Source of the DNA: Desulfovibrio sp. DV
GTDB lineage: Bacteria; Desulfobacterota; Desulfovibrionia; Desulfovibrionales; Desulfovibrionaceae
Reading direction: 5' to 3'
Assembly (NCBI RefSeq): GCF_001936595.1
Contig: NZ_MLBG01000032.1
Location: forward strand, 1 to 39,562
DNA: 39,562 nucleotides
Position 1 is the stretch's first letter. Every line of letters starts with the position of its first letter. A program made the translations under genes and the position numbers. Positions 1 to 39,562 of the stretch are shown in pieces. Under the pieces are notes generated by a model. That model ran no database searches, was not told the DNA's origin, and saw only the letters and a program-made list of their open reading frames with translations.

Positions 1-2
1 CC

Positions 3-191
3 AAGGCCTGCACCCGGGTTCTGGCCTTGCTGCGCAACAAATTCGGCGACCGTATGTTTGAAACGGTCATCGGTTTGGACACCAAGTTCCGGGAGGCCAG
101 CGCTCTTGGCAAAGTGGTCCAGGAGGTGTCCCCGGAATGCCGGGGAGCCTGCGAATATGCCCGATTGGCCGAGGAGGTGGCGGTTCTGTGA
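3..191 (+). CDS. ParA/MinD-like ATPase, C-terminal end (5' truncated by window edge)
   Basis: Only the last 62 codons are present, read in frame 3 and ending in TGA at 189-191. The peptide contains FETVIGLDTKFREASALGK followed by a short tail ending EEVAVL. This looks like the C-terminal helix region of ParA/Soj-type Walker ATPases, where a T-x-F/Y-R-E-A motif is usual. The stop overlaps the GTG start of the CheW-like gene, so the two are translationally coupled. In a chemosensory operon a ParA-like protein would be expected to position the receptor array in the cell (ParC-like role). That role is inferred, because the catalytic half lies outside the window. Confidence 0.72.
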   Translation, partial: KACTRVLALLRNKFGDRMFETVIGLDTKFREASALGKVVQEVSPECRGACEYARLAEEVAVL

Positions 192-886
192 GTCCGAGCC
201 TGGAGCAGTATTTCGAGGAGTCCGTGCTGTTGCCCGAACAGGGCGGCAAGACATTTTCCGAGACGGAACGGGCCTTTTTGTCGCGCTATATGGGCGACGA
301 TTTCGAGGCCGCCCTGGAACGCCAGGGCCTGGCCCGGCCGGCGGTCGTGGAGTCCGTCACCGGTGAACTGGCCCCGACGCCGACGCCGGACGGGCCGGGC
401 GGGGCGATGGTCGAGGCCGAGGGCGATGTGGCCCTGGAGGCCGGGTTGCGCGATGCCCGGGAACTCAAGCTGGTGGGTTTCCGCGTGGCCGGCCAGGAAC
501 TGGCCGTGCCCATCGCCCAGGTGCAGGAAGTCATCCGGGCCATGCCGCTGACCCGCCTGCCGGCCGCGCCGCCCTATATCGCCGGCATGACCAATCTGCG
601 CGGCCGGGTGGCTCCCATGGTCGATCTGGCCAGGATCATGGATTTTTCCGGGGCCTGCGGGGAAAACAGATTCATTATCGTCTGCCGTTGCCGGGGGATG
701 CTCGTGGGGCTTTTGGTCGAGGCCATCGCCGCCATGCACCAGGCTGACGGTCAGAATATCGAGTGGGGGGTCGAGGCGCGGGTTGGCGTGGCCTCGGACC
801 TGGTTTTGGGCCTGCTCAAGGTGGGCGAAAAACTGGTTGCGATCCTCTCCGTTGACAGCCTGTTCCAAAAGGTTTTGAAGAGTTGA
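188..886 (+). CDS. CheW-like chemotaxis coupling protein with N-terminal extension
   Basis: The 232-residue protein has a CheW domain at about residues 92-230, with the conserved stretch IAGMTNLRGRVAPMVDL at 131-147. CheW proteins link receptors to CheA. Residues 1-91 are an extra acidic, proline-containing segment not found in ordinary CheW proteins of about 160 residues; its function is unknown. The GTG start at 188 is chosen because it overlaps the preceding stop (GTGA) and lies about ten bases after GAGGAGG at 172-178. An upstream in-frame ATG at 137 lies inside the ParA-like gene. The next gene follows after 12 bases, so ParA, CheW, the response regulator and CheA form one operon. It could equally be a CheV-like adaptor that lacks a receiver domain. 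Confidence 0.9.
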   Translation: MSPSLEQYFEESVLLPEQGGKTFSETERAFLSRYMGDDFEAALERQGLARPAVVESVTGELAPTPTPDGPGGAMVEAEGDVALEAGLRDARELKLVGFRVAGQELAVPIAQVQEVIRAMPLTRLPAAPPYIAGMTNLRGRVAPMVDLARIMDFSGACGENRFIIVCRCRGMLVGLLVEAIAAMHQADGQNIEWGVEARVGVASDLVLGLLKVGEKLVAILSVDSLFQKVLKS

Positions 887-898
887 GGAGGTAAAGGG

Positions 899-1267
899 AT
901 GCCCAAGCATATCCTTATCGTGGATGATTCCAAGACGGTGCGTAATCTCGTGGCGTTTATCATGCGCAAGGAAGGCTTCAAGGTGACCGCCGCCGAGGAC
1001 GGCCTCGACGGACTGGAAAAGCTGTACACCGATCAGCAGGTGGATCTTATCATCACCGACATCAATATGCCGCGCATGGATGGCATCACTTTTATCAAAA
1101 CTGTCCGCGAGCAGGACAGTTACCGCGATATCCCCATAGTGGTGCTGTCGACCGAAGGCGAGGAACGCGACATTCATGTCGGGCTTTCCATTGGGGCAAA
1201 CCTGTACATGGTCAAGCCCGCCCAGCCCGAAGTCATGGTGCGCAACGTCAAGATGCTTTTGGGATAA
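899..1267 (+). CDS. CheY-like single-domain response regulator
   Basis: This is a 122-residue stand-alone receiver domain. The expected residues are present: acidic pair Asp9/Asp10, phospho-acceptor Asp54 in TDINMPRMDG, Thr85 in VVLSTE, and Lys106 in MVKPAQP. There is no output domain, so it should act as a diffusible phospho-protein, presumably phosphorylated by the CheA encoded 39 bases downstream. A strong ribosome site (GAGGAGGTAAAGGG) ends just before the ATG. It may signal to a flagellar motor or to another output; the neighbourhood does not decide this. Confidence 0.93.
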   Translation: MPKHILIVDDSKTVRNLVAFIMRKEGFKVTAAEDGLDGLEKLYTDQQVDLIITDINMPRMDGITFIKTVREQDSYRDIPIVVLSTEGEERDIHVGLSIGANLYMVKPAQPEVMVRNVKMLLG

Positions 1268-1305
1268 GTCGGCGACACACCTGCAAAACGCCGCGAGGTA
1301 CCTTG

Positions 1306-4284
1306 ATGAGCCAGGATTTCATGGATCCGGAACTGTTTGCCGACTTTATCGTCGAAGCCCGGGAGCACCTCGAGACCATCGAGCCCAATCTCCTTGAGCT
1401 TGAGCGCAATCCCGGCAACCTCGCCCTTTTGAATGATATTTTCCGGCCCATGCACTCCCTCAAGGGTGCCTCGGGTTTTCTGGGCTTAAACGCCATCAAT
1501 GGTCTGGCGCATAAAGCCGAAAATATTCTCGACGAACTGCGCAAGGGAAACATTCCCGTCAACCCCGAGATCATGGACGTCATCCTCTCGGCCACGGACA
1601 TCCTGCGCACCATGATCGAGAACCTGGAGCAGACCGGGGTGGAGGGCGACCTCGACACGGCCCCGGTCATCGCCCGCATCGCCGTGCTCCTGGAAGGCGG
1701 TCCGGTCGCTTCCCCCGAAGCACCGGCCATGCCTTCGGCCGGCGACTTCCCGCCCGAAGACGCACCCGCGCCGCAACCTGAGCCGAAACCGGAGCCCGTC
1801 GCCCCGAAGCCGGCCCCGGCCACACCGGCCAAAACGATCATCAATATCGAAGACCTGCCGCCGTTTCTGCCCGACCCCTATCCGCTGACCTCCATCGGTG
1901 AAGGCCATATGGCCGATTTCATGGAGGAAGCCCGGGAAATTATCGAGCGCTTAAATGCCGCCCTGCTCGAACTCGAGGCCACCGGCGAAGGGCCAAACGA
2001 AAGCATCAACGACATCTTTCGCTATTTCCACAACCTCAAGGGCAACAGCGGCATCATCGGGCACAAGGAATTAAACGGCCTGACCCACGAAGCCGAAACC
2101 CTGCTCAACCGGGTGCGCAAGGGCGAGATGGTCGCCACCCCGGCCATGGTCGATCTGCTCCTGGCCGTGGTCGACCAGGTCGAAGCCCTGGTCACCACCA
2201 TCGACTCGGGCACGAGCATTGCCACGCCGCTGGACATCCGCCCGCTGGTGGCCCGGCTCAAGCAGGCCAGCGAGGATGGCTACGTGGCCGAGCCGGGAAA
2301 CGGCGTCGCTCCTGAGCCGGAACCCGAGCCCGAACCCGAACCGATCCCCGAACCGCAGCCGCAAAAAAAGGCCGCCGAGGCCGGCAAGGGCCCGGCCACC
2401 GCACCGGGATACGATCCGGAAGACGTGGCGGTTTTCGAGTCCACCATCGACCAGCAGATCACCTACATGACCCAGGCCCTGGCCGGGCTCAATGAAAATT
2501 CCGAATCCAAGGAAATGGTGGACGGCCTCTACCGGGCCCTGGTCACCATCCAGAATTCCTCAGGCTACATGGGCCTGACCGACCTCAAGGTCCAGGCCGA
2601 ACGCACGGCCGGCCTCGTGGACACCGGACGCAAACAGGGACTGCCCTTTGAACTGCTCCTCGACATGCTGCGTCAGGAGTGCTCCATCCTCGGGGACATG
2701 CTCGCTTCCGCCCTGGTCAAACTGCGGGCCGCCCCGGCTGCCGCCCCGGCCGAGGCCGCAGCCGAGCTGCCGCCGGCCACATCGGCAAAGCCGCAGTCCG
2801 AACCCGAGCCGCAGCCGGCGCCCCAACCGGAACCGCAACGCCAGCTGCAGCCTGAGCCGGCCCCTGAACCGGCCCCGGCCGCCGAATCCGAACCGGCCCC
2901 CAAGCCCGAGCCCAAGCCCGAGCCCAAGCCTGAACCGGCCCCGGCCGCCAAGCCGGAACCCAAGCCCGCGGCCAAGCCGGAACCGAAACCGGTTCCCAAG
3001 CCGGCGGCCAAACCGGCGCCCAAACCTGAGCCGGCTGCGGCCGCGCCCCAGGCTGAGGCCGGCAAGCCCAAGGTCTCGGCCACCATCCGGGTGGACCACG
3101 AAAAGCTGGACCACCTCATGAATCTCATCGGCGAGTTGCTCATTAACCGCAACCGCTTCACCATGCTGGCCCGCGCCCTGGAAGAGGGCAAGGACAGCGG
3201 CGCGCATATCGGCCAGCAGCTCACCGAGACCACCTACGCCATGGCGCGCATTTCCGACGACCTGCAAGACACCATCATGAAGGTGCGCATGGTCCCGGTG
3301 TCCACGGTGTTCTCCCGTTTCCCGCGCCTGGTGCGCGACCTGTCGCGCAAATCCGGCAAGGAAGTGTCGCTGATCACCGAAGGCGAGGAAACCGAACTCG
3401 ACAAGTCCGTGGTCGAGGTCATCGGCGATCCCCTGGTCCACCTCATCCGGAACTCCGTGGACCACGGCATCGAAACCGAGGCCGAACGCATTGCCGCCGG
3501 CAAGCCGCCGGTTGGGCGCGTGTGGCTTCGCGCCTACCACCGCGGCAACTCGGTGGCCATCGAGATCGAAGACGACGGCAAGGGCATCGATCCGGCCAAG
3601 ATGCGCGAAGTGGCCGTCAAAAAAAATCTCATGAGCCCCGAAGAAGCCAAGGCCATGGACGACCGGGACGCCATCGACATCATCTTCATGCCCGGCTTTT
3701 CCTCGGCCGAGACCATCACCGACATCTCCGGCCGGGGAGTCGGCATGGACGTGGTTCGCACCAACATCAAAAATCTCAAAGGCACGGTCAACGTCAGCAG
3801 CGAAGTGGGCAAGGGCACGAAATTCACCCTGTCCCTGCCGCTGACCCTGGCCATTATCGACGCGCTCATGGTGGTCGTTGCCGGCCAGACCTACGCCTTG
3901 CCGCTCGATTCCGTGTCCGAAACCACCAAGATCGAAGTCAGCCGCATGACCGAGATCAACAAGCGCAAGGCCGTCACCCTGCGCGGCGAAGTCCTCGGCA
4001 TCGTCGAACTGGCTGAAATTCTGGAACTGCCCCAGAGCCAGGACAAACAGGAAATCGCCCCCATCGTCATCCTCCAGGATAACGAACGCCGACTCGGCCT
4101 CATCGTGGACCGGCTGCTGGAACGCCAGGAAATCGTGATCAAACCCCTTGGCAGCTATTTGTCCGAATTCGATATGCGCGGCATCTCCGGGGCCACCATC
4201 ATGGGCGACGGCTCCGTGGTGCTCATCCTCGATCCGCACGAAATCTACATGATGTCCACCCCTGGCGGACGGTCCAAGGGATAG
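1306..4284 (+). CDS. cheA: CheA-type histidine kinase with two active and one degenerate Hpt domain
   Basis: A 992-residue CheA, longer than the usual 650-700. In order: Hpt 1 with phospho-accepting His50 in MHSLKGASGFLG; a Pro/Glu linker; Hpt 2 with His242 in FHNLKGNSGIIG; a third Hpt-like fold near residue 413 where the motif reads VTIQNSSGYMG, so the histidine is replaced by valine; a very long Pro/Ala/Lys/Glu linker (about 470-585); dimerisation helices; an ATPase domain with N box at Asn716 (LIRNSVDHGIE), DDGKGID at 756 and GRGVGMDVV; and a C-terminal CheW-like domain from about 846. The ATG at 1306 is preferred over the TTG at 1303 because it is six bases from GAGGT. It is last in the operon and is followed by a hairpin element. 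Confidence 0.94.
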   Translation: MSQDFMDPELFADFIVEAREHLETIEPNLLELERNPGNLALLNDIFRPMHSLKGASGFLGLNAINGLAHKAENILDELRKGNIPVNPEIMDVILSATDILRTMIENLEQTGVEGDLDTAPVIARIAVLLEGGPVASPEAPAMPSAGDFPPEDAPAPQPEPKPEPVAPKPAPATPAKTIINIEDLPPFLPDPYPLTSIGEGHMADFMEEAREIIERLNAALLELEATGEGPNESINDIFRYFHNLKGNSGIIGHKELNGLTHEAETLLNRVRKGEMVATPAMVDLLLAVVDQVEALVTTIDSGTSIATPLDIRPLVARLKQASEDGYVAEPGNGVAPEPEPEPEPEPIPEPQPQKKAAEAGKGPATAPGYDPEDVAVFESTIDQQITYMTQALAGLNENSESKEMVDGLYRALVTIQNSSGYMGLTDLKVQAERTAGLVDTGRKQGLPFELLLDMLRQECSILGDMLASALVKLRAAPAAAPAEAAAELPPATSAKPQSEPEPQPAPQPEPQRQLQPEPAPEPAPAAESEPAPKPEPKPEPKPEPAPAAKPEPKPAAKPEPKPVPKPAAKPAPKPEPAAAAPQAEAGKPKVSATIRVDHEKLDHLMNLIGELLINRNRFTMLARALEEGKDSGAHIGQQLTETTYAMARISDDLQDTIMKVRMVPVSTVFSRFPRLVRDLSRKSGKEVSLITEGEETELDKSVVEVIGDPLVHLIRNSVDHGIETEAERIAAGKPPVGRVWLRAYHRGNSVAIEIEDDGKGIDPAKMREVAVKKNLMSPEEAKAMDDRDAIDIIFMPGFSSAETITDISGRGVGMDVVRTNIKNLKGTVNVSSEVGKGTKFTLSLPLTLAIIDALMVVVAGQTYALPLDSVSETTKIEVSRMTEINKRKAVTLRGEVLGIVELAEILELPQSQDKQEIAPIVILQDNERRLGLIVDRLLERQEIVIKPLGSYLSEFDMRGISGATIMGDGSVVLILDPHEIYMMSTPGGRSKG
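2776..3060 (+). repeat. Low-complexity Pro/Glu/Lys/Ala codon repeat inside cheA
   Basis: Tandem, imperfect units encoding EP, KPEP and AAKPEP build the flexible linker between the third Hpt-like domain and the dimerisation domain. Units such as CCCGAGCCCAAG recur many times. Such repeats commonly change length by slippage. Shorter EPEPEP tracts sit near 1770-1830 and 2310-2370. Confidence 0.75.
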
Positions 4285-4409
4285 GCTGCCCCGGGGCGCG
4301 GCCCGGCCCGGCCAGGAGGGACGCTGTCCCTCCTGGCCGCCAAAACAGCAAAATCCCTCACCCCTTCCGGGGGTCCGGGGGATGATCCCCCGGCGGGGTT
4401 CGGGGCAGC
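4285..4409. repeat. Multi-hairpin intergenic element closed by an outer stem
   Basis: The element starts at the base after the cheA stop. GCTGCCCC at 4285-4292 is the exact complement of GGGGCAGC at 4402-4409, forming an outer stem. Inside are a perfect 13-bp hairpin (4310-4322 with 4326-4338) and a perfect 8-bp hairpin (4375-4382 with 4386-4393), plus a small CCCC/GGGG hairpin just before the latter. No conserved protein is encoded. From memory, similar GC-rich palindromic segments recur between genes in related genomes, which fits a dispersed repeat or an RNA element. I cannot test that here. Confidence 0.55.
4310..4338 (+). terminator. Perfect 13-bp hairpin after cheA
   Basis: GGCCAGGAGGGAC pairs perfectly with GTCCCTCCTGGCC around a three-base loop. 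There is no T-run after it, only CAAAACAGCAAAA. It is therefore either a non-canonical terminator or an mRNA 3'-end stabiliser of the che operon, and part of the larger folded element. Confidence 0.5.
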
Positions 4410-4460
4410 GCCCGATATTCTGCCTTTCGCCTCCCATCGCCTCCTGCCGCGTGCATCCCC

Positions 4461-4489
4461 TTGACGTCCGGCCCGGCCCGCAGTACATC
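4461..4489 (+). promoter_or_regulatory. Predicted sigma70 promoter of the ilv leader
   Basis: TTGACG at 4461-4466 and TACATC at 4484-4489 are separated by exactly 17 bases. Transcription would start near 4496, giving about 30 bases before the leader-peptide ATG at 4526. The placement relative to the leader peptide and attenuator supports it, though the -10 box is only moderately good. Confidence 0.5.
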
Positions 4490-4525
4490 CAAACGAACGA
4501 TTCACTCCACCAAGGAAGCCTTGCC

Positions 4526-4612
4526 ATGACGACTGCCAACCGCGCCCAGCTATCCTGCTCTCTGCAGACGACGTGCGCGGTCGTAGTAGGCGTCGTTATC
4601 GCGGCGCCTTAG
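4526..4612 (+). CDS. ivbL: Valine-rich leader peptide of the ilvB operon (ivbL-like)
   Basis: This 28-codon ORF begins MTTANRAQL and ends CAVVVGVVIAAP. It has five valine codons and one isoleucine codon in a short run (GTC GTA GTA GGC GTC GTT ATC). That is the layout of the E. coli ilvB leader peptide IvbL, which also has a valine block shortly before its stop. A ribosome site (CAAGGAAG, 4511-4518) precedes the ATG. A terminator hairpin lies about 30 bases after the stop, followed by ilvB. When charged valyl-tRNA is scarce, stalling in the valine codons should prevent the terminator from forming. The peptide itself is expected to have no function after synthesis. Confidence 0.85.
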   Translation: MTTANRAQLSCSLQTTCAVVVGVVIAAP

Positions 4613-4675
4613 CGGGGGATTTTTCTTTTTTGTGACAACCCAGTCCCCGCCGGCGCGCCGGTGGGGGCTTTTTTT
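4568..4675 (+). promoter_or_regulatory. Transcription attenuator of the ilvB operon
   Basis: Three mutually exclusive pairings can be read. A pause-type stem joins ACGACG (4568-4573) to CGTCGT (4591-4596) across the valine codons. A candidate antiterminator joins GCGGGG (4612-4617) to CCCCGC (4645-4650), with extra GCGCC/GGCGC pairing possible. The terminator has an 11-bp stem (4643-4653 with 4658-4668, two G-T pairs), a CGCG loop and seven T's at 4669-4675. The antiterminator uses the left arm of the terminator, as the attenuation model requires. Confidence 0.75.
4643..4675 (+). terminator. Attenuator terminator upstream of ilvB
   Basis: GC-rich 11-bp stem with a four-base loop followed directly by TTTTTTT. 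It lies between the leader-peptide stop (4612) and the ilvB start (4719), so it is a regulated early terminator and not an operon end. Confidence 0.85.
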
Positions 4676-4718
4676 GGGGTCTGTCCACCGCGCGCCATGG
4701 GGCTTTACGGAGCCTTGC

Positions 4719-6398
4719 ATGATACGGTTAACGGGTGCGCGCATCATTGCCCAGAGTCTTCTCCGCCACGGCATCACCACCGTGGCCGGCATTCCCGGCG
4801 GGGCCAACCTGCCGCTTTTCGACGCCATAGCCGAGACGCCGCTGCGCATTGTCCTGGCCCGCCATGAGCAGGGGGCCGGGTTTATCGCCCAGGGCCTGGC
4901 CCGGGTGACGGGCCGGCCGCAGGTGTGTCTGGCCACCTCCGGCCCGGGGGTCATGAATCTTCTCACCGCCATTGCCGATGCCAAGGCCGATTCCGTGCCG
5001 CTGGTTTGCATCACCGGGCAAGTGCCGCGCGGACTCCTTGGGACCGACGCCTTTCAGGAGGTGGACGTCTACGGCCTGACCATTCCCATTGCCAAACACA
5101 ACATGCTGGTGCGCCGGGCGGCCGATCTGCCGCGCCTTATGGCCGAGGCCTTTGCCATCGCCGCATCGGGCCGTCCGGGGCCGGTGGTCATTGACGTGCC
5201 CCGGGACGTGCAGACCGAGGAAGCGGCCTTTGACGACTGGCCGGCGGCGGATGCCGGGCCGGTTCCCGCGCTGCCCGGTCCGGCCGATCTGGCCTTTGCG
5301 GCCTCGCTTTTGGCCCGGTCCGAGCGGCCGCTTTTGTATTGCGGCGGCGGCGCGGCCCGGGCCGGGGCGCAGGTTGCCGCATTGGCCGGGATGTTGGACG
5401 CACCGGTGGTGACAACGCTGATGGGCCTTGGCCTCCTGCCGCCGGACCATCCCCGGTACGCCGGCATGATCGGGATGCACGGCGCGCCGGCGGCCAACCA
5501 TCTGCTGGCCCGCTGCGACATGCTGGTGGCCATCGGGGCGCGTTTTGACGACCGGGCCACGGGCGACGCCAAGCGGTTTTGTCCGGGGGCGTCGGTGGTC
5601 CACATCGACATCGATCCGGCCGAGCACCACAAAAACCGCCAGGCCCATGTGGCTCTGGCCGGGGATGCCGGCCGGGTGCTGACGGCGCTTTTGCCGCTGG
5701 TCCCGGCCCGGCCGCGGCCGGGCTGGACCGCCATACGCGAGCGTGTGGCCCTGGAGCATCCCTTTGTCCTGCCGGGCCTTGGTGATCCGAAAAGCCCCTA
5801 TGGAATGCTGGCCGCCGTGGCCGGGATGCTTGGCCCCGACGCCGTGGTGGCCACCGATGTCGGGCAAAACCAGATGCGCGCCGCCCAGGCCTGGCCCTGC
5901 CACCGACCCGGGAAGTTTCTGACCTCGGGCGGGCTTGGCACCATGGGCTTTGGCCTGCCGACGGCCATCGGCGCGGCCCTGGCCGATCCCGGCCGGCCGG
6001 TGGCCTGTGTTGTCGGCGACGGCGGGCTTTTGATGAACGTGCAGGAGCTGGCCACCCTGGCCGAGCTCGGGCTGCCGGTCAACATTCTGCTCATGGACAA
6101 CGGCGTGCTTGGGCTGGTGCGCCAGCAGCAGGCCCTTTTTGTCGGCGGCCGGTATACCGCCTCGACCTTTGCCGCCCGGCCGGATTTCGTGGCCCTGGCC
6201 GCATCGTTTGGCATCGCCGCCCTGGACCTCGAACCGTGCCGGGATGTCCGGTCGGCCCTGGCCGCCGCCCTGGCCGCGCCCGGACCGGCGCTGGTGCGCC
6301 TGCCCGTCGATCCCGATGCCCACGTCTATCCCATGGTGCCGCCCGGCGCCGCCAACCATGAAATGATTCTGGAGAAACGCCATGCCCACGCCTCGTAG
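4719..6398 (+). CDS. ilvB: Acetolactate synthase, large catalytic subunit
   Basis: Makes acetolactate (or acetohydroxybutyrate) from pyruvate, the first common step of valine, leucine and isoleucine synthesis. The 559-residue length is normal. Glu50 in HEQGAGFIAQG is the conserved glutamate that activates thiamine diphosphate. The cofactor/Mg motif starts at about residue 433 (GDGGLLMNVQE) and runs to the downstream Asn. The central FAD-domain region carries GARFDDRATG. The ATG at 4719 is chosen because it lies six bases after GGAG and after the attenuator; the longer reading from GTG 4632 would place the terminator inside the gene. Its end overlaps the small-subunit gene by 17 bases. Confidence 0.96.
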   Translation: MIRLTGARIIAQSLLRHGITTVAGIPGGANLPLFDAIAETPLRIVLARHEQGAGFIAQGLARVTGRPQVCLATSGPGVMNLLTAIADAKADSVPLVCITGQVPRGLLGTDAFQEVDVYGLTIPIAKHNMLVRRAADLPRLMAEAFAIAASGRPGPVVIDVPRDVQTEEAAFDDWPAADAGPVPALPGPADLAFAASLLARSERPLLYCGGGAARAGAQVAALAGMLDAPVVTTLMGLGLLPPDHPRYAGMIGMHGAPAANHLLARCDMLVAIGARFDDRATGDAKRFCPGASVVHIDIDPAEHHKNRQAHVALAGDAGRVLTALLPLVPARPRPGWTAIRERVALEHPFVLPGLGDPKSPYGMLAAVAGMLGPDAVVATDVGQNQMRAAQAWPCHRPGKFLTSGGLGTMGFGLPTAIGAALADPGRPVACVVGDGGLLMNVQELATLAELGLPVNILLMDNGVLGLVRQQQALFVGGRYTASTFAARPDFVALAASFGIAALDLEPCRDVRSALAAALAAPGPALVRLPVDPDAHVYPMVPPGAANHEMILEKRHAHAS

Positions 6399-6693
6399 CG
6401 ACCACAATCCGATGGATGCTTCCCGGGCCGTGCTCGAACTGGCCACCCGCGATGCCCTGGCCGCCTTGCGCCATGTGGCGGCCTGTCTGGCCCGCCGCTC
6501 CCACGAACTGCTTGGGCTCACCTGCGAACCCGGAGTGTCCGGGCCGGGCCGGCTCCTGGTGACCGTGGCCGACGACGGGCGCCTCGACCGGCTGGTTGCG
6601 GAACTGCGCGGCCTGCCGGAGGTGTGCGGGGCGCGCCTGGCCGGGACGGCTGCCGGCTGCGGTCTGCGGCTGGCCGAGCCGGCCGCGGCCTGA
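6382..6693 (+). CDS. ilvN: Acetolactate synthase small-subunit-like ACT protein (IlvN type)
   Basis: A 103-residue protein overlapping the end of ilvB, with its ATG just after GGAGAAACGCC. The body (residues about 35-95) has the beta-alpha-beta pattern and the RLLVTVADDGRLDRLVAEL stretch of a single ACT domain, as in the short E. coli IlvN (about 96 residues). It lacks the C-terminal domain of the longer IlvH type. The small subunit would bind valine for feedback inhibition and activate the large subunit. Sequence identity to known IlvN is low, so the call rests largely on gene position, length and ACT-like pattern. Confidence 0.72.
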   Translation: MPTPRSDHNPMDASRAVLELATRDALAALRHVAACLARRSHELLGLTCEPGVSGPGRLLVTVADDGRLDRLVAELRGLPEVCGARLAGTAAGCGLRLAEPAAA

Positions 6694-6762
6694 CGCCGCT
6701 CTGGACGGCCCTGGTTGCCTGGGGTATGAGCCTTGAGGCGGCTGCGGCCGTCTGGAGGTTGT

Positions 6763-7917
6763 ATGGTGCACGCGCGGCTTCTTCCGTTTGTAACGGCCGA
6801 GCGGACGCCAGGGCCAACGATGGACCGGCAGGTCAGGCTTTTTGCGGAAAGCCCGGCGGTCGGCATCCTCGACCGGTTGCCCATGGGCGTAGCTGTTTTC
6901 AACACGTCCCGTCAGATCATCTATGCCAATGAGGCCTTTTGCGCCCTGTCCGATTCGGGGCGCGGCGTTGTCGACGTCATCGGGTTGCGCCTGGGCGATG
7001 CCCTGGCCTGCCTGGGGGCGCGGCTTGACGACGGGGTGTGCGGCACGACGCAGTTGTGCCGTTCCTGCGGGGCGGCCAAGTCGTTGGCCGCGTCGCTTGC
7101 CGGGGCTGCCAGCGCATCCGGCGACTGTTCCATCAGCCGCCAGGGTGTCCAGCGCCTGGATAATCTGGATTTCCGCATCTGGATCTGGGCCTTGCGCCAT
7201 GGCGACGAGACGTTCCATGTGGCTCTTTTGTCCGACATACGGGCGGAAAAGCGCCTTGATCTCATGGAGCGCATTTTCTACCACGACATCCTCAACCTCG
7301 TTTCCGGGATGCAGGGCGTGTGCGAGCTTATGCGCGAGGAAGAGGAAGGGACGCGAAACGCCGAACTCGATCTGCTGCTCTTCGCTGTGGAGCGCGTCAC
7401 CGACCTCATCTTGTCCCAGCGCGACCTGAGTTTTGCCGAACGCGGCGATTACGAGGTGGCCGTCAACAAGATGGGCACGCTGTCGCTCTTATCCGACATT
7501 ACTTCGCTTATGCGCCGCGAGTCGTCGTGCCGGGGCAAGACTCTGGCCATCGCGCCGGACAGCAGCGACGTGTTTTTCGCCTCGGACCGCAAGCTTGTGA
7601 CCCGCATCCTGGTCAACATGCAGAAAAACGCCCTGGAGGCCACGCCTCCCGGCGGTACGGTGACCGTGGGCTGCGGCCGGACGGACGGGCAGGTGCGGTT
7701 TTGGGTGCACAATGCCGGGATGGTGGCCGAGGAGGCGCGGCCGCAGATTTTCCGCCGGGCCTTTTCCACCAAGGGCCGGGGCCGGGGGCTTGGCACCTAT
7801 GGCACCAAGCTTTTTGCCGAGAGCTATCTTGGCGGCACGGTCGGGTTTACCACGGATGCAACGGACGGCACCACGTTTTACGTGCTGCTGCCGGGCGGGG
7901 AGCCGGCAAACGACTGA
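6763..7917 (+). CDS. PAS-domain sensor histidine kinase with a Cys-x5-Cys-x2-Cys motif
   Basis: A 384-residue kinase without obvious membrane segments, so probably cytoplasmic. A PAS domain (about 32-165) has cysteines at 93, 99 and 102 (CGTTQLCRSCG), with more at 60 and 83. The phospho-accepting His174 lies in YHDILNLVSGMQG. The ATPase part has an N box around Asn289 (NMQKNALEAT), FSTKGRGRGLGTYG and a closing GTTFYVLLP. ATG 6763 follows GGAGG by four bases. No response regulator is adjacent. The gene is 69 bases after ilvN and may be read with it. Cysteine clusters like this could bind a metal or sense redox state; that is inference. Confidence 0.85.
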   Translation: MVHARLLPFVTAERTPGPTMDRQVRLFAESPAVGILDRLPMGVAVFNTSRQIIYANEAFCALSDSGRGVVDVIGLRLGDALACLGARLDDGVCGTTQLCRSCGAAKSLAASLAGAASASGDCSISRQGVQRLDNLDFRIWIWALRHGDETFHVALLSDIRAEKRLDLMERIFYHDILNLVSGMQGVCELMREEEEGTRNAELDLLLFAVERVTDLILSQRDLSFAERGDYEVAVNKMGTLSLLSDITSLMRRESSCRGKTLAIAPDSSDVFFASDRKLVTRILVNMQKNALEATPPGGTVTVGCGRTDGQVRFWVHNAGMVAEEARPQIFRRAFSTKGRGRGLGTYGTKLFAESYLGGTVGFTTDATDGTTFYVLLPGGEPAND

Positions 7918-7945
7918 ACCGGACTGGCGGGGATGGAATTTTTTG

Positions 7946-7987
7946 GCCCGGCCGCTGCGTCCCTGGACGCGCGGCCGGGCTTTTTTT
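7946..7987 (+). terminator. Rho-independent terminator after the PAS kinase
   Basis: GCCCGGCCG (7946-7954) pairs with CGGCCGGGC (7972-7980). An inner GCGTCC/GGACGC stem extends it, and seven T's follow at 7981-7987. It ends rightward transcription just before the convergent minus-strand gene. Confidence 0.88.
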
Positions 7988-7994
7988 CTGCCGG

Positions 7995-8300
7995 CTAGAA
8001 GCCGGGTATTTCGTTAAAAAGCGTGACGGACATGGGTGTCGTCAGCAGCCCGGGGGCTGCGGCCTTGAAGCCGTTTAAGTGCGGCGTATCGAGGTGGGCG
8101 GCCAGCAGTTCCTTGGTCTCCCAGGCCTCGATCAGGACGAACTCGCCCGGACGCTGGGTGGACTCGTAGAGGTCGTAGGCAATGTAGCCGGGATCTTTCT
8201 GCGTCGGGGCGATAAGGCCGGTGATCGCGGTTTTAAGCGCGGCTTCCTGGCCGGGTTTGGCCACGAATTTGGCCACAACATGCACGGTGTCTGCTGCCAT
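7995..8300 (-). CDS. Antibiotic biosynthesis monooxygenase (ABM)-family protein
   Basis: A 101-residue protein with the ABM dimeric alpha/beta-barrel pattern: an N-terminal strand VHVVAKFVAKPGQEAALK, then DPGYIAYDLYES, FVLIEAWETKELLAAHLDTPHL and a C-terminal strand. This is the YgiN/LsrG-like group, which includes quinol monooxygenases and proteins of unknown substrate. The start is the ATG at 8298-8300, preceded by AAGGAGGA; the longer upstream reading has no ribosome site. It lies 77 bases downstream of the aldehyde dehydrogenase gene on the same strand and may share its transcript. The substrate cannot be told. Confidence 0.87.
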   Translation of the reverse strand: MAADTVHVVAKFVAKPGQEAALKTAITGLIAPTQKDPGYIAYDLYESTQRPGEFVLIEAWETKELLAAHLDTPHLNGFKAAAPGLLTTPMSVTLFNEIPGF

Positions 8301-8377
8301 GGAATCCTCCTTGTCTGATTGGCTCCGATGATTCCGGGAGCTAGGCTCTTTTCCCCGGCGGGTCAACGGCTGGCGGC

Positions 8378-9985
8378 CTAGAACAGGAAGTCCGTGGACA
8401 GGAAATTGGATCGGCGGAACTTGACGATATTGGTCAGTAATTCCTTGTTTTGGGACGAGCCCTTGGCCGCAACCAGGGTGCGGATGGAAAAGGCCCGCAA
8501 GGCGTCGGACACCGAGAGGGTGCCCTCGGCCGAATCCTTTCGCCCGGTGAACGGAAAGGTATCCGGACCGCGCTGGCACTGGCAGTTGATGTTGACCCGG
8601 CAGACCTGGTTGACCATGGGGTCGATCAGCGCGGCCACGGCTTCGGGATCGGTCCCGAAGATGCTCATCTGCTGGCCGTAGGGCGAGGCCGTAACCGCCC
8701 TGGCCGCCGTGGCTGTCTCCGCAAAGGAGGCTACCGGCACCACCGGGCCGAACTGCTCCTCGTCGTGGAGCCGCATCCCCGGGGCCACCCCGGCAACCAG
8801 GGCCGGGTAGACCAGGGTCCGCTCGGTCGTGCCGCCAAGCGGATTGGCCACCCGGGCTCCCTGGGCCACGGCCTCGGCCACCATGGCCGACAGGGCCTCG
8901 GGTTTGCCCGGCACGGGCAGCGGCGTTATCCGGACGTTTTCCTGCCAGGGCAGGCCCATGGGCAGGGCGGCGATGCGTTCGCCGGTGCGGGCCAGGAATT
9001 CCTCCAGGCGCGATTCGTGGACATAAAAAAGTTTCAGCGCAGTGCAGCGCTGGCCGCTAAAGGTGAGCGCCCCGGCCACGGCCTCGGTGGCCGTCAGTTC
9101 CATGTCGGCGCACGGCAGGACGATGCCCACGTTTTTGGCGTCCAGGCCAAGGACGCAGCGCAACCGGTGGGGGGCGGGGTGGTGGCGGCGCAGGGCGTCG
9201 GCCGCCTGGCTTGAGCCGATAAAGGCCAGGACGCTGATCTTGCCCGAGGCCAGGGCCGGGATGGCCACTTGGCGGCCGCCGAAAAGGATGTTTATGACGC
9301 CCGGGGGAAACGAGTCGGCAAAGGCCTCGAGCAGCGGGGCATAGAGCAGTTTGCCGATGCGCGGCGTCTTGACGATGACCGGATTGCCCATAATGAGGGC
9401 CGGAATAAGCGTGGTAAAGGTCTCGTTGAGCGGATAGTTGTAGGGTCCCATGCAAAGGACCGGGCCAAGCGGGGCGCGGCGGATCTGGGCATAGATGCCC
9501 GATTCGATGACAAAGCGCGAGGAGGCCCGGTCGAGGTCTTTAAGGGCCTCCACCGTGGCCAGCATATAGTCCACGGTGCGGTCGAACTCGGCCCGGCAGT
9601 CCGGGAGCGGTTTGCAGATTTCCCAGGCCATGAGGCGCACGACCGTATCGCGCACGGCAACCATGCGCCGGGCAAAGGCCTCGACATGGCCGATGCGCCG
9701 AGCCACGCTCATGGTCGGCCATTCGCCCCGGCCGTCGTCCCAGGCGGCGCTGACGGCGTCCACGGCGGCCAGGGACTCGGCCCCGGTCAGATCCGGGCAG
9801 GAGCCAAGGACGGCCTGTTCGTTGCCGACGTAGATCGGGGAGGTCACGGTCTGCATGGGACCGGGCCAGGAGAGCAGCTCCCCGCCGATGAGATAGCGGC
9901 CCTCCTCCAGCGGGGACAGGGCGCACGCGGCGGGTACGTCCCCGGCGTCCGGGGAAAAACCCTGGGGTAGGCGGGGTTGCGACAT
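8378..9985 (-). CDS. Aldehyde dehydrogenase, GapN-like NADP-dependent glyceraldehyde-3-phosphate dehydrogenase
   Basis: A 535-residue aldehyde dehydrogenase. The active-site Cys314 is in FSGQRCTALK, and the Asn of the oxyanion site is in MGPYNYPLNE. The C-terminal motif FPFTGRKDSAEGTLSV is characteristic of the bacterial group annotated as non-phosphorylating glyceraldehyde-3-phosphate dehydrogenase, which makes 3-phosphoglycerate and NADPH without ATP. The usual E-L-G-G-K general-base motif is replaced by L-G-L-D-A-K-N. The ATG at 9985 follows GGGAGG. It is divergent from a TetR regulator, which may control it. Confidence 0.82.
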   Translation of the reverse strand: MSQPRLPQGFSPDAGDVPAACALSPLEEGRYLIGGELLSWPGPMQTVTSPIYVGNEQAVLGSCPDLTGAESLAAVDAVSAAWDDGRGEWPTMSVARRIGHVEAFARRMVAVRDTVVRLMAWEICKPLPDCRAEFDRTVDYMLATVEALKDLDRASSRFVIESGIYAQIRRAPLGPVLCMGPYNYPLNETFTTLIPALIMGNPVIVKTPRIGKLLYAPLLEAFADSFPPGVINILFGGRQVAIPALASGKISVLAFIGSSQAADALRRHHPAPHRLRCVLGLDAKNVGIVLPCADMELTATEAVAGALTFSGQRCTALKLFYVHESRLEEFLARTGERIAALPMGLPWQENVRITPLPVPGKPEALSAMVAEAVAQGARVANPLGGTTERTLVYPALVAGVAPGMRLHDEEQFGPVVPVASFAETATAARAVTASPYGQQMSIFGTDPEAVAALIDPMVNQVCRVNINCQCQRGPDTFPFTGRKDSAEGTLSVSDALRAFSIRTLVAAKGSSQNKELLTNIVKFRRSNFLSTDFLF

Positions 9986-10035
9986 GAAACCTCCCTGCTC
10001 CGGCGCAGTTTGCGTCCGGATGCGTTGTGTCGAGA

Positions 10036-10068
10036 GTGACATAGTGACCGTCCCGGCAGGCATGTCAA
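10036..10068 (-). promoter_or_regulatory. Predicted promoter of the aldehyde dehydrogenase gene with a GTGAC direct repeat
   Basis: On the minus strand TTGACA (complement of 10063-10068) is followed after 18 bases by CTATGT. Two copies of GTGAC (10036-10040 and 10044-10048, plus strand) overlap the -10 area and could be a regulator site. The -10 box is weak. Confidence 0.42.
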
Positions 10069-10102
10069 GTCTGTAACCCGGTCCCGTCCCGGTGCGAAAG
10101 TA

Positions 10103-10131
10103 TTGACCCCTTGGGCGTTCCCCCGTAATTT
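10103..10131 (+). promoter_or_regulatory. Predicted sigma70 promoter of the tetR-RND operon
   Basis: TTGACC (10103-10108) and TAATTT (10126-10131) are separated by 17 bases, with a start near 10138 and the TetR ATG at 10166. It faces away from the aldehyde dehydrogenase promoter about 40 bases to the left, so one regulator bound between them could act on both. Confidence 0.6.
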
Positions 10132-10165
10132 CAATGCGAACACATGCTTGACGCAAGGCGGCCAG

Positions 10166-10846
10166 ATGACCAGCAGCGGTCGTGAGGACGAAACCCGGAT
10201 GCGGCTTCTGGACGCTGCCGGCGAGATTTTTTCCGGCAAGGGATTTCACGCCGCCACCGTTCGCGAGATAACGAAGGTCGCCAAGGCCAACGTCGCCGCC
10301 ATCCATTACCATTTCGGCAGCAAGGACCGGCTTTATCAGGCCGTTCTGGAACATGCCCACAACGAGGCGTTGCGCCGCTATCCCCCGGATATGGGGCTGG
10401 CCGGCGACGCCACGCCCGAGGTGCGCCTTTTTGCCTATGTGCGCGCCTTGCTCCTGCGGCTGGCCGACAAGGGCCGCCATACCTGGTTTTTCCGGCTCAT
10501 GGCCCGGGAGATGGCCGACCCCACGCCTCAGTTGGCTGCGGTGGTCGAACGCAGCCTCGCCCCGGCCAATGCCGTGTTGCGGGCCATCGTGGCCGAGTTG
10601 CTCGGTCCCGGGGCCGAGCCCCTGGCCATTGCCCGCTGCGTCCAGAGCGTGGTCGGCCAATGCCGCCATTTCTCCATCGACCGACCGGTGCTGACCCGGC
10701 TCCACCCCGGCAATGACCCGGGGCAGGGCGGCATCGACGCCGTCGCCCGGCACATCACCCGGTTTTCCCTGGCTGCCCTGGCCAGCTATCAAGCCTGCGA
10801 TTTTACTCCGCCACAACTGGAATCCCATACAGGAGATTTGTTTTGA
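10166..10846 (+). CDS. TetR-family transcriptional regulator (CerR-like C-terminal domain)
   Basis: A 226-residue repressor. The N-terminal helix-turn-helix is clear: RMRLLDAAGEIFSGKGFHAA, then VREITKVAKANVAAIHYHFG and SKDRLYQAVL. The remainder, including FFRLMAREMADPTPQL, matches the C-terminal ligand domain of CerR/YbiH-type TetR regulators, which often control efflux genes. ATG 10166 is used because the TTG at 10103 is the -35 box of its promoter. Its stop overlaps the TTG start of the RND adaptor. It probably represses its own operon and perhaps the divergent dehydrogenase. Confidence 0.9.
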   Translation: MTSSGREDETRMRLLDAAGEIFSGKGFHAATVREITKVAKANVAAIHYHFGSKDRLYQAVLEHAHNEALRRYPPDMGLAGDATPEVRLFAYVRALLLRLADKGRHTWFFRLMAREMADPTPQLAAVVERSLAPANAVLRAIVAELLGPGAEPLAIARCVQSVVGQCRHFSIDRPVLTRLHPGNDPGQGGIDAVARHITRFSLAALASYQACDFTPPQLESHTGDLF

Positions 10847-12051
10847 GTCGTACCCTTCTCCTTCGCGCTGCCTTGGCAGCGCTTCTTTTTTGCTTGTGGG
10901 CCTGCAGCGGCAATGGCGAACAAAAAGCCGGGCGCGACAGCCGGCCCGCCCCGGTCATGGCTGTCCCGGCCCGGGAGGCCAGCGTGCCGGTGGTGCTCAA
11001 GGCCGTTGGCAATGTGGAACCCATGGCCACGGTGGCCATCAAACCGCAGGTCGGCGGGGCCATCGTGGCCCAGCTCGTTCAGGACGGGGCCAGAGTAGCC
11101 AAGGGCGACGTGCTTTTTCGCATCGACCCCCGGTCCTTTGATCTGGCCATCCGCGAATCCCAGGCCAAGCTCGAACGCGACAAGGCGCTTCTGACCAAAG
11201 CCGAGGAGGACCTCAAACGCTACGTCACCCTCAAGGCCAAGGACGTGGTGGCCCAGGAGCAGTACGACCAGACCTATGCCGCCGCCAAGACCCTGGAAGG
11301 CACCATCAAACTCAATCAGGCCACCCTGGATCGGGCCAAGCTCGATCTCGAATACGCCGATGTGCGCGCGCCCATTGCCGGCCGGGTCGGCACCGTGATG
11401 CTCACCACCGGCAACGTGGTCAAGGCCAACGAGGCCGTGGCCTGCGTCATCAATCAGATAAGCCCCATTTTCATTTCCTTTTCCATCCCAGAGCGTTATC
11501 TGCCGGCGGTCATGGCCCGGCAGAAAAAAGGCCCCATGGAGATCACCGCCTCGGCTCCGGGCGACATCGAGTCCGATCCGATCCGGGCAACCATCGCCTC
11601 GGTGGACAACGCCGTGGACACCAAAACCGGCACCATCCGCTTAAAAGCCCTGTCGCAAAACACCGACCACCGCCTGTGGCCCGGCCAGTTCGTGCGCGTT
11701 GGCCTGACCATTGCGGAACTCGACAAGGCCGTGCTCATTCCCACCCAGGCCCTGCTCGACGGTGTCACCGGGCCGTATGTCTATGTCATCGGGGCCGACG
11801 GCAAGGCCGAGGCCCGGCCGGTCACCCCCGGACCCATCGTTGACGCCGAGACCGTCGTTGAAAAGGGGCTGGCCGCCGGCGAAATGGTGGTCACCGACGG
11901 CCAGGTGCGTCTGGCTCCGGGGGCCAAGGCCGAAATCAAGGGCGCGGCCGGGATCGACGCCAAGCCGGCCGACGCCAAACCAGTCGACGCCAAGCCGGCC
12001 GATGCCAAGCCAGCCGCCGCCAAGCCGGCCGGCGAAGGGGCCAAGCAGTGA
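10843..12051 (+). CDS. RND efflux periplasmic adaptor lipoprotein (membrane fusion protein)
   Basis: A 402-residue adaptor with a lipoprotein signal whose lipobox LWAC gives a lipidated Cys21. The order is usual: beta-barrel/lipoyl half (VGGAIVAQLVQDGARVAKGD), coiled-coil hairpin (about 95-150, ESQAKLERDKALLTKAEEDL), second lipoyl half (YADVRAPIAGRVG), and a C-terminal barrel. It bridges the inner-membrane pump to an outer-membrane channel. The start is TTG at 10843, seven bases after AGGAG and overlapping the TetR stop as TTGA. The C-terminus has five DAKPA-type repeats. No outer-membrane factor gene follows. Confidence 0.93.
   Translation: MSRTLLLRAALAALLFCLWACSGNGEQKAGRDSRPAPVMAVPAREASVPVVLKAVGNVEPMATVAIKPQVGGAIVAQLVQDGARVAKGDVLFRIDPRSFDLAIRESQAKLERDKALLTKAEEDLKRYVTLKAKDVVAQEQYDQTYAAAKTLEGTIKLNQATLDRAKLDLEYADVRAPIAGRVGTVMLTTGNVVKANEAVACVINQISPIFISFSIPERYLPAVMARQKKGPMEITASAPGDIESDPIRATIASVDNAVDTKTGTIRLKALSQNTDHRLWPGQFVRVGLTIAELDKAVLIPTQALLDGVTGPYVYVIGADGKAEARPVTPGPIVDAETVVEKGLAAGEMVVTDGQVRLAPGAKAEIKGAAGIDAKPADAKPVDAKPADAKPAAAKPAGEGAKQ
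11956..12030 (+). repeat. Five 15-bp tandem repeats at the adaptor C-terminus
   Basis: Five consecutive 15-base units close to GACGCCAAGCCGGCC encode DAKPA, DAKPV, DAKPA, DAKPA and AAKPA. They form a flexible positively charged tail. The unit number could vary between strains. Confidence 0.88.
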
Positions 12052-15000
12052 ATCCGGCCGCGATATTCATCACCCGGCCGGTCATGACCACCCTGGTCAT
12101 GGCCGCCATCCTGCTTTTCGGCGTCATGGCCTACAACCGGCTGCCGGTGTCCGATCTGCCCAACGTTGATTTTCCCACCATCGAGGTGCGTGTCTCCCTG
12201 CCCGGGGCCAGCCCCGAGACCATGGCCGCCGCCGTGGCCAACCCGCTGGAAAAACAGTTTTCCACCATTGCGGGCCTTGATTCCATGACCTCGGTCAACA
12301 CCCTTGGTTCGACCCGGGTCACCATGCAGTTTGCCCTGGACCGCAACATCGACGCCGCCGCTCTCGACGTGCAGTCGGCCATGACCACGGCCAGCAAGGA
12401 CCTGCCCGACGATCTGCCCTCGCCGCCGTCGTTTCGAAAGGTCAACCCGGCCGATTCGCCGATTCTCTATCTGGCTATTTCCTCGGCGGTCATGCGCCTG
12501 TCCGACGTCAACGAATTTGCCGAGAACATGATGGCCCAGCGCATCTCCATGGTGCCGGGCGTGGCCCAGGTGTCGGTGTACGGCTCGAAGAAATACGCCG
12601 TTCGCATCCAGCTCGATCCCGAGGCCATGGCGGCCAAGGGCATCGGCGTTGACGAGGCGGCCGAGGCAGTCAAGCGCGGCAACGTCAACCTGCCCGTTGG
12701 CACGGTTTCCGGCCCGGCCCGGGAATACACCGTGCGCTCCAGCGGCAAGCTCCTTGACGCCGAGGCCTACCGTCCGCTCATCGTGGCCTGGAGAAACGGC
12801 TCCCCGGTGCGGCTGGGGGAAATCGCCAACGTCACCGATTCCGTCGAGGAAACCCGGCGGTTCAACTGGTTCTCCGGCACCCCGGGCATGGTATTGGCCG
12901 TGCAGCGCCAGCCCGGCACCAACACGGTCGAGGTGGTGGACGCCGTCAAGGCGCTGCTGCCGCACTTCCAGGCCCAGTTGCCGGCCTCGGTGTCGCTGCG
13001 CGTCCTGTACGACCGCTCCATCTCGATCCGCGAATCCGTGGCCGACGTGAAGTTCACCCTGGTGCTCACGGTCTGCCTTGTGGTCATGGTCATCTTCCTG
13101 TTTTTGCGCAACATCCCGGCCACCATCATCCCCAGTCTGGCCCTGCCCATGTCCGTTGTCGGCACCTTTGCCGTCATGTACCAGCTTGGTTTCAGCCTGG
13201 ACAACATTTCGCTCATGGCCCTGACCCTGTCCGTGGGCTTTGTGGTGGACGACGCCATCGTCATGCTCGAGAATATCGTGCGCCACATGGAAATGGGCAA
13301 ATCCCCCCTGGCTGCGGCCATGGAAGGTTCCCGGGAAATCAGCTTCACCATCGTCTCCATGACCATATCGCTGGCCGCCGTCTTTTTGCCGGTCTTTTTC
13401 ATGGGCGGCGTGGTGGGGCGGCTGTTCCACGAATTCGCCGTCACCATCATGGTCTCGATTCTCATCTCCGGGTTCGTTTCCATTTCGCTGACCCCCATGC
13501 TGTGCAATCTGGTGCTCACCCCGCACACGGGCGGGCGCCACGGCCGGGTGTACAACGCCATCGAAGGGGCCTTTAACGGCCTGCGCGACGCCTATGACGT
13601 GTCTCTTCGCTTTGTGCTGCGCCACCATGTGGCCACCATGTGTTTTTCGCTGCTCCTCTTTGGCCTGACGGTGTGGCTTTTTGGAGCCATTCCCAAGGGC
13701 TTTTTGCCAAGCGAGGACACCGGCCAGCTGGCGGTGACCACCGAGGCCGAGGAGGGCGTGGCCTTTGACGTCATGTGTGAGCGCCAGCAACGCTTAAACG
13801 CCATTTTGCAAAAGGACCCGGACGTGGCCGAGTTCATGTCCGTGGTCGGGCCGGGCGGTCCGAACAATACTTCGAATAACGGCCGGCTCATGCTGTCGCT
13901 TAAACCCCTGCACGAACGCACGGCTTCCGCCGATCAGGTCATGCAGCGGCTTCGCCGCGAGTTTGCCGAGGTGCCGGGGCTGCGCTCCTATCTGCAAAAT
14001 CCCCCGCCCATCCGCATTGGCGGCCGGGCCTCCAAGGGCCAGTACCAGTTCACCCTGCAGGCCACCAACACCGATGAGCTTTTCAGCGCCGCCTCGGCTT
14101 TCGAGGCCAAACTGCGCGGCCTGGACGGCATCCAGGACGTATCGAGCGACCTACAGATCAAAAACCCCGAACTTCGCATCGACATCGACCGCGACAAGGC
14201 TTCGGCCCTGGGCATCAGCGCCTACCAGATCGAAAACGCCCTGGCCTCGTCCTATGGCAACCGGCAGATCTCGACCATCTACGCCACCAACGACACCTAC
14301 CAGGTCATCATGGAACTGGCCCCGACCTATCAGGCCAACCCCGAAGCCCTGTCCATGCTCTATGTGCGCTCAAGCGACGGCCAGCTCGTGCCCCTTGATA
14401 CCCTGATCACCCGGGCCGTTGCCGTGGGACCGCTGTCCATCAACCATTCCGGCCAGTCGCCATCGGTGACCATCTCCTTTAACCTGCGCCCGGGGGCGTC
14501 GCTCGGGTCGGTGGTCGATGCCATCGAAAAAGTGGCCCGCCAGGAGCTGCCGGCCTCGGTCTTCACCAGCTTCCAGGGCGAAGCCCAGGCCTTCCAGAGT
14601 TCGCTGACCGGCCTGTCCGTCCTTTTGGGCATGGCCGTGCTTGTCATCTACATCGTCCTTGGCATCCTCTATGAAAGCTTCGTCCATCCCCTGACCATCC
14701 TCTCCGGCCTGCCTTCGGCCGGGGTCGGGGCTTTGGCCACGCTCATGCTCTTTGGCATGGACCTTAATATCTACGGCTTTGTCGGCATCATCATGCTCAT
14801 TGGCATCGTCAAGAAAAACGCCATCATGATGATCGACTTCGCCCTGGAGGCCCAGCGCGGCCAGCACATCACGGCCCGGGAGGCCATCTATGAAGGGGCG
14901 CTGGTGCGTTTTCGCCCCATCATGATGACCACCATGGCCGCGCTCATGGGCACGCTGCCCATTGCCCTGGGCTTTGGGGCCGGGGCTGCGGCCCGGCGGC

Positions 15001-15164
15001 CGCTCGGGCTTTGCGTGGTGGGCGGGCTGGTCGTGTCCCAGCTTTTGACACTCTATTTCACGCCGGTGTATTACATCTACCTCGACGCCGTGCAGGAGTG
15101 GTTCAAAAAGCGCCTGGGCGGCAAAAAGTCCAGGCCGGCGGTCGCGCCGGGCGCGACTGCGTAA
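12048..15164 (+). CDS. RND-family multidrug efflux pump, inner-membrane permease
   Basis: A 1038-residue HAE1-type (AcrB/MdtB/MexF-like) proton-driven drug exporter of normal length with twelve expected membrane helices. The N-terminus ITRPVMTTLVMAAILLFG is the first helix. Proton-relay residues are present: Asp401-Asp402 in FVVDDAIVMLEN (helix 4) and Lys922 in GIVKKNAIMMIDFA (helix 10). GTG 12048 overlaps the adaptor stop (GTGA). With the adaptor it should pump hydrophobic compounds or metabolites out across both membranes, using a TolC-like channel encoded elsewhere. Substrates cannot be predicted. Confidence 0.95.
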   Translation: MNPAAIFITRPVMTTLVMAAILLFGVMAYNRLPVSDLPNVDFPTIEVRVSLPGASPETMAAAVANPLEKQFSTIAGLDSMTSVNTLGSTRVTMQFALDRNIDAAALDVQSAMTTASKDLPDDLPSPPSFRKVNPADSPILYLAISSAVMRLSDVNEFAENMMAQRISMVPGVAQVSVYGSKKYAVRIQLDPEAMAAKGIGVDEAAEAVKRGNVNLPVGTVSGPAREYTVRSSGKLLDAEAYRPLIVAWRNGSPVRLGEIANVTDSVEETRRFNWFSGTPGMVLAVQRQPGTNTVEVVDAVKALLPHFQAQLPASVSLRVLYDRSISIRESVADVKFTLVLTVCLVVMVIFLFLRNIPATIIPSLALPMSVVGTFAVMYQLGFSLDNISLMALTLSVGFVVDDAIVMLENIVRHMEMGKSPLAAAMEGSREISFTIVSMTISLAAVFLPVFFMGGVVGRLFHEFAVTIMVSILISGFVSISLTPMLCNLVLTPHTGGRHGRVYNAIEGAFNGLRDAYDVSLRFVLRHHVATMCFSLLLFGLTVWLFGAIPKGFLPSEDTGQLAVTTEAEEGVAFDVMCERQQRLNAILQKDPDVAEFMSVVGPGGPNNTSNNGRLMLSLKPLHERTASADQVMQRLRREFAEVPGLRSYLQNPPPIRIGGRASKGQYQFTLQATNTDELFSAASAFEAKLRGLDGIQDVSSDLQIKNPELRIDIDRDKASALGISAYQIENALASSYGNRQISTIYATNDTYQVIMELAPTYQANPEALSMLYVRSSDGQLVPLDTLITRAVAVGPLSINHSGQSPSVTISFNLRPGASLGSVVDAIEKVARQELPASVFTSFQGEAQAFQSSLTGLSVLLGMAVLVIYIVLGILYESFVHPLTILSGLPSAGVGALATLMLFGMDLNIYGFVGIIMLIGIVKKNAIMMIDFALEAQRGQHITAREAIYEGALVRFRPIMMTTMAALMGTLPIALGFGAGAAARRPLGLCVVGGLVVSQLLTLYFTPVYYIYLDAVQEWFKKRLGGKKSRPAVAPGATA

Positions 15165-15209
15165 CCCTGGCTGTGCAGCAGGCTCCGGCAGGCCCGGACG
15201 CCCTGCGGG

Positions 15210-15238
15210 TTGACCGACGAATGGTGCGTTTCTAAGCC
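15210..15238 (+). promoter_or_regulatory. Possible weak promoter before the membrane HDOD gene
   Basis: TTGACC (15210-15215) is followed after 17 bases by TAAGCC (15233-15238). The -10 box is poor, so this is only a candidate. Confidence 0.3.
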
Positions 15239-15315
15239 AACGGTCGGGCTGATGGAGACGTGGCCATTTCGGTCGTTTGACGCGCAACACGGGCGGCTTG
15301 GCCGCTGTGGCATCC

Positions 15316-16443
15316 ATGCAATGGGAATTTTGGGTTCTGGGCGGCCTGGCCTTGGGGGCCGGTCTTGTTTTTGTTGTGGCCTGGCGGCGGCGATCCGGGG
15401 CGGCTGCTCCGGGGTTCGACGCCGAGACGGGGCCGGCTCCGCTTCGGGCCGGGAATTGGGGCCGGCCGGTGGTGTCCGGCCAGCCGCCGGCCGTGCGTCC
15501 CGGTGAGGCTGAGGCCTTGCTTGAGCGCCTGGGCGCGGGGTTGGCCCGGCTCTACGACGACCCGGTCACGGTTGCCGGGCAGGAGTGCCACCTGTTTGCC
15601 CCTCGCGGCCGGACCCTGCCCCCGCCTGTTGCCGCAGCCGTCAGGCAGGTGAGCGGCGACGCCACCAGCGGTTCACTCCTGACCCGCTTGAGCAGCCCCC
15701 ATACCATTCTGGCTGCCGTGGCCGACCTCGTGGCCGCCAACCCCGTTCTGGCCGGCAATGTCCTTAAAATCGCCAACAGTCCGCTCTATGGCCTGCGCGC
15801 CGGGATTGCGACCGTGGAGCAGGCCCTGGCCGTGGTCGGCCTTGGCAACGTGCGCGCCCTGGTCTTTGCCGAACTGCTGGACCGGGCCGAGGTCCCGGGC
15901 GGCCCGACCCGTCCGGCCCGGGGGGCCATGTGGGTGCATATGGCCAAAACGGCCGTGCTGGCTCGGCGCATCGCCCCGGCCTTTCCCGGACTCGATGCCG
16001 GCGTGGCCTACACCGCCGGCCTGCTCCACGACGTCGGCAAGCTGACCCTGCCGGCCGGCCGGATTGCCGCCACGCCCTGGCATCCGCCGGCCGAAAATGC
16101 GGCCTACGGCGTGCATCACGGTCTGGCCGGTTTTGCCGTATGCGGCGGCTTTGACCTGCCGGGAATCCTGTCCCAGGCCGTGCGCCTGCACCATGCCCCG
16201 TCCTGGGTGGAAATGGAGGATCTGGAGGCCGGGATGGCCGACATCCGGCTGGCTGTGGCCGTTGGCATGGCCGACGCCCTGGCTCTGTCCCTGGATGGCT
16301 GCGATCCGGGCTGCCTGCTGCCCTTGCACCATTCCTACCGGTTTCTGGTCAACGAGCCGACCCTGGCCGAGGTCCTGGCCGATCCGGCCCTGGTTGGCGA
16401 ACTGTCCCGGGCGACCGCCCTGGTTACGGTGTCGCGCAGCTGA
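15316..16443 (+). CDS. Membrane-anchored HDOD-domain protein
   Basis: About 375 residues. One membrane segment lies at residues 5-22 (VLGGLALGAGLVFVVAW), followed by a variable linker and an HDOD domain from about 115 to 330. The domain shows LVAANPVLAGNVLKIANSPLYG, the LLHDVGKL motif and HHAPSWVEM. HDOD proteins are HD-related domains usually lacking full phosphodiesterase residues and act in signalling. Here His-Asp of HD is retained. The start is uncertain: ATG 15316 puts the membrane segment at the N-terminus, but no ribosome site is visible; TTG 15277 and GTG 15307 are alternatives. Confidence 0.83.
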   Translation: MQWEFWVLGGLALGAGLVFVVAWRRRSGAAAPGFDAETGPAPLRAGNWGRPVVSGQPPAVRPGEAEALLERLGAGLARLYDDPVTVAGQECHLFAPRGRTLPPPVAAAVRQVSGDATSGSLLTRLSSPHTILAAVADLVAANPVLAGNVLKIANSPLYGLRAGIATVEQALAVVGLGNVRALVFAELLDRAEVPGGPTRPARGAMWVHMAKTAVLARRIAPAFPGLDAGVAYTAGLLHDVGKLTLPAGRIAATPWHPPAENAAYGVHHGLAGFAVCGGFDLPGILSQAVRLHHAPSWVEMEDLEAGMADIRLAVAVGMADALALSLDGCDPGCLLPLHHSYRFLVNEPTLAEVLADPALVGELSRATALVTVSRS

Positions 16444-16464
16444 GGCCTGGCCGGCCACAGGCGC

Positions 16465-16502
16465 AAAAAAAGCGCGCTGCCGGTTTGCCGGTGGCGCGCT
16501 TT
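16465..16502. terminator. Bidirectional hairpin terminator
   Basis: A 15-bp stem with two G-T pairs (16469-16483 with 16488-16502) and a TTTG loop. Seven A's at 16465-16471 give a U-tract for minus-strand transcription, partly overlapping the stem, while the plus-strand side ends in CTTTG. It separates the convergent HDOD and membrane-protein genes. Confidence 0.75.
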
Positions 16503-16626
16503 GTCATGGCGTGGCGCTGTCGGGACTCATGAAGGGCCAGGGCACGGCGGGGCCCCGGCATTGGGTTTTTTTAGCCGGGCGGTTCGAGGGCAACAGCCGT
16601 GGGGACGGGCTGGCCGCCCTTGACGG

Positions 16627-17577
16627 TTACGGCAGGATGCTGCCGGCCAGCCCCGGGACGACAAGCCCGGTCAGGCCGGCGCACAGGCCGGCAAGGGCCA
16701 GGAGCGATCCGAAAAAGGCGGCGACGAGCAGCACCTTGTGGCGCAGGGCGTTTTCCTGGGGCATGATAAAGCCCAGACAGACCAGGGTGATCAGCACGCC
16801 TGTGCCGTACAGGCCCAGAGAGACGGCCAGCCGGGTGGTCAGTTCGCCGGCCAGGGGCAAGAGGGCAAGGCCCAGCCAGCCCATGGCGACCAGGGACAGG
16901 ACATGGCCGACGAAGCCGACCCGGGCCGACAGGCGCATGGTGAAATTATAGTAGTCGCGGCCGAAATCGTCCCTGTCGCGCCGCCAGACCAGCCACGCGC
17001 CGGTAAACGTCCCGGCCAGTCCAAGGGACAGGGGCAGGCCCAGGGCGAACAGCCGCCAGACCAGCGAATTGCCCGGCGGCAGCAGGAAGGACGGGTCGGT
17101 TGCCGGGGGCAGGGCCAGCACCAGGGGCCGGGCCGCGGCCAGCCCGACATACAGGGCGGCCCACAGAAGCAGGGTGGTGGTGAGGCCGATGGCCCCGTGC
17201 AGGGGCTTTTGGGCCTTGAGGCGCTGCCAGGAGCCGCGATAGGCCAGAAAGGCGAAGGCGCCGGCCAGCACCGTCCCGGCCACGGCGGCCAGGGGAAAGG
17301 GAAGGCCGAGGTAGTAGGGGGCCTTGGCCGGGGCCAGGAAGCGCAAGGCCGCAAACGCGGCCACAAGGACGAGAAACACCCATACGCCGCCAAGCAGGGC
17401 AAAGGTTGCGGCCTGTTGGCCGAACTTGTCGGTGAAAATCTTCAGCCGCTTGACCTTGCTAAGGCCCACAAGCGACGTGATAAGCGGAATGCCTGCGCCG
17501 GCCAGAGCCAGACCCAGGTGTACGGCGAAAAGGACCATGGCCGCCCAGAAGACGGCAACGCGGACAGCCTCGGGCAT
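16627..17577 (-). CDS. Polytopic inner-membrane protein of unknown function
   Basis: A 316-residue protein with about eight hydrophobic segments and short polar loops. The N-terminal part, AVHLGLALAGAGIPLITSL followed by KIFTDKFGQQAATFALLGG, faintly recalls the first helices of cytochrome bd oxidase subunit I (His in helix 1, K-x-F-x-x-x-F in helix 2). Length and other bd motifs do not match, so I treat that only as a hint. ATG 17577 lies about ten bases after AAAGGAG. It stands alone, divergent from the CpoB-like gene and convergent with the HDOD gene. Confidence 0.75.
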   Translation of the reverse strand: MPEAVRVAVFWAAMVLFAVHLGLALAGAGIPLITSLVGLSKVKRLKIFTDKFGQQAATFALLGGVWVFLVLVAAFAALRFLAPAKAPYYLGLPFPLAAVAGTVLAGAFAFLAYRGSWQRLKAQKPLHGAIGLTTTLLLWAALYVGLAAARPLVLALPPATDPSFLLPPGNSLVWRLFALGLPLSLGLAGTFTGAWLVWRRDRDDFGRDYYNFTMRLSARVGFVGHVLSLVAMGWLGLALLPLAGELTTRLAVSLGLYGTGVLITLVCLGFIMPQENALRHKVLLVAAFFGSLLALAGLCAGLTGLVVPGLAGSILP

Positions 17578-17804
17578 GGGGAGCGTTCTCCTTTCGGCCT
17601 GTAGGTTCGGTGCGGGTGGTTCGGCCGGTCCGGCCTGATGCGGAACCGGCTTTGCAGACGGCTTTTGCCCTAATTTTGCGTGGGATGCAACAAAGCCGGA
17701 GGGCTGTGTCGGCTTTGGCCAAGAATCGGCTTGCGAAAAGCGTTCCTGTGACGTAGTTGCTGGTGGAACGTGAAAGGATGTAAAGCGTTAGGATTGATGC
17801 GTCC

Positions 17805-19007
17805 ATGAAGCGTACGACACTGGTTTTGGGGGCGCTGGCCCTGTGCCTGACCGGTCTGCTTGGGGCTTGCGGACCGGCCAATACGCTTGCTTTGGGCAAA
17901 GGCAGCGAGGATTTCCGCCTCAAGGCTGTCGAAGCCAATCTGCAAAAAGCCCAGGACGACCTCAAGGCCCTATCCGGCCAGCAGCAGCAAAACGACGCCA
18001 AGCTTTCCGATATCCAGAAACAACTGGGTGAAGTCCGCACCGTTCTCGAAGGCCAGGGACTGAAACTGCCGGCGGCCGGGGGCCGAGGCAGCGCTTTGGG
18101 CGTCGGGTTTGCCCGCCCCGGCGCGGCTGTCGCGCCGGAGCCGGCCGCTGCCGACAAGCCGTCGGCTGTCCCGGCCGAGCCGACCTCGGGGATGCCGGGC
18201 GGGCCGACCCAGTCGGCAGCTGGCGTTCCCGGCGCGGTCGGCGGCCAAGCCCCGGCAGCGGCCATGCCGGCTGGTCTGCCGGGCGGCCTGTCGTCCCGGC
18301 CGGCTCCCCCGGCCATCACCCGCAACCCGCCTCCCCCGGCTGCCGAAGCCCGCGGACGCCACCCCCAGGGCCGGGTCGGTCCGCCCGAGACCTCGCCCCC
18401 GGCCACCCCTGAAGCGGCCATTGCCGCAGATCGCGGCGAAGCAGGCCCGGGACCGAAACCGACGGCCGGCCAGGTCCCCAATGCTCCCCAGGCGCCGAGT
18501 GCAGCGCCGGCCCCGGTTGCCGCTGTTGCGCCGCAGCCGGCTGCGGCCGAGACGCCGCCGGAGCCCAAGCCGCAGGAGCCGGCCGCCAAGGGGTCTAGCC
18601 CGGCGCCCGGGTATGCCCAGTCGGCCACCCCGGCCGAGAAGGCCGAGTACAACAAGGCCCTGCAACTGGCCATCAACGGCCGGGCTGCCGAGGCCAAGTC
18701 CGCCTTCGACCAGTTTCTGGCCGCCAACCCGGCCAGCCCGCTTGCGCCAAACGCCTTGTACTGGGTTGGCGAGGGGGCCTTTGCCCGGGGCGACTACCAG
18801 ACCGCCATTGCCGATTTCGACAAGGTGGCCAAGGGCTGGCCCGGCCATCACAAGGCGGCGGATTCGCTCTATAAGATGGCCATGGCCCAGGAAAAGGCTG
18901 GGGATGTGCCGGCGGCCCGGGCCAGCCTCGAGCGCTATCTCAAGGATTATCCCAATGCCGAACTCGCCGGAGTGGCCCGCCAGAAGCTCCAGGCCCTGCC
19001 CAAATGA
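17805..19007 (+). CDS. CpoB/YbgF-like periplasmic lipoprotein with TPR repeats
   Basis: A 400-residue envelope protein. The lipoprotein signal ends LLGAC (lipidated Cys22). A coiled-coil (about 35-85, NLQKAQDDLKALSGQQQQND) corresponds to the trimerising helix of YbgF/CpoB. A long Pro/Ala linker (86-270) follows, then C-terminal TPR repeats (about 278-398) containing YNKALQLAINGRAAEAKSAF and YQTAIADFDKVAKGWPGHHK. CpoB coordinates Tol-Pal and peptidoglycan synthesis during division. The usual tolBpal neighbours are absent; instead its stop overlaps dprA (ATGA). The lipid anchor and long linker differ from E. coli CpoB. Confidence 0.87.
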   Translation: MKRTTLVLGALALCLTGLLGACGPANTLALGKGSEDFRLKAVEANLQKAQDDLKALSGQQQQNDAKLSDIQKQLGEVRTVLEGQGLKLPAAGGRGSALGVGFARPGAAVAPEPAAADKPSAVPAEPTSGMPGGPTQSAAGVPGAVGGQAPAAAMPAGLPGGLSSRPAPPAITRNPPPPAAEARGRHPQGRVGPPETSPPATPEAAIAADRGEAGPGPKPTAGQVPNAPQAPSAAPAPVAAVAPQPAAAETPPEPKPQEPAAKGSSPAPGYAQSATPAEKAEYNKALQLAINGRAAEAKSAFDQFLAANPASPLAPNALYWVGEGAFARGDYQTAIADFDKVAKGWPGHHKAADSLYKMAMAQEKAGDVPAARASLERYLKDYPNAELAGVARQKLQALPK

Positions 19008-20332
19008 CCGACCCGGCTGCGCCTTCCCCACCGGACGCCTGGACCGCTGACGCGGCCTTCGTGGCCGAATGCCTGGCCAGCCTGCGCCTGCGCCATCAGG
19101 CCGGCGTCGGGCCGCGCACCATCAAACGCATTTTCGACCGCTATCCGAGCGCCGTGGCCGCCCTGGCCGACGCCCGCTCCTTTGGGCCGCAAGGGCTTTG
19201 CGACGATGCCGCCGCCGGCTCCCTGGCCCGGGGCCTGACCACCCCGGCTGCCGAGGCCGAACTTTCGGCCGCCGCCGCCAAGGGCCTGACCCCGCTGCCG
19301 TACTTTCATGCCGCGTATCCTTCGCGGCTGCGCGAGCTGCCCGATCCGCCGGCCGTACTGTACGTCATCGGCGAGGCGCGTCTGCTCGCCGGACCGTGCG
19401 TGGCCATGGTCGGGGCGCGCCAGTGTTCGCGCTACGGCTTCGGCGCGGCCTATGATTTCGCCGTCGGCCTGTCTGCGGCCGGCATCACCGTGGTCTCGGG
19501 GCTGGCCTACGGCATCGACCGGCAGGCCCATCTCGGCGGTCTGGCCGGACCGGGGCGGTCGGTGGCGGTTCTCGGCACCGGCCTTGATCTGGTCTACCCC
19601 GACGCCAACCTCGACGTGTGGCGGGAGCTGGCCGCCGGCGGGGCCATCATCAGCGAATTCGCCCCGGGCACGCCGCCCCGGGCCGCCAATTTTCCGGTCA
19701 GAAACCGCATCATCGCCGGCCTGTCCCTTGGCGTCATGGTGGTGGAGGCGGCCGACCGTTCCGGCAGCCTCATCACCGCCCGGCTGGCCCTGGAACAGGG
19801 GCGCGAGGTCTTTGCCCTGCCCGGGCCGGTCAACTTGCCGACCTTTTCCGGCTGCCACGCCCTGCTCTCCCAGGGGGCGCGGCTGGTGCAGACGGCCGGG
19901 GATATCGTGTCCGGTCTGGCCCGGGAGCTTGCCCCCTTTGTGGACGCCCCCCGGCCTGTGCCGCCGGGACGCCCGGCCCGGACGCCGGTTCCGGCCGCGG
20001 TGGCGGCAACGGCCGCCCCGGCCTCCCCCCAAAAAGGTCCAAGGCGGCCCCCGAGGCCGTCGCCAAAAGGCCGGCCAAAGCCGTTTCGGCCGCGGTTTCG
20101 GCACCAAAGGCCGTCCCCCGGCCGGTCCTGGGGGGTGCCCGAGGGGCTTGGACCGGTGGAAGCCCGCGTCCTGACCCTGCTGGCCGACGGCTCCCGGCAG
20201 CATATCGACGCCCTGGGCACGGCCCTGTCGGTTGCGGCCAAGGATCTGAGCAGTGCCCTGGTCCTGCTGGAACTCAAGGGTCTTGTGCGGAAATGGCCGG
20301 GCATGTACTACACCGGGGAAGCGCAAGGATAA
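19004..20332 (+). CDS. dprA: DNA-processing protein DprA (with a suspect frame in the linker)
   Basis: Binds single-stranded DNA and loads RecA during natural transformation. A SAM-like N-terminus (about 12-75) precedes the Rossmann domain with MVGARQCSRYG (136-145), SGLAYGIDRQAH (165-176), PVRNRIIAGLS and DRSGSLITARLALEQGREVFALPG split across 225-260. A C-terminal winged helix occupies about 380-440. Residues about 342-376 read KGPRRPPRPSPKGRPK-like sequence with rare codons, whereas the +1 frame there reads a normal Ala/Lys/Pro linker. The switch points are a C6A5 run (20025-20035) and a G6 run (20130-20135). Total 442 residues. Confidence 0.93.
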   Translation: MTDPAAPSPPDAWTADAAFVAECLASLRLRHQAGVGPRTIKRIFDRYPSAVAALADARSFGPQGLCDDAAAGSLARGLTTPAAEAELSAAAAKGLTPLPYFHAAYPSRLRELPDPPAVLYVIGEARLLAGPCVAMVGARQCSRYGFGAAYDFAVGLSAAGITVVSGLAYGIDRQAHLGGLAGPGRSVAVLGTGLDLVYPDANLDVWRELAAGGAIISEFAPGTPPRAANFPVRNRIIAGLSLGVMVVEAADRSGSLITARLALEQGREVFALPGPVNLPTFSGCHALLSQGARLVQTAGDIVSGLARELAPFVDAPRPVPPGRPARTPVPAAVAATAAPASPQKGPRRPPRPSPKGRPKPFRPRFRHQRPSPGRSWGVPEGLGPVEARVLTLLADGSRQHIDALGTALSVAAKDLSSALVLLELKGLVRKWPGMYYTGEAQG

Positions 20333-20340
20333 CCCGGACG

Positions 20341-20745
20341 ATGCAAAAAATCCCCCTGACCCTGGCCAAGCCGGGCATGATTCTGGCCAAGCCCGTGACC
20401 CGGCCCGATGGCATTGCCGTGGCCGGCGCCGGCTCCGAGCTGTCCCAGGGCATTCTGGATCGGTTCGATTCCATGGGCATCAGCCATGTGGTGGTGGAAG
20501 GCGAGCCGGTCAAACTCGACGGGCAGCCGGGCGGCACTTCCTATGACAAGCGCCTGGAACGCCTGGACTTCCTTTTTCGAAGATATCCCGACGACAAGTG
20601 GATGGGCCAGATCAAGCGTCTGGTGGACCATTATTTCCGCATGAAGGCTGCGGCCAGCGCCGCCATGGCCGAGGCCGCCCGGGCCGCCAGCCAGCCCGAA
20701 GCCGCCCCCGAAGCCGACAACGCCCCCAAGCCCAAGGACGCCTGA
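20341..20745 (+). CDS. Small soluble protein with HD-GYP-associated N-terminal motif
   Basis: A 134-residue protein. The first 60 residues (LAKPGMILAKPVTRPDG, then LSQGILDRFDSMGISHVVVEG) match the short beta-rich segment often found in front of HD-GYP and HDOD signalling domains. A helical middle (KRLERLDFLFRRYPDDKW) and an Ala-rich charged tail follow. ATG 20341 has AAGGA upstream. It sits between dprA and an HDOD gene, one base before the latter, so it may be a partner of that HDOD protein. Exact function unknown. Confidence 0.82.
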   Translation: MQKIPLTLAKPGMILAKPVTRPDGIAVAGAGSELSQGILDRFDSMGISHVVVEGEPVKLDGQPGGTSYDKRLERLDFLFRRYPDDKWMGQIKRLVDHYFRMKAAASAAMAEAARAASQPEAAPEADNAPKPKDA

Positions 20746-20746
20746 G

Positions 20747-21586
20747 ATGGCCGAGGATCTGCGTACCGAACGCAAAGGCCGCATCCTGGCCGTTCGCGAT
20801 CTGCCCACCCTGCCCAAGGTGCTTGAGGAGGTGTCCAAACTCGTCGACCGCCCGGACTCCACCACCGAGCAGGTGGCCAAACTCATCAGCATGGACCAGG
20901 TGCTTTCGGCCAAGGTCCTTAAAATGGTCAACTCGCCGGTCTACGGCTTTCCCGGGCGCATAAGCTCCATCGGCCACGCCCTGGTCCTTTTGGGCTTTAA
21001 CGTCCTACGCTCGATTATCGTCTCCACCTCGGTGTTCGAGGTCATGACCGAGAACATGGTGGGCCTTTGGGAACACAGCCTGGGCTGCGCCATGACCTGC
21101 GGTTCCCTGGCCCGGATGCTCAACCTCAAGGACGCCGAGGAATATTCCGTGGCCGGCCTGCTCCACGACCTGGGCAAGGTGGTGGCCACGGTGCAGCTAC
21201 CCGACCTCAAGCCCGAGATCGAGCGGGTGGTGGCCGAACGCGACGTCTCCTACCTCGAAGCCGAGCGGGCGGTCCTGGGCTTTGGCCACGACCGCATCAA
21301 CGCCTGGCTGGCCGACCACTGGAAGCTGCCGCCCAACATCAAGGAAGGCCTGTCGTACCACCACAAGCCCCATCTGGCCCAGCTCTACCCCGAGATGGCC
21401 TGCGTGGTGCACATCGGCGACTTCATGGCCCGGGTGTTCGAGTACGGGTATTCCGGCGACGTGGGTGTGAATTATCTCCAGCCCGAGGCGCTTAAGATCC
21501 TCAAGATCCGTCCGGCCGATTTCGAAAAACTCCTCGACGAGTTAAGCGACCAATTCGTGGAACTGGCCGAACTGCGCTTTACCTGA
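20747..21586 (+). CDS. HDOD-domain signalling protein
   Basis: A 279-residue soluble protein consisting almost wholly of an HDOD domain (about 14-215). It shows LPTLPKVLEEVSKLVD, MDQVLSAKVLKMVNSPVYGF, the HD motif LLHDLGKV and SYHHKPHLAQLYPE. The C-terminal 60 residues are a helical extension. HDOD proteins mostly act as regulatory scaffolds linked to c-di-GMP or two-component signalling. It follows the small protein after one base and precedes the receiver-GGDDF gene by five bases, so the three probably form one signalling unit. Confidence 0.9.
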   Translation: MAEDLRTERKGRILAVRDLPTLPKVLEEVSKLVDRPDSTTEQVAKLISMDQVLSAKVLKMVNSPVYGFPGRISSIGHALVLLGFNVLRSIIVSTSVFEVMTENMVGLWEHSLGCAMTCGSLARMLNLKDAEEYSVAGLLHDLGKVVATVQLPDLKPEIERVVAERDVSYLEAERAVLGFGHDRINAWLADHWKLPPNIKEGLSYHHKPHLAQLYPEMACVVHIGDFMARVFEYGYSGDVGVNYLQPEALKILKIRPADFEKLLDELSDQFVELAELRFT

Positions 21587-21591
21587 CCCGT

Positions 21592-22551
21592 ATGGCCGCC
21601 GCTCCCCTCTGCGCCTTCACCCGCACCCAGAAAATCCTGGTCTTAAGTCCCGATCCGGATCTGGCCGCCTTGTTTGCCGCCGCCTTTTCCTCGGCCGAGG
21701 CCGAAGTGTCCGTGCTGGCCCGGGGCAAGGGGGCCATCGAGGCCCTTTTCATCGATCCCCCGGACATGCTGGTGGTGGACCAGAAGCTGGCCGACATTCC
21801 GGGTCTCGATCTGGTCGCCATGGTCAAGAGCGAAAACGTCTACCGCCAGTTGCCGGTGGCCCTGGTCATGGAAGAGTCGCAGCTTGGCACGGACATCGAC
21901 TGGTGCGCCGCCGAGGTGGACGAACTGCTGACACGGCCCATGACCGCCCCAATGCTGCGGGCGCGCATCACCTTGTCCCTGGCCCGGGCCACCCGGTCCC
22001 TGGACGCCAATCCGCTGACCAAGCTGCCGGGCAACACCTCGATTATCGGGCGCATCCAGGATCTCATCGACCGCCGCGAAGACTTTGCCCTGGCCTATGC
22101 CGATCTGGATTATTTCAAGTCGTTTAACGACAAGTACGGCTTTTCCCGGGGGGATGAGGTGCTCATGATGACGGCGCGCATCATCGTCAACACCGTGCGG
22201 GCCGTGGGCGGTCCAAAGGCCTTTGTGGGCCATGTGGGCGGCGATGATTTCGTCTACATTATGGCCATCGACCGGGTGGAGGAAGCCTGCCGGGCGGTGG
22301 TGTCGAGTTTTGACGGCATCGTGCCCCATTTCTATGACGCCGACGACCGCGACCGGGGCTTTATCCAGTCCGTGGACCGGGAGGGCAACCGCCGGGCCTT
22401 TCCCCTCATGGCCATCTCCATTGCCGTGGTCTTTAACCGCGACGGACGCCTCAAGCACTTTGGCGAGGCCTCCCAGACGGCCATGACGCTCAAGAAAAAG
22501 GCCAAGGAAAATCCCAAGAGTTGCTATGTCCTCGACAAGCGGCAAGGCTGA
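21592..22551 (+). CDS. Response-regulator receiver fused to a divergent GGDEF domain
   Basis: A 319-residue protein. A receiver-like domain (about 14-135) keeps the central aspartate Asp63 (MLVVDQKL) but has a serine where the acidic pair starts (LSPDPD). A GGDEF-type domain (about 145-315) includes NPLTKLPGN, YADLDYFKSFNDKYGFSRGD and the signature at 216-220 reading GGDDF, not GGDEF. Diguanylate cyclases normally need the Glu for metal binding, so activity may be low or lost. It is followed by the Xer gene, which starts 26 bases before this gene ends. Confidence 0.88.
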   Translation: MAAAPLCAFTRTQKILVLSPDPDLAALFAAAFSSAEAEVSVLARGKGAIEALFIDPPDMLVVDQKLADIPGLDLVAMVKSENVYRQLPVALVMEESQLGTDIDWCAAEVDELLTRPMTAPMLRARITLSLARATRSLDANPLTKLPGNTSIIGRIQDLIDRREDFALAYADLDYFKSFNDKYGFSRGDEVLMMTARIIVNTVRAVGGPKAFVGHVGGDDFVYIMAIDRVEEACRAVVSSFDGIVPHFYDADDRDRGFIQSVDREGNRRAFPLMAISIAVVFNRDGRLKHFGEASQTAMTLKKKAKENPKSCYVLDKRQG

Positions 22552-23494
22552 CCCTGCGGCTGCGGTCGCCAGGCCTGAGAGCGTGGCCGGATTTCTGGCC
22601 TATCTGTCGGCCCAGAAGGGCTACAGCCAGGCCACCCTGGACGGTTATGCCGCGGACCTCGACCAGTTCGAGCGCTGGCTGGCCGGGCGCAACCTGACCC
22701 TGGCCGCCCCGCAGGACCTTGGCCGCGACCATGTGCGGGGGTTTCTGGCCGAGTTGCACCGAAGGCGCATCGCCAAGTCGTCCATGGGCCGCAAGCTCTC
22801 GACCTTGCGGGGTTTTTTCAAGTACCAGTTGCAAAAAAAACGCCTCATTGCCGACCCCATGGCCGGGATCAAAAATCCCAAGGCCGAACGCCGCGGCCCC
22901 AGGGCGCTCAATGCCGACGAGGCCGTGGCCCTGGTCTCGCCGGCAGCCGGGCAGGCGGCGGCCGACGGATCCGTTGAGGCCTGCCGCGATCTGGCCCTGG
23001 CCGAACTGCTCTACGGTTCCGGGCTGCGGGTGAGCGAGGCCCTGGGCCTTGACCTCGATGACGTGGACCTGTCCCAGGGCATTGTCCGGGTCATGGGCAA
23101 GGGCGGCAAGGAACGCCTTTCCCCGTTAAGCGACGCCTCCCGGGAGCGCCTTGGCCAGTACCAGCGCCGGCGCGGCGAACTGGCCCCGGAGCTGACGGAA
23201 AAGGCGCTGTTTCTCGGTGCCCGGGGCGGCCGCCTCAACCGCCGGCAGGCGGCCCGCATCATCGACACCCTGGCCAAAGAGGCCGGGCTGGCCCGGCACG
23301 CCCACCCCCACATGCTGCGCCACAGTTTCGCCACCCATATGCTGGAGTCCGGGGCTGATCTGCGCAGCGTCCAGGAACTGCTCGGCCACGCCCACCTGAC
23401 CACCACCACCCGCTACACCCATCTCGATCTGGCCCGTATCATGCGTATTTACGACAAGGCCCACCCCCGTTCCGACGAATCCGATTCCTCGTAA
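22526..23494 (+). CDS. xerD: Tyrosine recombinase XerC/XerD
   Basis: A 322-residue site-specific recombinase. SAM-like core-binding domain at about 22-110; catalytic domain from 130. Catalytic residues are all present: Arg168 (GSGLRVSEAL), Lys195 (GKGGKERL), His262 and Arg265 (HMLRHSFATH), His288 (LLGHAHL) and Tyr297 (TTTTRYTHL). Length and motifs fit the chromosomal Xer enzymes that resolve dimers at dif. XerC versus XerD (or a single XerH-like enzyme) cannot be decided from this alone. It overlaps the upstream gene by 26 bases and ends that operon. Confidence 0.92.
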   Translation: MSSTSGKADPAAAVARPESVAGFLAYLSAQKGYSQATLDGYAADLDQFERWLAGRNLTLAAPQDLGRDHVRGFLAELHRRRIAKSSMGRKLSTLRGFFKYQLQKKRLIADPMAGIKNPKAERRGPRALNADEAVALVSPAAGQAAADGSVEACRDLALAELLYGSGLRVSEALGLDLDDVDLSQGIVRVMGKGGKERLSPLSDASRERLGQYQRRRGELAPELTEKALFLGARGGRLNRRQAARIIDTLAKEAGLARHAHPHMLRHSFATHMLESGADLRSVQELLGHAHLTTTTRYTHLDLARIMRIYDKAHPRSDESDSS

Positions 23495-23507
23495 GCCCGC
23501 CGTCCGC

Positions 23508-23612
23508 CAGGCAATACAGCGACAGGCGACTGGTGCTTTTTTACCCAAGCGCTGTTCCGTTCTTACCCATTGCAGTGAGAGTGTCTGCAACGGTGAGATT
23601 TTGTATTGCCTG
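23508..23612. promoter_or_regulatory. Regulatory region of the second tetR gene with nested inverted repeats
   Basis: CAGGCAATACA (23508-23518) is the exact inverse of TGTATTGCCTG (23602-23612). Between them lie TTGCAG/CTGCAA (23570-23575 and 23585-23590, nine-base gap) and two TTACCCA copies 22 bases apart (23541-23547, 23563-23569). A -10-like GATAAT follows at 23618-23623, so the right arm falls just upstream of the -10 box. This is a good candidate operator region for the TetR protein encoded at 23692. Confidence 0.55.
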
Positions 23613-23691
23613 TCCCGGATAATACGGCTAGATGGAGGATGGATCAAAAAAGTAGCGGCGGTTTGGAAGACACAGCAACCGGAGGACGGAC

Positions 23692-24285
23692 ATGGACGTG
23701 TCCAAACAGGTGCTTGTGGATGCGGCGGTACGACGGTTCGACGCGGTCGGCTGTGAAGGGGTCGCAACGAGCGATCTCGTGCGCCGGCTCGGGGTGTCCC
23801 CCGGCCTGGTGTACCGGCATTTCAAGAATCGCGACGAGCTGTTGGCGGCCGTGCTGGCCCGGGTGCAGGGGGAACTCTTTGCCCACATCGAGGCCAGCTG
23901 CCCGGTTGTGCCCGGCGAACGGGCCTTGTCCATGATTCTGCGTCTGGCCGAGGCCTACAGCCGTTTTCTGGAGTCGCGGCCGCAGGTGTACAGCGACATC
24001 CTCAGTCCGCAGGGCCGGGGGCGGTCTCCGGTTGCCGGGGAATCCGGCCTGGAACTTGCCCGGCTGTCTGCCCGGGTGGTCAAACAGTTTGAGGTGCTGC
24101 TGCTCCTGGGGCGTCTGGATGGCTCGGTGCGGCCTGAAGCTGCCGGCGACACGGCCCGTCGCATCGTGTGCGTGCTGGTCGGGACGGTGCGCCTTCGGCT
24201 GACCCATGTCCGGGCCAGGACCAGGAACCTCCGGGCCATGCTGATTGCCCTGGCCGGAGCGCGAAGCGCCAACAGAGCCGCCTGA
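23692..24285 (+). CDS. TetR-family transcriptional regulator
   Basis: A 197-residue regulator with a typical N-terminal helix-turn-helix: VLVDAAVRRFDAVGCEG, TSDLVRRLGVSPGLVYRHF and KNRDELLAAV. The C-terminal ligand-binding half (YSRFLESRPQVYSDIL and onward) is not assignable to a known effector class. ATG 23692 follows GGAGGACGGAC. The upstream region holds long inverted repeats suggesting self-regulation. The exported-protein gene 121 bases downstream is the only candidate target on the same strand. Confidence 0.87.
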   Translation: MDVSKQVLVDAAVRRFDAVGCEGVATSDLVRRLGVSPGLVYRHFKNRDELLAAVLARVQGELFAHIEASCPVVPGERALSMILRLAEAYSRFLESRPQVYSDILSPQGRGRSPVAGESGLELARLSARVVKQFEVLLLLGRLDGSVRPEAAGDTARRIVCVLVGTVRLRLTHVRARTRNLRAMLIALAGARSANRAA

Positions 24286-24346
24286 GACCGAATATCCCGA
24301 ATGTAGTCCGATCCGGCCTCCTTGCCCTCAGCCGTCATTTCCTTTA

Positions 24347-24362
24347 CGATTTCAGGAAATCG
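24347..24362. promoter_or_regulatory. Inverted repeat before the small exported protein gene
   Basis: CGATTTC and GAAATCG form a perfect 7-bp palindrome with a two-base gap. ATTTCC (24337-24342) and GGAAAT (24355-24360) overlap it as a second inverted pair. It lies 45 bases before the ATG at 24407 and could be an operator or an mRNA hairpin. Confidence 0.35.
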
Positions 24363-24406
24363 ATATGGCGTATGGGTGTCCGGCACTCGTAACGTTGGAG
24401 GCTGTC

Positions 24407-24913
24407 ATGGTGTTCCGTTTTCTGGTGTCCTGCATATTGGCGACACTTCTTTTTGCCGCAACCGCAATGGCTGGTGAATTCGACTGCGCCAAGCCGCAGT
24501 ACGGCAAGCCGCTTGCAACAATGAATGACAGCGGCTATTTCGTAAAGTTCAAGGATGCGGGCGGTGTCGCCTATTATAACTTTACCGGACCGTGCAAACT
24601 CGGCGTCCACGAACGCCTGGCTCCAACGATTGTGTACGGTGTTGTGAACGGGAACCTCTACAGCCGGGTCATGCGGACCGAACACGACGACATCGCGATC
24701 ATCAAGCAGGTGACAACCAAGCTGGCCGGTACGCCCAAGACCACGGATGAAGGGGAGTGGACGGTCATGCGTTGGAATTTTCCAGAAAAGCAGATCAAGA
24801 TGAAGCTCAAATACAACAACGCCACCAAGGCCACCAAGTCGGCCCTCTATTTTGAACCCCTGCGTCCGGGCAAGGGGGATGGCGACGGCCAGGAAGATAC
24901 TCTGGACGACTAG
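24407..24913 (+). CDS. Small exported protein of unknown function
   Basis: A 168-residue protein with a clear signal peptide (about residues 1-22, ILATLLFAATAMA then GEFDC). The mature part is about 146 residues with two cysteines (27 and 63) that could form a disulfide, and a Lys/Asp-rich C-terminus. No family recognised. ATG 24407 follows GGAGG by about seven bases; the upstream in-frame extension overlaps the TetR gene and has no ribosome site. Its base composition is less GC-rich than its neighbours. A strong terminator follows. Confidence 0.8.
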   Translation: MVFRFLVSCILATLLFAATAMAGEFDCAKPQYGKPLATMNDSGYFVKFKDAGGVAYYNFTGPCKLGVHERLAPTIVYGVVNGNLYSRVMRTEHDDIAIIKQVTTKLAGTPKTTDEGEWTVMRWNFPEKQIKMKLKYNNATKATKSALYFEPLRPGKGDGDGQEDTLDD

Positions 24914-24942
24914 GCTGGCCGTCCGTGCCGCTTTTTGGCGCA

Positions 24943-24979
24943 GTCCGCCGTCCGGGTTCCGGGCGGCGGACTTTTTTTT
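24943..24979 (+). terminator. Rho-independent terminator after the exported protein gene
   Basis: A 13-bp stem (24943-24955 with 24959-24971, one G-T pair), a three-base loop and eight T's at 24972-24979. It separates this gene from the convergent addB end. Confidence 0.93.
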
Positions 24980-25002
24980 GGGTCGCCTGTCGCGGCCCGG
25001 GG

Positions 25003-27966
25003 TCAGGCCTGGCAGGCGGTCTTGAACTCGCAGTAGGGGCAGCGGCGCTCGTCCGGGCGCGGGGCAAAGCGTGTGGCGGCGCGCAGGCTGCGGATGAGGG
25101 CGGCCAGGAGCCGGGGCGTATTGCGCCGGATGGCCTCGTTTCTGGCGTCCGGGTCCAGGCGGGGGCCAAACAGGGGGCGCTCCTGGCCCCGGTCGCGCAG
25201 CTCCACAAAGGCGGCGTCAGCCGGCGTCTCGCCCCGGCTGGTGGCATAGAGCCAGCAGTAAAGGGGCAGCTGCACGCTGCCCAGACGTCTGGCCAGGGTG
25301 TCCAACAGCCCGTCGTCGGCCACAAGCCCGGTGCTCTGGGCCACCCGGTCCCACAAGGCCTCATCGGTCCAGACCGTGTTTTTGGGCGCGGACAGGCCGC
25401 CGGTCTTGTAATCCAAAATGACGATGCCTTCCTGGCGCTGGTCGATGCGGTCGGCCCGCCCGGCCAGGGGGTAGCTGCGGGCGTCCACCTCCAGGCTGGC
25501 CACGAGTTCCGTTTCCAGGGCCAGGGGCGTGGTGCGCGGGGTGGCGGCTGCGGCCTCGGCCAGCCGCGCCCGGCCCGAGCGCACAAGCAGGAGCTGGCCG
25601 TCCGGCGGCAGGGCGGCGTAGGCCGGACTGGCCCGCATGTGGCGCTCGTAGCAGTCGGCCAGGGCGACCGGGTCGAGGTCTGCGCCGTCGATGTCCCGGT
25701 CGAGAAAGGGCGTGAAATACTCCCGCAGCACGGCGTGGACCACCTCGCCGACTGCCGCCCGGTCGCCGTCCTCGGCCACCTCGTCCAGGGCGGCCAGGGG
25801 GGAGAGGTAGCGGTAGAAAAAGCGTAGCGGACAGGCGAGGTAGGTATCGAAAAAGGTGGCCGAAAGGCGCTTGTCGGCCAGATAGGCGGCCAGGCGCGCG
25901 GCCACCTCGGCCGTGACCGGCATGGACGGGTCGCAGTGGGGAATGGGGCAGGGCGGCAGGCGCACGATGGAGACCGGGTCCTCGCCGGCGGCCAGCACCC
26001 GGCCCAGGCGTTTCTCCTCTTCCCAGAGAAGCTGCTCCACGAACCGGCTGCGGCTCGGCCGGTCCTCGAAAAGGCCGGTGCCGGTGGCCCCGGTGCGGTA
26101 GAGCACGGTAATCTCGCCGGCCCCGAAAAAGAGCCGGTAGAGGTTGTAGGCGGCCACGATGTCGCTCTCCCGGGAGTCGGGCAGATCGAGCAGGCGGCGC
26201 AGGGTGTCCGGGAGCAGGGCGTCGTAGCGCGGCGCACCGGGAATCTTGTCCTCCACGGCGTCCAGGAGAAACACCCGCTTAAACGACAAAAGGCGCGTCT
26301 CCAGGACGCCCAGGACCTGCAGCCCGGTCAGCGGCTCGGCCTCAAAGGGGGCGCGCTCGTCGGCGAGCAGGCGGCGAAGCAGGGCAAACAGCGTGGGCGT
26401 CGGCAGGATGGCGTCGGCCAGCCGGCCGGCGGTCAGGGACGGGATGACGTCCGAGGCCAGCCGGAACAGGCATTCGGCGTCAATCAAAAAGCGCTCCCAG
26501 GCGTCGCCGGCGTGGTCGGGATCAAGGAGCAGTTCGGCCAGCCCCATAAGGGCGTTGCCCAGGGCGCGCGGCGTGTCCACGGCCTCAAAGGCGGTGAGGC
26601 AGACGGTGAGCGTCTGCCCGGCCAGGGCCAGGACCTCGGGGGAGGGCGGATTGTCCTCGTCGCTGCCGGACAGCGGCAGGGAAAAGGGCTCGACATAGGC
26701 CCCGCCCTGGCGAATGGCCGCCTCCAGGCTGTGAAAGACGGCGCGCAGGGGCTCGCTGGCCCCGGCGCGCAGCATCTTGAGATAGGGATGGCGCAAAAGC
26801 GCCACCAGTTCGCGCCAGTGATAGCGCCCGGCGGCCAGACGGGTTTCCTGGAGGCTTAAGATGGTCTCCAGAAGCCGGGCCAGGGCCGAGCGGGCCAGCG
26901 GATAGCCCATGGAGATGTTGACGTCTTTTTTAGGCAGGATGTGCAGCACCGGGGAAAGCAGCCCGGTGTCGGGCAGGACGATGGCTGTGCCGTCCAGGTC
27001 CGGGGCTTCGGTGAGATGCTGTTCCAGGGCTTTTAATTCCGCGTGGAGATCGTGGGCCTCGATGAAGCGCAGTTTTTTCGAGGACAGGTTGGCGGCGTCG
27101 GCGTCCAGCATCAGGGTGGCCCGGGCCGGGTCGGCCTTGGTGCGAAGCCGGCGGGCCTTGCCGGAGGTGACGACCATGGCCCGGGCCTTCCAGTCCCGCA
27201 GCCAGCGCTCCTGCTCCCGGCAGGCGAAATGGACCGGCCGGCCGCCGTCGGCCAGGGCCGGATCGGCGTGCCAGACCAGTTCCAGCAGATCCTTTTTCCA
27301 CAGGCCGTGGAAGACCTTTTTCTCGGCCCCGGACAGCACGGCAAAACCGCAGGCGAAGATGCGCCGGCCGGCAAACCGGGCGGCAATGTCCGGGGCATGT
27401 TCGGCGGCCAGGGCGGCGCACAAGCCCGGCGTGCCCAAGCCTTCGGCGGTCAGGCGCTCCCGGTAGCGGTCGTGGATGGTCCCGAGCCGGGCCAGGAGGG
27501 CGGCAGCCGGCAGCAGCACCTGCCCTTCCATGTGGGCCAGATCCCGGCCGGGCACGCCCTGGCGAAACAGTTCCTCCATGAGTTCGGCCAACTCTAGGCC
27601 CCAGGGGAAAAAGGCGCTGATGTCGGTGGGGAAATCGCTTTCTTCCCCGGTCTCGGCGGCCAGACCGGCCACGATGTCGTGGAGGATGGCCACCCGGTCC
27701 AGGGCGTCGAGCATGACCGGCGGGGCCGGGGCATAGGCCGCCCCGAGTCCGGCCGTCCATTCCCCCACGGCCGCGATTTCCGGGAGCACCAGCGGCTTGG
27801 CCAGGTCGGGCATGGCGGCCAGCCGGTCGCACAGGTGCCGGGCGGCCCGGCGCAGGGGGAAAAGCACCAGCACGTCGCGGAAATCGCCGCCGGTTGCGGC
27901 CACGAGGCGCTCGGCCAGACCGGCGAAGAACTCCTCGGTCCAGGGAATGATGCTGACGGGTTTCAT
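25003..27966 (-). CDS. addB: AddB-like PD-(D/E)XK nuclease/helicase-like subunit with iron-sulfur cysteines
   Basis: A 987-residue partner of AddA in double-strand-break end processing. The N-terminus is an inactivated helicase-like region with RDVLVLFPLRRAARHL in place of a Walker A motif, as in AddB. The C-terminal nuclease has Asp852-Tyr-Lys854 in VILDYKTG. Cys712 (LACPLRFFYRY) plus Cys976, Cys979 and Cys985 (CPYCEFKTAC) match the four-cysteine pattern that holds a 4Fe-4S cluster in AddB nucleases. The ATG at 27966 overlaps the addA stop (ATGA). An apparent longer reading to 28443 is only the frame-shifted part of addA. Confidence 0.88.
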   Translation of the reverse strand: MKPVSIIPWTEEFFAGLAERLVAATGGDFRDVLVLFPLRRAARHLCDRLAAMPDLAKPLVLPEIAAVGEWTAGLGAAYAPAPPVMLDALDRVAILHDIVAGLAAETGEESDFPTDISAFFPWGLELAELMEELFRQGVPGRDLAHMEGQVLLPAAALLARLGTIHDRYRERLTAEGLGTPGLCAALAAEHAPDIAARFAGRRIFACGFAVLSGAEKKVFHGLWKKDLLELVWHADPALADGGRPVHFACREQERWLRDWKARAMVVTSGKARRLRTKADPARATLMLDADAANLSSKKLRFIEAHDLHAELKALEQHLTEAPDLDGTAIVLPDTGLLSPVLHILPKKDVNISMGYPLARSALARLLETILSLQETRLAAGRYHWRELVALLRHPYLKMLRAGASEPLRAVFHSLEAAIRQGGAYVEPFSLPLSGSDEDNPPSPEVLALAGQTLTVCLTAFEAVDTPRALGNALMGLAELLLDPDHAGDAWERFLIDAECLFRLASDVIPSLTAGRLADAILPTPTLFALLRRLLADERAPFEAEPLTGLQVLGVLETRLLSFKRVFLLDAVEDKIPGAPRYDALLPDTLRRLLDLPDSRESDIVAAYNLYRLFFGAGEITVLYRTGATGTGLFEDRPSRSRFVEQLLWEEEKRLGRVLAAGEDPVSIVRLPPCPIPHCDPSMPVTAEVAARLAAYLADKRLSATFFDTYLACPLRFFYRYLSPLAALDEVAEDGDRAAVGEVVHAVLREYFTPFLDRDIDGADLDPVALADCYERHMRASPAYAALPPDGQLLLVRSGRARLAEAAAATPRTTPLALETELVASLEVDARSYPLAGRADRIDQRQEGIVILDYKTGGLSAPKNTVWTDEALWDRVAQSTGLVADDGLLDTLARRLGSVQLPLYCWLYATSRGETPADAAFVELRDRGQERPLFGPRLDPDARNEAIRRNTPRLLAALIRSLRAATRFAPRPDERRCPYCEFKTACQA

Positions 27967-30900
27967 GAGGCGCACTCCACGGGGCGGCACTCCCGGCGGT
28001 CGAGGTAGACGAGGAAGCCGGCGGCCGGGGCGTTGGCCAGTCCGGGCAGGCGGCGGATCAGGTCGCAGTAGCGGCGCACCTGGGCTTCGTGGGCGGCGTC
28101 GGGGCGGCCGGTCTTGAAATCGGCCACAGTGATGCCGGACGGGGAGGCGGTAAAGATGTCGGGCCGGTGGCGCTCGCCGTCCTCGGCCAGGATGTCGCGC
28201 TCGCAGTAGCCGGCGGCCAGGATCGGGGCGATTTCCGGCAGTCCGGCCAGCCACAGGAGCATGTCGGTGAATTCGCCGGCCAGGCGGCTTCGCAGCCGGG
28301 CGTCCAGGCGGGCCGGGCCAAGGGCTTGCCCCACGGCCTTGGCTGCGGCCGGCCGGGGATCGTCCGGGAGAAATCCGGCCCGCACAAAGCCTTCGGCGGC
28401 CAAGGTGGGCCAGTTCGCCGCGGCGTTTTTCGGTAAAGCGCATGGCCTCGCGGATGTCCCGGGCGACGTTGCGATAGACCTTGAGCCGGGGCAGCCAGGA
28501 CAGCGGCGGTTCGGGATCGACCAGGGACGGCCGGAGGTCCGGTGGGCCGGGCAGGCCGACCCGGCCCCGGCCGGGGTCTCGGGCGGCGTGCCGATGCGGA
28601 TTGGCGTGCCGTCGGCCGGATCGTTGCCAAAGGCGGCAAAAAGCACGGCCATGGCCCGGGTGAGGGGATAGGCGGCCTTGTCGCGCAGGGGGCCGTGGCC
28701 GGGCACGAAGGCGTGCAACTCGACCTGCGGCCGGGTCCAGGCCACGTAGAGCAGATGGATCTGTTCGGCCAGCTCCCTGGCCCGCCGCGCCGCATAGGCC
28801 CGGCCCAGGCCGGGCTGGTCCGGGACCAGCAGGGTGCCCTCGGGCAGGTGGGCAGCCACCAGCTCGGGGTGGCGGTTGTCGGTGTGGAAATGGTGGTAGG
28901 GGACGACCACGGCCGGGAACTGGAGCCCCTTGGCCTTGTGGATGGTCATGACCCTGACGGCCCCGGCGTTTTCGGGCTGGGGGACCTTCTCGTCCTCGCC
29001 GTGTTCGTTCCAGAATTCCAGGAAGGCGGAGATGGAGGAACGGCCGTCGTTCTCGGCCAGATAGGCGATTTCCAGGAAGCGGCGCACAAAGGCCTCGTCT
29101 CCGGGCCGACGCTCGATCAGGCGGTAGCCGGAGACCACCGAGCGCAGGACGTCATAGGGGCCGGCCAGGCCGGTCTGGCGCAGATAGGGGCGGATGAGCC
29201 GCTGCCAGACCTCGGGCCAGCGGGCGGCAAAGGCCAGGGACAGCGAGGCCCGGCGCGGCAGCCCGGCCAGCCAGCCGGCCAGTTCCTCGCGGCCGAGGCC
29301 CGAAAGGTCGCCGAAAAGCTCCTGGCCCGAGACAAAAGCCCAAAAGGACAGGCTGTCCGGCGGATAATCCAGAAAGGCCAGCAGGGCGGCAAGCTGGCGG
29401 ATCAGCGGATGGTCGGCCAGACGCAGGCTGTTTTCCGTCACCACCTCAATGCCGGCGTCCACCAGCCACGAGGCCACGCGTCCGGCCTGGGGGTTGGTGC
29501 GGGTGAGCACGGCCACGCCCCCGGCCCCGTGGCGCGGAAGCAGTTCGTCGCGCAAGAGTGCCAGCAGGCTGTCCCGGGCAGCGGCGTCATAGTCCTCGAC
29601 CGCCTCGGCCGGCAGGGCCGTGACCCGGACATGGCCCGGCGGGCCGGCATAGGTATCGGGCACTTCCTGGGCCGCCCCGGCAAAGGCCCGCTCAAGGGCG
29701 CCGGCCAACTGCGGCGCGGCAGCGGCCAGATCCGGGCCAAGGAGGGCCTCGGCCGTCAGCCTGGCCTGGCCGGGATCGGCCAGGGGCGCGAAAAAGCGGT
29801 TGTTGACGCCAACAATGGCCGGGGCGCTTCGCCAGTTGCGGGGCAGGGCGTCGTAGTGCGGCGCGGCCACGGCGCACAGCTCGGGATCGGCCGGGGCCTC
29901 GTCAAAAAGGGCGGCATCGCCGCCGCGCCAGCCGTAGATGGCCTGCTTGACGTCGCCAACGAGATAGAGGCTCCCGCCGCGGGCCAGGCTTTCCAGGGCC
30001 AAAAGGCGCAGCACCGCCCATTGGCTCCTGGCCGTGTCCTGGAACTCGTCGATAAGCATGTGGGCCAGCCCCGAGCCCATGCGGCACCAGGCGTCGGGCA
30101 CGCCGTCCTCGCCGGAAAGCCGGGCCGCCACCAGACGCGCCCACTGGGACTGGGGCAGCATCCGCATCCGGGCCAGATAGCTCGGAAAATCTTCGGCCAG
30201 ACGCCTGGCCAGGGTCAGAAACGGGGCCAGCCCCATGGCCCCGAGCAGCACCGGGGCCTCCCGGCGGCAGACGGCGTGGGCCGCAGACAGGGCAGCATAG
30301 AGGCGCTCCAGATCGGGCGTGACCCGGTCGCGGGAGGCCTTGAGCACGCACTCGGCCAGGGAGGCCTTGGCGGCAAAGGCCGAGGTGGGAAGCTCGGCGG
30401 CATTGTCGCAGTCCCGGCTTTTACGCAAAAATGTCAGGAAGTTGGAACTGCCGGCCAGACCGGCCGTGTCCAGGGCCAGCAGCATGGCTCCGGCCGCGTT
30501 TTGCACCGCCCCAAGCCGCCGGGTCAGGCCCAGGCGCAGGGTGTCGGCATCGACGCTGCCGCAGCCGGGATCGGCCAGCACATGGCCGGCCACGGCCAGC
30601 AACTGGTCGCGAAAGGGTTGGGTCGGCAAAAAGCCCTTGGTGCGGCCCAAAAGCGCCCCGGCCGCCTCGGAAAACTGGCGGGCCAGCCCTGGATCGGCCG
30701 GCAGGGTGGCGGCCAGCCGGTCGTAGAGGTCGGCCAGGATGGCCTTGTCATCGAAACACGGCTCGAAATCCGGGCGCAGCCCCAGTTCCAGGGCGAACAC
30801 CCGGGCCATGAGGTAGAGCAGGCTGTCGATGGTGCGGATATTGAGGCGTTGGGCATGGATGAGGAGCGCTTCCAGCTCGCGCCGGGCCGTGCCCCGGTCC

Positions 30901-31148
30901 CGGGCGTTGCCGCCGCCCTGGCCCAGGGCCATTTGCTTGAGCGCCTCGATGACACGCTCGCGCATTTCGGCGGCAGCCTTGTTGGTGAAGGTCACCGCCA
31001 GGATGTCCGGCACGGCATAGGCGGCGTCGCCCACATCGCCGCAGGCCCGGGGCAGGTCGCGGCTGGCCCCGAGGACGAGGGAGAGGAAGCGGTGGGTCAG
31101 GGCATGGGTCTTGCCCGACCCGGCCGAGGCCTTGACCTGGATGAGCAT
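27963..31148 (-). CDS. addA: AddA/RecB-like UvrD-family helicase-nuclease (with a frame-shifted segment)
   Basis: A 1061-residue helicase-nuclease. Walker A is ASAGSGKT (residues 7-14); further helicase motifs are DEFQDTARSQWAVLR, LVGDVKQAIYGWRGGDA, VMTIHKAKGLQFPAVVVP and LLYVAWTRP. The C-terminal nuclease has Asp1010-Phe-Lys in VADFKTG. Residues about 862-914 read as odd, rare-codon sequence, while the neighbouring frame gives a normal RecB-like stretch (WLPRLKVYRNVARDIREAM, TEKRRGELAH). The frame seems to slip near 28560 and return near 28404. ATG 31148 is seven bases after AAGGAG. First gene of the addAB pair. Confidence 0.87.
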   Translation of the reverse strand: MLIQVKASAGSGKTHALTHRFLSLVLGASRDLPRACGDVGDAAYAVPDILAVTFTNKAAAEMRERVIEALKQMALGQGGGNARDRGTARRELEALLIHAQRLNIRTIDSLLYLMARVFALELGLRPDFEPCFDDKAILADLYDRLAATLPADPGLARQFSEAAGALLGRTKGFLPTQPFRDQLLAVAGHVLADPGCGSVDADTLRLGLTRRLGAVQNAAGAMLLALDTAGLAGSSNFLTFLRKSRDCDNAAELPTSAFAAKASLAECVLKASRDRVTPDLERLYAALSAAHAVCRREAPVLLGAMGLAPFLTLARRLAEDFPSYLARMRMLPQSQWARLVAARLSGEDGVPDAWCRMGSGLAHMLIDEFQDTARSQWAVLRLLALESLARGGSLYLVGDVKQAIYGWRGGDAALFDEAPADPELCAVAAPHYDALPRNWRSAPAIVGVNNRFFAPLADPGQARLTAEALLGPDLAAAAPQLAGALERAFAGAAQEVPDTYAGPPGHVRVTALPAEAVEDYDAAARDSLLALLRDELLPRHGAGGVAVLTRTNPQAGRVASWLVDAGIEVVTENSLRLADHPLIRQLAALLAFLDYPPDSLSFWAFVSGQELFGDLSGLGREELAGWLAGLPRRASLSLAFAARWPEVWQRLIRPYLRQTGLAGPYDVLRSVVSGYRLIERRPGDEAFVRRFLEIAYLAENDGRSSISAFLEFWNEHGEDEKVPQPENAGAVRVMTIHKAKGLQFPAVVVPYHHFHTDNRHPELVAAHLPEGTLLVPDQPGLGRAYAARRARELAEQIHLLYVAWTRPQVELHAFVPGHGPLRDKAAYPLTRAMAVLFAAFGNDPADGTPIRIGTPPETPAGAGSACPAHRTSGRPWSIPNRRCPGCPGSRSIATSPGTSARPCALPKNAAANWPTLAAEGFVRAGFLPDDPRPAAAKAVGQALGPARLDARLRSRLAGEFTDMLLWLAGLPEIAPILAAGYCERDILAEDGERHRPDIFTASPSGITVADFKTGRPDAAHEAQVRRYCDLIRRLPGLANAPAAGFLVYLDRRECRPVECAS

Positions 31149-31217
31149 GGGGCGGCTCCTTGACGAAATGGTGGGCAAGGCTACCCGGAACTGCCCGGGG
31201 GCGCAATGTCGCGGCCC

Positions 31218-31245
31218 TTGCACTTGGCCGGGCGAAGCCTATGAT
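31218..31245 (+). promoter_or_regulatory. Predicted sigma70 promoter of the RluA-type gene (possibly leaderless)
   Basis: TTGCAC (31218-31223) and TATGAT (31240-31245) are 16 bases apart. The gene's ATG begins at 31252, six bases after the -10 box, exactly where transcription should start. Confidence 0.55.
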
Positions 31246-31251
31246 AGCCGG

Positions 31252-32118
31252 ATGCACAAGGAAACTGACAAACTGACGGTTCCGGCCACAGCCGACGGCT
31301 GGCGGCTGGACCGGGTAATGGAACTGCTTTTGCCCGACACCGGGCTTCGCAGCCGGCGGCGGCTGGTGGAATCCGGGGCCGTGGCCGTGGACGGACGGGA
31401 TAAGCCGTGCGGCTATCGGGTGCGGGCCGGGCAGGAAATCGTCGTGTCACCCGTGGTCCGGCCGGCCAGCTTTGGCCCGGCCGACGTGCCGGTGGTCCTC
31501 ATGGTTGGCGACTATGCGGTTGTGGCCAAGCCGGCGGGCCTTCATACCTCGTCTTTGGCCCACGGCGGCGGCGAAAGCGTCGAGGGCCTGCTCCCGGCGC
31601 TTTTCCCGGGGCGCCAGGCCGTGCTCCTGTCGCGTCTGGATCGGCTGACCACCGGGCTTTTGCCCGTGGCCTTTTCGGAGGAGGCGGCAGCGGCCTACCG
31701 GGATATGGAAGAGTCGGGCAAGGTGGTCAAGACCTACATGGCAGTGGGCTGGGGCGAGACAACCGGCTGCTTCCGGGTGGAAAACGACCTGGACGTGGCT
31801 GATCGCCGCAAGACCCGGGTGCTGGTGCGCCTGTCGTTTGACTCCCTGCGCATGACCGATGTGGAGGCTGTGGCCGCCGGCGGCGGGGCAACGCTTTTTC
31901 GCTGCGTCATCAACAAAGGCGCGCGCCACCAGATCCGGGCCCATCTGGCCCATCTGGGCCACCCGCTGGTGGGGGACCCGCTCTACGGCTACGGCGAGGG
32001 GGAGCGGCTTTTTCTGCACTGCGCCGGCATCGACTGCCCGGCCTTTGCCGCCCGGTTGGACGCACCCTGGACGATTGGCGACGCCACCTGGCTGATTTCA
32101 GGGGATGCGGCGGAGTAG
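31252..32118 (+). CDS. RluA-family pseudouridine synthase
   Basis: A 288-residue enzyme that isomerises specific uridines in rRNA or tRNA to pseudouridine. An S4 RNA-binding domain (about 12-65, RLDRVMELLLPDTGLRSRRR) precedes the catalytic domain. The catalytic aspartate lies in LSRLDRLTTGLLPVA; the family consensus is HRLDxxTSG, so His is replaced by Ser and Ser by Thr. Later motifs include GARHQIRAHLAHLGHPLVGD. Which of RluA, RluC or RluD it matches is not clear. No ribosome site precedes ATG 31252. Divergent from addA. Confidence 0.9.
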   Translation: MHKETDKLTVPATADGWRLDRVMELLLPDTGLRSRRRLVESGAVAVDGRDKPCGYRVRAGQEIVVSPVVRPASFGPADVPVVLMVGDYAVVAKPAGLHTSSLAHGGGESVEGLLPALFPGRQAVLLSRLDRLTTGLLPVAFSEEAAAAYRDMEESGKVVKTYMAVGWGETTGCFRVENDLDVADRRKTRVLVRLSFDSLRMTDVEAVAAGGGATLFRCVINKGARHQIRAHLAHLGHPLVGDPLYGYGEGERLFLHCAGIDCPAFAARLDAPWTIGDATWLISGDAAE

Positions 32119-32193
32119 GTTGCGATAAGAAACCGTGTTTGCGATAGTGCTTCGGACAAGGACCGGCCCGGCCGGCAACAGACGGGACGCGTC

Positions 32194-32376
32194 CTAGTCG
32201 GTTTCGGTGGCCAGGGCGTCGAGGAGGCCTTCGATGATCTCATAGCGCTGGATCAGGTAGGTGCCTGATTCCACGCGGCGCTTGAGTTCCTCGATGCGTT
32301 GGGCGCGTTCGACCGGATCTTCCTGATGGCCGATGGCGACGCCTCTGGCGCGGTGGTGCTTGGCGGGTGCGTTCAT
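32194..32376 (-). CDS. FlgM-like anti-sigma factor (short)
   Basis: A 60-residue protein whose C-terminal half, RAQRIEELKRRVESGTYLI followed by a helix ending LLDALATETD, matches the sigma-28-binding region of FlgM (consensus ...L+..I..G.Y......A..ll). FlgM holds the flagellar sigma factor FliA inactive until the hook is complete. It is shorter than typical FlgM (about 97 residues) but has the key half. The start ATG at 32376 follows AAGGAAG. It is alone on its strand with no flagellar genes adjacent, so the flagellar role is inferred. Confidence 0.72.
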   Translation of the reverse strand: MNAPAKHHRARGVAIGHQEDPVERAQRIEELKRRVESGTYLIQRYEIIEGLLDALATETD

Positions 32377-32511
32377 GACGGACTTCCTTGTCGGAGCAGC
32401 CCCGGCCGGCCGGGGCGAAAACCTGTGTCGCTGCTCTCTTCGGTTGTCTTGACCGGCCTCTTTAGCGCGACAGCGAAATAATCGGAAAATGGCCCTGGCC
32501 GCAAAAAACAC

Positions 32512-32540
32512 TTGCGGGCCGGGGAGGGGTTGTTTATAAA
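32512..32540 (+). promoter_or_regulatory. Predicted sigma70 promoter of the S24 repressor gene (leaderless)
   Basis: TTGCGG (32512-32517), a 17-base spacer and TATAAA (32535-32540). The ATG at 32548 is seven bases after the -10 box, so the mRNA would begin at or within a base of the start codon. GTTTATAAAAC (32532-32542) overlaps the -10 box and shares GTTTAT with the palindrome downstream of the gene. Confidence 0.62.
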
Positions 32541-32547
32541 ACGCAAC

Positions 32548-33264
32548 ATGATTGAACGCGATGGGCAACACCAGCCTGGCCAAAGCGGCTTTGAGGGCTT
32601 TTTCGCCAGAGCCGCCAAGGCGGCAGGGCTGACCAGCCAGGCCGAACTGGCCGCTTTGCTCGGGGTGCACCGCTCGGCCGTCACCCAGGCCAAGCGCAAG
32701 GACGGCGTGCCCAAGGCCTGGGTCCTGGCCGTGTCGCGGCGCACCGGGGCCGATCCGGACTGGCTGGAATTTGGCCGGCAGCGTCCGGGAGCGGCCGGAG
32801 GTGCCTGTCGGGCGCACAGCGACGGCCGGGCGCGGCCCGACGCTGCGGACAGCGCCGCCTTTGCCGCCGTGCCCAAGGTCCGGGCCAGGTTGTCGGCCGG
32901 CGGCGGCTCGTTTGAAACCGGCGGGGATGTGGAGCAGTTCTATCCCTTCCGCCAGGACTGGCTGCGGGCCAAGGGACAGCCGGCCCGCATGGTGCTCATG
33001 GACGTGGTCGGCAACAGCATGGAGCCGGAGATCCGCCACGGCGACATGGTGCTTATCGACCAGGGGCAGATTGCCGTGGTGGCCCATGGCGTCTATGCTG
33101 TGGGACTGGAAGACACGGTGCTGGTCAAGCGGGTGGAAAAGCGGCCGGGGCAGCTCGTGCTTTTAAGCGACAACCGCGACTACGCCCCCATTGTCCTGGC
33201 CGGGGACGAGTTGGACGCCTTGCGGGTCATTGGCCGGGTCTTGTGGGTGGGTCGGGAACTGTAA
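32548..33264 (+). CDS. CI/LexA-like S24-family repressor
   Basis: A 238-residue repressor. The N-terminal helix-turn-helix (about 15-75, QAELAALLGVHRSAVTQAK then VPKAWVLAVSRRTGADPDW) is of the phage CI type. The C-terminal S24 peptidase domain has Ser157 (VVGNSMEPEIRHGDMVLID) and Lys194 (DTVLVKRVEKRPG), the self-cleavage pair of LexA and CI. Such proteins switch genes on during DNA damage or stress. No phage genes surround it. ATG 32548 is used because the promoter covers the TTG starts upstream. The next gene, a small zinc-ribbon protein, follows after 68 bases. Confidence 0.9.
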   Translation: MIERDGQHQPGQSGFEGFFARAAKAAGLTSQAELAALLGVHRSAVTQAKRKDGVPKAWVLAVSRRTGADPDWLEFGRQRPGAAGGACRAHSDGRARPDAADSAAFAAVPKVRARLSAGGGSFETGGDVEQFYPFRQDWLRAKGQPARMVLMDVVGNSMEPEIRHGDMVLIDQGQIAVVAHGVYAVGLEDTVLVKRVEKRPGQLVLLSDNRDYAPIVLAGDELDALRVIGRVLWVGREL

Positions 33265-33280
33265 TTTTTTTCTCCAACGT

Positions 33281-33296
33281 GTTTATTTAAATAAAC
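33281..33296. promoter_or_regulatory. Perfect 16-bp AT-rich palindrome, candidate repressor operator
   Basis: GTTTATTTAAATAAAC is fully symmetric and stands out in a GC-rich window. It lies between the S24 repressor gene and the 54-residue protein gene. Its half-site GTTTAT also occurs over the repressor's own -10 box. Confidence 0.6.
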
Positions 33297-33302
33297 TATT
33301 GT

Positions 33303-33323
33303 TGCACAGATTGCGCAACAAGG
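33303..33323. promoter_or_regulatory. Imperfect palindrome TGTTGC...GCAACA next to the ribosome site
   Basis: Centred near 33310, TGTTGCACA and TGCGCAACA form 9-bp arms with one mismatch around GAT. The right arm touches the AGGAGG ribosome site of the 54-residue protein, so it could be a protein site or an mRNA hairpin affecting translation. The left end is about 33300-33303. Confidence 0.4.
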
Positions 33324-33332
33324 AGGCGGACC

Positions 33333-33497
33333 ATGCAACGTCGCTACTGCCGCTGCGGCAAACCCATCCTGGTGGATTACCGGCCCTGCGGCCCGACCTG
33401 GCGGGCAGTGTTTTTCCGGCCGCGGTTGCTCTTTAAGGCCCGGGTGCAACGCTGCCCGTGCTGTGGCGAGGCGCTTCATATCGACAGTCTGTTTTAG
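33333..33497 (+). CDS. 54-residue zinc-ribbon-like protein
   Basis: A small protein beginning MQRRYCRCGKPILVDY with a second knuckle RCPCCGEALHIDSLF at the C-terminus. Cysteines at 6 and 8 with 41, 43 and 44 could bind one zinc ion in a rubredoxin-like ribbon. An excellent ribosome site (AGGAGG, 33321-33326) is seven bases before the ATG. Codon use is normal for the window. It lies directly downstream of the S24 repressor and its palindromes and may be its target. Function unknown; zinc binding is inferred from the cysteine spacing. Confidence 0.78.
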   Translation: MQRRYCRCGKPILVDYRPCGPTWRAVFFRPRLLFKARVQRCPCCGEALHIDSLF

Positions 33498-33665
33498 TCC
33501 GCCGCCGTGCCGGCCGCATTTCCGGACACCGCCCGGGTTGTTGCCAAGCCCTCCGGCCGGTGTCCGGTGCATCCGGCGGTCCGACGCCACGCGCTCTTTT
33601 GGCCGGTCTCCCCCGGGCATGGCCTAAGGGCGCGATCCCCGGGCGTCCGGCCGCCCGTGCCCCTG

Positions 33666-33704
33666 CCTTCGGCGTCGTTGCCTTGGGTGCGACGCCGAAG
33701 GTTT
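33666..33704 (+). terminator. Perfect 12-bp hairpin between the zinc-ribbon and MFS genes
   Basis: CCTTCGGCGTCG (33666-33677) pairs exactly with CGACGCCGAAGG (33690-33701) around a 12-base loop, followed by only TTTG. It could be a weak terminator or an mRNA structure in the MFS leader. The rest of the 294-base gap shows nothing recognisable. Confidence 0.5.
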
Positions 33705-33791
33705 GTAAGCCCCGGATATTTCTCATTGCGCTCTTTTCTCCGCTGCCGTTCGGGAGTATGTGAACCAAGGCGGGACGCTTGGGAGGAAGGG

Positions 33792-34946
33792 ATGGGGATC
33801 TGGACGCTTCTGGTACTGTACGCCGCAACGGTCTGCGGCATTTCCTCCATCTATGCTCCCCAACCCCTGCTGCCGCTTCTGGCCGAGACCTACGGCGTAT
33901 CCCAGTCCACGGCCTCCCTGGCCGTCACTGCCACCATGCTGCCGCTTGGCATCGCTCCCCTGGCCTACGGGTTTTTCCTCGACGCCGTGCCGGCCCGGCC
34001 GCTGATCGGCATTTCCCTCGGGCTGTTGTCCGTCGCCACGGCCTGCCTGCCCCTGTGCCCGGATTTCGAGACATTTCTGGCCCTGCGGGTGGTTCAGGGC
34101 CTGATGGTGCCAGCACTTTTGACGGCGCTTATGACCTATCTGGCCACGGCCGCCTCACCGGGCGTGCTGCGCCGGGTCATGGCCGCCTATATCGCCGTGA
34201 CCGTGTTCGGCGGTTTTTTCGGCCGGTTCTTCTCCGGACTGGCCGCCGGGGCCTTGGGCTGGTCCATCCCGTTTTACGCCCTGGGCGGGACGCTTTTCGT
34301 CTGCGCCCTGGCCTGCCTGACCCTGCCTCCGGACGCCAGATCGGCCTTTTTGCCCATTCGCCTGGGCGATGCCCCCCAGGTATTGCGCAAACCCGGTTTC
34401 CTGACCACGTATGCCGTGGTGGCCCTGCTCTTTTTCGTCTTCTCCGGGATGCTGAACCTCCTTCCCTTCCGGCTGGCCGAACTTGAGGGCGGCTATTCGC
34501 CGTTTCGGGCCGGGGCCATGTACTGCGGCTACCTGATGGGCATCATCACCTGCCTGACCTCCCACCGCCTTTCCCGGCGTCTGGGCGGTTCGGCCCGGAC
34601 CATGGCCCTGGGCGGGGCAGTGGTCATCGGGGCGGCCGGACTTTTTGCCCTGCCGGCCCAGGAAGCGGTTTTCGCCAGTGTTTTCGTGCTGTGCACTGGC
34701 ATGTTCATGGCCCATTCCGTGGCCCCGGGTGTGCTCAACTGCGCCGAGGCCGAGCACAAGGGCCTTGTCAACGGGCTCTATATTTCATTTTACTATTCCG
34801 GCGGCGCACTTGGCACCTACCTGCCCGGACTGGTCCTGGCCCGGTTCGGCTTTTCCGCCGCAGCTGGGGTGCTGGTGGCCGCTGCCGTGCTTGGAATGCT
34901 GGCGGCCTTGTCGCTGCGCCGGGTCGCCCTGGCCGGGGAGGCGTAG
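33792..34946 (+). CDS. Major facilitator superfamily transporter
   Basis: A 384-residue inner-membrane transporter with about twelve hydrophobic segments. The N-terminal region (YAPQPLLPLLAETYGVSQST, then ATMLPLGIAPLAYGFFLDA) follows the pattern of the YnfM/AraJ-like drug or sugar exporter group. The A-motif loop is weak (GFFLDAVPARPLIG). ATG 33792 follows GGAGGAAGG. Substrate cannot be predicted. The FliL-like gene follows about 106 bases later. Confidence 0.88.
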   Translation: MGIWTLLVLYAATVCGISSIYAPQPLLPLLAETYGVSQSTASLAVTATMLPLGIAPLAYGFFLDAVPARPLIGISLGLLSVATACLPLCPDFETFLALRVVQGLMVPALLTALMTYLATAASPGVLRRVMAAYIAVTVFGGFFGRFFSGLAAGALGWSIPFYALGGTLFVCALACLTLPPDARSAFLPIRLGDAPQVLRKPGFLTTYAVVALLFFVFSGMLNLLPFRLAELEGGYSPFRAGAMYCGYLMGIITCLTSHRLSRRLGGSARTMALGGAVVIGAAGLFALPAQEAVFASVFVLCTGMFMAHSVAPGVLNCAEAEHKGLVNGLYISFYYSGGALGTYLPGLVLARFGFSAAAGVLVAAAVLGMLAALSLRRVALAGEA

Positions 34947-35052
34947 GCGGCGAGAGGAGCGGAGGATGCCTGCGGCGGCCGGGCGGGATGATCCCCGGCC
35001 TGCACCGGGAAAAATTCTGTATGGGGCGCGATACGGGCCGGTTGGAGGGAAC

Positions 35053-35454
35053 ATGGGACGGGTTGTGTGGATGGCTGCGGTCCTCTGGCTGGCAATCCTG
35101 GCCGTGCCGGCCGGCGGGCTGGCCCAGGGCGAGCCGGTGGTGCGCGGCGGGGCGGTGACGTATCCGGGCTTTGACGTCAATATCGACGACGGCGGGCGGC
35201 TTGGCCGGTTGCATGTGGCCTTTGAAGTGCTTTTTACCGACGAGCAGGGCGCAAAACTGGCGGCCACGCCCCAGGTCAAAGAGACGCTCCTGCTTTTTTT
35301 GCGCGAAAAGACCGCCGCCGAGTTGCTGGCGCCCAAGGGGCGGGACACGCTTCGCCGGGAGCTTTTGGCCCAAATCAATGGCGCAATCGGCGGGCCTCGG
35401 GCCATCAGGCTTTTTTTTATGGACTATCTCGTTATCAAGGCAGGAACGCCATGA
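35053..35454 (+). CDS. FliL-like protein
   Basis: A 133-residue protein with an N-terminal membrane or signal segment (VVWMAAVLWLAILAVPAGG) and a FliL-type domain: YPGFDVNIDDGGRLGRLHV, a central LLLFLREKTAAELLAPKGRD and the closing LRRELLAQINGAIG with IRLFFMDYLVIK. FliL sits at the flagellar basal body and supports stator function; related stand-alone copies exist away from flagellar operons. ATG 35053 follows GGAGGGAAC. A longer form from ATG 34966, also near GGAGG, is possible. Its stop overlaps the phosphatase gene (ATGA). Confidence 0.8.
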   Translation: MGRVVWMAAVLWLAILAVPAGGLAQGEPVVRGGAVTYPGFDVNIDDGGRLGRLHVAFEVLFTDEQGAKLAATPQVKETLLLFLREKTAAELLAPKGRDTLRRELLAQINGAIGGPRAIRLFFMDYLVIKAGTP

Positions 35455-36095
35455 CCGTTATCCGCTGCATCCGCCACGGCCAAAGCGCCTCCAATGCCGG
35501 TGAAATAACCCAATACCCGGATACCATTCCCTTGACCGGCCTCGGCCATGCCCAGGCTGCCCTGGTGGCTTCGTGTTTCAACAAGCCGCCGCGGCTCATC
35601 GTGTTTTCCTCCTTCGACCGGGCCGTGCAGACGGCCATGCCGCTGTGCGAACGTTTCACCGACGTGCCCGTGGCCGTCTGGCCGGTGCAGGAATTCACCT
35701 ATCTGGCCCCGCGCCATTATCTGGGCACCCGCCGGGCGCAGCGCCACGAGGCGGTGGAGTCCTATTGGCAACGCCTCGATCCGGCCTCCCGGGACGGGGA
35801 GGGGGCCGAGTCGTTTATGGGCTTCTGGGACCGGGTGGAGTCCTTTCTGGACCGCCTGGCCGGCGTGTCGGGCCATGTGGCGGTTTTCACCCACGGGCAG
35901 TTCCTGCGCGGGGTGATGCTGCGGGTCCTGTGTGGCCGGCTGGGCGTGGAGGAGGCCATGTTCCGTTTCCGGGCCTTTCGCCAGGCAGTGGCCATTCCCA
36001 ACGCCGCCATGGTGGTCCTTGGCCTGTCCCGACGCACCCCCATGCTCGGCCCGGTGGTCACCGATCATCTGCCGCCGGAACTGCTTTCCACATAA
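35451..36095 (+). CDS. Histidine phosphatase (phosphoglycerate mutase-like) family protein
   Basis: A 214-residue protein with the RHG signature: Arg8-His9-Gly10 in CIRHGQSASNAG. The second catalytic His is in VFTHGQFLRG, and Arg in FSSFDRAVQTAMPL is the expected phosphate-binding residue. Members act as phosphatases on sugar phosphates, nucleotides or proteins; the substrate cannot be told. Its ATG overlaps the stop of the FliL-like gene, so both are translated together. No terminator is obvious after it. Confidence 0.9.
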   Translation: MTVIRCIRHGQSASNAGEITQYPDTIPLTGLGHAQAALVASCFNKPPRLIVFSSFDRAVQTAMPLCERFTDVPVAVWPVQEFTYLAPRHYLGTRRAQRHEAVESYWQRLDPASRDGEGAESFMGFWDRVESFLDRLAGVSGHVAVFTHGQFLRGVMLRVLCGRLGVEEAMFRFRAFRQAVAIPNAAMVVLGLSRRTPMLGPVVTDHLPPELLST

Positions 36096-36131
36096 TAAAT
36101 CAAAAGCAATGGTCTTTTTTGCATCGACCCG

Positions 36132-36160
36132 TTGAAACACCGTATCCCTTGCTTTACAAG
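36132..36160 (+). promoter_or_regulatory. Predicted promoter of the small exported protein gene
   Basis: TTGAAA (36132-36137) and TACAAG (36155-36160) are 17 bases apart in an AT-rich gap. Transcription would begin near 36167, about 50 bases before the ATG at 36217. Confidence 0.45.
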
Positions 36161-36216
36161 GATGGTGGTTGGCACTGTGCGGGAGCGGGCGAAGGGGTGA
36201 TGATGGGAGCGGATGT

Positions 36217-36657
36217 ATGATGCGGGGGCAGTTTTTGTTACGGGTGCTGCTCGTGTGGTGGCTGCTGGCCTGGGGGCTGACGGCTGGGCAGGCGCTGGCC
36301 GCCGAGGCCCCGCGCCGGGCCGGAGGGTATTGGACCGGCCTGTCCCGGGAACAGAAGACCGATCTGGTACTGGGTATTTTCGACGGTTTTAATTTAAACG
36401 AAAATATCCTCGGCATTACCCTTAAAAACGAATACACGATCTGTTCCGACATCATGGAAAGCATCATGCGCCAGTCCGACGCCTATTTCGCGGACATGCC
36501 GGCCGGGCGTATCGTCACCGGACTGGACGCCTTTTATGCAGAGCGCAAAAATAAAAACATTCCAATATCCTGGGGCGTCTGGGTGGTGGTGCGTAAAAAT
36601 CGGCGTGACCCGACACTGCCTGAATTCCTTGAAGAATTGCGGAACCTGTATCCCTGA
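36217..36657 (+). CDS. Small exported protein of unknown function
   Basis: A 146-residue protein with a signal peptide (LLVWWLLAWGLTAGQALA, cleavage near residue 28). The mature part begins AEAPRRAGGYWTGLSREQK and has a Trp/Tyr-containing body (SDAYFADMPAGRIVTGLDAF) and ends FLEELRNLYP. No family recognised. ATG 36217 is six bases after GGGAG; an ATG immediately after (36220) is an equal candidate. The middle of the gene is clearly AT-richer than its surroundings. Confidence 0.77.
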   Translation: MMRGQFLLRVLLVWWLLAWGLTAGQALAAEAPRRAGGYWTGLSREQKTDLVLGIFDGFNLNENILGITLKNEYTICSDIMESIMRQSDAYFADMPAGRIVTGLDAFYAERKNKNIPISWGVWVVVRKNRRDPTLPEFLEELRNLYP

Positions 36658-36659
36658 CC

Positions 36660-36679
36660 GCAAAGCGCCTTGCTTTTTT
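36660..36679 (+). terminator. Weak terminator candidate
   Basis: A short imperfect hairpin (GCAA...TTGC, 36660-36673) precedes six T's at 36674-36679, directly after the small exported protein stop. The stem is short, so confidence is low. Confidence 0.35.
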
Positions 36680-36735
36680 GGGGGACGCGATTAAAAGGAC
36701 TTGCGCCGCCGGTCCGGGCGGGGCAAGGAGGCGTC

Positions 36736-37389
36736 ATGCAGGCTCCCATTGACGCGTATTACGGCAAACGACTGGAACAAACCGCCAAAGCCCTGGCCGC
36801 CAACCATTTTGTGCCCCATCTGGTGTCGGACGCCGAGGCTGCCTGTGCCCTGGTCCTGGACACCATTTTGCCCCAGACCGCTGCCACGGTGGTTTCCTTT
36901 GGCGGCTCGATGACCCTTCTCGCCACCGGCCTGCCGGCCGCCCTGGGAAAATTGCCGGGCCTGTCGGTCATAGACACCCTGGACCACAGCGTGTCGGCCG
37001 AAGCGCTGTACGAACGCCGCCGCCAGGCCTTGCTGGCCGACCTGTTTCTGACCGGCACCAACGCCGTCACCGAGGACGGCGTCCTCGTCAACCTGGACAT
37101 GATCGGGAACCGGGCCTGCGCCATCGCTTTTGGCCCCAGGCATGTCGTGGTCATCGCCGGGCGCAACAAGATCGTGCCCGATGTCGAGGCGGCCATGGGA
37201 CGCATCAAGAATTTCGCCGCACCGGTCAATGCCCTGCGGCTGTCGAAGAAAACGCCGTGCACCGCCACCTCCCACTGCGAGGATTGCGGCAGCCCGCAGC
37301 GCATCTGCAACGTGTGGACCATTGCCGAGAAGTGCTTCCCCCGGGGACGTGTCTCGGTGATCTTGGTCAATCAGGATCTGGGATTCTAA
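36736..37389 (+). CDS. LUD-domain protein (LutC/YkgG family)
   Basis: A 217-residue protein of the lactate-utilisation (DUF162) family. Family motifs are VVSFGGSMTLLATGL, LFLTGTNAVTEDGVLVNLD and FGPRHVVVIAGRNKIV. The C-terminus carries C-x5-C-x2-C-x6-C (CTATSHCEDCGSPQRIC), typical of the longer DUF162 members and possibly metal-binding. In other bacteria LutC works with LutA and LutB in lactate oxidation; those genes are not here, so its role is open. ATG 36736 follows AAGGAGG. Confidence 0.9.
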   Translation: MQAPIDAYYGKRLEQTAKALAANHFVPHLVSDAEAACALVLDTILPQTAATVVSFGGSMTLLATGLPAALGKLPGLSVIDTLDHSVSAEALYERRRQALLADLFLTGTNAVTEDGVLVNLDMIGNRACAIAFGPRHVVVIAGRNKIVPDVEAAMGRIKNFAAPVNALRLSKKTPCTATSHCEDCGSPQRICNVWTIAEKCFPRGRVSVILVNQDLGF

Positions 37390-37401
37390 CAAGGCCGTCT
37401 C

Positions 37402-38150
37402 GTGCGGTCGGATGAGGAACCGGCATTGGTTTGGAAGAAGATACCCCCGGAAGCGGATTATTTCCATTGCGAGGCTGGAACGGACTACTTCATCTGTGAA
37501 GAGGGCTTCGTCGTCGAAGGCCGCTTTTTGCAGGATGGGCAGGCCAACCTGGACAAGGCCATCTGGCCCACGGTGCAAGGCAGCCGGGCTTATATCCGGG
37601 TGCGCCGCAAGGGTGTGGACAAGAAGTTCCAGTTGGTGCGGATTTTTGCCGAGTTGTTCCCGGAATTGCTCGACATCGAACTGACGCTGCGCACGCGAAA
37701 AGGGCCCTTTACCCTGCGCATCGAGGCTGAAGCCGGCGAGGAGGAAGCCCCCCGCGCCCGGCCCCGGCCAAGGTCCGCAAGGAAAAGCCCGTGCGCAAGG
37801 AGCGCGAGGATGAGCGCGTGGAGCCGGCTGAGGAACTCCCGGAGCTGCCTGAAGAGGCCTTTGCCGAGGACGAGGAAGATGACGAACCCTCGGTCCCCCT
37901 GGCCGACAACCGGTTGTGCCGGGTCTGCAACCTGCGCAAACGCTCTTCGGAATTCAGCCCCCGCGAAGACATGTGTCTGGACTGCTACATGGGTCGTGAT
38001 GAACTCTTAAAGGAAATCATTGCGCGTCGCCGCCGCAAGACCAAGACCGCCGCCCCCCGGGCGGCCGAGGAAAATGCCGAAGGCAGCGGCATGGAAGACA
38101 ATCTGGATTCCTTTGGCCGCATGGATTTCGGTATTTCCCTGCCCGAATAG
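37402..38150 (+). pseudogene. Zinc-ribbon protein gene interrupted by a one-base frameshift
   Basis: Two frames make one protein. The first, from GTG 37402, gives a well-formed N-terminal domain (YFHCEAGTDYFICEEGFVV, VRRKGVDKKFQLVRIFAELF) until EEEAP. After the six-C run at 37748-37753 this frame turns into rare-codon sequence ending at 38010. The other frame continues sensibly through PAKVRKEKPVRKERED, an acidic linker, and a zinc ribbon CRVCNLRKRSSEFSPRED with MCLDCYMG, ending FGRMDFGISLPE at 38150. Adding one C restores a single ORF of about 250 codons. It may be a sequencing error, a real mutation or programmed slippage. Confidence 0.8.
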
Positions 38151-38155
38151 ATCCT

Positions 38156-38197
38156 CCGGGCGCGTTCCACACCGGGTGGAGCGCGCCCGGTTTTCTT
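38156..38197 (+). terminator. Rho-independent terminator
   Basis: A 15-bp stem (38156-38170 with 38176-38190, one G-T pair), a five-base loop and TTTTCTT. It begins five bases after the zinc-ribbon gene stop, supporting 38150 as the genuine end of that gene. Confidence 0.9.
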
Positions 38198-38318
38198 CCC
38201 CAGGCGATGGAATCTCGCGGCGCTCCGTTGCCGCGCCAAGCCTTGCCTGGAGGCATCGACTCCGGTCGGCACGCTTCTGGCGTCAGCACGGGCAACGCTC
38301 CAACCCCAGGAGGGAGCC

Positions 38319-39494
38319 ATGCCGATCCCGCCCGACCCTGTTTCCTCCGCTCCCGGCGACAGCCCGTCGCCAGGACGCCGCCTGCGCGAAATCGACCTGA
38401 TCCTGCCCCTGGCCGCCGCCATCTGCATCTTCCTTGGCTGGTACGTGATCCTCGACTACGAGCGCGTGGTGGTGCCCCTGGCCGTCGGTTCGCCGGCCGT
38501 GGCCAGCCGGCTTGTGCTCTTGCGGCTGGTCATGGGGCTTTTAAGCATCGGCGGCCTGGGCCTGTCCGTGCTGGCCGCCCGCGACGCCAGACGCCGGCGC
38601 CAGGCCGAAGCCTCGCTGTTGTTGGCCCATGCCGCCCTGGCCCGGCGCATGGCCCGGCGCACCGACATCCTGCGCGTGCGCACCCGGGCCCTTCGCGAAG
38701 CCAGGCTGCGCGAACGTCTGGCGGAAAGCGAGGCCGAGACCGCCTTTGCCGCCGGCCGGGTGGAGGCGGCCGGCGCGTATCTGCACGAGGTGGGCAACTG
38801 CCTCTCCGCCCTGGACCTGGAACTGTTGCGCCTGACCCGGGCCCTGGCCGCCGGGCCGCGTCTGGAAGCCGTGTTTCGGACCCTGGAAAGCGACATCCGG
38901 TCCGGCGACGCGGACACGGCGGCGCGCACGGCCGGTCTGCTGGAGCAAACCCTGCTTGGCCGGGCCATGCCCCGCCTGTCGGCCGGGGTTGCGGCCATTG
39001 CCGAGGTCAAGGACCGCATGGCTGGCGATCTGGAACGCCATCGGGGCGAGTTCGAGCGCCAGGGCAAAGTCCAGCCGTATTTGCAGGAAGTGCGCCTGGA
39101 CCTGGAGGTGGCTGCCATTCTGGACCGGATGCCCCGGGTGGCCGGCAGCGATCCGGTGGCCCGCGAACTGGCCGGGGGAGTGCGTATCCGCACTCGCAAG
39201 CAGCCTTTTCTGGCCGGACTGGCGGCGCTTTTGCGCCAGGCCCTGGATACGGCCCCGGACGCCGTGACCGTGCGCCTGACCCAGGGGGGAGACGGGGCGG
39301 TCGTTCTTGCCCTCGACGGGGCCGGAATGCCCGACGTCGAGCCCGGAGCCGTGGCCGACGGCATCAACTTCATAAATGAGAACAGCGGTTCCCTGCGCTA
39401 TGATCCGGGTGCTCCCGGCCGGCCGCCCTGTCTGATCATTGAGCTTGACGCCCGATTGCCCAAGCCTGCGGCCCCTGCTCCCGGCCTTTCTTGA
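38319..39494 (+). CDS. Membrane histidine-kinase-like protein with degenerate ATPase domain
   Basis: A 391-residue protein. Two membrane segments (about 27-45 and 65-86) enclose a very short loop. A long helical region (95-150) leads to an H box with His156 (YLHEVGNCLSALDLELLRL), resembling the HExxN of histidine kinases. The C-terminal 100 residues align only loosely with an ATPase domain: the expected N box reads ALLRQALDTAPDAV without the Asn, there is only a LDGAGM remnant of the DxGxG loop, and no second glycine loop. ATP binding is doubtful. ATG 38319 follows CAGGAGGGAGCC. Confidence 0.78.
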   Translation: MPIPPDPVSSAPGDSPSPGRRLREIDLILPLAAAICIFLGWYVILDYERVVVPLAVGSPAVASRLVLLRLVMGLLSIGGLGLSVLAARDARRRRQAEASLLLAHAALARRMARRTDILRVRTRALREARLRERLAESEAETAFAAGRVEAAGAYLHEVGNCLSALDLELLRLTRALAAGPRLEAVFRTLESDIRSGDADTAARTAGLLEQTLLGRAMPRLSAGVAAIAEVKDRMAGDLERHRGEFERQGKVQPYLQEVRLDLEVAAILDRMPRVAGSDPVARELAGGVRIRTRKQPFLAGLAALLRQALDTAPDAVTVRLTQGGDGAVVLALDGAGMPDVEPGAVADGINFINENSGSLRYDPGAPGRPPCLIIELDARLPKPAAPAPGLS

Positions 39495-39518
39495 CAGCAT
39501 GGCGCAAACCCGTATGAT
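39491..39518 (+). promoter_or_regulatory. Strong predicted sigma70 promoter reading out of the window
   Basis: TTGACA (39491-39496) and TATGAT (39513-39518) are 16 bases apart, with near-consensus boxes. The -35 box contains the stop codon of the kinase-like gene. It should drive a gene starting beyond the window end. A 21-codon open frame from ATG 39499 has no ribosome site and is not called. Confidence 0.62.
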
Positions 39519-39562
39519 TACGAAAATCACTGGTGTACTATTTTCAAAAATGGAAACGATGG

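Follow-up and report, generated by a model that had tools for sequence, protein, structure and literature searches.

The leader region of ilvB

Ahead of ilvB in our window (the whole stretch of Desulfovibrio sp. DV DNA analysed here, 39,562 nucleotides) lie a short, valine-rich open reading frame (ORF) and a T-tailed hairpin. Do they form a ribosome-mediated attenuator, and if so, which amino acids would it sense? As read from the DNA, the region very probably holds an ivbL-type, ribosome-mediated transcription attenuator that precedes ilvBN.

All features described below lie on the forward strand. The putative ivbL-like leader peptide gene (positions 4526–4612) comprises 28 codons followed by a TAG stop and encodes MTTANRAQLSCSLQTTCAVVVGVVIAAP. 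Its translation bore out the initial annotation, with five Val codons and one Ile codon among the last ten. A Shine-Dalgarno-like AAGGA (4512–4516) is positioned 9 nt 5′ of the leader ATG, i.e., the short ORF follows a plausible ribosome-binding site and looks translated. Further upstream, we noted a predicted promoter-like stretch, TTGACG, 17 bp, TACATC (4461–4489), and TTGAC followed by TA after 17–18 bp was read by eye in 12/12 genus orthologues. A simple sigma-70 scan reported no promoter, the 4461–4489 stretch included, and the poor −10 element is a point against the attenuator.

The ilvB gene (4719–6398, with its ATG at 4719) encodes an acetohydroxyacid synthase large subunit of the AHAS-I type, as indicated by the NCBIfam models and the tree. 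The best model was PRK08155, with 748 bits, which is under its own cut-off of 870; the score for TIGR00118 exceeded the cut-off of that model. In a quick IlvB tree, the window ilvB grouped with other AHAS-I ilvB genes, apart from its paralogue in the same genome (L002). The protein is 89% identical to IlvB of Solidesulfovibrio aerotolerans. The next gene (6412–6693) is an ilvN-like candidate for the small subunit. Its match to PRK08178 was weak (E 9.5e-7, 28.7 bits, with a far higher cut-off of 128), and a small-subunit homologue is found 3′ of ilvB in 11/11 other genus orthologues.

Alternative RNA hairpins

The initial annotation described alternative hairpins and a T-tailed terminator before ilvB, and folding of each element against 200 shuffles confirmed them. 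The intrinsic terminator (3:4), identified by fold and covariation, spans 4642–4675. Its stem (4642–4669) has 12 pairs and is followed by T's up to 4675; the fold energy was −23.9 kcal/mol, and none of the 200 shuffles was equally stable. The protector hairpin (1:2, 4589–4608), assigned from the fold only, pairs 4589–4596 with 4601–4608 (8 pairs, −12.5 kcal/mol, 1/200 shuffles equally stable). The antiterminator (2:3, 4604–4656) was assigned by fold, covariation and a test of own versus swapped partners. It pairs 4604–4608 with 4652–4656 and 4612–4617 with 4645–4650, and the stop codon contributes its first two bases to the internal loop between these helices. Pairing of 4604–4617 with 4645–4656 gave −21.2 kcal/mol (0/200 shuffles equally stable). 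The antiterminator and the terminator are mutually exclusive, as the 5′ arm of the terminator is common to both. In the minimum-energy fold of 4500–4680, the protector and the terminator are present together.

Conservation of the leader and terminator

Among the 14 genomes of the genus, 12 have an orthologous ilvB, and all 12 carry the leader and the terminator; in G008 and G010 (89% and 69% complete), an orthologous ilvB was not found. Across the 12 orthologues, the invariant columns amount to 13/51 in leader codons 1–17 and 27/36 from position 4577 to the stop, then to 1/22 in the linker and 27/30 in the terminator.

The family sample consisted of the 133 of 288 Desulfovibrionaceae genomes that carry ilvB at E ≤ 1e-150; at each of these loci we read the DNA 5′ of the gene. 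We applied a rule requiring an ORF of 10–60 codons with at least four Val in 12, and a terminator-like stem at most 60 bases after the ORF, everything within 330 bases of ilvB. This rule was satisfied by 129/133 family loci, compared with 16/665 dinucleotide shuffles, 3/205 regions 5′ of other large ORFs and 0/14 ilvB paralogues of the genus. In two of the four misses (L169 and L196) the element lies beyond the 330-base limit, and both pass with more upstream DNA; L177 has few Val codons, and at L150 a leader is present, but the scan accepted no stem near ilvB. Seventy of the 80 named loci also satisfied the rule. In seven of the ten that failed, a leader and a terminator-like stem are visible by eye, and the covariance model described below matched L027 (partially) and L081. 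At L030 no element was found by the rule, by eye or with the covariance model.

Covariation of the two helices

For covariation and for the covariance model, we used 29 loci chosen from the 133 family loci, and for comparison an unselected set with one locus for each of 23 genera. Missing from the chosen set are L137, L151, L181, L183, L212 and L229, which represent six of the 23 genera in the unselected set. Some of these six have weak antiterminators. The unselected set led to the same conclusions, though by narrower margins.

In the terminator, 96.0% of cells were paired in the 29 loci and 94.9% in the 23-genus set. The compensatory changes that the initial annotation anticipated in this stem were indeed present, with 8/12 pairs changing on both sides in the 29 loci (0/500 shuffles) and 5/12 in the 23-genus set (22/500). 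The covariation score was not reached by any of 500 shuffles in either set (0.290 in the 23-genus set), where 13 further pair types were also seen (183/500 shuffles). For the antiterminator, 87.7% of cells were paired in the 29 loci, with 7/11 pairs changing on both sides (4/500) and a score reached by 3/500 shuffles. The corresponding values in the 23-genus set were 84.0% (reached by 63/500 shuffles), 6/11 pairs (16/500) and a score of 0.245 (5/500). When either helix was shifted by 1 to 3 columns, pairing in the 23-genus set was at most 63.4%. The covariation is therefore clear for the terminator and weaker for the antiterminator.

Pairing of the leader end was stronger with the terminator arm of the same locus than with arms swapped in from other loci (mean −19.73 vs −17.73 kcal/mol, n = 23, 0/2000 permutations), with the own arm at a median rank of only 7th of 23 (one locus per genus). 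Eight of the 75 named loci were dropped from the partner test, as no leader-terminator pair was obtained for them.

Ribosome position and the proposed mechanism

We moved a ribosome along the leader in silico and counted the antiterminator pairs that remained possible at each position. In the 12 genus leaders, the count was highest, at 12.0–12.6 pairs, when any of codons 18–22 (11 to 7 codons ahead of the stop) occupied the A site; in the window, these are GCG GTC GTA GTA GGC. It fell to about zero once the ribosome had come to the final two codons or the stop. Hence, in silico, the spacing of the control codons leaves the antiterminator arm accessible when the ribosome stalls on them and masked once it has reached the stop. 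With the ribosome at the Leu codon CTA, only about 8 pairs formed. The other 121 family leaders showed no sharp peak but a plateau (9.2–11.3 pairs) between 26 and 8 codons ahead of the stop, with 9.2 pairs at 26 codons and 11.3 at 10 and 9, and then a drop to 0.3 at the stop itself. With no ribosome, an equilibrium model of truncated transcripts gave a mean of 10.4 antiterminator pairs in the genus and 7.9 in the rest. As an untranslated leader thus keeps much of its antiterminator, the model does not predict low basal expression without translation.

From the parts, their conservation and covariation, and the folds allowed at each ribosome position, all observed in silico, we infer how promoter, translation, stalling and termination would act together in the cell. 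Transcription would probably start near 4497, and a ribosome would translate the leader while RNA polymerase nears the terminator. With charged Val-tRNA in short supply, the ribosome would stall on GTC GTA GTA (GGC GTC) and disrupt the protector hairpin (4589–4596/4601–4608). Loss of the protector would leave 4604–4617 free to pair with 4645–4656, blocking the terminator, and ilvBN would be transcribed. With ample Val-tRNA, the ribosome would proceed to the stop codon at 4610 and cover 4604–4617, allowing the terminator to form. A stall at the rare CTA would probably relieve termination too, albeit less well, so that the operon would read both valine and leucine supply. The switch most likely limits the synthesis of branched-chain amino acids to times of shortage. 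Taken together, the anatomy, the conservation of leader and terminator, the covariation and the in silico ribosome walk support the ivbL-ilvB attenuation that the initial annotation had put forward.

Valine, leucine and isoleucine as possible signals

The putative Val control codons GTC GTA GTA (GGC) GTC GTT occupy positions 4580–4597. As had been expected of relatives, GTC GTA GTA GGC GTC is conserved, being identical letter for letter in 12/12 genus orthologues. The initial annotation read the leader, with its few Leu codons, as a sensor of valine and possibly isoleucine. The valine part stands on these invariant codons; the isoleucine part is less likely. The place of the Ile codon of the window is taken in the 12 genus leaders by ATC (3), ATA (5), GTT (3) and AGA (1), i.e., by Ile in 8/12, Val in 3/12 and Arg in 1/12. 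An Ile codon occurs within the last 12 codons of only 36/133 family leaders.

Leucine is the likelier second signal, given the hyper-rare Leu codon CTA. This triplet is codon 9 of the window leader (4550–4552), occupies codon 8, 9 or 10 in 12/12 genus leaders, and is found in frame in 110/133 family leaders between codons −30 and −12 before the stop; the span so defined is bounded only by stop codons and may include triplets 5′ of the leader start. Elsewhere, CTA was counted in 0/6600 codons of the genus ilvB genes and 0/2321 codons of five window genes. The respective counts were 2 and 2 for GTA, and 9 and 6 for ATA. In the family, 122/2526 codons of the leader span are CTA, compared with 2/16500 ilvB codons (background drawn from 30 of the family's 133 ilvB genes), and the other two frames of the span hold 21 and 1. 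When codons were ranked by enrichment in the family leaders over ilvB, CTA was at the top of all codons and GTA second. In the named-locus leaders, CTA is present in 33/74.

In E. coli, CUA is described as the most suitable leu control codon (PMC1183508), and leucine starvation is reported to slow the translation of ivbL at its Leu codons (PMC3783181). Because of these two reports, the enrichment of CTA, the CTA CTA of E. coli ivbL and the scarcity of Ile codons, the sequences suggest valine and leucine as likelier signals than valine and isoleucine. We hold a leucine input to the control of the operon to be reasonably probable, and the leucine response is what we infer from these codons. Sensing of isoleucine is less likely, with an added isoleucine input possible in the window.

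The best of the alternatives keeps the same mechanism with valine as the only signal, or valine and isoleucine, and lets CTA merely keep the ribosome in step with the polymerase. It would explain why the antiterminator maximum falls on the Val codons with only partial pairing at CTA, and it sits well with the 23/133 family and 41/74 named-locus leaders that lack CTA. Against it speak the rank of CTA above all other codons, the CTA CTA at a similar place in E. coli, and the slow-down described in PMC3783181. The version with isoleucine gains from the Ile codon in eight genus leaders, five of them with the uncommon ATA, and loses from the Ile share of the last 12 family leader codons, which at 2.6% is below the 5.8% in ilvB. 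We therefore consider this alternative possible but doubtful, and prefer valine together with leucine. Since CUA and GUA are near-absent from ordinary genes and fixed in the leader, the element would allow one to ask directly whether selection of control codons depends on how sensitive their tRNA isoacceptors are, and sulfate reducers would be a new setting for this question.

Distribution beyond Desulfovibrionaceae

A covariance model (R1) was trained on the 29 Desulfovibrionaceae loci alone; its E-values are rough because the calibration was short. The model matched upstream of ilvB, on the correct strand, in 74 of the 75 named loci outside Desulfovibrionaceae, L030 being the sole locus without a match. 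Enterobacteria and their near relatives make up about 30 of the 75, and these do not count as independent cases. Sixty-four loci reached 38 bits or higher and so exceeded the background that we saw. Ten scored 20.0 to 37.1 bits (L072, L081, L079, L009, L066, L021, L027, L040, L059 and L042), and these are supported by position and by Val-rich leaders. In a 557-kb search, the E. coli ivbL region (L061) was matched over the full model length with 43.9 bits (E 3.6e-11, a rough value). Of another 86 family loci, including two used for training, 85 matched and L219 alone was missed; there was no match at the 14 ilvB paralogue loci of the genus.

In a search of its own genome, in which 150 of 2634 first-look candidates were scored, the element reached 81.6 bits and the next match 30.9; this was the upper bound of 22 weaker matches, one of which was the opposite strand of the element hairpin. 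Of 21 relatives' genomes, 16 had a match at E ≤ 0.01. Two genus genomes without an orthologous ilvB gave matches at E ~ 1e-5, other hairpins in the genus scored about 31–33 bits, and G292, from another family, 37.4 bits. As the background extends to 37.4 bits, matches below about 38 bits are not separable from GC-rich hairpins by score.

The IlvB tree contained 86 rows, with eight of the unnamed loci from Desulfovibrionaceae. Its labels change 11 times (minimum 10) with 16 forks open, and Thermodesulfobacteriota alone require five changes. L041, titled Desulfovibrio, groups with Verrucomicrobiota. L016, titled Chryseobacterium, groups within Enterobacter and was discounted as a case. The model matches and the tree together indicate that the leader goes with the AHAS-I branch of ilvB, and, judging by these matches, the element is present well beyond gammaproteobacteria. 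This would fit inheritance of the RNA from a common ancestor as well as movement of entire operons between lineages.

On balance, we lean towards ivbL being not a device of enterobacteria but one deeply conserved RNA that accompanies AHAS-I ilvBN in different phyla, with rare codons as sensors and, in some lineages, in doubled form. It would occur in Pseudomonadota, Desulfobacterota, Verrucomicrobiota and single genomes of other phyla, with the leader end, antiterminator and terminator much alike in their letters throughout. CUA and GUA, near-absent elsewhere in the host, would be the Leu and Val sensors in many lineages, and the doubling would consist of two attenuators in series, as in tandem leaders of the L066 or L162 type. 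This depth of conservation, the rare control codons and the tandem copies elsewhere are of more interest than the window case itself.

Two further readings of the locus fare much worse than an attenuator. A riboswitch that binds a metabolite or ppGpp, with no translated leader, is highly improbable. Some ilvB genes are described as preceded by ppGpp riboswitches (PMC10272879), but no Rfam family was found at the gathering score in the whole window, and what is conserved here are the codons of a Val-rich ORF, with CTA concentrated in one frame (122 vs 21 and 1). Least probable of all, and dropped, is a chance ORF followed by a mere terminator of cheA: this gene does end at 4284, on the same strand and 5′ of the leader region, with the hairpin between it and ilvB, but the upstream context varies (cheA lies in the 1.5-kb flanks of only 3/12 genus orthologues, all 12 of which have leader and terminator, and is missing even from the 3-kb flanks of L005 and L006), the terminator arm changes together with the leader end, and the covariance model finds the element with ilvB elsewhere too.

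Comparison with known attenuators

E. coli is known to control ilvBN through a leader peptide and the ribosome on it, and such control has been proposed for other ilvB motifs, as described in PMC10272879; the window attenuator would therefore be a further instance of a known mechanism. Our literature search, which did not include the comparative attenuator surveys of 2004 and 2010, found no Desulfovibrio ivbL element, no recognition of the element as one RNA across phyla and no valine leaders arranged in tandem ahead of ilvB. Those surveys, which PMC10272879 cites, may already list a Desulfovibrio ilvB attenuator. Rfam gave no attenuator family, either for the whole window at the gathering score or for L001, L061 and L110 at a relaxed E-value, where only istR and tRNA reached thresholds. 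As no Rfam family matches the element, a family model could annotate leader peptides that have been missed. Attenuators have been described as diverse and rapidly evolving (PMC2965389); a model trained on a single family is enough to recognise this one in other phyla.

The ilvB-OMG, ilvB-II and Leptospira ilvB motifs share with the window a uORF rich in branched-chain codons before ilvB, for which attenuation has been proposed (PMC10272879). They differ in that Rfam did not recover them here; ilvB-OMG, compared by its description, may overlap with the present element. In the leu operon attenuator, rare CUA is likewise described as the leucine control codon (PMC1183508), whereas the window leader has a single CUA, placed early and amid a dominance of Val.

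The closest counterpart is ivbL-ilvBN of E. coli, where a Val-rich leader that ends in -AP also precedes an AHAS-I ilvBN. Both leaders carry CTA Leu codon(s) 20–23 codons before the stop with the Val run after them, and both share the leader end GCGCC-N-TAG and the terminator arm CCCCGCCGGCGC. The window leader has five Val codons compared with nine in E. coli and makes use of the hyper-rare GTA, and the IlvB proteins that follow are only 51% identical.

Intergenic region between cheA and ilvB

A very stable hairpin (4308–4340) is located a short distance past the end of cheA. The 4300–4345 segment containing it folds at −33.2 kcal/mol, a stability equalled by none of 200 shuffled sequences, and the hairpin lacks a T tract. 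It is followed by a GC-rich intergenic repeat (4340–4425) that is dispersed in the genome of Desulfovibrio sp. DV, with at least 49 matches, the window copy counted, when 40 of the 227 first-look candidates were scored. The promoter-like site of the ilvB leader (4461–4489) lies a short way downstream of the repeat.

Variant leaders in genus g34

Genus g34 comprises 17 of the ilvB loci, lying between L183 and L216 but not including every locus in that range. The C-terminus of its leaders reads EGRL or EGML in place of AP, the rare Leu codon CTA is absent from 10 of the 17, and the antiterminator arm is situated farther upstream of the leader stop in those leaders that were printed. Judged from sequence, the g34 leaders are a predicted variant form of the ilvB attenuator switch, which was excluded from the 29-locus alignment.

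Tandem leaders upstream of ilvB

Two complete valine-leader and terminator modules in series were identified by our rule upstream of ilvB at 3 of the 133 Desulfovibrionaceae loci, with at most 480 bases read per locus (L138, L157 and L162), and at five of the 80 loci from titled contigs (L041, L042, L051, L066 and L079). L157 and L041 are apparently the same contig, and hence one tandem case within the two counts. The covariance model also gave two matches each at L150 and L008. As to contig titles, L016, titled Chryseobacterium, is probably mislabelled or contaminated, because its IlvB groups inside Enterobacter in the IlvB tree.

Within the text available from our literature search, no valine leaders in tandem were found; the same search yielded mgtCBR, for which tandem attenuators have already been published.
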